NCBI RefSeq assembly: GCF_000337135.1
Contig: NZ_AOIN01000055.1
Location: 4,663 to 46,081, forward strand
Direction of reading: 5' to 3'
DNA from: Natrialba chahannaoensis JCM 10990
Lineage (GTDB): Archaea > Halobacteriota > Halobacteria > Halobacteriales > Natrialbaceae
Length of the DNA stretch: 41,419 bases
Positions 1-41,419 of the stretch are shown one piece after another (the first letter of the stretch is position 1; the number at the start of each line of letters is the position of its first letter). Below the pieces are notes generated by a model. The model was given only the letters and a program-made list of their open reading frames with translations, searched no databases and was not told the DNA's origin. The translations under genes were made by a program, and so were the position numbers.

Positions 1-86
1 GATTGAACCCCGAAAGCGACGAATTCGCTTCCGTGGATACCTCTACGGTAGGATTTGAATTAGTTGAGAATCGGGCCGTCTGTGAG

Positions 87-161
87 TGGGCGCTACAGGA
101 TTTGAACCCGTGACAGCTTGGTCCGAAGCCAAGTACTCTGTCCAGACTGAGCTAAGCGCCC
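87..161 (-). tRNA. tRNA-Arg (anticodon TCG)
   Basis: Read on the minus strand this folds as a complete 75-nt tRNA: acceptor GGGCGCT pairs with AGCGCCC, followed by discriminator A. The D arm begins GCTCAG, the anticodon stem ACTTGG/CCAAGC encloses loop CTTCGGA, and the T loop has the canonical GGTTCAAATCC. The anticodon TCG reads Arg CGA codons. No intron interrupts the anticodon loop and no CCA is encoded. A TATA-like box lies about 25-33 bases upstream. Confidence 0.95.
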
Positions 162-185
162 GCATCCTTCCGTATCCGTCGACCT

Positions 186-194
186 CCTATAAGT
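186..194 (-). promoter_or_regulatory. TATA box of tRNA-Arg
   Basis: On the minus strand this reads ACTTATAGG, 25-33 bases before the mature tRNA 5' end, the spacing expected for an archaeal TATA box (TBP/TFB promoter). Confidence 0.6.
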
Positions 195-328
195 CACTCG
201 ATTTTCACCGCTTCCGACAGGCACCACCACACCCCCACTCCACCCGATCGCTCGGCCCCCTCTCGGTCATTCCCAGGCCATGAAAACCACCGTGATTGGT
301 CTTTGTCTGCAGGGCAAAGACACCGCTG

Positions 329-514
329 ATGACCGCACACGAGTATACGGCCACCGCCGAATCGGCTCCGCCTGCATCCGATGCACTCGAGTTGCACCAC
401 ACTGAGCCGGGGGTGGTGATGGTGGTGCCAGCGGATGCGAGTGAGGACGAGCGAGCGGAGGCATGGTTGACGGTGTCGGAGTCGGCGTGTTGTGAACTCG
501 AGCGGTGGCGGTAG
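329..514 (+). CDS. small DUF7511-like protein
   Basis: A 61-residue acidic protein of unknown function. The C-terminal half (PGVVMVVPADASEDERAEAW followed by LTVSES...ELERWR) matches my recollection of the haloarchaea-restricted DUF7511 family, which ends in a Trp-Leu-(S/T)-V...L-E-x-(W/M)-R pattern. The ATG at 329 was chosen over an in-frame start at 296 because the upstream stretch looks non-coding and family members begin with a short polar N-terminus. No signal peptide or membrane segment is present. Family assignment is from memory, so the function stays open. Confidence 0.6.
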   Translation: MTAHEYTATAESAPPASDALELHHTEPGVVMVVPADASEDERAEAWLTVSESACCELERWR

Positions 515-840
515 GGAGCGATTGATCGGCTGACCGGCTGACCGGCTGAGCAGTTGCAGCAGTACCACTACTGGCGGTAACTATCGGGAGCGACGAGGAG
601 GCGGTAGTGGGTGAGTCTTTGCGACTGTGTCTATCTACCTGTGTCTCCGTCTGTGTGTGCCTGCACCTGTGCCTGCGCCGACATCAGTGATGGAACCATT
701 GCTGCTGAACTGACGCCACTAGCCGGGAACACCAGCTGCACCCCCACGGTTTGGGCTCGATTGCGAGCTCCTCAACACATCCAGCACGCCCTCGAACGCG
801 GACCGTACGGTTTAACCGGCCTGCCTGAGCACTCCCGGCA
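515..840. other. intergenic, 326 bases, no gene seen
   Basis: Low-complexity GT/CT-rich stretches and no ORF with haloarchaeal composition. The 77-codon frame at 611-844 has an unnatural Cys/Pro-rich translation and overlaps the ubiA start, so I do not call it. The only supported signal is the TATA-like element of ubiA near 808-815. Confidence 0.6.
808..815 (+). promoter_or_regulatory. TATA-like element of ubiA
   Basis: CGGTTTAA lies 26-33 bases upstream of the ubiA ATG at 841. That spacing places the transcription start at or next to the ATG, i.e. a leaderless mRNA, and there is no Shine-Dalgarno. Confidence 0.5.
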
Positions 841-1692
841 ATGACAGCGGGGGAGACGATTCGCGGGTTACTCGAGCTGACACGACCGGTGAACGTGCTG
901 GCCGCGAGCGTGTTGACGTTTATCGGCGCGTTCGTCGCTGGCGGCCTTGGCTCGTATCCACTGCAGACAGGCGCAGCAGTCGCCGCAACCGGGTTGGCAG
1001 TCGGTGCCGGGAACGCGATTAACGACTATTTTGACCGGGAGATCGACCGGATCAACCAGCCCGATCGGGCAATCCCGCGCGGGGCAGTGAGTCCGCGTGG
1101 CGCGCTCGTGTTCAGTATCGTGCTCTTCGCCGCCGCAGTTGGCCTCGCGCTCACCCTCCCCCTGGAAGCGCTCGCCATCGCCGGGATCAACCTGCTTGCG
1201 CTGGTGGCCTACACGGAGTACTTCAAGGGCCTTCCTGGCCTCGGAAACGCGCTGGTAGCCTACCTCGTCGGGAGCACCTTCCTCTTCGGCGCGGCGGCGG
1301 TCGGCGAGATCGGTCCCGCAGTGGTTCTGTTCGCGCTCGCGGCGGTCGCGACACTCTCCCGCGAGATCATCAAGGACGTCGAGGACATCGAAGGCGACCG
1401 CGAGGAGGGGCTGAACACTCTCCCGATCGCCATCGGCGAACGCCAGTCGCTGTACGTCGCAACCGCCCTGCTCGTGGTCGGCGTCGTCGCGAGTCCGCTG
1501 CCCTACGTGCTCGGCTACTTCGAACTCGAGTACCTCCTGCTCGTGCTCCCGGCGAACGCGATCATGATTGTGGCGGTCTACGAGAGTTTCGAGGACCCCA
1601 CGATTGGGCAAACCCATCTCAAGTATGGCACCTTCCTCGCGGCGCTGGCATTTATCGTGGGACGGGCGGCACTCGAAGTCAACGTGTTCTGA
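841..1692 (+). CDS. ubiA: digeranylgeranylglyceryl phosphate synthase (UbiA prenyltransferase)
   Basis: 283-residue polytopic UbiA-superfamily prenyltransferase. The first Asp-rich motif NDYFDREIDRINQPDRAIP (residues about 61-79) is the archaeal form NDxxDxxxDxxNxPxRxIP. A second Asp motif, KDVEDIEGDREEGLNTLP (about 179-196), is also intact, and roughly eight to nine hydrophobic segments surround them. In archaea this clade transfers the second geranylgeranyl group onto geranylgeranylglyceryl phosphate, the second ether bond of membrane lipid synthesis. Length is normal for the family. The start is supported by the TATA-like box 26-33 bases upstream. Menaquinone-type UbiA enzymes are the main alternative, but the motif spacing and short length favour DGGGP synthase. 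Confidence 0.88.
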   Translation: MTAGETIRGLLELTRPVNVLAASVLTFIGAFVAGGLGSYPLQTGAAVAATGLAVGAGNAINDYFDREIDRINQPDRAIPRGAVSPRGALVFSIVLFAAAVGLALTLPLEALAIAGINLLALVAYTEYFKGLPGLGNALVAYLVGSTFLFGAAAVGEIGPAVVLFALAAVATLSREIIKDVEDIEGDREEGLNTLPIAIGERQSLYVATALLVVGVVASPLPYVLGYFELEYLLLVLPANAIMIVAVYESFEDPTIGQTHLKYGTFLAALAFIVGRAALEVNVF

Positions 1693-1804
1693 GCCGAACG
1701 GAGTGCGAGCGAGTGGAGTCCAGCAGGGACCAGCCACGCAAGGACCGCTCGGGGAGGCGAGCACGGGCGAATCATACAATTGCCTACGGTCGCTACACGA
1801 TACT

Positions 1805-2245
1805 ATGACAGCGACCGTGGGAAGCAACGAGCCAGACGCGCTCCGAGAGATACTCGAGTGCGAGACGATCGCGGTCGTGGGCTGTTCGCGGACGCCGGGG
1901 AAGGCGGCCCACGACGTGCCAGCGTACATGCTCGAGCAGGGCTACGACGTGGTTCCGGTGAATCCGTTCGCGGACGAGATTTTTGGGCGAGAGGCGTTCG
2001 ATTCGCTCGCAGACGTCGATGAGCAGTCCGACGACGACATTGACATCGATATCGTTTGTGTCTTCCGTCCGAGCGACGAGGTCGCCGGCGTCGTTGAGTC
2101 GGTACTCGAGTCCGCGGTCGGTGACGTGATCTGGCTTCAGCAGGGGATCCGCGACGACCAGGCGGCCGAGCGCGCTGTGGACGCCGGATACCGTGTCGTA
2201 CAGGATCGGTGTCTCAAGGTCGACCACCGGCGGCTCGTCGTTTGA
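1805..2245 (+). CDS. CoA-binding domain protein (YccU-like)
   Basis: 146 residues forming a single Rossmann-type CoA_binding domain. It has LREILECETIAVVGCSRTPG (nucleotide-loop region), then YMLEQGYDVVPVNPFADEIFG, VCVFRPSDEVAGVV, VIWLQQGIRDDQAAERAVDA and a terminal region containing VVQDRCLKVDHRRL. This order matches stand-alone succinyl-CoA-synthetase-like CoA-binding proteins, whose substrate is generally unknown. The ATG at 1805 is preferred over an upstream frame start at 1568 that runs into ubiA. TCATACAA sits about 25-34 bases upstream and suggests a leaderless transcript. It lies 112 bases after ubiA and is probably separately transcribed. Confidence 0.85.
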   Translation: MTATVGSNEPDALREILECETIAVVGCSRTPGKAAHDVPAYMLEQGYDVVPVNPFADEIFGREAFDSLADVDEQSDDDIDIDIVCVFRPSDEVAGVVESVLESAVGDVIWLQQGIRDDQAAERAVDAGYRVVQDRCLKVDHRRLVV

Positions 2246-2364
2246 CCGAGACCGAAAACAGGCGTAGTGGGCCTGGTGGCGGGTAGCACCGGCCATTGAT
2301 CAAACACTGAGGGGTACCACCGACAGAGACTTACATACCAGCGGACTACACGAGAGACGTACCT

Positions 2365-2559
2365 ATGTGTGACCGGTCCGGGAACTGTTCCAACGACGGG
2401 GTCTGTCAGCTCGTCCTGCGGAACCGGCAGACGGGCATGGATGTCGTCGAGCACCACTGCAAGGCACATCTCGTCCTTCGGGTGTGGGAGGTCGAGCGCG
2501 ACGAGGAGTTCGAGGTTGTCGATGCGACGACGTTACAGCAGTCCTCGACGGCTGGGTAG
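2365..2559 (+). CDS. small four-Cys hypothetical protein
   Basis: 64-residue protein with cysteines at 2, 8, 14 and 32 and a His-His pair just before the last Cys (VEHHCKAH), so a small metal-binding fold is possible. The second half (LVLRVWEVERDEEFEVVDA) looks like a beta-rich acidic haloarchaeal protein. The frame was preferred to an overlapping +2 frame, whose translation is Ser/Arg-rich and typical of shadow frames. CTTACATA lies about 28-35 bases upstream, fitting leaderless transcription. I do not recognise the family. Confidence 0.5.
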   Translation: MCDRSGNCSNDGVCQLVLRNRQTGMDVVEHHCKAHLVLRVWEVERDEEFEVVDATTLQQSSTAG

Positions 2560-2849
2560 CAATAGTGGGTTGTAGGTAACGGGTAACGGTCTCACGAGGA
2601 ACCGAGAGACCGAGGAACGGGATACCAGATAGAATCTGTGAGCCAACGCCAAACTGTGGGCTGAGCGACGACTCACCGTTCACAACGTCTAGCCGTCTCC
2701 TGCCCACGTGAAAGGAGGCGCACGTGCTCACTACACGCTGACGCGACTACGCTACTGTGGCGGTTCTGTGAGAGTAGCCTAGGATGAGCAGCGACAGTCA
2801 CACAGTCAGGAATCGAGTACTGCACACGCAACACGCATCGACGCCGTGC

Positions 2850-3830
2850 TCAGGAACTCCACTCTTCGAACGAGCGGTAGATCCCCTTCGAGAGATAGCG
2901 CTCACTCGAGTCCGGGAACACAGTAACGACGGTGTCGTGCGGCGTTTCAATTTCGCCGTCGGCGATCTCGCGGGCAACCTGCTTTGCAGCGACGCCGGCA
3001 GCACCGGCACTCGAGCCGACCAGGTGTCCTTCCTCGCGTGCGAGGCGCTCGAGTTCACCGTGTGCGTCCTGATCTGCAATCGGGTACACCGCGTCGACGA
3101 GTTCGGGGTCGAACAGCTCGTTCGTCTCGACGTTGTGGGTGCCGATCCCCTCGATCTTGTACTCGCCTTCCTCGCGGTCCTCACCGAGCAGTTCGCCGTA
3201 GACGGAGCCCTCGGGTTCGACTGCACCGACGTAGGTCTCCGTGTCCTGTTCGAGAGCGTAGCGGGCGATCCCCATCAGCGTGCCCGCGGTGCCACAGCCG
3301 GCGACGACGGCACCGACGTTCCCGTCCAGTGCCTCGTAGATTTCTGGGCCAGTGGTGGCGTAGTGGGCCTCCGTATTCAGCGGGTTAGCGAACTGCTGGG
3401 GGACGACGGCGTCGTCGAGTTCGTCGGCCAGTTCGTGTGCGCGGTCGATTGCGCCGCCCATGCCGTCCTCCGTCGGCGTGTTGATGACCTCTGCGCCGAG
3501 GGCTGCCATAAGCTGCTGTTTCTCGACGCTGAAGCGCTCGGGGACGACGAAGATGGCGTCGAGGCCGAGTTGCTGGGCGGCCGTCGCGAAGCCGATGCCT
3601 GTGTTGCCTGCAGTCGGCTCGATGACCGTGCCGCCCGCGGGAACATCGCCGCGTTCGAGCATCCGCTCGAGCATGTAGCGGCCGATCCTATCCTTGACGC
3701 TCGCGCCTGGGTTGAACGACTCGAGTTTCGCGTAGATTCGGACGCCCTGCGGGCCGTCTCGAATCCGTACGAGGGGCGTTTGCCCGATCGTCTCGAGCAC
3801 CGAGTCCAACGGTCGCTCGTGGGTCGTCAT
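2850..3830 (-). CDS. PLP-dependent cysteine synthase family protein
   Basis: 326-residue fold-type II PLP enzyme. Visible motifs are TIGQTPLVRI near the N-terminus, FNPGASVKDRIG with the PLP-binding Lys, the substrate loop EPTAGNTGIG (family consensus TSGNTG), GCGTAGTLMG for phosphate binding and VGSSAGAAG near the C-terminus. It probably makes cysteine from O-acetylserine or O-phosphoserine plus sulfide. The Ala in TAGNTG and the divergent GCGTAG loop mean a cystathionine beta-synthase-type or other beta-replacement activity cannot be excluded. The start is one of two adjacent ATGs (3833 and 3830); the frame extends to 3884 but that extension is not family-like. No neighbouring sulfur genes are seen. 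Confidence 0.85.
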   Translation of the reverse strand: MTTHERPLDSVLETIGQTPLVRIRDGPQGVRIYAKLESFNPGASVKDRIGRYMLERMLERGDVPAGGTVIEPTAGNTGIGFATAAQQLGLDAIFVVPERFSVEKQQLMAALGAEVINTPTEDGMGGAIDRAHELADELDDAVVPQQFANPLNTEAHYATTGPEIYEALDGNVGAVVAGCGTAGTLMGIARYALEQDTETYVGAVEPEGSVYGELLGEDREEGEYKIEGIGTHNVETNELFDPELVDAVYPIADQDAHGELERLAREEGHLVGSSAGAAGVAAKQVAREIADGEIETPHDTVVTVFPDSSERYLSKGIYRSFEEWSS

Positions 3831-4015
3831 CATGATGGCAAATGTTGCCACTGTTGTTAGGTCTTCCCTTTCTTCGTGTCCCAATCCGAGAGTCCCCTGT
3901 CCGAAAATCCTCGACCCAACACCGTTCCAGTGGGGTGGGTCACAATGTCACGACAGGGTGAACGTGAGTCCGTTGTCGCTAGTTCCGTCTCCAACCAACC
4001 CGCCCGCGTCGAATC

Positions 4016-4034
4016 GTGATATAGATTATATCAC
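4016..4034. promoter_or_regulatory. 19-bp palindromic operator candidate
   Basis: GTGATATAGATTATATCAC is a perfect inverted repeat (8-bp arms, 3-base centre) ending 14 bases before a TATA-like box that faces the MFS gene. A dimeric regulator binding here would sit just upstream of TBP/TFB. The regulator is not identifiable in the window. Confidence 0.6.
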
Positions 4035-4048
4035 AAACTCTCAGTATG

Positions 4049-4056
4049 TTTATAAC
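4049..4056 (+). promoter_or_regulatory. TATA box toward the MFS gene
   Basis: TTTATAAC is the best TATA match in this intergenic region. A start about 27 bases downstream (near 4078-4080) would place the 23-codon frame at 4087 almost at the mRNA 5' end, leaving a leader of about 290 bases before the MFS start. Confidence 0.45.
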
Positions 4057-4086
4057 CAACGTGTCCGTCCTTCGGTGTACCGTTTC

Positions 4087-4158
4087 ATGATCGACCGACG
4101 TGCATTGCGTTCGGTGTACGATCCGCTTGCGCCCCCTGCTTCCGGGCGGCCCGAGTAG
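4087..4158 (+). CDS. possible 23-residue leader ORF
   Basis: First ATG after the predicted start near 4078. It encodes 23 residues beginning MIDRRALRSVYDPL and ends at TAG 4156-4158. It could be a leader peptide or upstream ORF affecting the MFS gene, or chance. Evidence is position only; no similarity is recognised. Confidence 0.2.
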   Translation: MIDRRALRSVYDPLAPPASGRPE

Positions 4159-4229
4159 CTGCAGCATTCTCCATCCGTTTGCCTCGCTCCGGCCTGTAGC
4201 CGCAGTACACCCATCACCGATGCACGTAC

Positions 4230-4367
4230 ATGTCAACCGCTATCGAAGCAGTCGCACACGCCAGTCGTTCGATCGATCTCGTATCGCCAGATAGCCACCC
4301 GCCCATCCGAGGATGGCCCCGCGTTTCTCGCGAGGATACCGCACCACCGCACCGGGGTGAGCAGTGA
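4230..4367 (+). CDS. possible 45-residue ORF abutting the MFS gene
   Basis: ATG at 4230 opens a 45-residue frame (MSTAIEAVAHASRSIDLV...) whose TGA at 4365-4367 is one base before the ATG at 4369, a spacing typical of translational coupling. Composition is only partly haloarchaeal, and no family is recognised. Confidence 0.25.
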   Translation: MSTAIEAVAHASRSIDLVSPDSHPPIRGWPRVSREDTAPPHRGEQ

Positions 4368-4368
4368 G

Positions 4369-5670
4369 ATGGCGACCTCGAGTGCAGACACCAAGTCGGC
4401 CTCGGTGTGGCGCAATTGGGACTTCCGGCTGTTCTTCGCCGGCCAGTTCGTGACGAATCTTGGAGACAGTCTCTACACGGTCGCCGTGCTGTGGCTCGTC
4501 TACGACCTCAGCGGGTCGACCGTGCTGTCGGGCGTTGCCAGCTCTCTGCTGTTGCTTCCCTGGTTGCTCCAGTTGTTCGCCGGGCCGCTCGTCGATCGGC
4601 TTCCGCTCAAACCCGTCCTCGTTAGCGCACAGATCGTACAGGGAGTCGTCGTCCTTGTCTTGCCGTTGGCAGCGATTACTGGCCGACTGAGCGTTGGCGT
4701 GTTGTTCATGGTCATTCCGGTGCTTACGATCGCAGCGCCGCTCATGTCACCGATGCAGTCCGCCGTGCTCCCGCGTATCGTCGCTGAAGACCGACTCTCC
4801 AGCGCGAACTCCGCGCTGGCGACGGTCACACTGGGACTGGATATGCTGTTCGATGCACTGGGTGGCATCGTCATCGCCATCTTCGGTGTGACAGTGCTCT
4901 TCGTCTTCGATTCGATCACGTTTGCGATCGCTGCACTGTTGTTCGGGAAGATTACAGCACTCTCCGCGGATACCGTGAAACAGGAGCGAGAAGCGGAAGC
5001 GACGGACCCACTACTTGCCACATACATCTCTGATCTCCGAGTCGGGTTCGACGCACTCCGTGGAACCGTTTTCATCGAACTGGTTGTTCTCACGGCGATC
5101 GTCAACTTCGTGACCGGAATGACGCTTGCAATCTTGCCGTCGTTCGGGAGTCTACTCGACGGAGCCGCCGTCTACGGGCTGTTGCTCGGTGCACTCGGCA
5201 CTGGTCGGCTCATCGGATCGGTTATCGCTCCGTCCTTTGAGCACGTCGGATACGGTCGCATTACGTTCGTGAGCTACCTGACGACCGCGTGCGTCTGGCT
5301 CGCGGCCGTGTTCGTCCCGTCGACTGCGCTCACGATCGCCCTGTTTGGCCTCGCCTGGATCCCGCCCGGGGTCAACAGCGTACTCACAGCGACGCTGAAC
5401 CAGACGGTGTTCCCGAACGAACTCCTCGGACGGGTCACCTCGCTCAAGGGAACGGCCTCGGGAGGGACGCTCCCACTGGGATCGCTCGTCGGCGGCGTCG
5501 TCGCCGCAGTGATAGGGACGACGCCGACCATGGCAGTGGCTGCGCTTGGGTTCGGAGTCGCCGGACTGTACGTTCTTGCTCGTCCGCGACTCCGACAGCT
5601 GCCAGCGGTTGCGGGCGCGGATCTAGACGATTTCACCGTTCCGACCACGGACGTGCGAAACGCACCGTGA
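4369..5670 (+). CDS. MFS transporter, DHA3/EntS-like exporter
   Basis: 433 residues with about 12 hydrophobic segments. The N-terminus has the MFS_3 pattern: FRLFFAGQFVTNLGDSLYTV in TM1, then GPLVDRLPLKPVL as the loop 2-3 motif. That layout is seen in efflux carriers such as EntS (enterobactin exporter) and macrolide exporters. The C-terminal half repeats the pattern (LGRVTSLKGTASGGTLPLGS). It likely exports a small organic compound or siderophore by proton antiport; the substrate is inferred only. ATG 4369 is preferred to an in-frame GTG at 4357. A 19-bp palindrome upstream suggests ligand-responsive control. Expressed alone; the next gene is convergent. Confidence 0.8.
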   Translation: MATSSADTKSASVWRNWDFRLFFAGQFVTNLGDSLYTVAVLWLVYDLSGSTVLSGVASSLLLLPWLLQLFAGPLVDRLPLKPVLVSAQIVQGVVVLVLPLAAITGRLSVGVLFMVIPVLTIAAPLMSPMQSAVLPRIVAEDRLSSANSALATVTLGLDMLFDALGGIVIAIFGVTVLFVFDSITFAIAALLFGKITALSADTVKQEREAEATDPLLATYISDLRVGFDALRGTVFIELVVLTAIVNFVTGMTLAILPSFGSLLDGAAVYGLLLGALGTGRLIGSVIAPSFEHVGYGRITFVSYLTTACVWLAAVFVPSTALTIALFGLAWIPPGVNSVLTATLNQTVFPNELLGRVTSLKGTASGGTLPLGSLVGGVVAAVIGTTPTMAVAALGFGVAGLYVLARPRLRQLPAVAGADLDDFTVPTTDVRNAP

Positions 5671-5790
5671 TGTAACGGGTTCAATCAGATCACGTACAGG
5701 GACGCTGAATTTTTGCCGCGCTGCTATTCCCCGGTAGTGTCCGCTGAGAATCGCGAGAAGACGGTTCAGTGGCTGCGCGCAATTCAGAGG

Positions 5791-6138
5791 TTACTCGGCG
5801 GCCTGTTCGCCAGCGTCAGCGTTTGCAGCGTCTCCGCTTTCTGAACCGTCGGCATCCGTCTCGTCGTCTGCCTCGGCCGCGGCGAGGTCGTCAGCGTCAT
5901 CGATGGCGGCATCGGCGAGGATCTGTTCGCCGTCGATGTCGTGCTCGTCAGCGATCGCGAGCAGCAACTGGCGCTGCTCTGCGATCTGGTGATCCATTCG
6001 TTTGACGGTATCGTGCGTGTCGTCAACCTCCCCTTCGAGATTCGTGATTCGCTGCTGAAGCTGCTGTACCTGCTTGTACATCGCTTCGGCGCGGTCGGAG
6101 AGGCCCTGAATCTTCTTTGCGGTGCTGCCAAGTCCCAT
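5791..6138 (-). CDS. DUF5798 family coiled-coil protein
   Basis: 115 residues. The N-terminus MGLGSTAKKIQGLSDRAEAM followed by a heptad-rich helix (about 20-62, LQQRITNLEGEVDDTHDTV) matches my recollection of the haloarchaeal DUF5798 family. The helix leads into IAEQRQLLLAIADEHDID, and the last 35 residues are a disordered Asp/Glu/Ala tail. No transmembrane or catalytic motif is present. Function unknown; the long helix suggests oligomerisation. It is transcribed convergently with the MFS gene and divergently from the SRP RNA. Confidence 0.75.
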   Translation of the reverse strand: MGLGSTAKKIQGLSDRAEAMYKQVQQLQQRITNLEGEVDDTHDTVKRMDHQIAEQRQLLLAIADEHDIDGEQILADAAIDDADDLAAAEADDETDADGSESGDAANADAGEQAAE

Positions 6139-6264
6139 GTATCAGCAATATAGCGGCTGGCTAATGGGCTTTTTCCTCCGATCGGCGCGCGAAACCAGCT
6201 GCTTGACGGCGCTCCAACCAGTAGATACCAGCGCGCCGTCGTGCGGTTGTCGAGGCGAAAGGTC

Positions 6265-6272
6265 CTTAAGTA
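6265..6272 (+). promoter_or_regulatory. TATA-like box of SRP RNA
   Basis: CTTAAGTA lies 19-26 bases upstream of the first helix of the SRP RNA, roughly the distance expected for an archaeal core promoter. Confidence 0.5.
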
Positions 6273-6290
6273 GCCAGGGACTACATCCGA

Positions 6291-6596
6291 GTGGATAGGT
6301 CGGGCAGTTTGGCCCTGCTCACTACCCGCGCTATGGTCATTAGCGGGGACCAAATACCGCGGGCGTCCGGTCAGACCGACCGGGGCCTCGGGAGCCAACG
6401 TGGAAGCCTCGTCCGTCGGGGACAGCGGTCTACGGTGGCCGTCCGCAGGGACGTCCCATCGTGGTTAGCCGGCGACAGCCCATCAGGCGCGGAAGCGAGC
6501 AGTGGACCGCCGGACACCTGTCGCTCGACGGGTCGCGGGGTGGAGAAGGCAACCGGGATTCCCCCGGCCGGAACGCCGGGCAATCGCGGCCTCCAC
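6291..6596 (+). ncRNA. ffs: signal recognition particle 7S RNA
   Basis: About 306 nt of non-coding, highly GC-rich, foldable sequence. It contains the SRP helix 8 signature CAGGCGCGGAAGCGAGCAG (6483-6501), where the SRP54-binding asymmetric loop and the GGAAG tetraloop region are recognisable. The 5' end GTGGA...AGG (6291-6299) pairs with CCTCCAC (6590-6596) as helix 1, which is present in archaeal but not short bacterial SRP RNAs. The RNA scaffolds SRP19 and SRP54 and targets nascent membrane and secreted proteins. The ends are set by the helix 1 pairing and are good to a few bases. Confidence 0.9.
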
Positions 6597-6788
6597 ATTC
6601 ATACTGCATTCTACTCGTTCAGCTTCAGCCACGGGTAGAGCGTTGGCTGGCAATTCTCGTGCTACTGGCAACATCGAAACATCGGCACTACCCGGAACAC
6701 CCGAAACATGCACACCACCCACAACGCCCAGCATCGCAGCACCAGCCGCGACCACAACACGATTAGCCCTCAATCACCACCACAACAT

Positions 6789-7580
6789 ATGATCAGTCTC
6801 GCGCTTTCGATCCGGCAGGACGACTGCCCACTGAGCGCGGCCAGCGACACCCACGACATCGCGTTCGTCACCCCACACTGGCACTACGACCACGACCGCT
6901 CCCAACTCGAGTTGCGCATCCTCGCAGACGCCGCCGACCGGACCGCACTCGAGTGCGGGCTGGACGTGATCCGTGCGCACGCAGAAACGGACTCCTTCAA
7001 CTTACTCGCAAAACAGGGTGGAACCGCGCGCGTCCACCTGACGATGGGGACGACCGTGACGATGGGCACCGTCGTCGCCAACGGTGGCTACCTCACCGCG
7101 CCCTTCGAGAACGTCGATGGCCGCGAGCGCTGGCAGATCGGATTCGACGACGAGCGCGCGGTCGAACACACGCTGACCGTCCTCAGCGAGCACGACGACG
7201 AGTTCGAGGTCCACGACCGCCAGCGCCTTGACCCCGAGACGGTGCTCGCGGATGTCCGCGCCGATGCAATCGGTACCACCGTCCTTGAGGGCGCACGACA
7301 ACTCACCGCAACTGAGCGCGAGACCATTCGCCGGGCCGTCGTTGGCGGCTACTATGCGGTCCCGCGGACGGCGACGCTCGGCGACCTCGCGACCGACCTC
7401 GGCGTCTCGGACGCCGCGGTTTCGAAGACGCTCCGACGCGCCGAACAGAAGTTGTTGGCTCCGATGGTGAAGGCACTCGAGTCCACTGCGGAATCACGCA
7501 CTGGTCGATTGGGGTGGCCCGAAGATAAGCACGGTCACGATTACGAGTGTGAGCGCGAACGCAGGTATCGGCGTCAATAA
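6789..7580 (+). CDS. bat-type HTH-10 transcriptional regulator
   Basis: 263 residues. The C-terminal part (about 175-225) is a bacterio-opsin-activator-type HTH_10 domain: LTATERETIRRAVVGGYYAV, then a recognition region TLGDLATDLGVSDAAVSKTL and RRAEQKL. The N-terminal about 170 residues are a haloarchaeal sensor-like region typical of bat homologues (no GAF or PAS motif is obvious), here with the stretch HLTMGTTVTMGTVVANGG. After the HTH there is a short charged tail ending in RRYRRQ. ATG 6789 gives the family-like start MISLALSIRQDDCPL; the open frame continues upstream into non-coding sequence after the SRP RNA. Target genes are unknown. Confidence 0.8.
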   Translation: MISLALSIRQDDCPLSAASDTHDIAFVTPHWHYDHDRSQLELRILADAADRTALECGLDVIRAHAETDSFNLLAKQGGTARVHLTMGTTVTMGTVVANGGYLTAPFENVDGRERWQIGFDDERAVEHTLTVLSEHDDEFEVHDRQRLDPETVLADVRADAIGTTVLEGARQLTATERETIRRAVVGGYYAVPRTATLGDLATDLGVSDAAVSKTLRRAEQKLLAPMVKALESTAESRTGRLGWPEDKHGHDYECERERRYRRQ

Positions 7581-7641
7581 GCACTATTTTCGTGAACTAC
7601 CCCACCCTACTCAGCCGCTGGTGCGGCTTCGTTGAGGGTAG

Positions 7642-7662
7642 CGTGAGACCGACGGTCTCACG
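7642..7662. repeat. 9-bp hairpin at the tnpB 3' end
   Basis: CGTGAGACC-GAC-GGTCTCACG is a perfect 9-bp stem with a 3-base loop overlapping the last codons and stop of the broken tnpB. Together with the hairpin at 7674-7690 it marks the likely right end of the IS, the region that in TnpB elements yields the guide (reRNA/omega) RNA. Confidence 0.6.
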
Positions 7663-8862
7663 GACCATGCGAACGGGCGCTTCGCGCCCGTGAGCAGATG
7701 GGGCTTCCTGTTTCTATGACGCGCTTTGCAGACACCGAATGGGTGTCCGTAGGGAGCGCAGTCTCCACAGGTGTGTCTTCGGGCCATCCCAGCCCTAACT
7801 CAGAAAAGCCGCGCTGCAAGACGTTCACCGCCGTCGCAAAATCGCACGCGATTTTGCTGCCCGTCAGACGTAGTCTGACGACCGCGTTCGCGTCCCGGTC
7901 ACACTCGAACCCACACGACGGACACGAGTGTTCTCTGATCCAGATCGGTTTCGCTGTTTCCACACCGCACGACGCGCATTCCTTCGTCGTCCCAGCGGCT
8001 TCCACCTGAACGACGTGACAGCCGTACAAGTCTGCCTTATATTCGAGGAGGGAGATGAACTGTCGCCACGCTGCATCCTGTTTGTTCCGAGCGTTGTACG
8101 ACTGTTCCAACATCCCCTTCACATCCAAGTCCTCGACGAATACGGCGTCGTATTCGCGGACGAACCACGTCGACAACTTGCGTTGTTCACGGCGGAGGAG
8201 GGCGTATTCGTCTTCGAGGTCGAGCCAGCCCACGATCTTGCCGTCACTAGTGTGGATGTAGTTCAGAATGCCGAGATCAACACCGACGCTGTTGCTCGTG
8301 TCGAGCGAATCTACGTCAGGTTTCTCGGGTAGATCAGCTTCATCGGTTTCGAGGCCGAAGGAGACGAACCACTCACCAGTTGTCTCCTTCTTGATGATGA
8401 CTTCTTTGATGGCTGCTTCGTCTGGAATCTCCGGTGGTAGCGGATCGGGATGTCGCCGATTTTGGAGAGCCAGAGCGTCGCACGTCGGCCACTCGTGTTT
8501 TTGAGTTCGAAGCCAGACTGCGAGTACGTCATACTTTGAAACTCTCTCGGGGACTTCCACTTGAGTTTCCCGACCTTTCGACCGTTTTGTTTCTGCTCGG
8601 AGAGTCCGGCAAGGTTCTGGTAGAACCGGGTGACGGTTCGTTGCAGAGCCTTCGAGTTAACTTCCGAGAAGACGGGGAACTCGTCTTTCCAGTCGGGGAG
8701 TCGGTAGTGGTGTTTGTATGCGGAACCGATATCGTCGGCGTCTACGTTCTCGTACTCGTACAGGGTGTAGTTGTACGCTTGGCGATGAATGTCGATGTGA
8801 TGTTGCAGTTCAACCGCTCCCTCTTGTGTCGGGTATGCAGGGTAGCGGTGACTGTACTCCAT
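7658..8862 (-). pseudogene. tnpB: tnpB pseudogene (frameshift plus internal deletion)
   Basis: TnpB, the RNA-guided nuclease of IS200/IS605 elements. The N-terminal part reads from ATG 8862 (MEYSHRYPAYPTQEGAVELQ) in one frame down to about 8430. There one base is missing in CACCG-GAGATT, and the rest continues in another frame with EIPDEAAIKEVIIKKE. RuvC motifs remain: VGVDLGILN, VFVEDLDVKGM and the DRDANAV Asp after a CxxC...CxxC zinc ribbon. A second lesion is an in-frame loss near 8171: RREQRKLS runs directly into STWFVREYD, where intact TnpBs have a longer linker helix. Both lesions make it inactive. Confidence 0.85.
7674..7690. repeat. 7-bp hairpin in the tnpB 3' region
   Basis: CGGGCGC-TTC-GCGCCCG, a perfect 7-bp stem with a TTC loop, inside the last codons of the tnpB pseudogene and next to the 7642-7662 hairpin. 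A plausible part of the former guide-RNA scaffold. Confidence 0.5.
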
Positions 8863-8909
8863 CGCTATCTCTCGGTTAGAGATGTGTTAGCTTAATGGTT
8901 TGTACTACC

Positions 8910-8926
8910 GTGCGGTAAAACCGCAC
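8910..8926. repeat. 7-bp hairpin upstream of tnpB
   Basis: GTGCGGT-AAA-ACCGCAC, a perfect 7-bp stem with an AAA loop, about 48 bases upstream of the tnpB start. Suitable as the subterminal hairpin of the IS left end. Confidence 0.5.
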
Positions 8927-9004
8927 TCATTCCCGGTGTTGGTTGGTCAAATCGCTGTTTGACCTCCCTGAAGACATATAGAGATTCATACCAAGTAGTT
9001 GTTC

Positions 9005-9481
9005 ATGAAGCGACGCAAATTTCTTGCTGTCGGTGGTCTCGCTCTTGGAGTGGGGTATGCATGGAACAGGTTTCGATCCCCGTCAATCCCCAGTGGTATG
9101 ACTGTGGATACGCGATACTACGACGGAAATATTTTCGATGCGCGTGATGTGTTTGGGCCGAGAGAAGAGTCACACACGCTCATAACTGACGAAGAAACCG
9201 CAGCCGCCGAATTTAGAGATCTTGAACAACTGTCCGATTTCACCAAAGAGACCAGTTTTGATGAATCATATATCCTCGTTGTTCAAAACGGAATGCGGTC
9301 AGAAGACGATCTCGAATTACGTTCGATTGACCGTGTTGAAGGCGGCTTACAGGTCGCTATTTCGATAGACAAGCCACTAATCCCCGACCACGACGACCTG
9401 ATCACGCATACTCTTCTCATCAGGATTACTGACAAGAAAACCGTGCCCACGTCAGTAGATGTCAGTATAGACGGTTATTGA
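9005..9481 (+). CDS. Tat-signal hypothetical exported protein
   Basis: 158 residues. The N-terminus MKRRKFLAVGGLALGVGYAW has a twin-arginine motif (R-R-K-F-L) and a hydrophobic helix, so it is probably exported folded by Tat or anchored by its uncleaved helix; there is no lipobox Cys. The remaining 130 residues are soluble and beta-rich, and I do not recognise them. Base composition is clearly more AT-rich than its neighbours (codons such as ATA, AAA, GAA, TTT), and it sits between a decayed tnpB and a MITE-like repeat, so it was probably acquired. ATG 9005 is preferred over TTG 8999 because it puts the RR motif at residues 3-4. Confidence 0.65.
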   Translation: MKRRKFLAVGGLALGVGYAWNRFRSPSIPSGMTVDTRYYDGNIFDARDVFGPREESHTLITDEETAAAEFRDLEQLSDFTKETSFDESYILVVQNGMRSEDDLELRSIDRVEGGLQVAISIDKPLIPDHDDLITHTLLIRITDKKTVPTSVDVSIDGY

Positions 9482-9786
9482 TGATCGGGCTATTTCATCA
9501 GGGTTTGACAACCCCCCATCAGTTCCTGCATCGTATATCTCTCCTGTACTAACCGAAGGACCTGTAGGACTATAGTAACAACTGCAACTATTTACACACT
9601 GGCCGCACAGCTGTCGTGCGATCAGGTGTGCATTGACTTGCAGTGGCTACTATAGCTCCATCGGAGGAGTTCAGTAGAGCCGAAGATGACGAACGCGAGC
9701 ACACCGAATCCAGTCTGGTCGCCCACTCGAACCGAGGTTAACATCCTAACGATAGCATCCATCCCCGGACAGTTCCTACTCCGAAT
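9482..9786. other. intergenic, 305 bases, with MITE-like repeat
   Basis: AT-richer spacer between the orphan exported protein and the DMT transporter. Apart from the 86-bp inverted-repeat element at 9570-9655 I see no gene. A TTAAC motif at 9738-9742 is too far from the transporter start to be assigned with confidence. Confidence 0.5.
9570..9655. mobile_element. 86-bp MITE-like inverted-repeat element
   Basis: Begins CTATAGTAACAACTGCAA and ends TTGCAGTGGCTACTATAG. The outer 30 bases of each end match in inverted orientation at about 23 of 30 positions, and a smaller GCAC/GTGC stem lies in the centre. There is no coding capacity. Size and structure fit a miniature inverted-repeat transposable element. 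I see no clear target-site duplication (flanks CCTGTAGGA and CTCCATCGG), so it could be an old insertion or a hairpin with another role. Confidence 0.5.
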
Positions 9787-10710
9787 GTGTACTGGAAAGC
9801 CGTTTCATTGCCGTCGATCTCGCCGTATCTCTTCGCACTGGCCCCGCTCGCTGCCGCAGCGCTCTGGGGTGGCCTCTACGGCGTCAGCAAGTGGGGATTC
9901 GATGCGGTCCCACCGCTGACGCTTGCGTTCCTGCGAGTCGCCGTCGGTGCAGTTGCACTGCTCACTGTCGTCCACCTGGTCTACCCACGCCGGCGCTTTT
10001 CCCGACGAGACCTGCTCAGCTTCACGGTTCTTGGTGCGGTTGTTGCAGTCTCGCTCGCGACGCAGTTCGTCGGCACCGCGCTGACGACCGCCAGCCAGGG
10101 CTCGCTCATCACCGTCCTGACGCCGATTTTCACGATCCTGCTCGGCGTCTCCCTGCTTGGCGAGGAGCTCTCGCCGCGGCTCATCGCTGGCATCATCATC
10201 GCGACTGCTGGCACCGTCGTCGTCCTCTCCGGCCAGTATCACCTCGCCGAACTCGCCGGTGTCGCGACGACCGGCATCCTCATGCTCCTGCTCGCGAGCG
10301 CGACGTGGGCACTATACACCGTCCTCGGAAAGCCACTGATCGAGCGCTACTCCGCACTCGAGACGGCGACGTACTCCTGTGTTGCTGCCGTGCCGATACT
10401 CGCCGTCCTCGTGCCGGTCGAACTCGCCCGCACCGAGGCCTCGTTGTCGTCGATTCCGGTGACGCCGGAACTTATCGTCGCGGTGCTCTACCTCGGACTC
10501 CTCGGAACGGCTGCCGCGTGGTACCTCTGGTACAAGGGACTCGAGTACGTCGACGCGAGCGTCATCTCGGCGTTCTTTTTCGTCCAGCCGGTCGTCGGGG
10601 CGATTTTCGGGGCGGCGGTGCTTGGGGAGTCGCTCGGCTCGCGGTTCGTGCTGGGTGGTGCCGTGATGGCGGTTGGCGTCTATCTGGTGTCGACGGAGTC
10701 GGCGGCCTGA
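9787..10710 (+). CDS. DMT family transporter (two EamA domains)
   Basis: 307 residues with about ten hydrophobic segments arranged as two EamA repeats. The first starts at APLAAAALWGGLYGVSKWGF with LAFLRVAVGA. Its end TAGTVVVLSG is followed by the second repeat from LLLASATWALYTVLGKPLIE, with LLGTAAAWYLWYKGLEYVDA and a family-typical C-terminus QPVVGAIFGAAVLGESLGSR. It is likely a drug/metabolite or amino-acid-type exporter; the substrate cannot be told. The longest frame starts at GTG 9787 and TTG 9808 is an alternative; neither has a convincing RBS. Confidence 0.82.
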   Translation: MYWKAVSLPSISPYLFALAPLAAAALWGGLYGVSKWGFDAVPPLTLAFLRVAVGAVALLTVVHLVYPRRRFSRRDLLSFTVLGAVVAVSLATQFVGTALTTASQGSLITVLTPIFTILLGVSLLGEELSPRLIAGIIIATAGTVVVLSGQYHLAELAGVATTGILMLLLASATWALYTVLGKPLIERYSALETATYSCVAAVPILAVLVPVELARTEASLSSIPVTPELIVAVLYLGLLGTAAAWYLWYKGLEYVDASVISAFFFVQPVVGAIFGAAVLGESLGSRFVLGGAVMAVGVYLVSTESAA

Positions 10711-10830
10711 GTCGGCGTGACCTGTCTGCTCCAAAAGAGTCGCTGTGTCTCTTCTCGTTGCTTGCCGATCCGTACTGATGGTTGTCTGTGGCTGTCTGTG
10801 ACTGGTGGTGCTTGTCGGTGGTTCCGGCGT

Positions 10831-11079
10831 TTATCGGTGGAAAACGGCCGTATGGCCCCGTGTATCGATCAACTGTGCGTTGACGCTGTCTGCGAGGCCT
10901 GCTGCCTTTTCCTCGGTCGAACTGCCGGCTCGGGCCGCGCGGAGGAACTTCACCTTCACGAGGTCTCGATCCGCGAGCTGGTCGTTGAGTTCGTCGACGA
11001 CGGCGTCGACGCCACTCTTGCCGACCCAGACGGTAACGTCGACATCGTGGGCCCGCTGTTTGAGTTGCTGGTGGTCCAT
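10831..11079 (-). CDS. YhbY/CRM-domain RNA-binding protein
   Basis: 82 residues comprising one CRM (CRS1-YhbY) domain. The N-terminal helix MDHQQLKQRAHDVDVTVWVG is followed by the family's loop WVGKSGVD (GxxG-type K-S/G) and LADRDLVKVKFLRAAR. YhbY-type proteins bind RNA and in bacteria associate with pre-50S particles. It lies 84 bases downstream of the RNase P protein 4 gene in the same orientation, a pairing common in haloarchaea as I recall it, pointing to a role in tRNA or rRNA maturation. Length is normal for the stand-alone domain. Confidence 0.88.
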   Translation of the reverse strand: MDHQQLKQRAHDVDVTVWVGKSGVDAVVDELNDQLADRDLVKVKFLRAARAGSSTEEKAAGLADSVNAQLIDTRGHTAVFHR

Positions 11080-11163
11080 ACCGACACGTATCGGGTCCAG
11101 GCGGTTAATCCTCTCGAAGACAGGGCTGTGCTGTCATCGCTGCCACGACACCAGCATTCGCGG

Positions 11164-11496
11164 TCAGTGCTCGGTAACGGACGACTCTGACCCGGTGTCC
11201 GACACAGCACCATCCGCTCGATCCTCATAGGGATACCGTGCGTGGGCACCACACTCACAGGAGATTACGACGTGGCCGTTCTGCAGCCTGACTCTGGCGT
11301 TCTTGCCCGGACGAAGATAGGCGTCACAGGCGTCACAAGTGAACCGCCGGAACGAACGTGGCAAGGTCAAACGATTACGCTCTGCGACGCGACGGGCGAG
11401 ACGAACGTAGTATCGCGCGCGGTCGTCCTCGCCGTCGGCTGCCGCCGCTCGAGCGAGGTCATGGAGGCGATCAATCCGTTCCTCGGCGACGGTCAT
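11164..11496 (-). CDS. rnp4: RNase P protein component 4 (Rpp21/Rpr2)
   Basis: 110 residues. The N-terminal helical half (RIDRLHDLARAAAADGEDDR, YYVRLARRVAERNRLTLPRS) and a zinc ribbon with FTCDACDAYLRPGKNARVRL and ISCECGAHARYPY fit Rpp21/Rpr2: one pair of Zn ligands is CxxC and the other CxC. The protein binds the specificity domain of RNase P RNA and helps process the 5' ends of pre-tRNA. ATG 11496 is chosen over GTG 11502. It is upstream of the YhbY gene in an apparent operon. A disordered acidic tail of about 20 residues follows the zinc ribbon. Confidence 0.9.
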   Translation of the reverse strand: MTVAEERIDRLHDLARAAAADGEDDRARYYVRLARRVAERNRLTLPRSFRRFTCDACDAYLRPGKNARVRLQNGHVVISCECGAHARYPYEDRADGAVSDTGSESSVTEH

Positions 11497-12207
11497 GGCC
11501 ACGGGTTGTACCGGTTCGCCTATTGGTGTTGTGTTCTGTTCCGTCAGCTCTCACGCATCATCGATTCCGATACATCGCTGGTTCACGCACATCGCTGGAT
11601 CCAGAACACACTGGTTCCACCTTTTCCGACTGGCACCCAGAATTTCACTCATCAATTCTGCCTCAGGAACGGTTTAACTACCTCATATCGGTGTGTCTGA
11701 CGTTCAGTTCGACTAGCTTTACTCGAGTACACCACCGTTCAACAGCACCGTATTCCGAAGCGTTTTATACGGGGGGTGTCGACGACCTGAAGTGTACGAC
11801 CGACCGCACTGTCCCGCCCCGTGACTACATCACGAGACCCCCCTCCACTGATCGTACTGCGATCGACAACCCGTGAACGCGCTACAGCTCCCCCTCCGAC
11901 CCGATGACGGACGCCGTTTCCACGCATACATCACCAGAGCGAATATCGAATGCTATGCGTTCCCGTCACTCGGTTACCGTCACTATAACGATACGTCGTT
12001 GGATCAAACCGAAACTGAGCCCGACGGACGACTCCCATCTCCACCACCGAAACGTCCCGATCTCTCCCAGACTACACAGAATGACGACGACCCTCAGCAC
12101 GACAGCCGAAGCGAGACCGACAGCGAGAGAAACGATTCGTGGTCCACTCACGACCGTCTCCAGACAGCCGAACACAACCATAACCACGACAAACGGAGGT
12201 GCAACGC
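11497..12207. other. intergenic, 710 bases, no convincing gene
   Basis: Two overlapping plus-strand frames (11873-12211 and 11904-12224) exist, but both translate into His/Thr/Arg-rich low-complexity peptides unlike the neighbours, so neither is called. A good TATA-like TTTTATAC at 11763-11770 faces the SBP/PAP2 unit and would give a leader of about 410 bases. The decamer ACATCGCTGG occurs twice, 10 bases apart (near 11575 and 11595). Confidence 0.5.
12195..12200 (+). promoter_or_regulatory. Shine-Dalgarno of the first SBP gene
   Basis: GGAGGT lies 7 bases before ATG 12208 and is a strong match to the 16S 3' end. It decides the start over GTG 12199 and fits a leadered mRNA, unlike most genes in the window. 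Confidence 0.65.
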
Positions 12208-14115
12208 ATGAACTCGCCGTCTGACGACGCTGACACTGGCACCAGCCGCCGATCGCTCCTTGCCGCCGGTGCGACCGGGCTATCGATCGCTGCGAGCGGC
12301 TGTATCGACCGCGTCCAGAGTGTCGTCGACTCCGATGCTGCCGAACAGCTCTCGCTCTCCATTCTCTCTCTCCCCGCCGCCGACGGCGACCGAGAGAGCG
12401 CCGAAATCGCGCGCCATCTCGAGGGTAACCTCGAGGCAGTCGGCATCGACGCGACGATCAGCACTCGTTCTGAGTCAGAGTTTCTGGAGGCGATCTTGAT
12501 CGATCAGGACTTCGACCTCTACGTCGGTCGCCACCCGGCAGACTTCGACCCGGATTTTCTCTACGAGACGCTGCATTCCACCTACGAGTACGACCAAGGC
12601 TGGCAGAACCCGTTCAGTTTCACCGACACGCTGTCGATCGATCCGTTGCTCGAGCGCCAGCGCAACGAAACTGGTGCCGATCGCGAACGGGCCGTCACAG
12701 AACTGCTAGAGGCAATTGCACAGGTGAAGCCGTTCGAACCGATCTGTGTCGCGAACGAGTACCGGGCCGTTCGGACGGACCGATTCGACGGCTGGGACGA
12801 AACCCACCTCGGGACCGGCAGAGGCTACCTCGGACTCGAATCCGCCACTTCGTCCGACACCGAACAGCTTCACGCACTCGTCACGGACCAGCGGCTGGCC
12901 CAGACCTTCAACCCGCTTTCCCCGACGACGCGCGAGCAAGATGTCATCGTCGATCTGGTGTACGACTCGCTCGCCGTTCCAACGTGGTCCGTCCCCGACG
13001 AGGCAGAGGCGACCGAGGAGGAGACACAAGCGGGCGCAGAAGTGATCGACGCGGCAAACGTCTCGATCGAACCTTGGCTCGCGACCGACTGGGAGTGGGA
13101 CGGCGACACCCGAACCATGACCGTCGACATCCGCGAGGACTGTACGTTCCACGACCACACCGAGGGCGACAGCAACGACGACAATGGCAACAACGGTACC
13201 GACAGTGCCATTCCACTCACCGCCGAGGATGTCAGGTTCACCTATCGCTTCCTCGCGGACACGACGTACGGACGCACCTCGAGTGCTTCGCCCGCACCAC
13301 GCTATCAGGGCCACGCGAGCGCCGTCGACTCAGTCACCGTCGAGGACGACTACCGACTCACGATCTCGTTCTCGACGGACCGAGCCGTTGCTGAGCGCGC
13401 GCTGACGGTCCCAATCCTTCCATCCGGATCGGACTCACCCTGGATCGCCCATCTCGAAAGCAGGGTCGACTCCACAGACGACGACTGGTCGCCGACGCAG
13501 GGCGACTGGAGCATCGTGACGACCGATCATGCGCCACCAACTGGCAGTGGACCCTACAAATACGACTCCCACGACGCAGGCGAATCTGTCACGCTAACGC
13601 GCTTCGAGGACCACTTTACGCTCCGAGACGACGATCACGACCTGCCAGCGCCCACAGCCGACGAACTCCACTTCGAAGTCGATCCGGGTACGAGTTCGTC
13701 GGTCGAACGGGTCGCAAGCGGCGACGCCGACATCACGACATCGGTGCTCGATACGTACGCACTCGAGTCAACGTTAGACGACGAGGCTGTGTCGTTCGTC
13801 GAATCTCCCTCGTGGTCGTTCTATCATGTCGGCTTCAACACGCACAACACGCTGTGTAGCAGCCCCCGATTCCGTCGTGCGGTCTCGCAACTGATCGACA
13901 AGCAGTGGGTCGTCGAGGACGTGTTCGCGGCGGAAGACAGCGCACGACCCGTCGCGACGCCGGTTGCCGAGGAGTGGACGCCTGACTCACTCGCCTGGGA
14001 CGACGGCGAGCTGGTAACGACGTTCATCGGTGAGGATGGTGATGTCAACGTCGACGCTGCGCGAGAATTGTTTGCATCGGCATTCGAGTACGACGGCGGG
14101 GAGCTTGTACGGTAA
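12208..14115 (+). CDS. Tat lipoprotein, circularly permuted SBP_bac_5-like (copy 1)
   Basis: 635 residues. Tat lipoprotein signal: SRRSLLAAG with RR at 14-15 and lipobox ASGC32. Residues about 49-215 (LSLSILSLPAADGDRES, DFDLYVGRHPADFDPDFLYE, WQNPFSF, KPFEPICVANEYRAVRTDRF) resemble the C-terminal lobe of peptide/nickel binding proteins such as DppA. Residues about 228-635 resemble their N-terminal part: FNPLSP, LVYDSLAV, WLATDWEW, PLTAEDVRFTYRFLADT, PSWSFYHVGFNT, FRRAVSQLIDKQWVVEDVF. The protein ends at AARELFASAFEYDGG, just where the C-lobe usually starts. A low-complexity Asn/Asp insert splits FHD and LTAEDV, unlike copy 2. It lies 11 bases before a PAP2 gene. No permease is nearby, so transport is not shown; ligand binding at the outer membrane face is the inference. 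Confidence 0.82.
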   Translation: MNSPSDDADTGTSRRSLLAAGATGLSIAASGCIDRVQSVVDSDAAEQLSLSILSLPAADGDRESAEIARHLEGNLEAVGIDATISTRSESEFLEAILIDQDFDLYVGRHPADFDPDFLYETLHSTYEYDQGWQNPFSFTDTLSIDPLLERQRNETGADRERAVTELLEAIAQVKPFEPICVANEYRAVRTDRFDGWDETHLGTGRGYLGLESATSSDTEQLHALVTDQRLAQTFNPLSPTTREQDVIVDLVYDSLAVPTWSVPDEAEATEEETQAGAEVIDAANVSIEPWLATDWEWDGDTRTMTVDIREDCTFHDHTEGDSNDDNGNNGTDSAIPLTAEDVRFTYRFLADTTYGRTSSASPAPRYQGHASAVDSVTVEDDYRLTISFSTDRAVAERALTVPILPSGSDSPWIAHLESRVDSTDDDWSPTQGDWSIVTTDHAPPTGSGPYKYDSHDAGESVTLTRFEDHFTLRDDDHDLPAPTADELHFEVDPGTSSSVERVASGDADITTSVLDTYALESTLDDEAVSFVESPSWSFYHVGFNTHNTLCSSPRFRRAVSQLIDKQWVVEDVFAAEDSARPVATPVAEEWTPDSLAWDDGELVTTFIGEDGDVNVDAARELFASAFEYDGGELVR

Positions 14116-14126
14116 CACAACATCAC

Positions 14127-14996
14127 ATGCTTGCACAAGTACTCACACGAGTCGCGCTCGTCGTTGCGGTCGCGCTCTTGGTCTCGCTCGTCGTCTTCGT
14201 CGGTCGCGACCGGCTCCTCTCACTACGGACGGAGTGGCGACCGCGACTCCGCCAGAGCGCTCCTGCGTTCGCCCTCTTGCTCGCGGTCCTCGGACTGAAT
14301 CGGATCATGCGCCAGGACGGATACGACATCTCACAGGCGTACGGCGTCCATATGACCGAGGTGTTCTACTCGCTTGAGGGCGAGCTCGTCCTGGCCTTTC
14401 GAGCGATTGCGACACCGGAAGTGACGACGTTCTTCTCGATCTCGTACGTTTACGTCTACGCGTTCGTGCTGGTCTTCCCGGTCGTCGCCTACTTTGCGCT
14501 CTCGGACACTGTCGTCCTTCGACAGCTGTTGACCGCGTACTCGCTCAACTACGTGATCGGACTCACCTTCTACCTGCTCGTGATCGCTTACGGGCCGCGA
14601 AACGTCATGATCGAGGGAATGGACGCAACACACCTCTACTACGCGAGTCCGGAGTACATTCACCTTACAACGGAGGTCAACCAGAATCGGAACGTCTTCC
14701 CCTCGTTGCACACTTCGCTGTCTGCAACCGTCGCTATCTTCGCCTACATGACCCGCGACCAGTACCGAGCGTGGTTCCCTGTCGCCGTCGGCCTCGCGAC
14801 GAGCGTCATCATCTCGACGATGTACCTTGGCATCCACTGGGCCATCGACGTGGTTGCTGGCCTCATCCTCGCCGTCGTCTGCGTTGCACTTGCAAAGCGA
14901 CTCGTGGGCCGCTGGTCGCTGTTGGCTCTTCTTGAGCGCGTTCGAGCCGCCGGACGGAGCGAGGCTACATCCGGTTCGGGCCGCAAGCAAGGGTAG
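14127..14996 (+). CDS. PAP2 family phosphatase / AUR1-like membrane protein (copy 1)
   Basis: 289 residues with about six transmembrane segments. The PAP2 core is intact: FPSLHTS (C2, catalytic His after PSL) and STMYLGIHWAIDVVAG (C3: His-x3-Asp). The C3 Arg of the usual SR motif is Thr, as in the inositolphosphorylceramide-synthase-like branch. The C1 region is divergent (VIAYGPRNVM rather than KxxxxxxRP). The family removes or transfers phosphate head groups of lipids, with the active site on the outer face. It starts 11 bases after the SBP-like lipoprotein stop, so the two are probably co-translated. The C-terminal tail is short and basic. Confidence 0.85.
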   Translation: MLAQVLTRVALVVAVALLVSLVVFVGRDRLLSLRTEWRPRLRQSAPAFALLLAVLGLNRIMRQDGYDISQAYGVHMTEVFYSLEGELVLAFRAIATPEVTTFFSISYVYVYAFVLVFPVVAYFALSDTVVLRQLLTAYSLNYVIGLTFYLLVIAYGPRNVMIEGMDATHLYYASPEYIHLTTEVNQNRNVFPSLHTSLSATVAIFAYMTRDQYRAWFPVAVGLATSVIISTMYLGIHWAIDVVAGLILAVVCVALAKRLVGRWSLLALLERVRAAGRSEATSGSGRKQG

Positions 14997-15053
14997 TTGG
15001 GTGCAGCGAGAGTCGATACACAACTACGAGAGAAGACGCTGCAGCGCAATACT

Positions 15054-15061
15054 GTTATATC
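15054..15061 (+). promoter_or_regulatory. TATA box of the second SBP-PAP2 unit
   Basis: GTTATATC lies 30-37 bases before ATG 15091, so a nearly leaderless transcript is predicted. The second unit can therefore be expressed independently of the first. Confidence 0.55.
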
Positions 15062-15090
15062 ACCACGAGCGAACTGTGGCAACGGACCTA

Positions 15091-17010
15091 ATGAGCGACC
15101 CCGGCCCGTCAGCCAGCCCTGAACATCACACACGCGCCAGCGACGACACCGATCGCAGCGGTCTGAGTCGGCGGTCGATGCTCGCCGCGACAGCCGGTCT
15201 CACCGTCTCAACGAGCGGCTGCATCCGCGAAATCCGGAGCATCGTCAACCGAAACGAGGTCGAACAGCTCTCACTGACAATCTCGACGGTGCCCGCCGAC
15301 GGCGACCGAGAAAGTATCCAGCTTGCCCGCGCCGTCGGATCTGCACTCGAGTCCGTCGGTGTCGATATCGCGATCGACATGCTCTCACACGAGGAGTTTC
15401 GGCGCGCAATACTCGTCAATCACGACTTCGATCTCTACGTTGGCCCCCACCCTGGAGACACGACCCCGGACTTCCTCTACGAACTTCTGCACTCGCGCTT
15501 CGCAGAGGAAGCAGGCTGGCAGAACCCCTTTGGACTGACGACCCTCTCCATCGACGACCGGCTGGAGGAGCAACGCGTCGCCGAGAACGGAGGCGAGGAC
15601 GACGAGAACGGTGACCGTGAGGATGCAATCACAGCGACACTCGAGTCGGTTGCGCGCGAGCAGCCGTTCGTTCCGATCTGTCGACCGACGGAGATCAGAC
15701 TCGCGCGTTCGGATCGGTTCGAGGGCTGGGGAGAGGGCCATCCAGCGACGCGCTTTGGCTACCTTGGTCTCGAGCCAGAGTCGAAGGATGCAGCGGCGGA
15801 ACTGCGAGCGGTAAACACGGATGCACGGCCGTCGCAGAACCTGAACCCGCTGTCGGCGGAGTATCGCGAGCGGAATCTCGTTGTCGGGTTGCTGTACGAC
15901 TCGCTCGCGGTGGCGCGGTGGCGCGGTGACGAACGCCCGATTGCTGGGGGCGAGCAGGTGGATGCCGACACTGGCACGGAGACCAACTCCGAGCTCGACC
16001 CTGACTCCGCGACCGACCTCACTCCGTGGCTCGCCGCTGACTGGGAGTGGACCGACGACGAGACGCTCCACGTCACCCTCCGGGAGGACTGTGCGTTCCA
16101 CGACGGCACGCCGCTCACTGCCGAGGACGTCGCTTTCACCTACGAGTTCCTCGCGGACACAACCCGCGGCAGCCGGCGCTTTTCGGCACCGACGCCTCAC
16201 TATCGGGGCCGCGTTGACGCCGTCGACGACGTGACCGACCTGAGCGAGACCGAACTCGAGTTCACCGTTGGGACGAGTCAACCGGTCGCCGAACGCGCAC
16301 TGGAGGTGCCGGTTCTCCCGAAACACATCTGGGACGAGCGCACGGCCCAGGCGAGCCTCCCTGGCGTCACAGTTGCTGAAGGGACGACCGAGGCGCTCGT
16401 CACTGACAACGTGCCGGCGATCGGCAGCGGTCCCTACCAGTTCGAGGACCGAACCGACCGCGAGCACGTTACGCTCGCGCGCTTTGACGAGCACTTCACG
16501 CGACGAGACGGCGTCGACCTCCCCGAACCGACGAGCGAGCGTCTGCGAATCCAGATCGACCCCCGCAGTACGTCCGCGATCGAACTCGTCGAGAGCGACA
16601 GTGCCGACGTGACGCTCTCGACACTCGAGTCCTACGTCGTCGACGACGTGTTCGAAGACGACGGGGACGTTCCAGAAACGACGATACTCGAGTCCCCCTC
16701 GTGGTCGTTCTACCACGTCGGATTCAACGCGCGGAAGGCACCGTTCACCAACCCGCGATTCCGGCGGGTGGTCGCCCAGTTGCTCGACAAGGAACAGCTG
16801 GTCGAGGAGGTGTTCCACGGCTACGCAGAGCCGATCGCGACGCCGGTCGTCGAGGAGTGGGTCCCCGACTCGCTCGCCTGGAACGGAAACGATCCGGAAA
16901 CGCCGTTTCTCGGAACTGACGGCGATCTCGACGTGGCGGCGGCGCGGGAGGCGTTCGAAGGGGCAGGACTGCGCTACGACGACGACGGTAATCTCCGGGT
17001 GAGACACTGA
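15091..17010 (+). CDS. Tat lipoprotein, circularly permuted SBP_bac_5-like (copy 2)
   Basis: 639 residues, paralogue of 12208-14115. Signal LSRRSMLAATAGLTVSTSGC has RR at 27-28 and lipobox Cys44. The C-lobe-like block (LSLTISTVPADGDRES, VGVDIAIDMLSHEEFRRAIL, DFDLYVGPHPGDTTPDFLYE, REQPFVPICRPTE) comes first. After about residue 240 comes the N-lobe-like block: LNPLSAEYRERN, LLYDSLAVARW, LREDCAFHDGTPLTAEDVAF, PAIGSGPYQF, NPRFRRVVAQLLDKEQLVEE. The end is VAAAREAFEGAGLRYDDDG, then six residues. This copy keeps the uninterrupted HDGTPLTAEDV motif. Its TGA overlaps the next ATG by one base. The start is the ATG 30-37 bases after a TATA box; the open frame extends upstream into copy 1 PAP2. Confidence 0.84.
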   Translation: MSDPGPSASPEHHTRASDDTDRSGLSRRSMLAATAGLTVSTSGCIREIRSIVNRNEVEQLSLTISTVPADGDRESIQLARAVGSALESVGVDIAIDMLSHEEFRRAILVNHDFDLYVGPHPGDTTPDFLYELLHSRFAEEAGWQNPFGLTTLSIDDRLEEQRVAENGGEDDENGDREDAITATLESVAREQPFVPICRPTEIRLARSDRFEGWGEGHPATRFGYLGLEPESKDAAAELRAVNTDARPSQNLNPLSAEYRERNLVVGLLYDSLAVARWRGDERPIAGGEQVDADTGTETNSELDPDSATDLTPWLAADWEWTDDETLHVTLREDCAFHDGTPLTAEDVAFTYEFLADTTRGSRRFSAPTPHYRGRVDAVDDVTDLSETELEFTVGTSQPVAERALEVPVLPKHIWDERTAQASLPGVTVAEGTTEALVTDNVPAIGSGPYQFEDRTDREHVTLARFDEHFTRRDGVDLPEPTSERLRIQIDPRSTSAIELVESDSADVTLSTLESYVVDDVFEDDGDVPETTILESPSWSFYHVGFNARKAPFTNPRFRRVVAQLLDKEQLVEEVFHGYAEPIATPVVEEWVPDSLAWNGNDPETPFLGTDGDLDVAAAREAFEGAGLRYDDDGNLRVRH

Positions 17011-17987
17011 TGCTAACGCAGGTTCTCCTCCAGTTGGTCGTCGTGGTCACGCTCATGGTGCTCGTCTCGATCGCGGTCTTCGTCGGCCGCTACCGGTTGC
17101 GAGATACGCGACTCGAGTGGCGCGCTCGCATTCGGGCGGCAGCACCGGTGTCGGCACTCCTTGCTGCCGTATTGCTGTTCAATAGTGTTGCGAGACAGTA
17201 CGGCCCCGACGTCTCCTGGATAATTCACTGGAATCTTACGTGGCCGATCTACGATGTCGAGGGTGAGTTCATCCTCTGGTTGCAGTCGTTCGAAGCGCCA
17301 GCGATTACGGCGTACTTCTCGTTCATCTACATCTACGGCTACGTCTTCTTGCTCGTCTTCCCCGTTATCGCCTACTTCGCGCTCTCGAATACGCGCCCGC
17401 TGCGCGAGCTCCTGACGGCGTACACGCTGAACTACGTGCTGGGGCTGGGACTCTACGTCTTCATCGTCGCCTACGGGCCGCGAAACATGATGCCGGAACT
17501 GGTGGACGCGCTGCTGTACGATACGTATCCCCAGTACCAGCACCTCACGCGGCAGGTCAACCGGAACACGAACGTCTTCCCATCGCTGCACACCTCGCTC
17601 GCGGCGACTGTGATGTTCCTGGCCTTCCGAACCCGAGCGATCTATCCGAAGTGGTTCCTCCTCGCGACAGGCCTTGGTGTCTCGATCGCGATCTCGACGA
17701 TGTACCTGGGTATCCACTGGGCCATCGACGTGGCCGCGGGAATCGTCCTTGCCTACATTTGCGTCGCGCTCGCGCACGTCCTGGTCGGCCGTTGGTCGTT
17801 CACGGCGTGGGTCGCGTCGCTTCGGGACTCGAGTACGAGTACGGGCGCAGATACAAACACGGGCGCGAACGCTGGCTTTCCTAAGACACCCCCGTCGGAG
17901 TCAACGTCGAAGTCACACTCACACTCGGACTCGGACTCGGAGCCAGAGTCTGAAACGGGTTCGGATCCCGAACCAGAGCGTGCCTAA
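17010..17987 (+). CDS. PAP2 family phosphatase / AUR1-like membrane protein (copy 2)
   Basis: 325 residues, paralogue of 14127-14996. It shares the motifs VAYGPRNMMPE, NVFPSLHTSLAATV and STMYLGIHWAIDVAAGI, with the catalytic His and His-x3-Asp intact and SR again ST, in about six transmembrane segments. It differs by a 55-residue hydrophilic tail rich in Ser, Thr, Asp and Glu, coded partly by GACTCG-type repeats (17913-17950). The start ATG 17010 shares its A with the stop codon of the lipoprotein gene (TGATG), so translation is coupled. The substrate may be a lipid or polyprenyl phosphate; this is inference. Confidence 0.85.
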   Translation: MLTQVLLQLVVVVTLMVLVSIAVFVGRYRLRDTRLEWRARIRAAAPVSALLAAVLLFNSVARQYGPDVSWIIHWNLTWPIYDVEGEFILWLQSFEAPAITAYFSFIYIYGYVFLLVFPVIAYFALSNTRPLRELLTAYTLNYVLGLGLYVFIVAYGPRNMMPELVDALLYDTYPQYQHLTRQVNRNTNVFPSLHTSLAATVMFLAFRTRAIYPKWFLLATGLGVSIAISTMYLGIHWAIDVAAGIVLAYICVALAHVLVGRWSFTAWVASLRDSSTSTGADTNTGANAGFPKTPPSESTSKSHSHSDSDSEPESETGSDPEPERA

Positions 17988-18103
17988 CCGCTGCGACAGT
18001 GCTGTTGGCCATGGCAGGAACTCGACGGCTCTGGGTGACGGAGTGCGAAAATGAACTGTGAGAACTGAGCACCGACGGTGCTCAGCAGTCAACAGCTACG
18101 ACG

Positions 18104-18526
18104 TTAGTTGTCTTCGAGCGCGTCAGCGATCCGCTTGAGTGCGCGAGTCTGGTCGCGCATCTCGTCGCGCAGTTGGCGAACTTCGCGGACGAGTTCCTCG
18201 TTGCCGACCTCCTCGCTGCCGCCTGGGCCACCGCCCATGCCGCCCGGACCGCCTGGGCCGCCACCCATCATACCGCCCATCATCTGTGCGAACGGGTTTC
18301 CGCCGCCGCCCATCCCGCCGGGGCCGCCGCCACCGAACGGACTCTCTGGGGGCTCACCCTCGCCGTCACCTTCTTCGGCGCGTTTCTCGCGGATTTCCTC
18401 GACGCGCTCTCGGAAGGATTTCTCTTCGCTCTCTTCACCCTCGTCGCCGCCGTCGCTACCGTTGTCTGGTTCGGTTTCGTCCGTCATATCCTCGGATTCT
18501 TGACCGCCGCGGAAAAGGATTGCCAT
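18104..18526 (-). CDS. Gly/Met-rich acidic hypothetical protein
   Basis: 140 residues in three parts. First is an acidic N-terminus ending in a charged helix (FRERVEEIREKRAEEG, about 38-53). A Gly/Met/Pro-rich low-complexity middle follows (GGMGGGGNPFAQMMGG, about 64-103). The C-terminus is a predicted coiled coil (LVREVRQLRDEMRDQTRALK, about 112-131). The Met-Gly-rich centre recalls hydrophobic self-association segments, but I do not recognise a named family. It is convergent with the second PAP2 gene and divergent from the MOSC gene. ATG 18526 gives MAILFRGGQ; ATG 18487 (MTDETEPDN) is a possible alternative. Confidence 0.7.
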   Translation of the reverse strand: MAILFRGGQESEDMTDETEPDNGSDGGDEGEESEEKSFRERVEEIREKRAEEGDGEGEPPESPFGGGGPGGMGGGGNPFAQMMGGMMGGGPGGPGGMGGGPGGSEEVGNEELVREVRQLRDEMRDQTRALKRIADALEDN

Positions 18527-18642
18527 GTTTTCGGGGTCGTTGACGTATCCTTCCTCGCCTCACGGGGACGCGGTCAAGAACCAACCCAACCTGTCGCTTC
18601 GCAAACCCAACGACTATCTCAGTTCAACGCCAGAGCGACCGT

Positions 18643-19149
18643 ATGACCGGACGGATTCACGCGATTCACATTGCCCCCGAACAGGGCGCGCCGTTAGAGT
18701 CAGTTGAACGCGTTGAGGCCGTGGCCGGCCGCGGGCTCGCGGGCGATCGCTACTACACCGCTGAGGGAACGTTCGAGAACTGCGAGGGCAGCGATCTCAC
18801 GCTCATCGAGCGCGAGACGCTCGCCGCCGTCGAACAAGACTACGATATCGACCTCGAACCCGGCGTCCACCGGCGAAACGTCACGACGGCTGACGTTGCA
18901 CTGAACCACCTCGTCGGCAACCGCTTTCGCGTCGGTAACGCCGTCTGCGAGGGGATTGAACTCTGCGAGCCGTGTTCGTATCTCGAGCGCCATCTCGAAC
19001 GCGAGGGCGTCCGCGACGCGCTCGTCCACCGCGGCGGCCTGCGCGCACGGATACTCGAGAGCGCGACACTCGAGACGGGTGACCAGATTGTCACTGTCAC
19101 CGCCGATAACAGCGAGACGGGAGACGAAAAAGAGACGAACCGAACATAG
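18643..19149 (+). CDS. MOSC domain protein
   Basis: 168 residues forming a single MOSC (Moco sulfurase C-terminal) domain. It has VEAVAGRGLAGDRYY near the start, LTLIERETLAAV, HRRNVTTADVALNHLVG, and the Cys-bearing loop IELCEPCSYLE, where the conserved Cys binds sulfur or a molybdenum ligand. MOSC proteins handle molybdenum-cofactor sulfur or reduce N-hydroxylated compounds. No Moco genes are nearby, so the exact role is open. A short acidic tail follows the domain. Confidence 0.87.
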   Translation: MTGRIHAIHIAPEQGAPLESVERVEAVAGRGLAGDRYYTAEGTFENCEGSDLTLIERETLAAVEQDYDIDLEPGVHRRNVTTADVALNHLVGNRFRVGNAVCEGIELCEPCSYLERHLEREGVRDALVHRGGLRARILESATLETGDQIVTVTADNSETGDEKETNRT

Positions 19150-19230
19150 ACGGCACCCACGCCACACCTTCCTGAATCGGCACCGTTTTCGCCGCTCGCT
19201 CCTGAGGCCCGACCAACGGCGACATCTCTC

Positions 19231-20028
19231 ATGAACGAGCGAGGCAGTCAATCACTGATGGATCAAGAAACGCTCGACCGGCGCGTCCAGGCCGGTGAAA
19301 CACCGCAGTGGGTCGCCGACCACTGGGACTCCTTTCAGGAGGGGCTGCTCGGCGAACGAAACAACTCGCCGTTTCCCTGCTTCTTCGGCGCGGAATCGGT
19401 CGCCGCGGGCGAGCCGCTGTACACCGCCGTCCCGTCGATGAGCGATGCCAACGCCCTGTTGACCCTGCGCGATCGGGTACTCGAGTACCTCGATGTCTAC
19501 CAGGACCACGCGGGACGCGCGTCGCTCGTCACGTTCTTCAAGCCGCCCGAGGACCCGCTTTCGGAGCGCGAGTATCACGACGCGCTCTGGCACATTCTGC
19601 AGACGCTGCACCTGCACGATCCAGAGCCTTGGCCCGAGGACATTCCGACGGATCCCGACGACAAGCATTGGGAGTTCTGTCTGGGCGGCGAGCCGATGTT
19701 CCCGACCTGTCGGGCACCGTTCTACGACACCCGGAAGAGTCGCTACTGTCCGATCGGCCTCGAGATCACCTTCCAGCCGCGGGCGCTGTTCGAGAATTTG
19801 AACGTTACTGCAGAGTACGAGGCCGGTCAACGCGCCCGCGACGTGATCCAGGACCGTCTCGAAGAGTACGACGGCGTCTGCCCGCATGCTGATCTCGGCG
19901 ACTGGGGCGTCGACGGCGACCGGGAGTGGCCCCAGTACATGCTCTCCTCGGATGAGGAACAAGCGCCCACCGAGTGTCCGATCACCGTCACGCGGGACCA
20001 TCCGAAGCCGGCAGCGAGGTTGTCATGA
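19231..20028 (+). CDS. YqcI/YcgG family protein
   Basis: 265 residues. It matches the YqcI/YcgG family in [40 protein letters not shown] followed by [28 protein letters not shown] and [15 protein letters not shown]. The conserved FPCxFG and CLGGExMFPTC cysteines suggest a redox or metal role, but the activity of the family is not established as far as I know. Its TGA overlaps the next ATG by three bases (ATGA), so it forms an operon with the isochorismatase-like hydrolase. ATG 19258 (MDQETLDRR) is an alternative start. Confidence 0.83.
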
Positions 20029-20609
20029 CCGACGCGGCTACCTCGTCACCCCCAACCGACACAGACCTGGACGACGCTGCACTCGTCCTCGTCGACTTCC
20101 AGACGGGCTTCGACGACTCCGCCTGGGGCACACGAAACAATCCCAACGCTGAGGATCGAGCCGCCGAGTTGCTCACACACTGGCGCGAGACGAAGCGCCC
20201 CGTCGTTCACGTCCGCCACGCTTCAACAGAGGCAGCGTCACCACTTCGGCGCGACCAGCCTGGATTCGCGTTCAAACCCGCCCTCGAACCGCGCGACGAC
20301 GAGCAGACGTTCGCCAAGTCAGTCAACGGCGCGTTCGTCGACACCGCACTCGAGTCCTGGCTGCGCGAGCGCAACATCGAATCGCTTGTCGTCGCCGGAC
20401 TGACGACGGATCACTGCGTCTCGACGACGACGCGGATGGCCGAAAACCGTGGCTTCGATGTCCACCTGGCCGCCGACGCGACCGCGACGTTTGATCGGAC
20501 GTTCGACGGCGAGGAGTTCGACGCGGAGACGATGCACAGAACGGCGCTGGCACAGCTAGATGGTGAGTTCGCGACGGTCGTACGAACGGCGTCGCTGGTC
20601 GACAGCTAA
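20025..20609 (+). CDS. isochorismatase family cysteine hydrolase
   Basis: 194 residues with the isochorismatase-like fold. The catalytic Asp is in [12 protein letters not shown] (about 20-31), the Lys in the FAKSVNGAF segment, and the nucleophile Cys in [20 protein letters not shown]. The Cys-bearing GxxTDxCV motif is that of nicotinamidase/N-carbamoyl hydrolase relatives. The natural substrate is unknown. Start ATG 20025 lies within the stop of the YqcI/YcgG gene (ATGA), implying translational coupling and perhaps a shared detoxification role. Confidence 0.87.
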
Positions 20610-20643
20610 GAACTGGCTCCCGAGAACGGAGAACACACCCCTG

Positions 20644-21420
20644 TCAGCCGAACGAGCCAAGCGACGACTGCAACTCCCGCTCTGTCTCGCCGTCCTCGAG
20701 TTCGTAGCCGACCAGATCACGCATGTCGACCGCGTAGGTCGTCCCACCCTTCTCGACCACGAGAATTCGCCCCTTCACACCGCGAACCGTGCCCGACACG
20801 ATTGTCTCCCGAACCGGCCGGGACTCGAGTACGGGTTCGAATTCGTAGTCGAACTCGAAGCGCTCGATGACCTCGAACTCTGCAAGCACGTCGTTCCAGG
20901 CGTCCTCGTCGACGCTGCTCGCGAGGGCGGCGATCTTCGGGCCGGTACGGACGCGGTCGACGAGCCACTCTGCGATTTCGGCCTCGATTTCGCGGGCGAT
21001 CTTCCCGTTCGAGACGGTGTGGATATGCGCCGCTCGGTCGGCTCCCTGCTCGCGGAGGCGCGTTTCGAGCCGCCAGCTTCGGGTGACGCCAACCTTGAAC
21101 GTATCGGGGGCGAAGGCGGCGATGTAGACCGCGTGCTCCTCGTAGCAGTCCATCTCGTCCTTCAGGCAGGTACCCGTACAGCGGGCACAGACCCAGGTAC
21201 TCGTGTGGAACTCACAGTACGGTGCCGACGCGCGGTCGCAGGCGATGTGGCCGGCCTCGCCGATGGTGCCCGCGCAGTGGCGCTCACCGAGCGCGTAGGT
21301 CAGTTCGTCGCCGGACTCGAGTGGCCGGTGCTCGATGTCGTTGCCGTCAGCGTCGCCGTCTGCGAGGAGGAGAGCCGAACCGCGGCCGCTCGGCTCGTAG
21401 CCGACCACTTGCACGCGCAT
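20644..21420 (-). CDS. DUF2797 domain protein
   Basis: 258 residues. The N-terminal half has three Cys/His groups (HCAGTIGEAGHIACDRA, PYCEFHTSTWVCARCTGTC), consistent with bound zinc. The middle has a GIY-YIG-like core (HAVYIAAFAPDTFKVGVTR followed by LETRLREQGADRA). The C-terminal part (about 190-255) is a beta-rich region (GTVRGVKGRILVVEKGGTTY). This order fits DUF2797, and a nuclease-like activity is suggested by the Y...Y-I...K-V-G...R motif, but I do not know that it has been tested. ATG 21420 gives MRVQVVGYEP; the open frame extends to 21507 without family features. Confidence 0.8.
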   Translation of the reverse strand: MRVQVVGYEPSGRGSALLLADGDADGNDIEHRPLESGDELTYALGERHCAGTIGEAGHIACDRASAPYCEFHTSTWVCARCTGTCLKDEMDCYEEHAVYIAAFAPDTFKVGVTRSWRLETRLREQGADRAAHIHTVSNGKIAREIEAEIAEWLVDRVRTGPKIAALASSVDEDAWNDVLAEFEVIERFEFDYEFEPVLESRPVRETIVSGTVRGVKGRILVVEKGGTTYAVDMRDLVGYELEDGETERELQSSLGSFG

Positions 21421-21570
21421 TCGTTGGTGGTGGGGGCAAATATACTCCTCGCTGTCGTTACGAACGGGCCCGACTCGAGTGGCGCGCGTACTCGAGTTCA
21501 CCGCCAATACAGGTTCGTCTTACCGGTCACCCGGACGAACAATTATGGGCCGTGGGGGAGATGCGGACGT

Positions 21571-21918
21571 ATGGCACTCGATGGAGAACTCGACGCGACA
21601 GTATCGTCGGGCGCGACGGGACCGGATGCCGTCACGCTCGCGTTTACGGTGCGAAATGAGGGCACAAAGACAGAAACGCTGCGGTTTTCGGACGCCTGCA
21701 AGGCAGAGTTCGTCGTTCAGGACGAGGGCCGAGAGGTCTGGCGCTACACGGACGGGCGGATGTTCGCCCAGATGCTGAGTGCCGATGAACTCGATCCGGA
21801 CGAAGAGACGACCTACGAGGCGGAGTGGGAAGAGCCACAGTCGGGTGAATTCACCGTCGTTGCGGAGTTGCAGGCGCGGGGGACGACGTGTGAGGCGCGG
21901 ACACAGCTGACGATGTGA
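21571..21918 (+). CDS. BsuPI-like proteinase-inhibitor domain protein
   Basis: 115 residues with a beta-sandwich pattern typical of the BsuPI (intracellular proteinase inhibitor) domain: VTLAFTVRNEGTKTETLRFS, then AEFVVQDEGREVWRYTDGRM and YEAEWEEPQSGEFTVVAELQ. In Bacillus the founding member inhibits an intracellular serine protease; in archaea the partner is unknown. No signal peptide is seen, so it is cytoplasmic. It is divergent from the DUF2797 gene across a 150-base spacer. Confidence 0.75.
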   Translation: MALDGELDATVSSGATGPDAVTLAFTVRNEGTKTETLRFSDACKAEFVVQDEGREVWRYTDGRMFAQMLSADELDPDEETTYEAEWEEPQSGEFTVVAELQARGTTCEARTQLTM

Positions 21919-22179
21919 GGCTCTTGGGCTAACATTTGAGGGGTGCCGAACTAACGGTTTGAGAGCTCTTGAGCTGCTCGGCTCTTTGTGCGTTGTAGTC
22001 TGAAACGTGGGAACTGTGATCGCTGCCTCGCCATCCGTGAGCGGAACGGACGGGTAGTGGACGTCGAACAGAAGCGAGTGGACAACCGGACTACCAATCC
22101 TAAATATTGATTTTCGATGTCAAACATCTTCTTTCCAATTCCCGAGTCCGAGTTCCCGGTTCGACAGAAACAACGAAGT

Positions 22180-22187
22180 GAATAAAC
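22180..22187 (+). promoter_or_regulatory. TATA-like box of cbiX
   Basis: GAATAAAC lies 24-31 bases upstream of ATG 22211, so a leaderless start at the second of two nearby ATGs (22205 and 22211) is favoured. Confidence 0.45.
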
Positions 22188-22210
22188 CATCCCCCTCCTA
22201 ACGAATGGAC

Positions 22211-23116
22211 ATGCAAGCGCTGGTCATCGCGGCACACGGCTCGCACCTGAATCCGGATGCCTCGACGCCGACGTACGCCCACGCGGACACGATCCGCGAG
22301 ACGGGCGCGTTCGACGAGGTTCGCGAGGCGTTCTGGAAGGAGGAACCGCACTTCCGTGAGGTGATCCGCACACTCGAGTCCGACGAGGTGTTCGTCGTCC
22401 CGCTGTTTATCAGCGAGGGCTACTTCACCGAGCAGGTCATCCCGCGAGAGCTCCGCCTCGGTGGCTGGGAGCCCGACAAGTGGGAGTCAGACGGCACGAG
22501 CGCCTCACAGGTTACCCTCGAGGCTGAGGATGTCGGCAAGACGATTCACTACTGCGGCCCGGTCGGTACGCACGACGCGATGACGGACGTGATCGTCCAG
22601 CGCGCCGAAAGTGTCACCGACGACCCTGACGTGGGCGAGGGCTTCGGCCTCGCGGTGGTCGGTCACGGCACCGAGCGCAACGAGAACTCGGCAAAAGCAA
22701 TCGAGTACCACACCGAACGCATCCGCAAGCGAGATCGCTTCGACGAGGTCAAGGCGGTGTTCATGGACGAGGAACCGGAGGTGGACGACGTGACGGAGTT
22801 CTTCGAGAGCGACGACATCGTTGTTGTGCCCCTCTTTATCGCCGACGGCTACCACACGCAGGAGGACATCCCCGAGGACATGGGACTCACCGAGGATTAC
22901 CGTCTCGGCTGGGACGTCCCCGCCGAGGTCGACGGCCACCGCATCTGGTACGCCGGCGCAGTCGGCACCGAGGGCCTGATGGCCGACGTCCTTCTGGAGC
23001 GCGCCGCCGACGCGGGTGCAGAACTCGGCGACGCGATCGACCGCGTTCGTCAAATCACGAGCCCAGCGAACGGTGCTGACGGTGATGCCAGTCGACACAG
23101 CCAGGCGGGTGACTAA
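22211..23116 (+). CDS. cbiX: sirohydrochlorin cobaltochelatase CbiX, long form
   Basis: 301 residues with two CbiX halves. Each has a metal-binding His motif, LVIAAHGSHLNP in the first and LAVVGHGTERNENS in the second, and each has the product-site block VVPLFISEGYFTEQVIP or VVPLFIADGYHTQEDIP. It inserts Co2+ (or Ni/Fe) into sirohydrochlorin in early cobalamin or tetrapyrrole synthesis. The double-domain form contrasts with the small archaeal CbiX(S). It is followed one base later by a DR2241-type Fe-S protein, a frequent partner. ATG 22211 fits the TATA spacing; 22205 is the in-frame alternative. Confidence 0.88.
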   Translation: MQALVIAAHGSHLNPDASTPTYAHADTIRETGAFDEVREAFWKEEPHFREVIRTLESDEVFVVPLFISEGYFTEQVIPRELRLGGWEPDKWESDGTSASQVTLEAEDVGKTIHYCGPVGTHDAMTDVIVQRAESVTDDPDVGEGFGLAVVGHGTERNENSAKAIEYHTERIRKRDRFDEVKAVFMDEEPEVDDVTEFFESDDIVVVPLFIADGYHTQEDIPEDMGLTEDYRLGWDVPAEVDGHRIWYAGAVGTEGLMADVLLERAADAGAELGDAIDRVRQITSPANGADGDASRHSQAGD

Positions 23117-23117
23117 G

Positions 23118-24374
23118 ATGGGGATGGATGACGAGTCGACGAGCGCCACACAGCGGTTACTGAGTACGCTTACGGCTGCCGAAGAGAGCGAGACAACAGG
23201 TCAGGACCCCACCGTTGCCTTCGACGGTCTCCGAGTCACACGAGACGCAGACGATGAATTCACGCTCACGATCGACGCCGCCGACATCGCACAATCCAGT
23301 CTCAACGCGGGTGCACTTGAGTCCCTGCTCGCTGGCGACGAACTCGAGAGTGTCGCGGCGTACGTAACGAACTGGCACTACTGGCAGGAGACGGTTGGTG
23401 GCGAGGGAACTGCCCGGCGGGCGTTCCTGCGCTGGTGTGAGCATGCGTCGCTTTCGGTTTCGGCGGGGACTCAAGGTGGGAATGGCGATGAACGCGGAGC
23501 CGAACAGGGACAGAAACAGGACCGAACGCTTTCCGTCCCGGACCGTTACGCTGCCCTGCAGGATGGCATCGATCGCGAGTGGGGGCAACTCTGCATCACT
23601 GCTCGCTTCGCGGATGTCGACCATTCTGACGGCGAACGCGTCTACGACCTCTGGCACGTCGCAGATGCTGGTACGGACATTGCCGATCTCACGGTGTACG
23701 ACGACCCGGGTGAGGCACGCGAGATCGCTACCTACGACGAGGACGGCCGGTACCGGCCGCTGAAGACTGCGCCGACGCTCGAGACCGGCTGGGCATTTAC
23801 CGGGCTCTCGGGCGAGGAGCTCGTCGACGCCGTCGGCTTCTTCTACCCGGCGACGATTGCCAACTGGCACCGCGAGCGCGAGGGCAACCTGGACATCGAC
23901 CACTGGACCGAGACCGCAGACCGCCAGAGTGGGATCTACGAGGTCGTCTCCGAACTCCCCCGCGAGGCCGTCGACTGGATGGCCGAAGCCTGCTGTGTCG
24001 ACTCCCAGTGTCTCCGCCGGCGTGAGTGGGAGTACGAGGACGGCGACGAACTCGACGCCAATGGCGGTGACGGGCCGTTCCCCTGCCGGGAGCCGTGCTC
24101 GCTCGTTGTTGCCGCCGCGCGCAAGTGGGCTATCGCCGAATCCGAATCCGAGCGGACGTACGAACTGGAACTGACACCGACCGAGCGCAACCAACTCGAG
24201 GAACTAATCGACGCGGTTGCGGACGACAGAACGGACGAGATTCGTGAGGCAGACGTCAACGATGGGGCGAACCGCTACCGCGCGCGATACCTGCGGGCGA
24301 AACGGTTCTCGGACGAGGGTGGGCTTGCGATGCGAGAGCAGTCTGAGACCGAGTCCGAAGCTGAATCCAACTGA
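23118..24374 (+). CDS. DR2241 family protein with Fe-S-binding region
   Basis: 418 residues. The N-terminal region (about 60-190) has NWHYWQETVGGEGTARRAFL and WGQLCITARF. The C-terminal part carries WMAEACCVDSQCLRRREWEY followed by FPCREPCSLVVAAARKW. The cluster C-C-x4-C...C-x3-C fits the 4Fe-4S domain described for DR2241-type proteins. These are usually encoded beside cbiX, and here the ATG follows the cbiX stop by one base, so a role in metal insertion or tetrapyrrole handling is likely. A hydrophilic tail follows. The precise function is not known to me. Confidence 0.82.
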   Translation: MGMDDESTSATQRLLSTLTAAEESETTGQDPTVAFDGLRVTRDADDEFTLTIDAADIAQSSLNAGALESLLAGDELESVAAYVTNWHYWQETVGGEGTARRAFLRWCEHASLSVSAGTQGGNGDERGAEQGQKQDRTLSVPDRYAALQDGIDREWGQLCITARFADVDHSDGERVYDLWHVADAGTDIADLTVYDDPGEAREIATYDEDGRYRPLKTAPTLETGWAFTGLSGEELVDAVGFFYPATIANWHREREGNLDIDHWTETADRQSGIYEVVSELPREAVDWMAEACCVDSQCLRRREWEYEDGDELDANGGDGPFPCREPCSLVVAAARKWAIAESESERTYELELTPTERNQLEELIDAVADDRTDEIREADVNDGANRYRARYLRAKRFSDEGGLAMREQSETESEAESN

Positions 24375-24513
24375 CGAAGCAGGAGCCGCGACGCGCGATC
24401 CCCGTTCTGTTGCTGACTTTGTTTGATCCTACTGGTTCTGTTTGAGCACAGTATAACGAGATTTTCCGCTTTGTCAGGGGACACCTGCTGACCGTGGTCT
24501 GAGGTGATGAACT

Positions 24514-24735
24514 TCAATGTCGGTATCTTCGCCACTCTGCACTACACTCTTGTGAGCAAAAGCGGGCACCATCTGCTTGAGTATCAGTGCGCTCAAACTC
24601 ATCCCCACACCATTCGCACACGAATGTGAGCGTCTGAACCAGACTCTCGTCGTGCACTTGCACATGGTGTTGTGGCATCGAAGCTTCGGAATCGAACCAG
24701 TCTTCGTTGCAAGATGGACACTCTATTTCACTCAT
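24514..24735 (-). CDS. small two-zinc-finger protein
   Basis: 73 residues. The first finger is a C2H2 type with ECPSCNEDWFDSEASMPQHH, then VQVHDE. The second is a treble-clef-like CxxC...CxxxC motif, FVCEWCGDEF...ARFCSQECSAEW. The same pair often forms the N-terminus of longer haloarchaeal HNH-type proteins, so this may be a regulator or a shortened relative; that is recollection. ATG 24735 lies 8 bases inside the end of the winged-helix gene, so the two are translated together. It belongs to the accessory module with the divergent RuvC/Cas7-like operon. Confidence 0.65.
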   Translation of the reverse strand: MSEIECPSCNEDWFDSEASMPQHHVQVHDESLVQTLTFVCEWCGDEFERTDTQADGARFCSQECSAEWRRYRH

Positions 24736-24976
24736 CTTCCTCCTCCCGAGGGTCTTCGACCAGTTCGTAGAGCCCACCTCGATTCAGTTGCTCCACCCAT
24801 CCGGCGTTCTTCAGGTTCCGGAGTGCGTACTCCACCTGCCCTTTGTCCAACTCAGAGTGTTCTCGCAAGTAGAGAGGGTTCACACGCCCCCACGGGTCGC
24901 CGGAGTCACGTCCCTCTTTGAACTGCTTGAGGACGTCTTCCTCCCGATCATTCGGTTCGTAGTTTTCGTTGACCAT
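24728..24976 (-). CDS. winged-helix DNA-binding protein
   Basis: 82 residues. The pattern REEDVLKQFKEGRDSGDPWG, then VNPLYLREHSELDKGQVEYA and LRNLKNAGWVEQLNRGGLYELVED gives helix-turn-helix and wing, as in small MarR/phage-type regulators of haloarchaea. It overlaps the zinc-finger gene by 8 bases. Its upstream region (24977-25170) is shared with the divergent four-gene operon and holds an inverted repeat TTAGCA-15-TGCTAA, so auto- and cross-regulation is plausible. Confidence 0.75.
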   Translation of the reverse strand: MVNENYEPNDREEDVLKQFKEGRDSGDPWGRVNPLYLREHSELDKGQVEYALRNLKNAGWVEQLNRGGLYELVEDPREEEDE

Positions 24977-25037
24977 CGTGTGTTCTGCCGTTCTACTTCA
25001 CAGGACATAATTCTCAGCCATACGCCTAATGATTTTC

Positions 25038-25064
25038 TTAGCATACGGTCGAGCATTTTGCTAA
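25038..25064. promoter_or_regulatory. inverted repeat TTAGCA-N15-TGCTAA
   Basis: Six-base arms 15 bases apart in the AT-rich stretch between the winged-helix gene and the divergent operon. A candidate operator for the winged-helix protein; the match is short, so it could be chance. Confidence 0.4.
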
Positions 25065-25100
25065 GCATAAATTCTAAGTAGTACCCGGTTGTAGGTGTAG

Positions 25101-25166
25101 TTGAGAACACGAGGCACGTCGCAGAAGGCGACCGGTGTTGAAGGCACCGACGCCTCGGGTTCTCGG
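25101..25166 (+). ncRNA. three-way-junction structured element
   Basis: Long stem: 25103-25115 pairs with 25152-25164 (12 pairs plus one A-G mismatch; two G-U pairs can extend it). Inside are two adjacent 5-bp hairpins: GTCGC/GCGAC (118-122 with 128-132, loop AGAAG) and CGGTG/CACCG (133-137 with 145-149, loop TTGAAGG). Both loops carry GAAG. The fold ends 2 bases before the first ATG of the four-gene operon. It may be the 5' leader of that mRNA or a separate small RNA; expression is inferred, the pairing is seen. The strand is assumed from the operon. Confidence 0.55.
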
Positions 25167-25168
25167 AA

Positions 25169-25354
25169 ATGGCCAGAGAACCTATGTCAATGAAGACGTC
25201 CGCCGGACTTCAGAATTCCGGCAGCGACGCGAACGAAGACGATCGCACTACCAACAAGAGGCGTGTCCGATGCACTTGCTGGGACGTCGAAGCAACGTGC
25301 CGCCACAATCACCACCGTGACGGGTACCGTTACAGCAAGGAGGGGTCACGATGA
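25169..25354 (+). CDS. small Cys/His-rich protein, first gene of operon
   Basis: 61 residues. The second half contains RCTCWDVEATCRHNHHRDGY, a Cys-x-Cys-x7-Cys-x-His-x-His-His cluster suited to bind zinc. The N-terminal half is polar and probably disordered. ATG 25169 directly follows the structured element; ATGs at 25184 and 25190 are alternatives. Its TGA overlaps the next ATG by three bases (ATGA). The family is not recognised. Confidence 0.5.
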   Translation: MAREPMSMKTSAGLQNSGSDANEDDRTTNKRRVRCTCWDVEATCRHNHHRDGYRYSKEGSR

Positions 25355-25665
25355 GTCTCCCCGAACCGACGGACGTGATCGTACCTCATGAGGACGCCTC
25401 ATACTCGACGTTCGACTTTCTCACGCAGGTGATGGAGGGTGCGTATCCCCACGGTGTCGCTCTCGAGTACCAGGATTTGGTTCTGATCAGCCAAGTCGAC
25501 GCCGCCCAAACGACGAATATCTGGCACGTCCGCGCGGAGGACGGGTCGATAATTGAGTCACTGAATCTCGACGCCTTCCGGACAGCCACCGTACTCGAGG
25601 AGACGCTCGACAAGACTGTGGCCTACGTTCCGTCTGACCGCAAAGAGTGGGTGAACAGCCTATGA
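25351..25665 (+). CDS. hypothetical protein, second gene of operon
   Basis: 104 residues, acidic, with a mixed alpha/beta pattern (FDFLTQVMEGAYPHGVALEY, then LVLISQVDAAQTTNIWHVRA and FRTATVLEETLDKTVAYV). No catalytic motif, signal or membrane segment is visible and I do not recognise the family. It overlaps the first gene by 4 bases and the RuvC gene by 4 bases, so it is part of the same translationally coupled operon and a likely partner of the RuvC/Cas7-like products. Confidence 0.6.
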   Translation: MSLPEPTDVIVPHEDASYSTFDFLTQVMEGAYPHGVALEYQDLVLISQVDAAQTTNIWHVRAEDGSIIESLNLDAFRTATVLEETLDKTVAYVPSDRKEWVNSL

Positions 25666-26321
25666 GCAGCACACCACTCCCTACGACGACTTCCCGAGAC
25701 CGAACACTGGAACCCACGCCGGTCGGTGTGGATGTCGGGGTGAAGAACCTCGTCGCTGCGGCCCCGACAAACGGCGACTTGGAGGCATCGCTCGTGATCG
25801 AGGGCGATCACGTTCGAAAGCGCCACGAAACCCTCGTCGAGGCGATGCAAGCACTCCAAGGCGCGAAATTCGACACCACAGACGGGCAGACTCAGCTGTT
25901 CGCGGCACTCTGGCACCAGATCCGACCGCAGGTCTACGATGCCGCTGTCCGCGCCGTTCGCTACGCCCAGAAGTTTCCCGCGCCGACGCTCGTGCTCGAG
26001 GATCTATCGTTCTGCGAGGCGACACTGTGGGAACGACGCACGGTCGACGATGTCGGGACGTGGTTGCTCCCGGCCCTCCAGCAAGCGGTTGCACTGAAAG
26101 CACAGGAGGTCAGAATTCCCGTGACGTACGTCAATCCGAAGTACACGACCCAGCAGTGCCACGTCTGTGGCGATCTTGGTCGCCCCGAGAACGACACGCT
26201 GGAGTGTACAACTGAGGATTGCCCCGTCGGCACCGTGTGCCGCGACCGAAGTGCCGCCGTGAGTATCGCCCAGCGAGTTGACCGCGAAGGGATGACCGAG
26301 GTGATCGGTCATCATGATTGA
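25662..26321 (+). CDS. RuvC-only TnpB-like nuclease
   Basis: 219 residues made up almost wholly of a TnpB-type RuvC domain. Asp24 is in PVGVDVGVKNLVAAA, Glu113 in LVLEDLSF, and the third Asp195 in CRDRSAAVSIAQRV. The zinc ribbon lies between the last two, with YVNPKYTTQQCHVCG and ECTTEDC. All three catalytic acids are present and there is no frameshift. The large N-terminal wedge/REC part (about 150-200 residues in TnpB) is missing and replaced by a 20-residue tail. It sits between overlapping genes in an operon with a Cas7/RAMP-like product, not inside an IS. A domesticated nuclease supplied with targeting by partners is the likely reading. Confidence 0.75.
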   Translation: MSSTPLPTTTSRDRTLEPTPVGVDVGVKNLVAAAPTNGDLEASLVIEGDHVRKRHETLVEAMQALQGAKFDTTDGQTQLFAALWHQIRPQVYDAAVRAVRYAQKFPAPTLVLEDLSFCEATLWERRTVDDVGTWLLPALQQAVALKAQEVRIPVTYVNPKYTTQQCHVCGDLGRPENDTLECTTEDCPVGTVCRDRSAAVSIAQRVDREGMTEVIGHHD

Positions 26322-26691
26322 GGACATCGACCGCGACGTGTTCATCCGGGTTCAGACCGATCTACTTGTGGTCGGCGACAGCATCATGACCGATCGACAT
26401 CACGCCAGCAACGGTAATTACGAGGACGACGACCCACAGAACCAGATCGGCGGGATCATTCCGGCGTTCCCGCTCTCGGGGTGGCTTCGCCACGGGATGG
26501 AAGAGACCGTTCAGGAGTACGGCGGGACGGCCTGTCACCCTGGCGAGGCCAACGCGAATTTCAGGAAAGACGGCATCCTCCGGGTCGGCAGTCACTCGAA
26601 ATACGGCTTCGGAGATCTTCGAGTGAAGTCGGTCGAACCGCGGTCAGACCAGTGTAAGAACTCAGAGAAGAACAGCGAAACAACGGAGTGA
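26314..26691 (+). CDS. small Cas7/RAMP-like protein
   Basis: 125 residues. The N-terminal strand FIRVQTDLLVVGDSIMTDRH, the segment GGIIPAFPLSGWLRHGMEET, and the glycine-rich end VGSHSKYGFGDLRVKSV follow the order seen in Cas7/Csf2-type RAMP proteins (IPxSSLRGxLR helix and G-x-G-F-G loop). It is far shorter than Cas7 (about 250-330 residues); the middle between LRHGMEE and the Gly loop is nearly absent, so it may be a minimal form or an in-frame deletion. ATG 26314 overlaps the RuvC gene by 8 bases. The HRAMP comparison is from memory of published haloarchaeal Cas5/Cas7-like loci. The C-terminus is Asn/Glu/Lys-rich. Confidence 0.5.
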   Translation: MIEDIDRDVFIRVQTDLLVVGDSIMTDRHHASNGNYEDDDPQNQIGGIIPAFPLSGWLRHGMEETVQEYGGTACHPGEANANFRKDGILRVGSHSKYGFGDLRVKSVEPRSDQCKNSEKNSETTE

Positions 26692-26778
26692 GATATCCGA
26701 ACGATGACGGGCGAATCGGCGACTAAACATCACTCGGTTCCATGAATAAAGAAATCGTATTCACAACAACTGGCATGC

Positions 26779-27471
26779 TTACCAGTACAGCAAGAACAAT
26801 GCAACCGCGACACCAGCAAAAACGATTCCAACACCAATCGTCGCAACGGGCCCACCGACTGCAGAGGTGACCGCGACGGCCAGCGCGAGCGCGAAGATTC
26901 CCAGACCAATTACGGCGAGTACCCCAAGATCCGTTTTAATCCCGAGTTGCGTCGTTATCTCCTCGACGAGCGTCGGCTGTTCGTCGTCCGCTGAGCGTGC
27001 TGGTGCAGCGAGTGACTCGTCAACGTCAACCCCTTTCGGCGGTGGTGTCACCGTCACCGTGATCGAAACCGACTCCGACCCGTAGCCGGTGAGTAACTCG
27101 AGTTCCCCGCAGACTGGCTGGTCGAGTCCGTCGGCGGTAATGTCGATGGGAACCGGCGTTACGGCGTCGGGTTCGATGTAATAGTTGGGTGTCCGAAGCG
27201 AGGCGACGTGTGCGATGTCGCCGCTGAGTCGGCAGTGGACGTGTGCTGGCGAGCCCTGCCCGTGGAGTTCGACGACGAACGAGGAGTTGGTCTCGATTGC
27301 GTTACGTTCGGGTGAGAGGGCGTCCTCCTGTTTGCGGTCGACGTGGACCGGCAGCACCGTTATCGTTCCGGTGGGTACACCACTGTCGCGGGCTTGCGAG
27401 CCGGCCGTTCCCTGCGTGTTACTGGCCAACGACTCGTTCTCGTACGACGGTGTGGATTCGGATCCAGTCAC
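26779..27471 (-). CDS. DUF7524-like protein with C-terminal membrane anchor
   Basis: 230 residues. A soluble beta-rich domain (TITVLPVHVDRKQEDALSPE to about residue 145, with HVHCRLSGDIAHVASL and SITVTVTPPPKGV) is followed by two hydrophobic helices, LGVLAVIGLGIFALALAVAV and a final segment containing GVGIVFAGVAVALFLLYW. It therefore sits on the membrane with both helices at the end. The pattern fits haloarchaeal DUF7524 as I recall it; function unknown. The first about 38 residues are disordered, and a GTG start near residue 39 is possible. It is 86 bases downstream of the Trm112-like gene in the same orientation. Confidence 0.6.
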   Translation of the reverse strand: MTGSESTPSYENESLASNTQGTAGSQARDSGVPTGTITVLPVHVDRKQEDALSPERNAIETNSSFVVELHGQGSPAHVHCRLSGDIAHVASLRTPNYYIEPDAVTPVPIDITADGLDQPVCGELELLTGYGSESVSITVTVTPPPKGVDVDESLAAPARSADDEQPTLVEEITTQLGIKTDLGVLAVIGLGIFALALAVAVTSAVGGPVATIGVGIVFAGVAVALFLLYW

Positions 27472-27557
27472 GGTACAGATACAGGTAGTGGTCTGGTGCC
27501 AGTTACAAGTAGTTTCCGTCGTTTGACACGGTCGTGCCTACTTGCGTTCCGTCGAAC

Positions 27558-27788
27558 TTACGCGGGCGACTCCTCTTGCATGTCTGGCGGGAGCAGGTTC
27601 GGAATGCCGTCCTCGATCGGGTAGCGCTCACCACACTCGGAGCAGACGAGCGTTCCGTCGACGACTTCGGCTGCGTCCTCGCCGTCGTCTGAATCGCCAT
27701 CGACACTCTCATCGTACGTCGCATCTTCGAGTTCCAGTTCGTGCTTGTCGAGCGGGCAGCGCAGGATATCAAGCAACGACTCCTTCAT
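27558..27788 (-). CDS. Trm112-like zinc-ribbon protein
   Basis: 76 residues. MKESLLDILRCPLDKHELEL is the N-terminal half of the Trm112/YcaR fold, with the pair CPLDKHELEL and LVCSECGERYPIEDGIPNLL supplying the zinc site (CP...CxxC). An acidic, Asp-rich insert of about 25 residues separates them, as common in halophiles. Trm112 proteins activate several RNA and protein methyltransferases. A Trm9-like methyltransferase occurs at 39942-40688, but partnership is only a guess. ATG 27788 is preferred over the upstream ATG 27815. Confidence 0.8.
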   Translation of the reverse strand: MKESLLDILRCPLDKHELELEDATYDESVDGDSDDGEDAAEVVDGTLVCSECGERYPIEDGIPNLLPPDMQEESPA

Positions 27789-27860
27789 ACTTGGAAGGCA
27801 TATCGCAGACAGCAAAAGGCTTCGGGAACCGTCGGCGTAGCTCGGTCACTACCAGTGAAC

Positions 27861-27868
27861 ATAAATAC
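27861..27868 (+). promoter_or_regulatory. TATA box of the kinase gene
   Basis: ATAAATAC is followed by a predicted start near 27888-27891. This coincides with ATG 27891, which opens an 8-codon frame (MHSSAVLR) whose TGA ends in the Shine-Dalgarno of the kinase gene. Confidence 0.4.
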
Positions 27869-27910
27869 GACACTGTGCATCACAGTACCAATGCATTCGA
27901 GCGCCGTTTT

Positions 27911-27917
27911 GAGGTGA
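27911..27917 (+). promoter_or_regulatory. Shine-Dalgarno of the kinase gene
   Basis: GAGGTGA lies 9 bases before ATG 27927 and fixes the kinase start; its last three bases are the stop of the 8-codon upstream frame. Confidence 0.5.
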
Positions 27918-27926
27918 CTTCGACAG

Positions 27927-29669
27927 ATGCCCTCTTCCGCTCTCGTAGATAGCGTCGCCGAACTTGGTCGTCTCGCATCCGAACTCGACGCACTTGATTC
28001 AGTGACAGAGGTGTACACCCACGCCCTTCGTGCAGCCGACCGCGTACTCGAGTTCGACACAGCCATCATCTGCACGGTCGAAGACGGCGTCTTCGAGCCG
28101 CAAGCGAGCTACGCAACGCGGTTGTTCCCTGCGACACCACTCGCTGCTGACGCCGGTATCGCCGGCAAAACCCACCGTGAGAACGAAACCCACGTCATCG
28201 GCAATCTGACGACACACACCGATGCCAAACCAACAAGCGACGCCTTTCGATCTGTGCTTTCGATCCCACTCGAGGACGGCGGCGTCGTTCAGTTTCATGC
28301 AACCGAGCCGGACGCCTTTTCGGAGGGTGACCGCCACCTCGGCGAGTTGTTCGTCGCAACGGTGACGAGCGCCCGAAATCGAGTCAGCTACGAGAGTGCA
28401 CTCGAGACGGAGCGCGATCAGTTCGCGGCGCTGTTCGAGAACGTTCCCGATGCGGCACTCCAGTACCATCTCGAGGATGGGGTGCACGTGGTCGACGCGG
28501 TCAACTCGACGTTTATCCGGGTGTTCGGGTACGACGCCGAGGCTGTGGTCGGCGAACCGCTAACGGAACTCCTCGAACCGGTAGTGAGCAAACCGACGGA
28601 CGCGGCGGCTGCTCCAGCGGGAACGCCACCACATCACGAGCCCGCTGGCGCTGGGACACCACCGGCGGGCTACAGGCAGACGCAACTCGTCGAAACCGAA
28701 CTGTCCGAACGTGCCGATGTCGAAGTCGTTCGCGAAACCGCGGACGGACCGCGCCCGCTCTTGCTCCGGAATATTCCGGTCGCAACCAACGACGGGACGA
28801 CCCGCGGCTATCTGATCTACACCGACCTGACCGAACTCAAACTCCGGGAGCGCGAACTTGAACGTAAGAACGAGCGTCTCGATCAGTTCGCGAGTATCGT
28901 CAGCCACGACCTTCGAAACCCTCTCAACGTCGCTGAGGGCTATCTCGACATTGCACTCGAGGATGCCTCGAGTGACATCCAGCCTGCACTCGAGGAGATC
29001 GAAGACGCACACAACCGCATGGCGCGATTGATCGAGGACGTACTGACGATGGCCAAGGGTGAGGCAGTCACCAATCCCGAACCAGTTGACCTCGACACAG
29101 TCGCAACGGCTGGCTGGGACAACGTCGAAACCGCCGCGGCGTCGCTCGAGGCGACGAGTCAGTTGCGAATCAAGGCCGACCGGACGCGGTTGTTGCGACT
29201 GTTCGAGAACCTCTTTCGAAACGCGGTCGAACACGCCGGCCACGACGCTACGGTTCGGGTCACTGGTCTGGCGGGGGGATTCGCAGTCGAAGACGATGGA
29301 CCTGGAATCCCGGCCGAGCGCCACGAGGACATTTTCGAGTCCGGTCACACCGGTGCGGCCGAGAACACCGGGCTCGGATTGGCAATCGTCGAGCAGATCG
29401 CGACCGAACATGGCTGGACGGTCGAGGTTTCGTCGACTGACAGCGACGGCAAAAACGGAGAAGACACCGGTGCACGGTTCGAGTTTACCGACTGTCGTCT
29501 CCAGGAAGACGACGCCGAGACGGGTCACGAATTCGAACCCCCGTTCGAGCATGAACACCAGTCCGGCGAGGGTGCGAGCGCGGGCGCGGGCGTGGATGAA
29601 CAGGATGATGGGTCCGAACACGAATTCGACTGGGAACTCACCAGACACCAACTTGAGGGATGGCGATGA
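27927..29669 (+). CDS. sensor histidine kinase (GAF-PAS-HisKA-HATPase)
   Basis: 580 residues, cytoplasmic (no transmembrane segment). A GAF-like domain occupies about 15-160 (VLEFDTAIICTVEDGVFEP ... SVLSIPLEDGGVVQFHATE), followed by a PAS domain about 165-300. The HisKA helix has FASIVSHDLRNPLNVAEGYL with His327 as phosphoacceptor. The HATPase has the N box LFENLFRNAVEHAG, G1 VEDDGPGIP and G2 NTGLGLAIVEQIA. The last 70 residues form an acidic, disordered tail. It overlaps the next gene by 4 bases (ATGA), and no response regulator is adjacent, so the CHAT-like product may be the output or partner. The Shine-Dalgarno fixes the start. Confidence 0.88.
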   Translation: MPSSALVDSVAELGRLASELDALDSVTEVYTHALRAADRVLEFDTAIICTVEDGVFEPQASYATRLFPATPLAADAGIAGKTHRENETHVIGNLTTHTDAKPTSDAFRSVLSIPLEDGGVVQFHATEPDAFSEGDRHLGELFVATVTSARNRVSYESALETERDQFAALFENVPDAALQYHLEDGVHVVDAVNSTFIRVFGYDAEAVVGEPLTELLEPVVSKPTDAAAAPAGTPPHHEPAGAGTPPAGYRQTQLVETELSERADVEVVRETADGPRPLLLRNIPVATNDGTTRGYLIYTDLTELKLRERELERKNERLDQFASIVSHDLRNPLNVAEGYLDIALEDASSDIQPALEEIEDAHNRMARLIEDVLTMAKGEAVTNPEPVDLDTVATAGWDNVETAAASLEATSQLRIKADRTRLLRLFENLFRNAVEHAGHDATVRVTGLAGGFAVEDDGPGIPAERHEDIFESGHTGAAENTGLGLAIVEQIATEHGWTVEVSSTDSDGKNGEDTGARFEFTDCRLQEDDAETGHEFEPPFEHEHQSGEGASAGAGVDEQDDGSEHEFDWELTRHQLEGWR

Positions 29670-32122
29670 CCGACACGACTGCCACCGATCCCGTGACGAT
29701 TACGGTGCGCGGAACAACGTTGCAGGCCCAGGACATCGCCGGCAACACGAACTCGTTCGGACTGGTTGGCTGGGATCGTCTTGAGAATCAACACACGTTC
29801 GACGAACCGATCGATGCAGCCATCACCGGCCGTGTCTCCGAGATCCGGTATGATCTGCTGAACATGGTCGATATCAGGCGCGTTGACGACACAGCACCTG
29901 GCTCAGACACTGCACTCGACGACAGAGTCGGCGTCGAAAACGGGGACAGGGGCACAGACACAGGCACAGACCCGAGCACGGACAGATCCGTGGACGCGGA
30001 CGCGAACGCGAACGCGAACACCAACACGACAACGAACGCGGACACAGACACCACCAATACACGCATCTCCGTTGAGGCAGGCGACCAGGAGTTTTCCCTG
30101 CGCAACGGTGCGTACGTCTGCCGGTTCGACTCGAACCTCTTCGTTCGGCTGCGATTCGACGCACCAGCGAGCGTCAAAAACCGATGCCGCGGGCCACTGA
30201 CGATCTCGTTCGAACACCCCACGCGAGTCACGTTCGGATTCAAATCACCTGTCGACTATCCGCGCGAAAAAATTAAAGTCAGACCAACACCGGACGGCAT
30301 CGCCACCGCCCTCTCACACCTCTCTGTGTCGATCGAAACCACGACCGAAGACCGGGCCCACCGAAACTACCGGGGCTACCCGCCGCTGCTCGAGATCGAC
30401 CCCGCGGTGACGGATACGCACGTCCCACCGGCAGTTCGCGAGGAAACACCCGACACAGAGCTCGAACTTGTCGTTCCACCCGACCGCTCGGCGCTCTTCA
30501 TCGCAGCACCACTCGCGTACTACCTCAGTGCTCGCGTTCGAACGACAGCCCAAGCCACACTCGACGAGGACGAAAGCGCACCGCTGTTGCGCGCACCGTC
30601 GCTCGACCTTCATCACGAATTCGAGGCCGGCTCCGCGTTCGCACCGTCCGTCCGCTCGCTTCTGCGGCGCACGTTCTTCCTCGACTTGCTCGTCTCGTGG
30701 ATCGAGCCGACGGAACTGACGGTACTCGAGTACGATGCGCTGACGGCGTCGGGGATCGATCTCTCTGGGTGTCCCGGGATGTCGATTGCGGAGCGAGTGC
30801 AGACGTATCTCTCGTTCCCGGACCAGCCGATCGACGAGATCCTCCCGCGCTGGCCCTACCGGATGACGGTGTCACCGACGACCGCCCATGTCGGCGTGTT
30901 GCCACACCTGCTCTACGATATGGCGGCGATCGAGACGCCAGTGGACTCGAGTGGGAGTGGTGATTCCGCGCCGTCGGCCGAGTCGCCTGGAGTGGCCGGG
31001 AACTTACAGTCGGTGCCAGCGGTGGCGGATGTTCTCGAGCAGGACCTGGAGAGTAGCCAGAGTGAGAGAGGGCCACTTGATGATCGGCTCGCGGTGCGAC
31101 AGCGAATTCACGGTGTGCTTGCGGACCCGGAGCGTGGTGGTGAGGATGACGAGTGTGCTGTGGATGGGCCTCGACTTTCGCTTTCGTCTGTATCGGCGTC
31201 GTCATCTTCATCTTCATCTGCGTCTGCGTTTGGGTCATCATCTGAGTCTCAGTCTCACCAATCCACAGCGAACTGCTCGCCGTTCGTCGCTCATCCGGAG
31301 GCCTACGAGAATCGGCTCTCGGATCTCGAACAGCAGTCCGACGAGCGACGCGTCGTCGTCATCTTCGCGACCGAGCACATCCCTGAATCCGCGCGCGAGC
31401 ACATCGTCGATACGTACCGTCGTCGGTCGGACGCGGTCTCTCCGCGCGTCGAACGGGTCGACGATCCAACGCGGGTCGAACTCGCGGACGTGTTTGCGGC
31501 CGGGGCTGATTTCCTGCACTACATCGGGGACTGCGACGACGACGGTGTCGGATTCGCGTGTACGGACGGCGTCCTGTCGTCGTCGGCGCTGCCAACCAAC
31601 GAGGTCGGGTTGTTCCAACTCGACGCAACGAACGCAGTTGGCGTCGCGCGGAAACTGATCGAGACCGGGAGCATCGCCGGCGTGGCGGGATACCAGACGG
31701 CGGCGTCCGAGCGCGACATAACGGTGACGACGACCGTCGGCGAACTGCTCCTCTACGGGCAGAGCCTCGCAACGGCCCACACCTGTGCGACCGTACAGAC
31801 GAATAGCTCGGGTGGTGTGGTCGTCGGTGACGGGACGCACCGCTTCGTCGCGAAGTGGCAGCCATCGGAGATCCAGTCGCTACAGGAGACCGATGGCGGT
31901 GCGATTCGGGGCCTTTCCGTCCCGTTCCCGGTCGATCCCGTCGGGGCACACTGGCGCGGCAGCCGACCCGAACACAAGCGACTGATTCCAGCGACGATCA
32001 CACACGAGGTCGCCCCAGCGGAACTCAACGAGTACATCACGAACACGGTTCGGCCAATCTACTACAACGGCGAGTTCTACTGGCCAGAGGAGCAAAAACA
32101 GTTGTTGTATCCGATGTCGTAG
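29666..32122 (+). CDS. CHAT-like domain protein, catalytic residues apparently lost
   Basis: 818 residues. The N-terminal about 600 residues are haloarchaeal and I recognise no domain. Repetitive Asn/Thr/Asp and Ser linkers lie at about 90-140 (ANANANTNTTTN-type) and 510-535. Near residue 555 VVVIFATEHIPESAREHIVD begins a caspase-like region. DFLHYIGDCDDDGVGFACTD (about 612-631) corresponds to the CHAT His-Gly block and VGLFQLDATNAVGVARKL to the Cys block. Asp stands where CHAT has His and Thr where it has the nucleophile Cys, so it looks inactive as a protease. Its start overlaps the kinase stop (ATGA). The CHAT relation is by eye and moderate. Confidence 0.5.
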   Translation: MTDTTATDPVTITVRGTTLQAQDIAGNTNSFGLVGWDRLENQHTFDEPIDAAITGRVSEIRYDLLNMVDIRRVDDTAPGSDTALDDRVGVENGDRGTDTGTDPSTDRSVDADANANANTNTTTNADTDTTNTRISVEAGDQEFSLRNGAYVCRFDSNLFVRLRFDAPASVKNRCRGPLTISFEHPTRVTFGFKSPVDYPREKIKVRPTPDGIATALSHLSVSIETTTEDRAHRNYRGYPPLLEIDPAVTDTHVPPAVREETPDTELELVVPPDRSALFIAAPLAYYLSARVRTTAQATLDEDESAPLLRAPSLDLHHEFEAGSAFAPSVRSLLRRTFFLDLLVSWIEPTELTVLEYDALTASGIDLSGCPGMSIAERVQTYLSFPDQPIDEILPRWPYRMTVSPTTAHVGVLPHLLYDMAAIETPVDSSGSGDSAPSAESPGVAGNLQSVPAVADVLEQDLESSQSERGPLDDRLAVRQRIHGVLADPERGGEDDECAVDGPRLSLSSVSASSSSSSSASAFGSSSESQSHQSTANCSPFVAHPEAYENRLSDLEQQSDERRVVVIFATEHIPESAREHIVDTYRRRSDAVSPRVERVDDPTRVELADVFAAGADFLHYIGDCDDDGVGFACTDGVLSSSALPTNEVGLFQLDATNAVGVARKLIETGSIAGVAGYQTAASERDITVTTTVGELLLYGQSLATAHTCATVQTNSSGGVVVGDGTHRFVAKWQPSEIQSLQETDGGAIRGLSVPFPVDPVGAHWRGSRPEHKRLIPATITHEVAPAELNEYITNTVRPIYYNGEFYWPEEQKQLLYPMS

Positions 32123-32164
32123 TGCGCGGGTTGCAATTGCGAACGCGAATGTGAACGGAGTCGC

Positions 32165-32226
32165 GATCGTAACCGTGAGTGCGATTGTGATTGTAGTCGC
32201 AGTCACGGTTACGGTCACGGTCACGA
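32165..32226. repeat. GTGATT/GGTCAC hexamer-like repeat
   Basis: Intergenic stretch of degenerate 6-base units (GATTGTGATTGTAGTCGCAG, then ACGGTTACGGTCACGGTCAC) between the convergent CHAT-like and purA genes. Probably simple-sequence drift; no clear fold or gene. Confidence 0.4.
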
Positions 32227-32242
32227 CCGCGCCAGTATCGCG

Positions 32243-33628
32243 CTACTCCGCGGTCGTCGGCGTCTCGACGACGACAGTCTCCTCACGGCCTGGTCCCACA
32301 CCAACTGCGTAGATCGGCGCGTCGAGTTCGTCGCTGATGTACTCGAGATACGTCCGTGCGTTCTCGGGGATCGCGTCGTACCCTTCCTCGGCGACGGCGG
32401 CCCAGTCGACGTCGTCCCAGCCGTCGAACGTCTTGAACGTCGCCTCACAGCGCCCCCACTCCTCAGTCGTCGGGGGCATCGCGAGCAGTTCCTCGCCGTC
32501 TAACTCGTAGCTGTGGCCGATTTTTACTTCGTCTAGACCGGCGAGCACGTCGATGTGATTGATCGTGAGGCCGGTGAAGCCGTTGACGCGCGCGGAGTGG
32601 CGCAACATCGGCATGTCGAGCCAGCCGACGCGGCGTGGGCGACCAGTGACAGTCCCATACTCGCCACCCTCCTCGCGAATGTACGTCGCAAGTTCCTCGT
32701 TCTCGCCGTCTCCCTGCTTGTCGTACCCGGGCGTATCACCTTCGACGCCGCCGAGTTCGGTCGGCAGCGGGCCGCTCCCGACGCGCGTGAGGTACCCCTT
32801 GACGATGCCGATGATCTCGCCGTCTGCGATGACGTTGGGGCTGAGGCCCGTGCCGACTGCTGCGCCGCCCGCGGTCGGATTCGAGGACGTGACGTAGGGA
32901 TAGTTCCCGTGGTCGATGTCGATGATGGTCCCCTGTGCACCCTCGAACATGACAGTCTCGCCATCAGCCATCGCGTCCGTGAGGAACGCACTGGCGTTGA
33001 CGGTCATATTCTGCTCGGCGAGGCGCTCCCCGATCTCGCGGTACTCCTCGAAGAGCGCGTCAACATCGAACGCGTCCGGATCGTCGAGGTCCGAAACGTC
33101 AGCGCCGTAGACCTCCTCGATGAGCGCGCGCTTCTGTGGCACGACGTACTCGAGTCGGTCCCGGAGTACCTCGGGGTCGAGCAGGTCGCCGATGCGAACG
33201 CCGCGGCGGCCGGCTTTGTCTTCGTAGGTTGGGCCGATGCCACGACCGGTCGTGCCGACTTCCTGGTCGTCTTCGCTCTTGACGTCCTCCTCGATGCCGT
33301 CGAGGACGCGGTGGAACGGCAGGATGACGTGGGCGCGTTCTGCGACCCGCACGTCTGGATCGAGTCCTTTCTTCTGGAGCGTCTCGATTTCGTCGAACAG
33401 CGTTCGTGGGTTGATCACGCAGCCGTTGCCGAGAACGCCGACCTTTCCGCGGACGGCACCCGACGGTACGAGTGAGAGTTTGTACTTCTCGCCGTCGTGG
33501 ACGACGGTGTGTCCGGCGTTGTCGCCGCCCTGATAGCGGGCCACGACGTCAGCGGTGTCGCCGTAGAGGTCGACGACGCCGCCCTTGCCTTCGTCGCCGA
33601 GTTGTGCCCCGACGATTGTGACGGTCAT
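32243..33628 (-). CDS. purA: adenylosuccinate synthetase
   Basis: 461 residues. The N-terminus MTVTIVGAQLGDEGKGGVVD is the GTP-binding loop of PurA (consensus GDEGKGK). Other family blocks are ARYQGGDNAGHTVV, the switch region TGRGIGPTYEDKAGRRGVRI, FEGAQGTIIDIDHGNYPYVT and TGRPRRVGWLDMPM. It forms adenylosuccinate from IMP, aspartate and GTP in AMP synthesis. Length is slightly above the bacterial 430. ATG 33628 is chosen because an upstream extension to 33886 has no family similarity and GTTTATCGG lies 24-32 bases upstream for a leaderless mRNA. It is convergent with the CHAT-like gene. Confidence 0.95.
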   Translation of the reverse strand: MTVTIVGAQLGDEGKGGVVDLYGDTADVVARYQGGDNAGHTVVHDGEKYKLSLVPSGAVRGKVGVLGNGCVINPRTLFDEIETLQKKGLDPDVRVAERAHVILPFHRVLDGIEEDVKSEDDQEVGTTGRGIGPTYEDKAGRRGVRIGDLLDPEVLRDRLEYVVPQKRALIEEVYGADVSDLDDPDAFDVDALFEEYREIGERLAEQNMTVNASAFLTDAMADGETVMFEGAQGTIIDIDHGNYPYVTSSNPTAGGAAVGTGLSPNVIADGEIIGIVKGYLTRVGSGPLPTELGGVEGDTPGYDKQGDGENEELATYIREEGGEYGTVTGRPRRVGWLDMPMLRHSARVNGFTGLTINHIDVLAGLDEVKIGHSYELDGEELLAMPPTTEEWGRCEATFKTFDGWDDVDWAAVAEEGYDAIPENARTYLEYISDELDAPIYAVGVGPGREETVVVETPTTAE

Positions 33629-34015
33629 AACAGCGGCGGATTCTTGCCGGTCCGATAAACAGATTACGGTATCGGTGGGGGTATCCCCTGGGATTGGTGA
33701 GTGACATATACAGCCCTGTGCATACTTTCTATGGAGTATTGGACACGAATACGCGTGTTTGGCCGCCGATAGCTGTCCACGAATCACACATGTCGAACGC
33801 TGTGAGACTTCCCGCCCAGCCACCCCGCGATAGGCGGCCGAACGTTTTCGGTTCAGAACCGGCCGTAAACTGCCGTGTACCGTCATAATCGTTCATCGCA
33901 TACCGTCACAAGCGGAAGCGTTAACTACTGGCAACAACGAGAACTGAGTTGAGAGTGGACGTCTCCATCTTGGAGAGTAACTTTTAAAGGGTACAAAGAC
34001 AAGTTAACAAATGCC
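33629..34015. other. divergent promoter region, 387 bases, no gene
   Basis: It separates the divergent purA and COG3388-type genes. TATA-like elements are seen for both: GTTTATCGG (33652-33660, minus) and TTTTAAAG (33982-33989, plus). A frame at 33694-33888 lacks haloarchaeal composition and is not called. Confidence 0.6.
33982..33989 (+). promoter_or_regulatory. TATA box of the COG3388-type gene
   Basis: TTTTAAAG lies 27-34 bases before ATG 34016, so the transcript is predicted leaderless or nearly so. Confidence 0.55.
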
Positions 34016-34321
34016 ATGATAGACCGACTTGAGAAGGAAGTCGATATGCTCGAACGACATCTGCAGGTCCTGAAGATGGTCATCGAAAACGAACCAATCG
34101 GTATCGTGAAGATGTCCAACGAGACCGGCTACCCACACCACAAGGTTCGCTACTCGCTGCGTGTCCTCGAAGAGGAGAACCTCATCGAGCCATCCAGCCA
34201 GGGTGCGATCAAGACCGAACGTACCGTCGAATTCGTCGACGAACTCGACGGCAAGATTGACGACATCGTCGACAAGCTCGACGGCATGAAGATCGAAGAC
34301 GTCGCTGAAGTCGAAGGCTAA
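34016..34321 (+). CDS. COG3388-type winged-helix regulator
   Basis: 101 residues. An N-terminal coiled-coil helix (MIDRLEKEVDMLERHLQVLK) is followed by a winged helix (GIVKMSNETGYPHHKVRYSL, RVLEEENLIEPSSQGAIKT) and an acidic helix (VEFVDELDGKIDDIVDKLDG). This is the small haloarchaeal predicted-regulator family grouped in COG3388 as I recall it. The conserved SLRVLEEENLI motif is the recognition end of the domain. No metal or ligand site is visible. Promoter TTTTAAAG supports the start. Target unknown. Confidence 0.78.
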   Translation: MIDRLEKEVDMLERHLQVLKMVIENEPIGIVKMSNETGYPHHKVRYSLRVLEEENLIEPSSQGAIKTERTVEFVDELDGKIDDIVDKLDGMKIEDVAEVEG

Positions 34322-34736
34322 CCGGCTCCAACGGGACGAGTCCAGAGACTGCTCTCGGATCAACTCGATCGAACAGATCACCTGCGGGTTTCACCGAACC
34401 AGACCTTCGGAGACGGACAGCGGCTATGTTACGCCGTTGCCCTCCACTCCTCTACCCGTCTCGGTCGATGGAACCACACTGATCTGTCTTTACTTCTCAC
34501 GACACAGTGCGGGCGGAGCGACGCCTGCGCGCGTTGTGACCTGCATCGGTAGTACTCGCACGGTCCACGCGACTATCGGGACGTAAGAACGGAAGACGGG
34601 AACCGAAAACAGAGAACTGGAAACGGGGGACAAAAGGGACCCAGAAAACGGGAATACGGAAAGAGCACAAGTAGCGAAACGAACCGCGGAAACCCCGGCC
34701 GCGCTCACCCCCTCTCCCGCCGACGATCAATACCCC
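34322..34736. other. intergenic, 415 bases, purine-rich segment
   Basis: No gene seen. Positions about 34585-34680 on the plus strand are almost pure purine blocks (GAAAAC, GGGGGACAAAAGGGA). The stretch separates the convergent regulator gene and the long coiled-coil gene. I see no hairpin terminator or repeat. Confidence 0.5.
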
Positions 34737-37475
34737 TTACAACTCAGGCACGTTCATGTGGAACCCTTCGCTGCGTGACTCCACCAGACAGAGGTGATAG
34801 CCACTCTTGCGCGAGAGGTTCACGTAACTGAGCTTCGAGCCACGGCTCAGGAATCCGCTACTCGTCGCCTCCTCTGTCACCTCGAGTGCCCCCGGCTCGA
34901 AGTAGCTTGAGGTAACCGCAACCGCCGCTGCGAGATCCGGATAGTTCGCTTTGACCGCCGAAGCCGCAACCTCGAGCTCCTCGAGTAGTTCCTGGCTCGC
35001 CGGTTCACGCGAGTCGTTGAGCGTCGCCAGAATGAGCGGATTCCCCATCTTGTCGAACGCAACGACATCGAAGGTGACCTCGTCGGGGACGTCTTCGGTA
35101 TCGTCGTCCGCGAGTGAGATCGTCGCCCCGAGTTCGGCACGGTCGATGCGCGGAATGGCGTCGTAGAGGTCCGCAAGAGCATCCGCGTTGCCAGTATCGC
35201 GAATCTCGTAGAGCACCATCTCGGTGAGCCAGTCGACGAACGTGAACTCGATCGTGTCCTCGAGGTAGGCCTCGTACGGCTGGCCGTCGACGGCAACACT
35301 GTCTGCCTCGAACTCGGTATGGTGTTCGAGCCGCAGGTTCGAGGCAACCTCGTTGCGATCTGCTGCGCCATCGTGTGCCGTCTCGAGTGTCGGCTGGCTC
35401 TTGGAGTCATAGCGCACGAAGAGGTTCGTTCCCGAGAGCGCTTCTGTCGGCGAAAGATGTGTCTCGTCGTCGAACCCGGCACTGGATCCGGATCCAGACT
35501 GGGCACTGCCCCCAGCACGCGCCTGCTCGAGTTCGGACTCGAGTTCACTGATCTGTGTGCGAAGCGAGTCGACAGTGCTCGTCAGTTGCTGATTTTCGGC
35601 ACGGAGCTCGTCGCGTTCGCTCTTGAGCTCTCTTGCCTTCTCTGCGAGCGCGTTGTGTTTTTGCTCGAGTTCCTCGATTCGACGGGTATACTGAGCGAGA
35701 TTGCGCTTGTGTGCGTCGTCGCCACCGTTGGCTGTGACGTTTCGGTTCGCGTCGGTGGACCGTTTGTGTTGGTCGCTGGCTGGCCGTGATTGCGATGGTG
35801 TAGTCGTCGACTGGGTCGTCTGTTCGTTTTGTGAGTCTGTGGTCGATGCGGATTGTGGGGTGGAACGAGAATTGGAATTGGAATTGGAACTGGAACCAGC
35901 AGCACTGCCAGCATCAGAGCCACTCTCCGACTGCGACCGAGACTGCGAGCCCGAACGAGACCGACTGTTCGCCCCACCCGAGGGACCAGCCTTCCGCGCG
36001 CCGTCCGCCGCTGAGTTGTCGGGATCGATCGAGGGGATCGATCTGGTTTCGCGCCAGGCTTCTTCGGCTTCGAGTTGTTGGTCGAGTTCGCCGTCCGCTT
36101 CGCCTTCGCCTTCACCTTCACCTTCACCTTCTCGCCCATCAGTGTCTGTGTCGGTCTCAGTATCGGCTTCGACTTCCCGCCCGTCAGCGCCATCGTCAGC
36201 CGTTACCGAATCCGAGTCGGCCCCAACGTGGTCGGGCGCGGGCGGTGCCGGCGTCGCCTCTGACGCGCCAGCGCCATTGGCCTCGTCAGCGTCGTCTTCG
36301 ATCCAGGAGATATCGCTCTGATCGAGTTCCTCCGCGGCCGCTTCGACCGTTTCCGGATCGGGAGTCGACGAGAGCCCCGACTGACTTTCATCCGCAGTTT
36401 CCCCCGTGTCTGTCCCGGCCGAGGAATCCACGACGGCGTCCGTCGGATCTGCGGACTCGTCGGTATCGGTCTCCGTCGGCGCAGTGATCCCTGCTGGCCC
36501 GTCCGACTCCTCGTCGACGATCGAACTCGAGTCGTCAGTCGTGATGCCGGATTCAGAGGTGGACTGTGGCTCGGAGTCTGGTTTGGAGTCGATATCGGTG
36601 CTGGTGTCGGTATCGGTGCCGGTGCCGGATACTGAGGTTAAATCCGTCGCGAGGGTTGGGTCTGTGTCTTCGTCCGCAGCCACGTCTGCTTCGGTTCCTG
36701 CGGTTGCTCCCGTTTCTGTCCCCGTTCTTCCACCGGACCCGGACACGTCGAGCTGGTCGATTGCAGATTCGGTTGGATCGACGCTTGGCTCCGCTCGTGT
36801 CGCGGAGTCAGTCGTGGTGTCGGAGCTATCGGTTGTATTGTCAGTGCCAGTCTCTTCCCCTGTATCGGCGGTAGCGTCGGCCGCTGGGCTAGGTTTGGAT
36901 GTTCCTGCCTGCTCACTGGCAGTCGCACTCGCACCCGCACCCGGAATATCAGTCACGTCGATATCGACATTCATGACCTGATAGATCCCGACCTCGTCGT
37001 CAGCTCGTTCGAACGCCTCGTCGCCGGTGAGCAGGCGCTCGGCGTTGCCGATGTAGGCTGCGGCCATCCGTCGGCCGCCGTAGTAAACAGCGTAGTAATC
37101 CCCACTGAGAACGTTCTCGCTCAGTTCGATGTAGCCCGTGAACGACCCGTCCTGGAGCGTCTGGTCGACCTCTCGGAGCGGTGTCTCGTTGGTATAGTAC
37201 TTCGCCTGTACGTCGCCGCCGCGCTCTTCCATGACGGAGAGCAACGGCAACGAGGGATGTGGTGCCCGATAGGCGGTGCCGCTTGCGCCCTCGAAATCTG
37301 TTATCTCGCCGTCAACGATGCCGACAACGCGGCCGTTAAGCATAAACAGCCACGCGCCAGCGGCAGCGACGGCTCCCGAAAAGTCGCTGTCAGCGAGAGT
37401 AGACAGGTCATCGAAACCACCGCTGAACGGACGAGAATCCCACTGCTCGACGCGCTCTTGCGTGCGCGGGTCCAT
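34737..37475 (-). CDS. long low-complexity protein with two conserved domains and a coiled coil
   Basis: 912 residues. The N-terminal domain (about 1-175, DPRTQERVEQWDSRPFSGGF ... YYAVYYGGRRMAAAYIG) and C-terminal domain (about 690-912, ending NLSRKSGYHLCLVESRSEGF) look folded. They are linked by about 430 residues of Asp/Glu/Ser/Thr low complexity. A coiled coil follows (about 600-655, RRIEELEQKHNALAEKAREL). Hexanucleotide DNA repeats code parts of the linker (35868-35897 and 36099-36131). I believe this is the haloarchaeal family labelled DUF7527, but am not certain. It lies 37 bases after UPF0058 in the same direction, suggesting an operon. Function unknown. Confidence 0.75.
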   Translation of the reverse strand: MDPRTQERVEQWDSRPFSGGFDDLSTLADSDFSGAVAAAGAWLFMLNGRVVGIVDGEITDFEGASGTAYRAPHPSLPLLSVMEERGGDVQAKYYTNETPLREVDQTLQDGSFTGYIELSENVLSGDYYAVYYGGRRMAAAYIGNAERLLTGDEAFERADDEVGIYQVMNVDIDVTDIPGAGASATASEQAGTSKPSPAADATADTGEETGTDNTTDSSDTTTDSATRAEPSVDPTESAIDQLDVSGSGGRTGTETGATAGTEADVAADEDTDPTLATDLTSVSGTGTDTDTSTDIDSKPDSEPQSTSESGITTDDSSSIVDEESDGPAGITAPTETDTDESADPTDAVVDSSAGTDTGETADESQSGLSSTPDPETVEAAAEELDQSDISWIEDDADEANGAGASEATPAPPAPDHVGADSDSVTADDGADGREVEADTETDTDTDGREGEGEGEGEGEADGELDQQLEAEEAWRETRSIPSIDPDNSAADGARKAGPSGGANSRSRSGSQSRSQSESGSDAGSAAGSSSNSNSNSRSTPQSASTTDSQNEQTTQSTTTPSQSRPASDQHKRSTDANRNVTANGGDDAHKRNLAQYTRRIEELEQKHNALAEKARELKSERDELRAENQQLTSTVDSLRTQISELESELEQARAGGSAQSGSGSSAGFDDETHLSPTEALSGTNLFVRYDSKSQPTLETAHDGAADRNEVASNLRLEHHTEFEADSVAVDGQPYEAYLEDTIEFTFVDWLTEMVLYEIRDTGNADALADLYDAIPRIDRAELGATISLADDDTEDVPDEVTFDVVAFDKMGNPLILATLNDSREPASQELLEELEVAASAVKANYPDLAAAVAVTSSYFEPGALEVTEEATSSGFLSRGSKLSYVNLSRKSGYHLCLVESRSEGFHMNVPEL

Positions 37476-37512
37476 AGTTCAACAAGCGGCAAGTGCAACA
37501 AATACGTTTCGC

Positions 37513-37791
37513 CTAGATTTTCGATTCGGCATCCTCGGCGAGTTCTTTCATGCGCTTGCCAATTCGGCCGGCACTCGAGAACTCGTCTTCGCTCATTCCC
37601 TTTGCAAGGGCGTTTCCGAGGACGAAGACCGCGTGTTTGTGTTCGCTCTTCGATTTATGGACGTGCGAGGGGTCGACGTCGAGCTGGTGGTACGGCTCGA
37701 AGAGGCCCTCGTCGACCTCCTCGCGCTCTTCGAAGTACTCCATAATGACGACGAGTTCTTCGTGGAGTTCGAGGAGTTCATCCTTGTGCAT
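37513..37791 (-). CDS. UPF0058 family protein
   Basis: 92 residues. MHKDELLELHEELVVIMEYF and HQLDVDPSHVHKSKSEHKHA with LGNALAKGMSEDEFSSAGRI are the usual UPF0058 blocks, including the conserved HxxK...H pattern. All-helical and small; the function is not established. ATG 37791 gives the family start; CTTAAG near 37816 lies about 25-30 bases upstream on the minus strand and fits a leaderless promoter. It is followed after 37 bases by the 912-residue protein gene. Confidence 0.85.
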   Translation of the reverse strand: MHKDELLELHEELVVIMEYFEEREEVDEGLFEPYHQLDVDPSHVHKSKSEHKHAVFVLGNALAKGMSEDEFSSAGRIGKRMKELAEDAESKI

Positions 37792-38002
37792 GTCCACGGG
37801 TACGTACGGTTTCGGCTTAAGGGTTGTGTGCTTTGCAGTCGCAAAAGTAGCTATTAGTGGGTATACAAGCCAGGCGCGGGTGGAACGGACTTCTACAAGG
37901 TGTGCAGGCCGAGTGCCTCGGACTTGACCCAGTGGTGGTTCACGGGTGAGTCGCACTACTGTGACTGGCGAACGTGACAATCAACAGCAACAATCGGTGC
38001 CG

Positions 38003-39205
38003 TCAGTCGGCTGCCGTCGCCGGTGCACGATCACGCTGGTCTGCGGGGAACCAGGCCAACTCGTGGTCAGCCGTGACACGCACCGCAACCCGTTCATCCA
38101 GATCGATCTGGTCCGAGTGGTTGTGCATGCACTCGATCGTCTCACCAGTATCGAGTTCAACGCGGTAGAGAACTGTTGGTCCGAGGTAGCGCCGGTAGAC
38201 GACGCAGCCGTTCGCCTCGCCGTCTGCCGCCGGCAGCGCCGTCACATCGTCCGGTCGGACGAGGAGATCGATACCGGTTCCATCGTACTGGTGTGCGAGC
38301 CCGTTGACGTCATCTCGCAGCACGCGCCCGAGCGCGGTCTCAACGTGATCGCCGTGAACCTCTCCCGAGAGGAAACTCGCGTGGCCAAGAAAGCCCGCAA
38401 CGAAGCGTGATTTGGGTTGCTGGAAGACGCGTTCTGGCGTATCAATCTGCTCGATCTGGCCGTCGTTCATTACCGCGACACGGTCTGAAATCGAAAGCGC
38501 CTCCTCCTGATCGTGCGTGACCGAAATCGCCGTTACACCAGCTTCCTTGATAATCCGACGAACCTCCTCGCGCATCTCGACGCGCAGGTCCACATCGAGA
38601 TTCGAGAACGGTTCGTCGAGCAACAGCATCTCTGGCTCCGGCGCAAGTGAGCGCGCCAGCGCGATCCGTTGTTGCTGGCCGCCTGACAGCTCGTTCGGAT
38701 AGTGGTCTCCGTGGTCTGCGAGCCCGACCATCTCGAGTAGCTCCGTGACGCGGGCGTCGCGTTCGTCGCTTTGCCACTCCTGAAGCCCGAAGGCAATATT
38801 TTCTCGGGCGGACATGTGTGGAAACAGCGCGAATTCCTGAAAGACGACGCCGACGCCGCGTTCTTCTGGCTGGACAAACTGTCCGTTGCCTGCGACGGTG
38901 GCCTCCTGGAGTTGCACGTGGCCAGCGTCGGGTTCTTCGAGCCCAGCGATCAGCCGAAGCGTCGTGGTTTTGCCGCAGCCGGAGGGGCCGAGCAGGGTGA
39001 GAATTTCGCCGTCATGAACGGACAACGAGAGGTCTGTGATGACGGTCTCAGAGCCGTAACATTTCCCGATCCCGTCGAGTTCCAGCACGACGTCGTCGGC
39101 GACTGGTGTTGGTGTCGGTGTCTGTGTCCGTGCAGTCTCCTCAGTCGTCGTGGAAAGTAGTTGTCCATTCCCCATTGTCGACATCCGGCAGCAGCCGGGA
39201 CACAT
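38003..39205 (-). CDS. ABC transporter ATPase, ferric-iron/thiamine (FbpC) type
   Basis: 400 residues (394 or 391 with later starts). Walker A GPSGCGKTTTLRL, Q loop FQEFALFPHMSAREN, signature LSGGQQQRIALARSLAP, Walker B LLLDEPFSNLD and H loop SVTHDQEEAL are all intact. The C-terminal about 130 residues carry TOBE-like repeats (LGHASFLSGEVHGDH; VVYRRYLGPTVLYRVEL). No permease or binding-protein gene is adjacent, so it probably serves a transporter encoded elsewhere. A TTAGG/CCTAA palindrome in its promoter points to iron control. The TATA box predicts a start at about 39205, making the first ATG leaderless; ATGs at 39184 and 39175 are alternatives. Confidence 0.85.
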   Translation of the reverse strand: MCPGCCRMSTMGNGQLLSTTTEETARTQTPTPTPVADDVVLELDGIGKCYGSETVITDLSLSVHDGEILTLLGPSGCGKTTTLRLIAGLEEPDAGHVQLQEATVAGNGQFVQPEERGVGVVFQEFALFPHMSARENIAFGLQEWQSDERDARVTELLEMVGLADHGDHYPNELSGGQQQRIALARSLAPEPEMLLLDEPFSNLDVDLRVEMREEVRRIIKEAGVTAISVTHDQEEALSISDRVAVMNDGQIEQIDTPERVFQQPKSRFVAGFLGHASFLSGEVHGDHVETALGRVLRDDVNGLAHQYDGTGIDLLVRPDDVTALPAADGEANGCVVYRRYLGPTVLYRVELDTGETIECMHNHSDQIDLDERVAVRVTADHELAWFPADQRDRAPATAAD

Positions 39206-39209
39206 TCAG

Positions 39210-39225
39210 TTTAGGGGAGCCTAAA
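39210..39225. promoter_or_regulatory. iron-box-like operator
   Basis: TTTAGGGGAGCCTAAA is an inverted repeat (TTTAGG, 4-base spacer, CCTAAA) like DtxR/IdeR-family boxes, and lies between the TATA box and the predicted start of the ABC ATPase gene. Binding there would block transcription when iron is plentiful. Confidence 0.65.
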
Positions 39226-39227
39226 CA

Positions 39228-39237
39228 ACTTATAATT
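39228..39237 (-). promoter_or_regulatory. TATA box of the ABC ATPase gene
   Basis: On the minus strand this reads AATTATAAGT, with its centre 27 bases from ATG 39205. The operator at 39210-39225 overlaps the region just downstream. Confidence 0.6.
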
Positions 39238-39306
39238 GCCGGTCCGTTCCAACCGAGTGAGACGAACGAAGAGAGTCCGCTGAGATCAGAAAGAGACAAT
39301 CGAACG

Positions 39307-39777
39307 TCACAGTTCGACGCCGCTCGGGATCAGACTGTGCTGGCGCAGCAGGCTCCCCTCGTCGTCGTAGACGAGGAACGTTCGTTTGTCGTAGCCAACG
39401 AACGGCTCGCCCTCAAGCCTGATTTCTACCTCGTAGCGCCCGTCATCGTCGTTGGCCTGCTCACCGTAGCCTCGTGCAGCCTGAATAAATCTAAGCACGT
39501 CGTCTGCTTCTTCGTTCAACTCGAGGATGAAGTCGCCAGTAATTCGATTCGTGACGCTCACGACGCCAGCGGCGTCTTCGTCGAGTGGCTCCTGTAGCCG
39601 GAGGGCAACATCGGTCTCGCCCGCCTCGAGAACCTCGTCACTGGGGCCAGTAAGGCGCTCGCGAAGCATCGCCGCTGGGCCGGTGAAGTCGATCGATACC
39701 GAGGGTTTGCTCGGTTCCTCGCCTGTTTCGACCCAGTCGACATTACTGACATGTAACGTGAAGTGCTCGCGCCTCAT
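39307..39777 (-). CDS. DUF5793 family protein
   Basis: 156 residues. MRREHFTLHVSNVDWVETGE, FTGPAAMLRERLTG, LRLQEPLDEDAAGVVSVTNR, ITGDFILELNEEADDVLRFI and the end LLRQHSLIPSGVEL match the haloarchaeal DUF5793 family as I recall it. It is soluble and mixed alpha/beta, with no catalytic motif I can name. ATG 39777 gives the family start; in-frame ATGs at 39804 and 39822 add residues not typical of the family. It lies 101 bases upstream of the ABC ATPase gene in the same orientation, but the iron box and its TATA lie between, so the two are probably separate units. Confidence 0.82.
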   Translation of the reverse strand: MRREHFTLHVSNVDWVETGEEPSKPSVSIDFTGPAAMLRERLTGPSDEVLEAGETDVALRLQEPLDEDAAGVVSVTNRITGDFILELNEEADDVLRFIQAARGYGEQANDDDGRYEVEIRLEGEPFVGYDKRTFLVYDDEGSLLRQHSLIPSGVEL

Positions 39778-39941
39778 TCCGTAGTCATCGGTTAGCGCTC
39801 CCATCGTATGAACGTAACGCACGGGTCATCATTGCACTTGACAAACACGTATTCAAGAGTCTCTTCGGAACAAGATCGTCACCTTTGAATGTTCCACCCT
39901 GTTGCGAACGCTTTTTGCGCACTCATCGACGACATCGGACA

Positions 39942-40688
39942 ATGGCCGCTCCCCACGACCGCTCGCAGGACCGGGCCGACCGCGCAGCCGTTCGTGATAC
40001 CTACGATCAGATCGCGACGCACTTCGCGAAGACCCGGGAGTACGCCTGGCCCGAAGTCGAGTCGTTCGTCGCAGACACCGTCGGTGACCACGCTCGGACA
40101 AACAGTAGAACCGAGATGCCTCCCATTGGACTCGACCTCGGCTGTGGCAACTGCCGGCACGCCGAACTGCTCGCCGACACCGGCCACTTCGACCACGTCC
40201 TCGGGGTGGACGTCAGCCGTGGCCTCCTCGAAACCGGACGCGAACGGGCACAGGAGCGCGAGTTCGCCGTCGATCTCTGCCAGGGCGACGCCGCCGAACT
40301 CCCCCTTGCAGCGAACGCAATTTCGGCCGCCGTCTACGTCGCGACACTCCACCACCTCCCCACACAGGCTGCTCGCCAGGCCAGCCTCGACGAACTTGGT
40401 CGCGTACTCGCCCCCAGTCCCGATGGCCGCGCGCTCGTCAGCGCCTGGTCGACCGCCCACGACCGCTTCGACGAAGACGAAATCGACACCGCCGACGGCA
40501 CCGGCTTCGACACCACGGTCGAGTGGACCCTCCCCGGCGGCGACACCGTCGACCGCTTCTACCACATCTACACCCCCGAGGAGTTCGAGCAGGATCTGGC
40601 AGCGAGTTCGCTAGCGGTACTCGAGTGGGAGGTCTCGAGCGGCAACTGTTATGCAGTCGTTGCTGGCGCTGCTGGGTCGGATGTGTGA
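39942..40688 (+). CDS. class I SAM methyltransferase, Trm9-like
   Basis: 248 residues. Motif I LDLGCGNCRHAELLAD, acidic motif II LGVDVSRGLLETGRER, motif III about QGDAAELPLA and the post-motif AVYVATLHHLPTQAARQASL are those of Trm9/ABH8-type methyltransferases. The end region TVEWTLPGGDTVDRFYHIYT with P-E-E-F resembles the Trm9 signature. Trm9 with Trm112 completes methyl ester formation on wobble uridine of tRNA; a Trm112-like gene lies at 27558. ATG 39942 is preferred because residues before it are Cys/Arg-rich and not family-like. A related methyltransferase with another substrate is possible. Confidence 0.78.
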   Translation: MAAPHDRSQDRADRAAVRDTYDQIATHFAKTREYAWPEVESFVADTVGDHARTNSRTEMPPIGLDLGCGNCRHAELLADTGHFDHVLGVDVSRGLLETGRERAQEREFAVDLCQGDAAELPLAANAISAAVYVATLHHLPTQAARQASLDELGRVLAPSPDGRALVSAWSTAHDRFDEDEIDTADGTGFDTTVEWTLPGGDTVDRFYHIYTPEEFEQDLAASSLAVLEWEVSSGNCYAVVAGAAGSDV

Positions 40689-40761
40689 GTGGGTCGGGGA
40701 GTGATTCGCCGGAGGACAGCGCGCCAATCGCTGGCAGGCGGTGACTCCGAAACGGAAGCGC

Positions 40762-40768
40762 CTTAAAC
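40762..40768 (+). promoter_or_regulatory. TATA-like box of tRNA-Gly
   Basis: CTTAAAC lies 24-30 bases before the tRNA 5' end, the usual distance. Confidence 0.5.
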
Positions 40769-40791
40769 ATGGAGCCAAAATCAGGGAGTGA

Positions 40792-40862
40792 GCGCGGATG
40801 GTCTAGTGGTAGGACCTGAGCCTTCCAAGCTCATGGCCCGGGTTCAAATCCCGGTCCGCGCA
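40792..40862 (+). tRNA. tRNA-Gly (anticodon TCC)
   Basis: 71 nt. Acceptor GCGCGGA pairs with TCCGCGC and is followed by discriminator A. The D arm has GTCT...GGAC, the anticodon stem TGAGC/GCTCA encloses loop CTTCCAA, and the T arm is CCGGGTTCAAATCCCGG. Anticodon TCC reads GGA/GGG glycine codons. No intron and no CCA. A broken small gene of the kind found on mobile regions follows, so the 3' end may be an integration site; I see no repeat of the T arm in the window. Confidence 0.95.
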
Positions 40863-40982
40863 TTCCTTCGACGAACAACACCGTGATCCGAAGGACTCGC
40901 CAGTAGGGGTCGTCTGGAAACCAGTCAGTATCAACGAACTCATCGCATGTGCAGTAGTAAAGTTCTATTTGGTTCTCGTCGC

Positions 40983-41161
40983 TCACTCGTCACAAACCGC
41001 CTCCAGAAGCTCTTCGTACAAATCAGGGTGGTATTCCTCTAGAATTTCAGCATCCTGCTCCAGTTCTTCAATTCGCTTTCAAATCCGACTCGCGGCCTCG
41101 TACCGCTTGCTGTCTGGATGTCAGCTTCGCCGGTAATCCGTTCACGGTCTGTCGCTGTCAT
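40983..41161 (-). pseudogene. broken small haloarchaeal gene (frameshift and stop)
   Basis: From ATG 41161 the frame reads MTATDRERITGEADIQ, then one missing base (near 41113-41117) shifts it. In the other frame it continues SKRYEAASRI, a TGA at 41079-41081 (Arg CGA in an intact gene is likely), then KRIEELEQDAEILEEYHPDL and YEELLEAVCDE to the TGA at 40983. The whole reads as about 58 residues of a helical, charged protein. I recall such MTxTDRERxxGExD proteins from mobile haloarchaeal regions but cannot name a family. Both lesions are seen in the sequence, so it is dead. Confidence 0.75.
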
Positions 41162-41268
41162 GACGGCTCTGTATTATCCCATACCTAGCTTTACGGAAAC
41201 CAGACACTTGGATATTAGCACCTATGCCCACAAGAGTAGCCATGAAGTCAACATTAGCTATGGAGCTA

Positions 41269-41305
41269 CTCATTATGTAGTGTAGTGAGCATAGTAACTA
41301 ATGAG
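41269..41305. repeat. CTCATTA/TAATGAG inverted repeat
   Basis: 7-bp arms 23 bases apart with repeated GTAG motifs inside. Possible operator or cruciform; no adjacent gene is in the window to assign it to. Confidence 0.35.
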
Positions 41306-41419
41306 GAGCATGGGACACCGGTCACTACACACGCGGCCAAGCCAAGGGTTACTACCGCCAACTGAACCGTAACGTCGTCTTACGAACTCACTCTAAAACA
41401 CGTCTGATGAGGCTCTATC

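Follow-up and report, generated by a model that had tools for sequence, protein, structure and literature searches.

A natural circular permutation of a solute-binding protein (SBP) has been described for TpMglB-2 (Tp0684) of Treponema pallidum, a lipid-anchored SBP classed as 'Type Ic / Cluster Bc' which keeps the bilobed fold and is conserved across several taxa, and whose authors considered tethering as a possible driver of the permutation (PMC4990184). The old N- and C-termini lie close together in the structures of cluster C SBPs (PMC10924461), so that their joining would be easy. No report of a natural permutation in family 5 or cluster C was found in our literature search, which covered few subscription journals. 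The earlier note on this DNA, which knew of no description of such a permutation, was right for family 5 in the literature found but not for SBPs generally, since TpMglB-2 had been published.

We analysed a stretch of 41,419 nucleotides from Natrialba chahannaoensis JCM 10990 (the window), which carries two lipoprotein genes, copies 1 and 2, matching the SBP_bac_5 profile PF00496. Both products, like TpMglB-2, are permuted lipid-anchored SBP chains. TpMglB-2, however, is an MglB-like cluster B protein with a break in the N-lobe and an extra hinge crossover, whereas the window copies belong to cluster C rather than to MglB and cluster B by their sequence and top fold matches, with a predicted break in lobe 2 and no extra crossover; family 5 also differs by several apparently independent events and by an unpermuted sister at 85% identity elsewhere in the family. 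With the cluster C SBPs (DppA, OppA, NikA/NikZ, AccA) the window copies share a profile match of both segments, a predicted bilobed fold, a secretion signal and the hinge crossovers, while their chain is permuted inside lobe 2, their termini and lipid anchor would be in lobe 2 rather than in lobe 1, and their neighbour is a PAP2 gene rather than an ABC permease gene. We put at about 97% the probability that copies 1 and 2 are natural circular permutants of a family 5 / cluster C solute-binding protein. On their domain order they are filed here as circular permutants derived from SBP_bac_5, not as canonical members.

All the window genes described here are on the + strand. Copy 1 extends from an ATG at 12208 to 14115, with an alternative in-frame GTG at 12199. 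Sequence and alignments place a twin-arginine signal (SRRSLL) and lipobox at 12208-12303 (Cys codon 12301-12303); profile matches and the strands and helices of the model then place the displaced C-terminal third of canonical SBPs (profile ~321-464), now N-terminal, at 12349-12840, and the equivalent of canonical residues 1 to ~345 (profile ~3-320), now C-terminal, at 12862-14112. Copy 2, also recognised by its profile match, extends from an ATG at 15091 to 17010, with its twin-arginine signal (SRRSML) and lipobox at 15091-15222 (Cys codon 15220-15222), its displaced third (profile ~321-464) at 15265-15774 and its equivalent of canonical residues 1 to ~345 (profile ~3-320) at 15796-17007, these parts being located in the same manner. 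Both reading frames are intact and conserved, and both export signals read as a Tat arginine pair followed by a lipobox Cys, which forms the first column of the PAP2-branch alignments A2 and A6 and does not vary there. A gene for a PAP2-family membrane phosphatase follows each copy, at 14127-14996 (beginning 11 bases past the SBP stop) for copy 1 and at 17010-17987 (with a one-base overlap with the SBP stop, TGATG) for copy 2. No Dpp-type permease or ATPase gene was found near the window copies when the neighbours were identified by Pfam.

The results of the full profile search showed that PF00496 matched copies 1 and 2 at 2.6e-46 and 2.2e-47, respectively, and that in both copies profile positions 2-286 matched the C-terminal part (residues ~290-635) while positions ~292-363 matched residues ~60-130. 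With a family-tuned profile the order was 326-459, then 7-43, 46-143 and 156-317 in copy 1, and 323-459, then 7-42, 41-156 and 155-320 in copy 2; neither copy follows the collinear order of lobe 1, hinge, lobe 2 and return to lobe 1. A refined profile gave the swapped order in all 33 permuted relatives and in none of 16 canonical SBPs, the former reading 321-464 then 3-320 and the latter 3-466, with no part lost or duplicated. The residue ranges that had been proposed for the two segments (49-215, and from 228-240 on) were correct to within about 10 residues, and no second C-lobe copy was present at the C-terminus of either protein, as had been claimed. The order is common to both duplicates, as the earlier note had said, and to all relatives.

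A profile of ten canonical haloarchaeal SBPs was rotated at every 25th column and used to score 26 permuted relatives. On average, the best single-domain score rose from 130.6 bits over 352 aligned residues in the native order to 161.6 bits over 501 residues at the proposed cut, which was the maximum of the scan; since this maximum falls at the claimed cut, the swapped match is not a chance one. In the precursor of E. coli DppA this cut falls at residue 371/372. The break had been proposed to lie where the C-lobe begins, but it is located inside lobe 2, after the helical first part (ending LLxEAGYxxDG) and before the alpha/beta second part, so that both new termini would be in lobe 2 and the lobe-lobe crossovers would keep their canonical number.

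Four of the 11 SBP_bac_5 loci of the host genome are permuted (the two window copies, one on C77 and one on C43). The displaced segment of the C43 paralogue scored 33.5 bits alone, above the Pfam cut-off. Comparison of a same-genome paralogue with the PDB showed that it aligns in swapped order to the solved structures of OppA, NikZ and DppA, its residues 189-512 matching chain residues 5-328 in proteins of the NikA type and related ones, and its residues 16-146 matching chain residues 369-490 of Bacillus subtilis OppA; the permuted order was found in no PDB chain among the matches of this paralogue. The Pfam order, the rotation scan and these PDB matches thus bear out the central claim of the earlier note, that both lipoproteins are circularly permuted, which is further backed by conservation of the order in hundreds of genomes and by a permuted/unpermuted pair at the DNA level in another archaeon, both described below.

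AlphaFold2 predicted one confident body for copy 2 (pLDDT 84.2, pTM 0.84) and one body of fair confidence for copy 1 (pLDDT 77.6, pTM 0.79). The top sequential Foldseek matches of both models in the PDB were all of cluster C, with target-normalised TM scores of 0.33-0.52. Such low values are expected because a sequential aligner places about two thirds of a permuted chain; they fit a permutation in these models and by themselves do not prove it. Permutation together with a retained cluster C fold is, as a joint reading, very likely. Naming of a ligand from the Foldseek ranking, in which NikZ and binders of sialic acid, opines and sugar phosphates were near the top, was rejected, the matches being 15-20% identical and sequential only. 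The peptide-binding Asp of DppA (D408) was likewise rejected as a guide to the ligand; no clear equivalent was seen in the permuted families, but the residue falls in an alignment insert.

A junction-spanning profile matched 300 of 391 haloarchaeal genomes at 1e-5, about 260 of which (counted by eye) reached 1e-30, and the permuted family is present in about two thirds of the 391 sampled genomes, including those of Natrialba, Natronorubrum, Natronococcus, Halostagnicola, Natronomonas and Halopenitus. The weak matches to this profile are partly canonical C-lobes. The permuted genes form two branches which differ by gene context, one linked to PAP2 (including the window copies) and the other located in Dpp-type ABC operons, which are complete and in which DppB, DppC, DppD and DppF come after the permuted SBP. 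The ABC branch is found in haloarchaea and in Alphaproteobacteria, where the carriers, surveyed among plasmid records only, were Nitratireductor, Roseomonas, Microvirga, Ketogulonicigenium, Maritalea and Neorhizobium. The permuted query and the alphaproteobacterial members aligned collinearly in one piece, which covered 96-98% of the query, while canonical SBPs, such as that of the Agrobacterium Ti plasmid, needed two pieces. The alphaproteobacterial translations begin with a signal peptide and the displaced segment, stop after LLxEAGY and have no lipobox. The statement that the permutation predates the duplication in the window was therefore an understatement, since the permutation is common to Alphaproteobacteria as well.

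We then built an unrooted tree of 49 SBPs aligned on order-independent profile columns, with both segments taken jointly. The PAP2-linked SBPs formed one clade (100/100), and the haloarchaeal and alphaproteobacterial permutants were all on one side of a branch with support of 99/98; the polarity of the change in the haloarchaeal clade is not given by this unrooted tree alone. The permuted SBP L107, which comes from a different family of archaea in the same phylum, was placed among canonical proteins, and its grouping with the other permutants was rejected by the AU test (p = 0.008). A profile overlap of 322-335 at both ends of L107 was low-complexity sequence, and no residual tandem duplication is claimed for this protein. 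The archaeal family of L107 includes another permuted SBP (L135-L137, in genomes G482, G490 and G529), whose segments are 84-86% and 85% identical to the unpermuted SBP L130 of the same genus (two genomes compared); in the DNA of G482, G490 and G529 the two blocks have exchanged places without a change of strand, at 77-80% identity. Both halves of the Archaeoglobus-like pair match the same parent gene equally (86% and 85%). L126/L127, which like L107 have a cut almost identical to that of the haloarchaeal family, lie within a group of canonical proteins at 85% identity, and by this position their permutation is clearly the derived state. L130 is the unpermuted sister of L126, and this permutation is recent enough for an unpermuted version at 85% identity to have survived in the same genus. 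A third type, L123-L125, of about 700 amino acids, is cut elsewhere (profile ~390), its segments matching Yersinia DppA in the order 458-530, 29-125 and 198-448. The extended tree separated the L107, L126/L127 and L123-L125 permutants from the haloarchaeal clade. These sequence comparisons support at least three independent permutation events in SBP_bac_5, and probably there were four.

In nearly every locus of the PAP2 branch the gene immediately after the SBP gene is PAP2, usually with an overlap of 1 or 4 bases at the SBP stop, and the whole SBP-PAP2 unit is often doubled; the 14 family loci with long flanks showed no Dpp permease or ATPase gene at a distance of up to 6 kb. The two window PAP2 proteins matched PF14378 at 1.9e-17 and 2.3e-17. 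With the PAP2 superfamily (PF14378 PAP2_3, PF01569) they share a multi-pass membrane protein and the PSLHxS and YLGxHWxxD motifs, while they differ by being co-translated with a permuted SBP lipoprotein and by a first motif which resembles YGPRN rather than the classical KX6RP. The motifs PSLHTS and STMYLGIHWxxD are intact, with H194, H236 and D240 invariant in 14 proteins, and the PAP2 partners are predicted phosphatases in which the catalytic His, His and Asp are present. That the two genes stay adjacent, overlap and are duplicated together in different haloarchaeal families argues for a functional pair, and from this adjacency, coupling and conservation we consider a partnership of SBP and PAP2 rather probable. 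Its direction, with a ligand captured by the tethered SBP and passed to the phosphatase, is proposed only tentatively. No relevant description of haloarchaeal SBP-PAP2 pairs was found in the same literature.

If the N-terminal C-lobe match were spurious, arising by chance or as an artefact of the profile method, the window copies would be ordinary SBPs with a lost or diverged C-lobe, and it is true that this segment alone scored 21 bits (copy 1) and 15.6 bits (copy 2) against PF00496, both below the Pfam cut-off of 32.4 bits. The probability of this explanation is negligible, the same segment reaching 57-133 bits in relatives with the tuned profile, the rotation maximum falling on the predicted cut, both halves being swapped where the paralogue and related proteins match PDB chains, and the exchange being seen in the DNA of a close permuted/unpermuted pair. 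An assembly artefact was rejected as well, the order being kept in many separately assembled genomes, some of them in a single contig. A fusion of two genes, in which the N-terminal C-lobe-like third came from a different SBP gene and gave a chimera instead of a strict permutant, was raised for TpMglB-2 by its own authors (PMC4990184), and it would suit the strong divergence of the halves and the fact that in the haloarchaeal clade no intermediate with two SBPs in tandem was found. We nevertheless consider it very improbable, because cut and join are exactly complementary, with no loss or doubling, and because the halves of the Archaeoglobus-like pair match one parent gene.

A single old permutation behind all permuted SBP_bac_5 proteins, the non-haloarchaeal ones included, would explain why L107 and L126/L127 share nearly the haloarchaeal cut, but it is even slightly less probable than a fusion: the AU test rejected one clade including L107, L123-L125 use another cut, and L126/L127 are nested among canonical proteins, unless these canonical neighbours are reverse permutants. 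More weight is due to the explanation that the window SBPs are ordinary receptors of an ABC importer with a distant permease and that PAP2 is a mere neighbour. Orphan SBPs are common, and permuted relatives sit in complete ABC operons; still, we find this explanation unlikely, since different haloarchaeal families keep the SBP-PAP2 order, the close overlap and the tandem pairs, and since the PAP2-linked SBPs form the single clade described above.

In the circular permutation that we favour, a short linker would connect the former N- and C-termini, and the new termini would lie within a single loop of lobe 2, immediately ahead of the strand after LLxEAGY. From the signal peptide and lipobox the polypeptide would pass through the second part of lobe 2, go back into lobe 1 and reach the linker, and then continue with lobe 1, the hinge and the first part of lobe 2 up to the stop. 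The fold and the clam-shell closure of the two lobes would be expected to be unchanged, while the membrane tether would have moved from lobe 1 to lobe 2. The family would have split, one set of permuted SBPs still serving a Dpp-type ABC importer, and the haloarchaeal branch with the window copies would have left the ABC operon and become paired with a PAP2 membrane phosphatase translated together with it. The role that seems likeliest for the tethered SBP would be capture of a phosphorylated or lipid-derived ligand from outside the cell, which may be passed to the PAP2 enzyme at the membrane surface, or else the SBP may regulate PAP2.

Tethering varies among the permutants, the haloarchaeal ones being lipoproteins, L107 apparently anchored at its C-terminus and the alphaproteobacterial ones untethered; because the latter have no lipobox, membrane tethering is not a general cause of the permutation. 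The automatic annotation 'ABC transporter substrate-binding protein' conceals the permutation, and it also conceals that a phosphatase, not an ABC permease, is located beside many of the haloarchaeal copies. That family 5 SBPs are a natural hot spot of permutation, with two cut sites and one nearly identical unpermuted parent, and that a haloarchaeal lineage of them became the receptor of an ABC-independent SBP-PAP2 module is an attractive view, to which we give slightly less than even odds. Natural circular permutations usually come to notice when the event is long past. In this case a single large family would hold several of them, including permuted and unpermuted genes that are about 85% identical within one genus, and the path and the cost of a permutation are therefore directly testable.

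A second kind of circular permutation was found in the SBPs of about 700 amino acids at three other archaeal loci (L123:1328-3424, L124:2112-4265 and L125:1368-3509), in which the cut lies at profile position ~390, additional N-terminal residues are present and the SBP genes are adjoined by Dpp permease genes. The permuted SBP of L107 (L107:3733-5472, genome G549), which the tree places among canonical proteins, acquired its permutation independently. Its C-terminus consists of a proline-rich stretch, a PGF motif, a transmembrane helix and RRRR, a sequence resembling an archaeosortase-type anchor, and this protein is therefore apparently tethered at the end opposite to the N-terminal lipobox of the window copies. 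The Dpp-linked permuted SBP of L137 (G490:C1) would be a natural circular permutant of recent date.

Just 5' of the SBP-PAP2 region of the window lies a TnpB-like ORF (7658-8560, minus strand; Cas12f1-like TNB domain, PF07282), probably the remnant of an IS200/IS605-type element. Downstream of the SBP-PAP2 pairs (18643-23116) are genes for a MOSC domain, YqcI/YcgG, an isochorismatase, a BsuPI-domain protein and a CbiX-type chelatase; the Pfam domains of these neighbours included no ABC permease.

In the ABC branch (loci L095, L097, L114 and L115), genes for a hydantoinase/oxoprolinase, an M20/M28 peptidase or an Asp/Glu racemase are frequent neighbours of the bacterial permuted SBPs, and the Halalkalicoccus SBP adjoins a creatininase-family gene, hinting that the ligands may be amides or cyclic amides.

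Follow-up and report, generated by a model that had tools for sequence, protein, structure and literature searches.

The locus analysed here raises the question of what an inverted repeat of 66 bases, located at positions 25101-25166 just 5' of a plus-strand operon of Natrialba chahannaoensis JCM 10990, does in front of genes for RuvC- and Cas7-like proteins. The window, by which we mean the whole stretch of DNA analysed, comprises 41,419 nucleotides, and an earlier sequence-only reading of it had proposed three roles for the repeat, namely a leader RNA, a guide-like or scaffold RNA for these proteins, or a DNA cruciform bound by a winged-helix regulator. Our analysis indicates that the element is probably one copy of a portable cis-acting 5' leader that controls the expression of the first gene. 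This reading is based on the computed fold, covariation, position and alternative pairing of the element, on bases conserved inside the first ORF and on the varied gene contexts in which its relatives occur.

The junction of the window and its operon

Folding of the 66-mer, both as RNA and as DNA, returned the three-way junction P1[P2,P3] that had been described before, a long stem enclosing two 5-bp hairpins with GAAG in both loops. The minimum free energy of the RNA was -35.7 kcal/mol, compared with -20.5 ± 2.7 for shuffled sequences (z -5.71), and that of the DNA -23.2 compared with -10.3 ± 2.0 (z -6.48), with none of 200 shuffles as good in either case. P1 is composed of an outer helix (25103-25108/25159-25164), one A.G mismatch and an inner helix (25110-25115/25152-25157); its 5' strand (25103-25115, plus strand, as are all parts of the element) reads GAGAAC (25103-25108), the mismatched A109 and CGAGGC (25110-25115), and its 3' strand, P1', spans 25152-25164. 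The P2 hairpin (25118-25132) pairs 25118-25122 with 25128-25132 around the loop AGAAG (25123-25127), and P3 (25133-25149) pairs 25133-25137 with 25145-25149 around TTGAAGG. By pattern match, AGAAG or RGAAR on the 3' side of P2 is seen again in 58 of 85 relatives, and sequence comparison showed that the P3 stem and loop are common to the loci L090 and L092. The possibility of a kink-turn in P2 was set aside, as there is no 3-nt bulge.

The repeat does end two bases before an ATG (25169), as had been noted, but the start of the first ORF is more likely the ATG at 25184, judging from homology: the 56-aa product read from there (25184-25354, plus strand, MSMKTSAGLQ...) is identical to its L037 relative at 41 of 53 positions in BLASTP. 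Since homology moves the start to 25184, the element is longer than 66 bases and includes P1'' (GAGAACC, 25176-25182). This strand repeats the 5' strand of P1 and was recognised from a 110-nt fold and from family-wide pairing. In the window, GGTTCTC (25158-25164) can pair with this copy in an alternative hairpin located just before ATG 25184, and this hairpin belongs to the minimum-energy structure of the 110-nt fold. A TATA-like stretch, TTCTAAGTA (25072-25080, plus strand), lies about 23-31 nt 5' of the window RNA, as indicated by its sequence and by a family-wide A+T peak. Further 5', at 25021-25070, there are two similar T-rich stretches, CTTAGCAT and CTAAGCAT, perhaps a candidate operator for the divergent winged-helix-like protein encoded at 24728-24976 on the minus strand, which has an 84% identical relative in L039.

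The operon that follows represents a decayed HRAMP locus whose RuvC is TnpB-like, HRAMP being an array-less CRISPR derivative. The first ORF is succeeded on the plus strand by a 104-aa protein (25351-25665), which tblastn found conserved beside the RuvC and for which a Pfam search gave no family above cut-off, and by a mini-RuvC of 219 aa (25662-26321), which according to profile matches is the C-terminal half of a TnpB/Cas12f-like nuclease. Its match to the TnpB model covers only positions 190-389 of 389 (61.7 bits, cut-off 100); the N-terminal half is absent, and the protein is not a full-length TnpB RNA-guided nuclease. The next ORF (26314-26691, plus strand, 125 aa) had been called Cas7-like, a name that holds for its start only, as split tblastn matches assign its end to the Cas5-like protein; because this ORF joins a Cas7-like start to a Cas5-like end, the window copy is regarded as decayed. 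Intact relatives have the order small first ORF, 104-aa protein, RuvC, Cas7-like protein (287 aa), conserved protein of 260 aa and Cas5-like RAMP (328 aa). Near the window end, at 41323-41403, a second small HRAMP Cas7-like remnant was observed (E 2.6e-4), and the loci L043-L050 carry a second TnpB-like RuvC family, 35-38% identical to the window RuvC, with the RNA in only one of these eight (L048).

Structure models of the Cas7-like and Cas5-like proteins (mean pLDDT 71.9 and 70.8) support the first of these names and, less clearly, the second. The predicted Cas7-like protein of L036, of which the window copy is a truncated version, matches type VII Cas7 (Foldseek 1.2e-6) and the type IV-A effector chains (VIA Z 9.2, rmsd 5.4 over 195 residues), and the Cas5-like model has a RAMP fold, with Cas6 as its best match (1.3e-5) and a weaker match to a Cmr chain (1.4e-3). 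A PDB sequence search with the Cas7-like profile returned nothing relevant. No array-like direct repeats of at least 23 nt within 120 bp were found in L036, L081, L137 or the window at 20000-32000. As far as HRAMP is described in the available portions of PMC8730458 and PMC12669027, the gene set agrees with it in having Cas7-like and Cas5/Cas6-like proteins together with a conserved protein, an adjoining nuclease and no array found nearby. In those portions the HRAMP nucleases are most often HNH and PD-(D/E)xK, whereas the nuclease here is a TnpB-derived mini-RuvC. An HRAMP leader RNA was not found in the portions searched of the literature, including PMC8730458, PMC12669027, PMC10134880, PMC2864571 and PMC7247131, though the founding paper of 2019 may mention the repeat.

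A structured RNA family within one order

Eighty loci were gathered from relatives of the window RuvC and Cas7-like protein, and many of them display the same architecture with other helix sequences: P1 around P2 and P3, a spacer whose last bases repeat the 5' strand of P1, and an ATG, usually 11-22 nt 3' of the junction. Two covariance models were built, R1 from 12 sequences and R2 from 11, which together at E up to 0.13 gave matches in 46 of 60 HRAMP loci. In five further loci (L102, L103, L106, L119 and L134), the RNA was recognised by descriptor or eye only, and neither model nor eye found it in nine of the 60, one of which (L087) is cut by a contig end. Of 25 named loci in another set, which overlaps the first in part, 17 have a match at E <= 0.05. 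A class with a short P2 aligned too poorly for a third model. The window copy itself is divergent, scoring 7.6 bits with R1 with filters off, and was missed by default R1 and R2 searches; its proposed membership in the family rests on the architecture, the AGAAG loop, the P3 shared with L090 and L092, P1'' and the homologous first ORF.

Because descriptor scans give many chance three-way junctions in GC-rich DNA, the counts that follow are based on the covariance models. Among 392 genomes of the order, R2 was found in 163 and R1 in 89, together in 203, at a threshold of E <= 0.01 per genome that is expected to give a few false matches among the 392. The HRAMP Cas7-like protein occurs in 97 of the 392, of which 74 are among the RNA-positive genomes, and 129 of the 203 are without it; such counts of genomes and loci are not independent events, since the members are related by descent. 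When 196 genomes were drawn across the phylum, all 12 positives (E <= 0.001) fell within the order of the window. Searches against Rfam 15 returned only SRP RNA and two tRNAs for the whole window at the gathering score, and at E up to 10 neither the window element nor its L137 relative gave a credible match.

Compensatory changes in homologous loci, on which the sequence-only reading had made its proposal depend, were present. In an alignment of 62 R2 matches to the model (A10), which leans towards that model, 94.5% of cells pair, many of them as G-U, and 21 of 25 pairs are changed on both sides; the covariation score is 0.433, compared with 0.208 ± 0.009 for shuffled alignments and at most 0.099 for slid partners. 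An alignment made from sequence only (A8) has seven of 25 pairs covarying, a number that none of 500 shuffles reached. A third (A5) agrees in cells and score, and is weaker in the pair count, with 3 of 22 pairs and 170 of 500 shuffles as high. These changes keep the helices, as is characteristic of a structured RNA family and not of a chance palindrome.

Promoter, start codon and coding sequence

The position of the RNA relative to promoter and gene was surveyed in 85 usable RNAs of 89 compiled. The A+T content is highest between -33 and -28, counted from the 5' end of the RNA, and reaches 0.94 at -30. In archaea, the TATA box sits at that distance from the transcription start; transcription is therefore implied to start at the 5' end of the RNA, and a 5'-terminal RNA should have no room for a guide on that side. 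The RNA keeps a constant position between the promoter and the first ORF, as a cis-acting leader should.

A second property of such leaders, two pairings that exclude each other and of which one extends to the start codon, was also observed. P1' can pair with the last ten bases ahead of the ATG over a mean of 5.92 bp, compared with 4.18 in permuted sets (maximum 4.49 in 200; the window row was excluded), and the helix with P1'' has at least 5 bp in 72 of the 85 RNAs and fewer in 13. In L089 and L097, P1' and P1'' have changed together and the 5' arm of P1 is unchanged. According to computed energies, the junction is more stable than the alternative in 66 of the 72 RNAs, by a mean of 4.25 kcal/mol (s.d. 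3.34), and the two lie at most 4 kcal/mol apart in 39 of the 72. The strand exchange thus appears, from these energies, to be biased but reachable, and the alternative state may be rare, because the junction is favoured so often and by so much.

The preference for the junction would also fit a passive stabiliser or translation enhancer, in which a very stable fold acts as a 5' clamp against decay without any switching. Such a clamp, however, needs neither the P1'' repeat, nor covarying P1 and P1'', nor the conserved bases in the coding sequence described below, and we consider it very unlikely. Leaders of comparable design are known: purine riboswitches are cis-regulatory three-way-junction leaders with strand exchange at P1. 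As in these, P1 of the haloarchaeal leader closes two hairpins and its 3' strand has a second partner near the gene start, a likeness in general architecture. Unlike them, it has no Rfam match, is not associated with metabolic genes, continues into the coding sequence, and is common to unrelated defence-like and mobile genes of archaea.

The extension into the coding sequence is suggested because unrelated proteins share nucleotides at a fixed distance from the AUG. The first ORFs are varied and encode small cysteine-rich proteins, SWIM proteins, a CxxC family of about 150-200 aa (clade B), a short protein ahead of an IS200-type transposase and others. A motif [GRQ][LQV][EQ], which was noticed first and then tested on the same data, nevertheless occurs in residues 6-13 of 45 of 88 first ORFs, compared with 2.1 expected (maximum 7 in 300 shuffles); it stands at codon 8 in 43 of the 45, and all 45 have A or T at the end of codon 9. 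In a set of 35 first ORFs whose bodies are unrelated, 31 retain A+29, and C+36 and G+37 are retained in 30 each. The window carries the motif as GGACTTCAG at 25205-25213 (plus strand) within its first ORF, and codons 8-10 of unrelated first ORFs were seen to be GGACTTCAG- or GGTCAAGAA-like. A search for a pairing partner of the codon 8-10 motif found none; pairing of loop L2 (GAAGU) with the motif (ACUUC) was rejected, as it suits no class but A and breaks down where the motif reads CAAGAA.

Gene contexts and the proposed mechanism

The guide or scaffold role would require that the junction be excised from the leader and form the bound RNA component of the HRAMP Cas7/Cas6-like proteins, of the mini-RuvC or of both. 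The association with HRAMP, in 74 of the 97 Cas7-positive genomes (Fisher p 1.3e-8, kinship ignored), and the resemblance of the Cas5-like model to Cas6 speak for it, as does the presence of the RNA before mini-RuvC genes without cas genes in L040, L042 and L048; a less clear case of this kind is L033. On its 3' side, the RNA is followed by P1'', the AUG and coding sequence. The 129 RNA-positive genomes without HRAMP Cas7, in which the RNA stands before unrelated genes, weaken this proposal of the sequence-only reading, as do the implied lack of room for a guide on the 5' side, the lack of array-like repeats in the four stretches, the restriction of the RuvC to half of the TnpB model and the fixed coupling of the RNA to the AUG and coding bases; a processed guide or scaffold is therefore unlikely. 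A comparison can be made with the omega-RNAs of TnpB and IscB, the latter of which lies upstream of the nuclease gene. A structured RNA beside an RuvC-type nuclease gene is common to both cases, but the leader appears to have no room for a guide, the RuvC has no N-terminal half, and the leader is found also with no RuvC nearby.

Outside these contexts, tandem units of RNA plus gene, on one strand and 1-3 kb apart, were found in three genomes (G214, G176 and G183; loci L171-L175), and 16 tandem units listed from these loci show the TATA-like peak as a group. Several of the units encode SWIM proteins, and a gene for a beta-CASP metallo-beta-lactamase (606 aa, L174) was observed 3' of the units. 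The neighbourhood of a beta-CASP nuclease gene would suit control at the level of transcription, with the nascent RNA acting on polymerase or termination, by processive antitermination or attenuation, and with the early coding bases as part of the signal; the RNA stands at the implied 5' end of the operon, and the conserved bases reach +37. Yet antitermination would gain little where tandem RNAs precede short units that each have a TATA-like stretch, and the alternative pairing ends at the AUG, which makes transcriptional control quite unlikely.

The RNA is also carried by plasmids. On pNRC200 of Halobacterium salinarum NRC-1, a degraded HRAMP is accompanied by an RNA copy (80.3 bits by R1) that has a change in P2 and whose fold is only a little better than that of shuffled sequences (z -1.43); a matching stretch is present on pHS3 of H. 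salinarum strain R1, and pHSAL2 of H. salinarum 91-R6 has an HRAMP operon. In eight of the 17 records from plasmids, the stretch homologous to the query starts within 7 bases of the RNA 5' end, from which it follows that sequences upstream were exchanged or have diverged there. Such a border would also fit a DNA element, that is, an operator, a cruciform or a recombination site between exchangeable modules, and the DNA fold of the window element is likewise significant. Against this, the hairpin loops are conserved, many pairs are G-U, and orientation and distance to promoter and AUG are constant behind unrelated upstream regions. These features point to RNA, the cruciform with its winged-helix regulator is not needed to explain them, and we regard a DNA element as highly improbable.

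Implied transcription start, covariation, the alternative hairpin at the AUG and the early coding bases all favour the remaining proposal, a leader RNA. According to the cis-acting leader reading, the element would stand right at the beginning of many haloarchaeal transcription units. P1' would leave the P1 5' strand and pair with P1'', which ends at the AUG. This exchange would be biased by a bound factor, either a protein or a ligand, or by a polymerase or ribosome moving through, with the result that the start codon is exposed or masked, and opening or stabilising of the junction would set the translation of the first gene. We infer that transcription yields the element in this form, that translation is governed by the exchange and that there is a common factor or signal. 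More tentatively, it is possible, although rather doubtful, that HRAMP, mini-RuvC and mobile-element operons share one riboregulator, in which a common factor or signal would switch translation by P1/P1'' exchange with the help of the coding bases; that signal would perhaps be an infection cue.

To our knowledge, natural regulatory leader RNAs have been described only in small number for archaea. The leader RNA described here is widespread in one order, is common to genes that otherwise have nothing shared, and marks CRISPR-derived systems that have no array. Whether one control signal is common to the defence-like and mobile genes of haloarchaea thereby becomes directly testable, including in the model species Halobacterium salinarum. 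Protein-binding structured leaders do exist in Halobacteria, with an S15 candidate in the available text of PMC7247131; unlike archaeal ribosomal-protein leaders, the present one has a gene context that is not ribosomal and no Rfam 15 match.

Further copies were seen in viral contigs and near a transposase gene. Six viral contigs contain the exact class A core, and in two (L221 and L222) there is a full R1 match of about 90 bits; L221 has a second, weaker copy at 724-794. At L186:5521-7453, the RNA precedes a 65-aa ORF, after which come an IS200-type Y1 transposase and an ORF of 426 aa that appears TnpB-like by eye.
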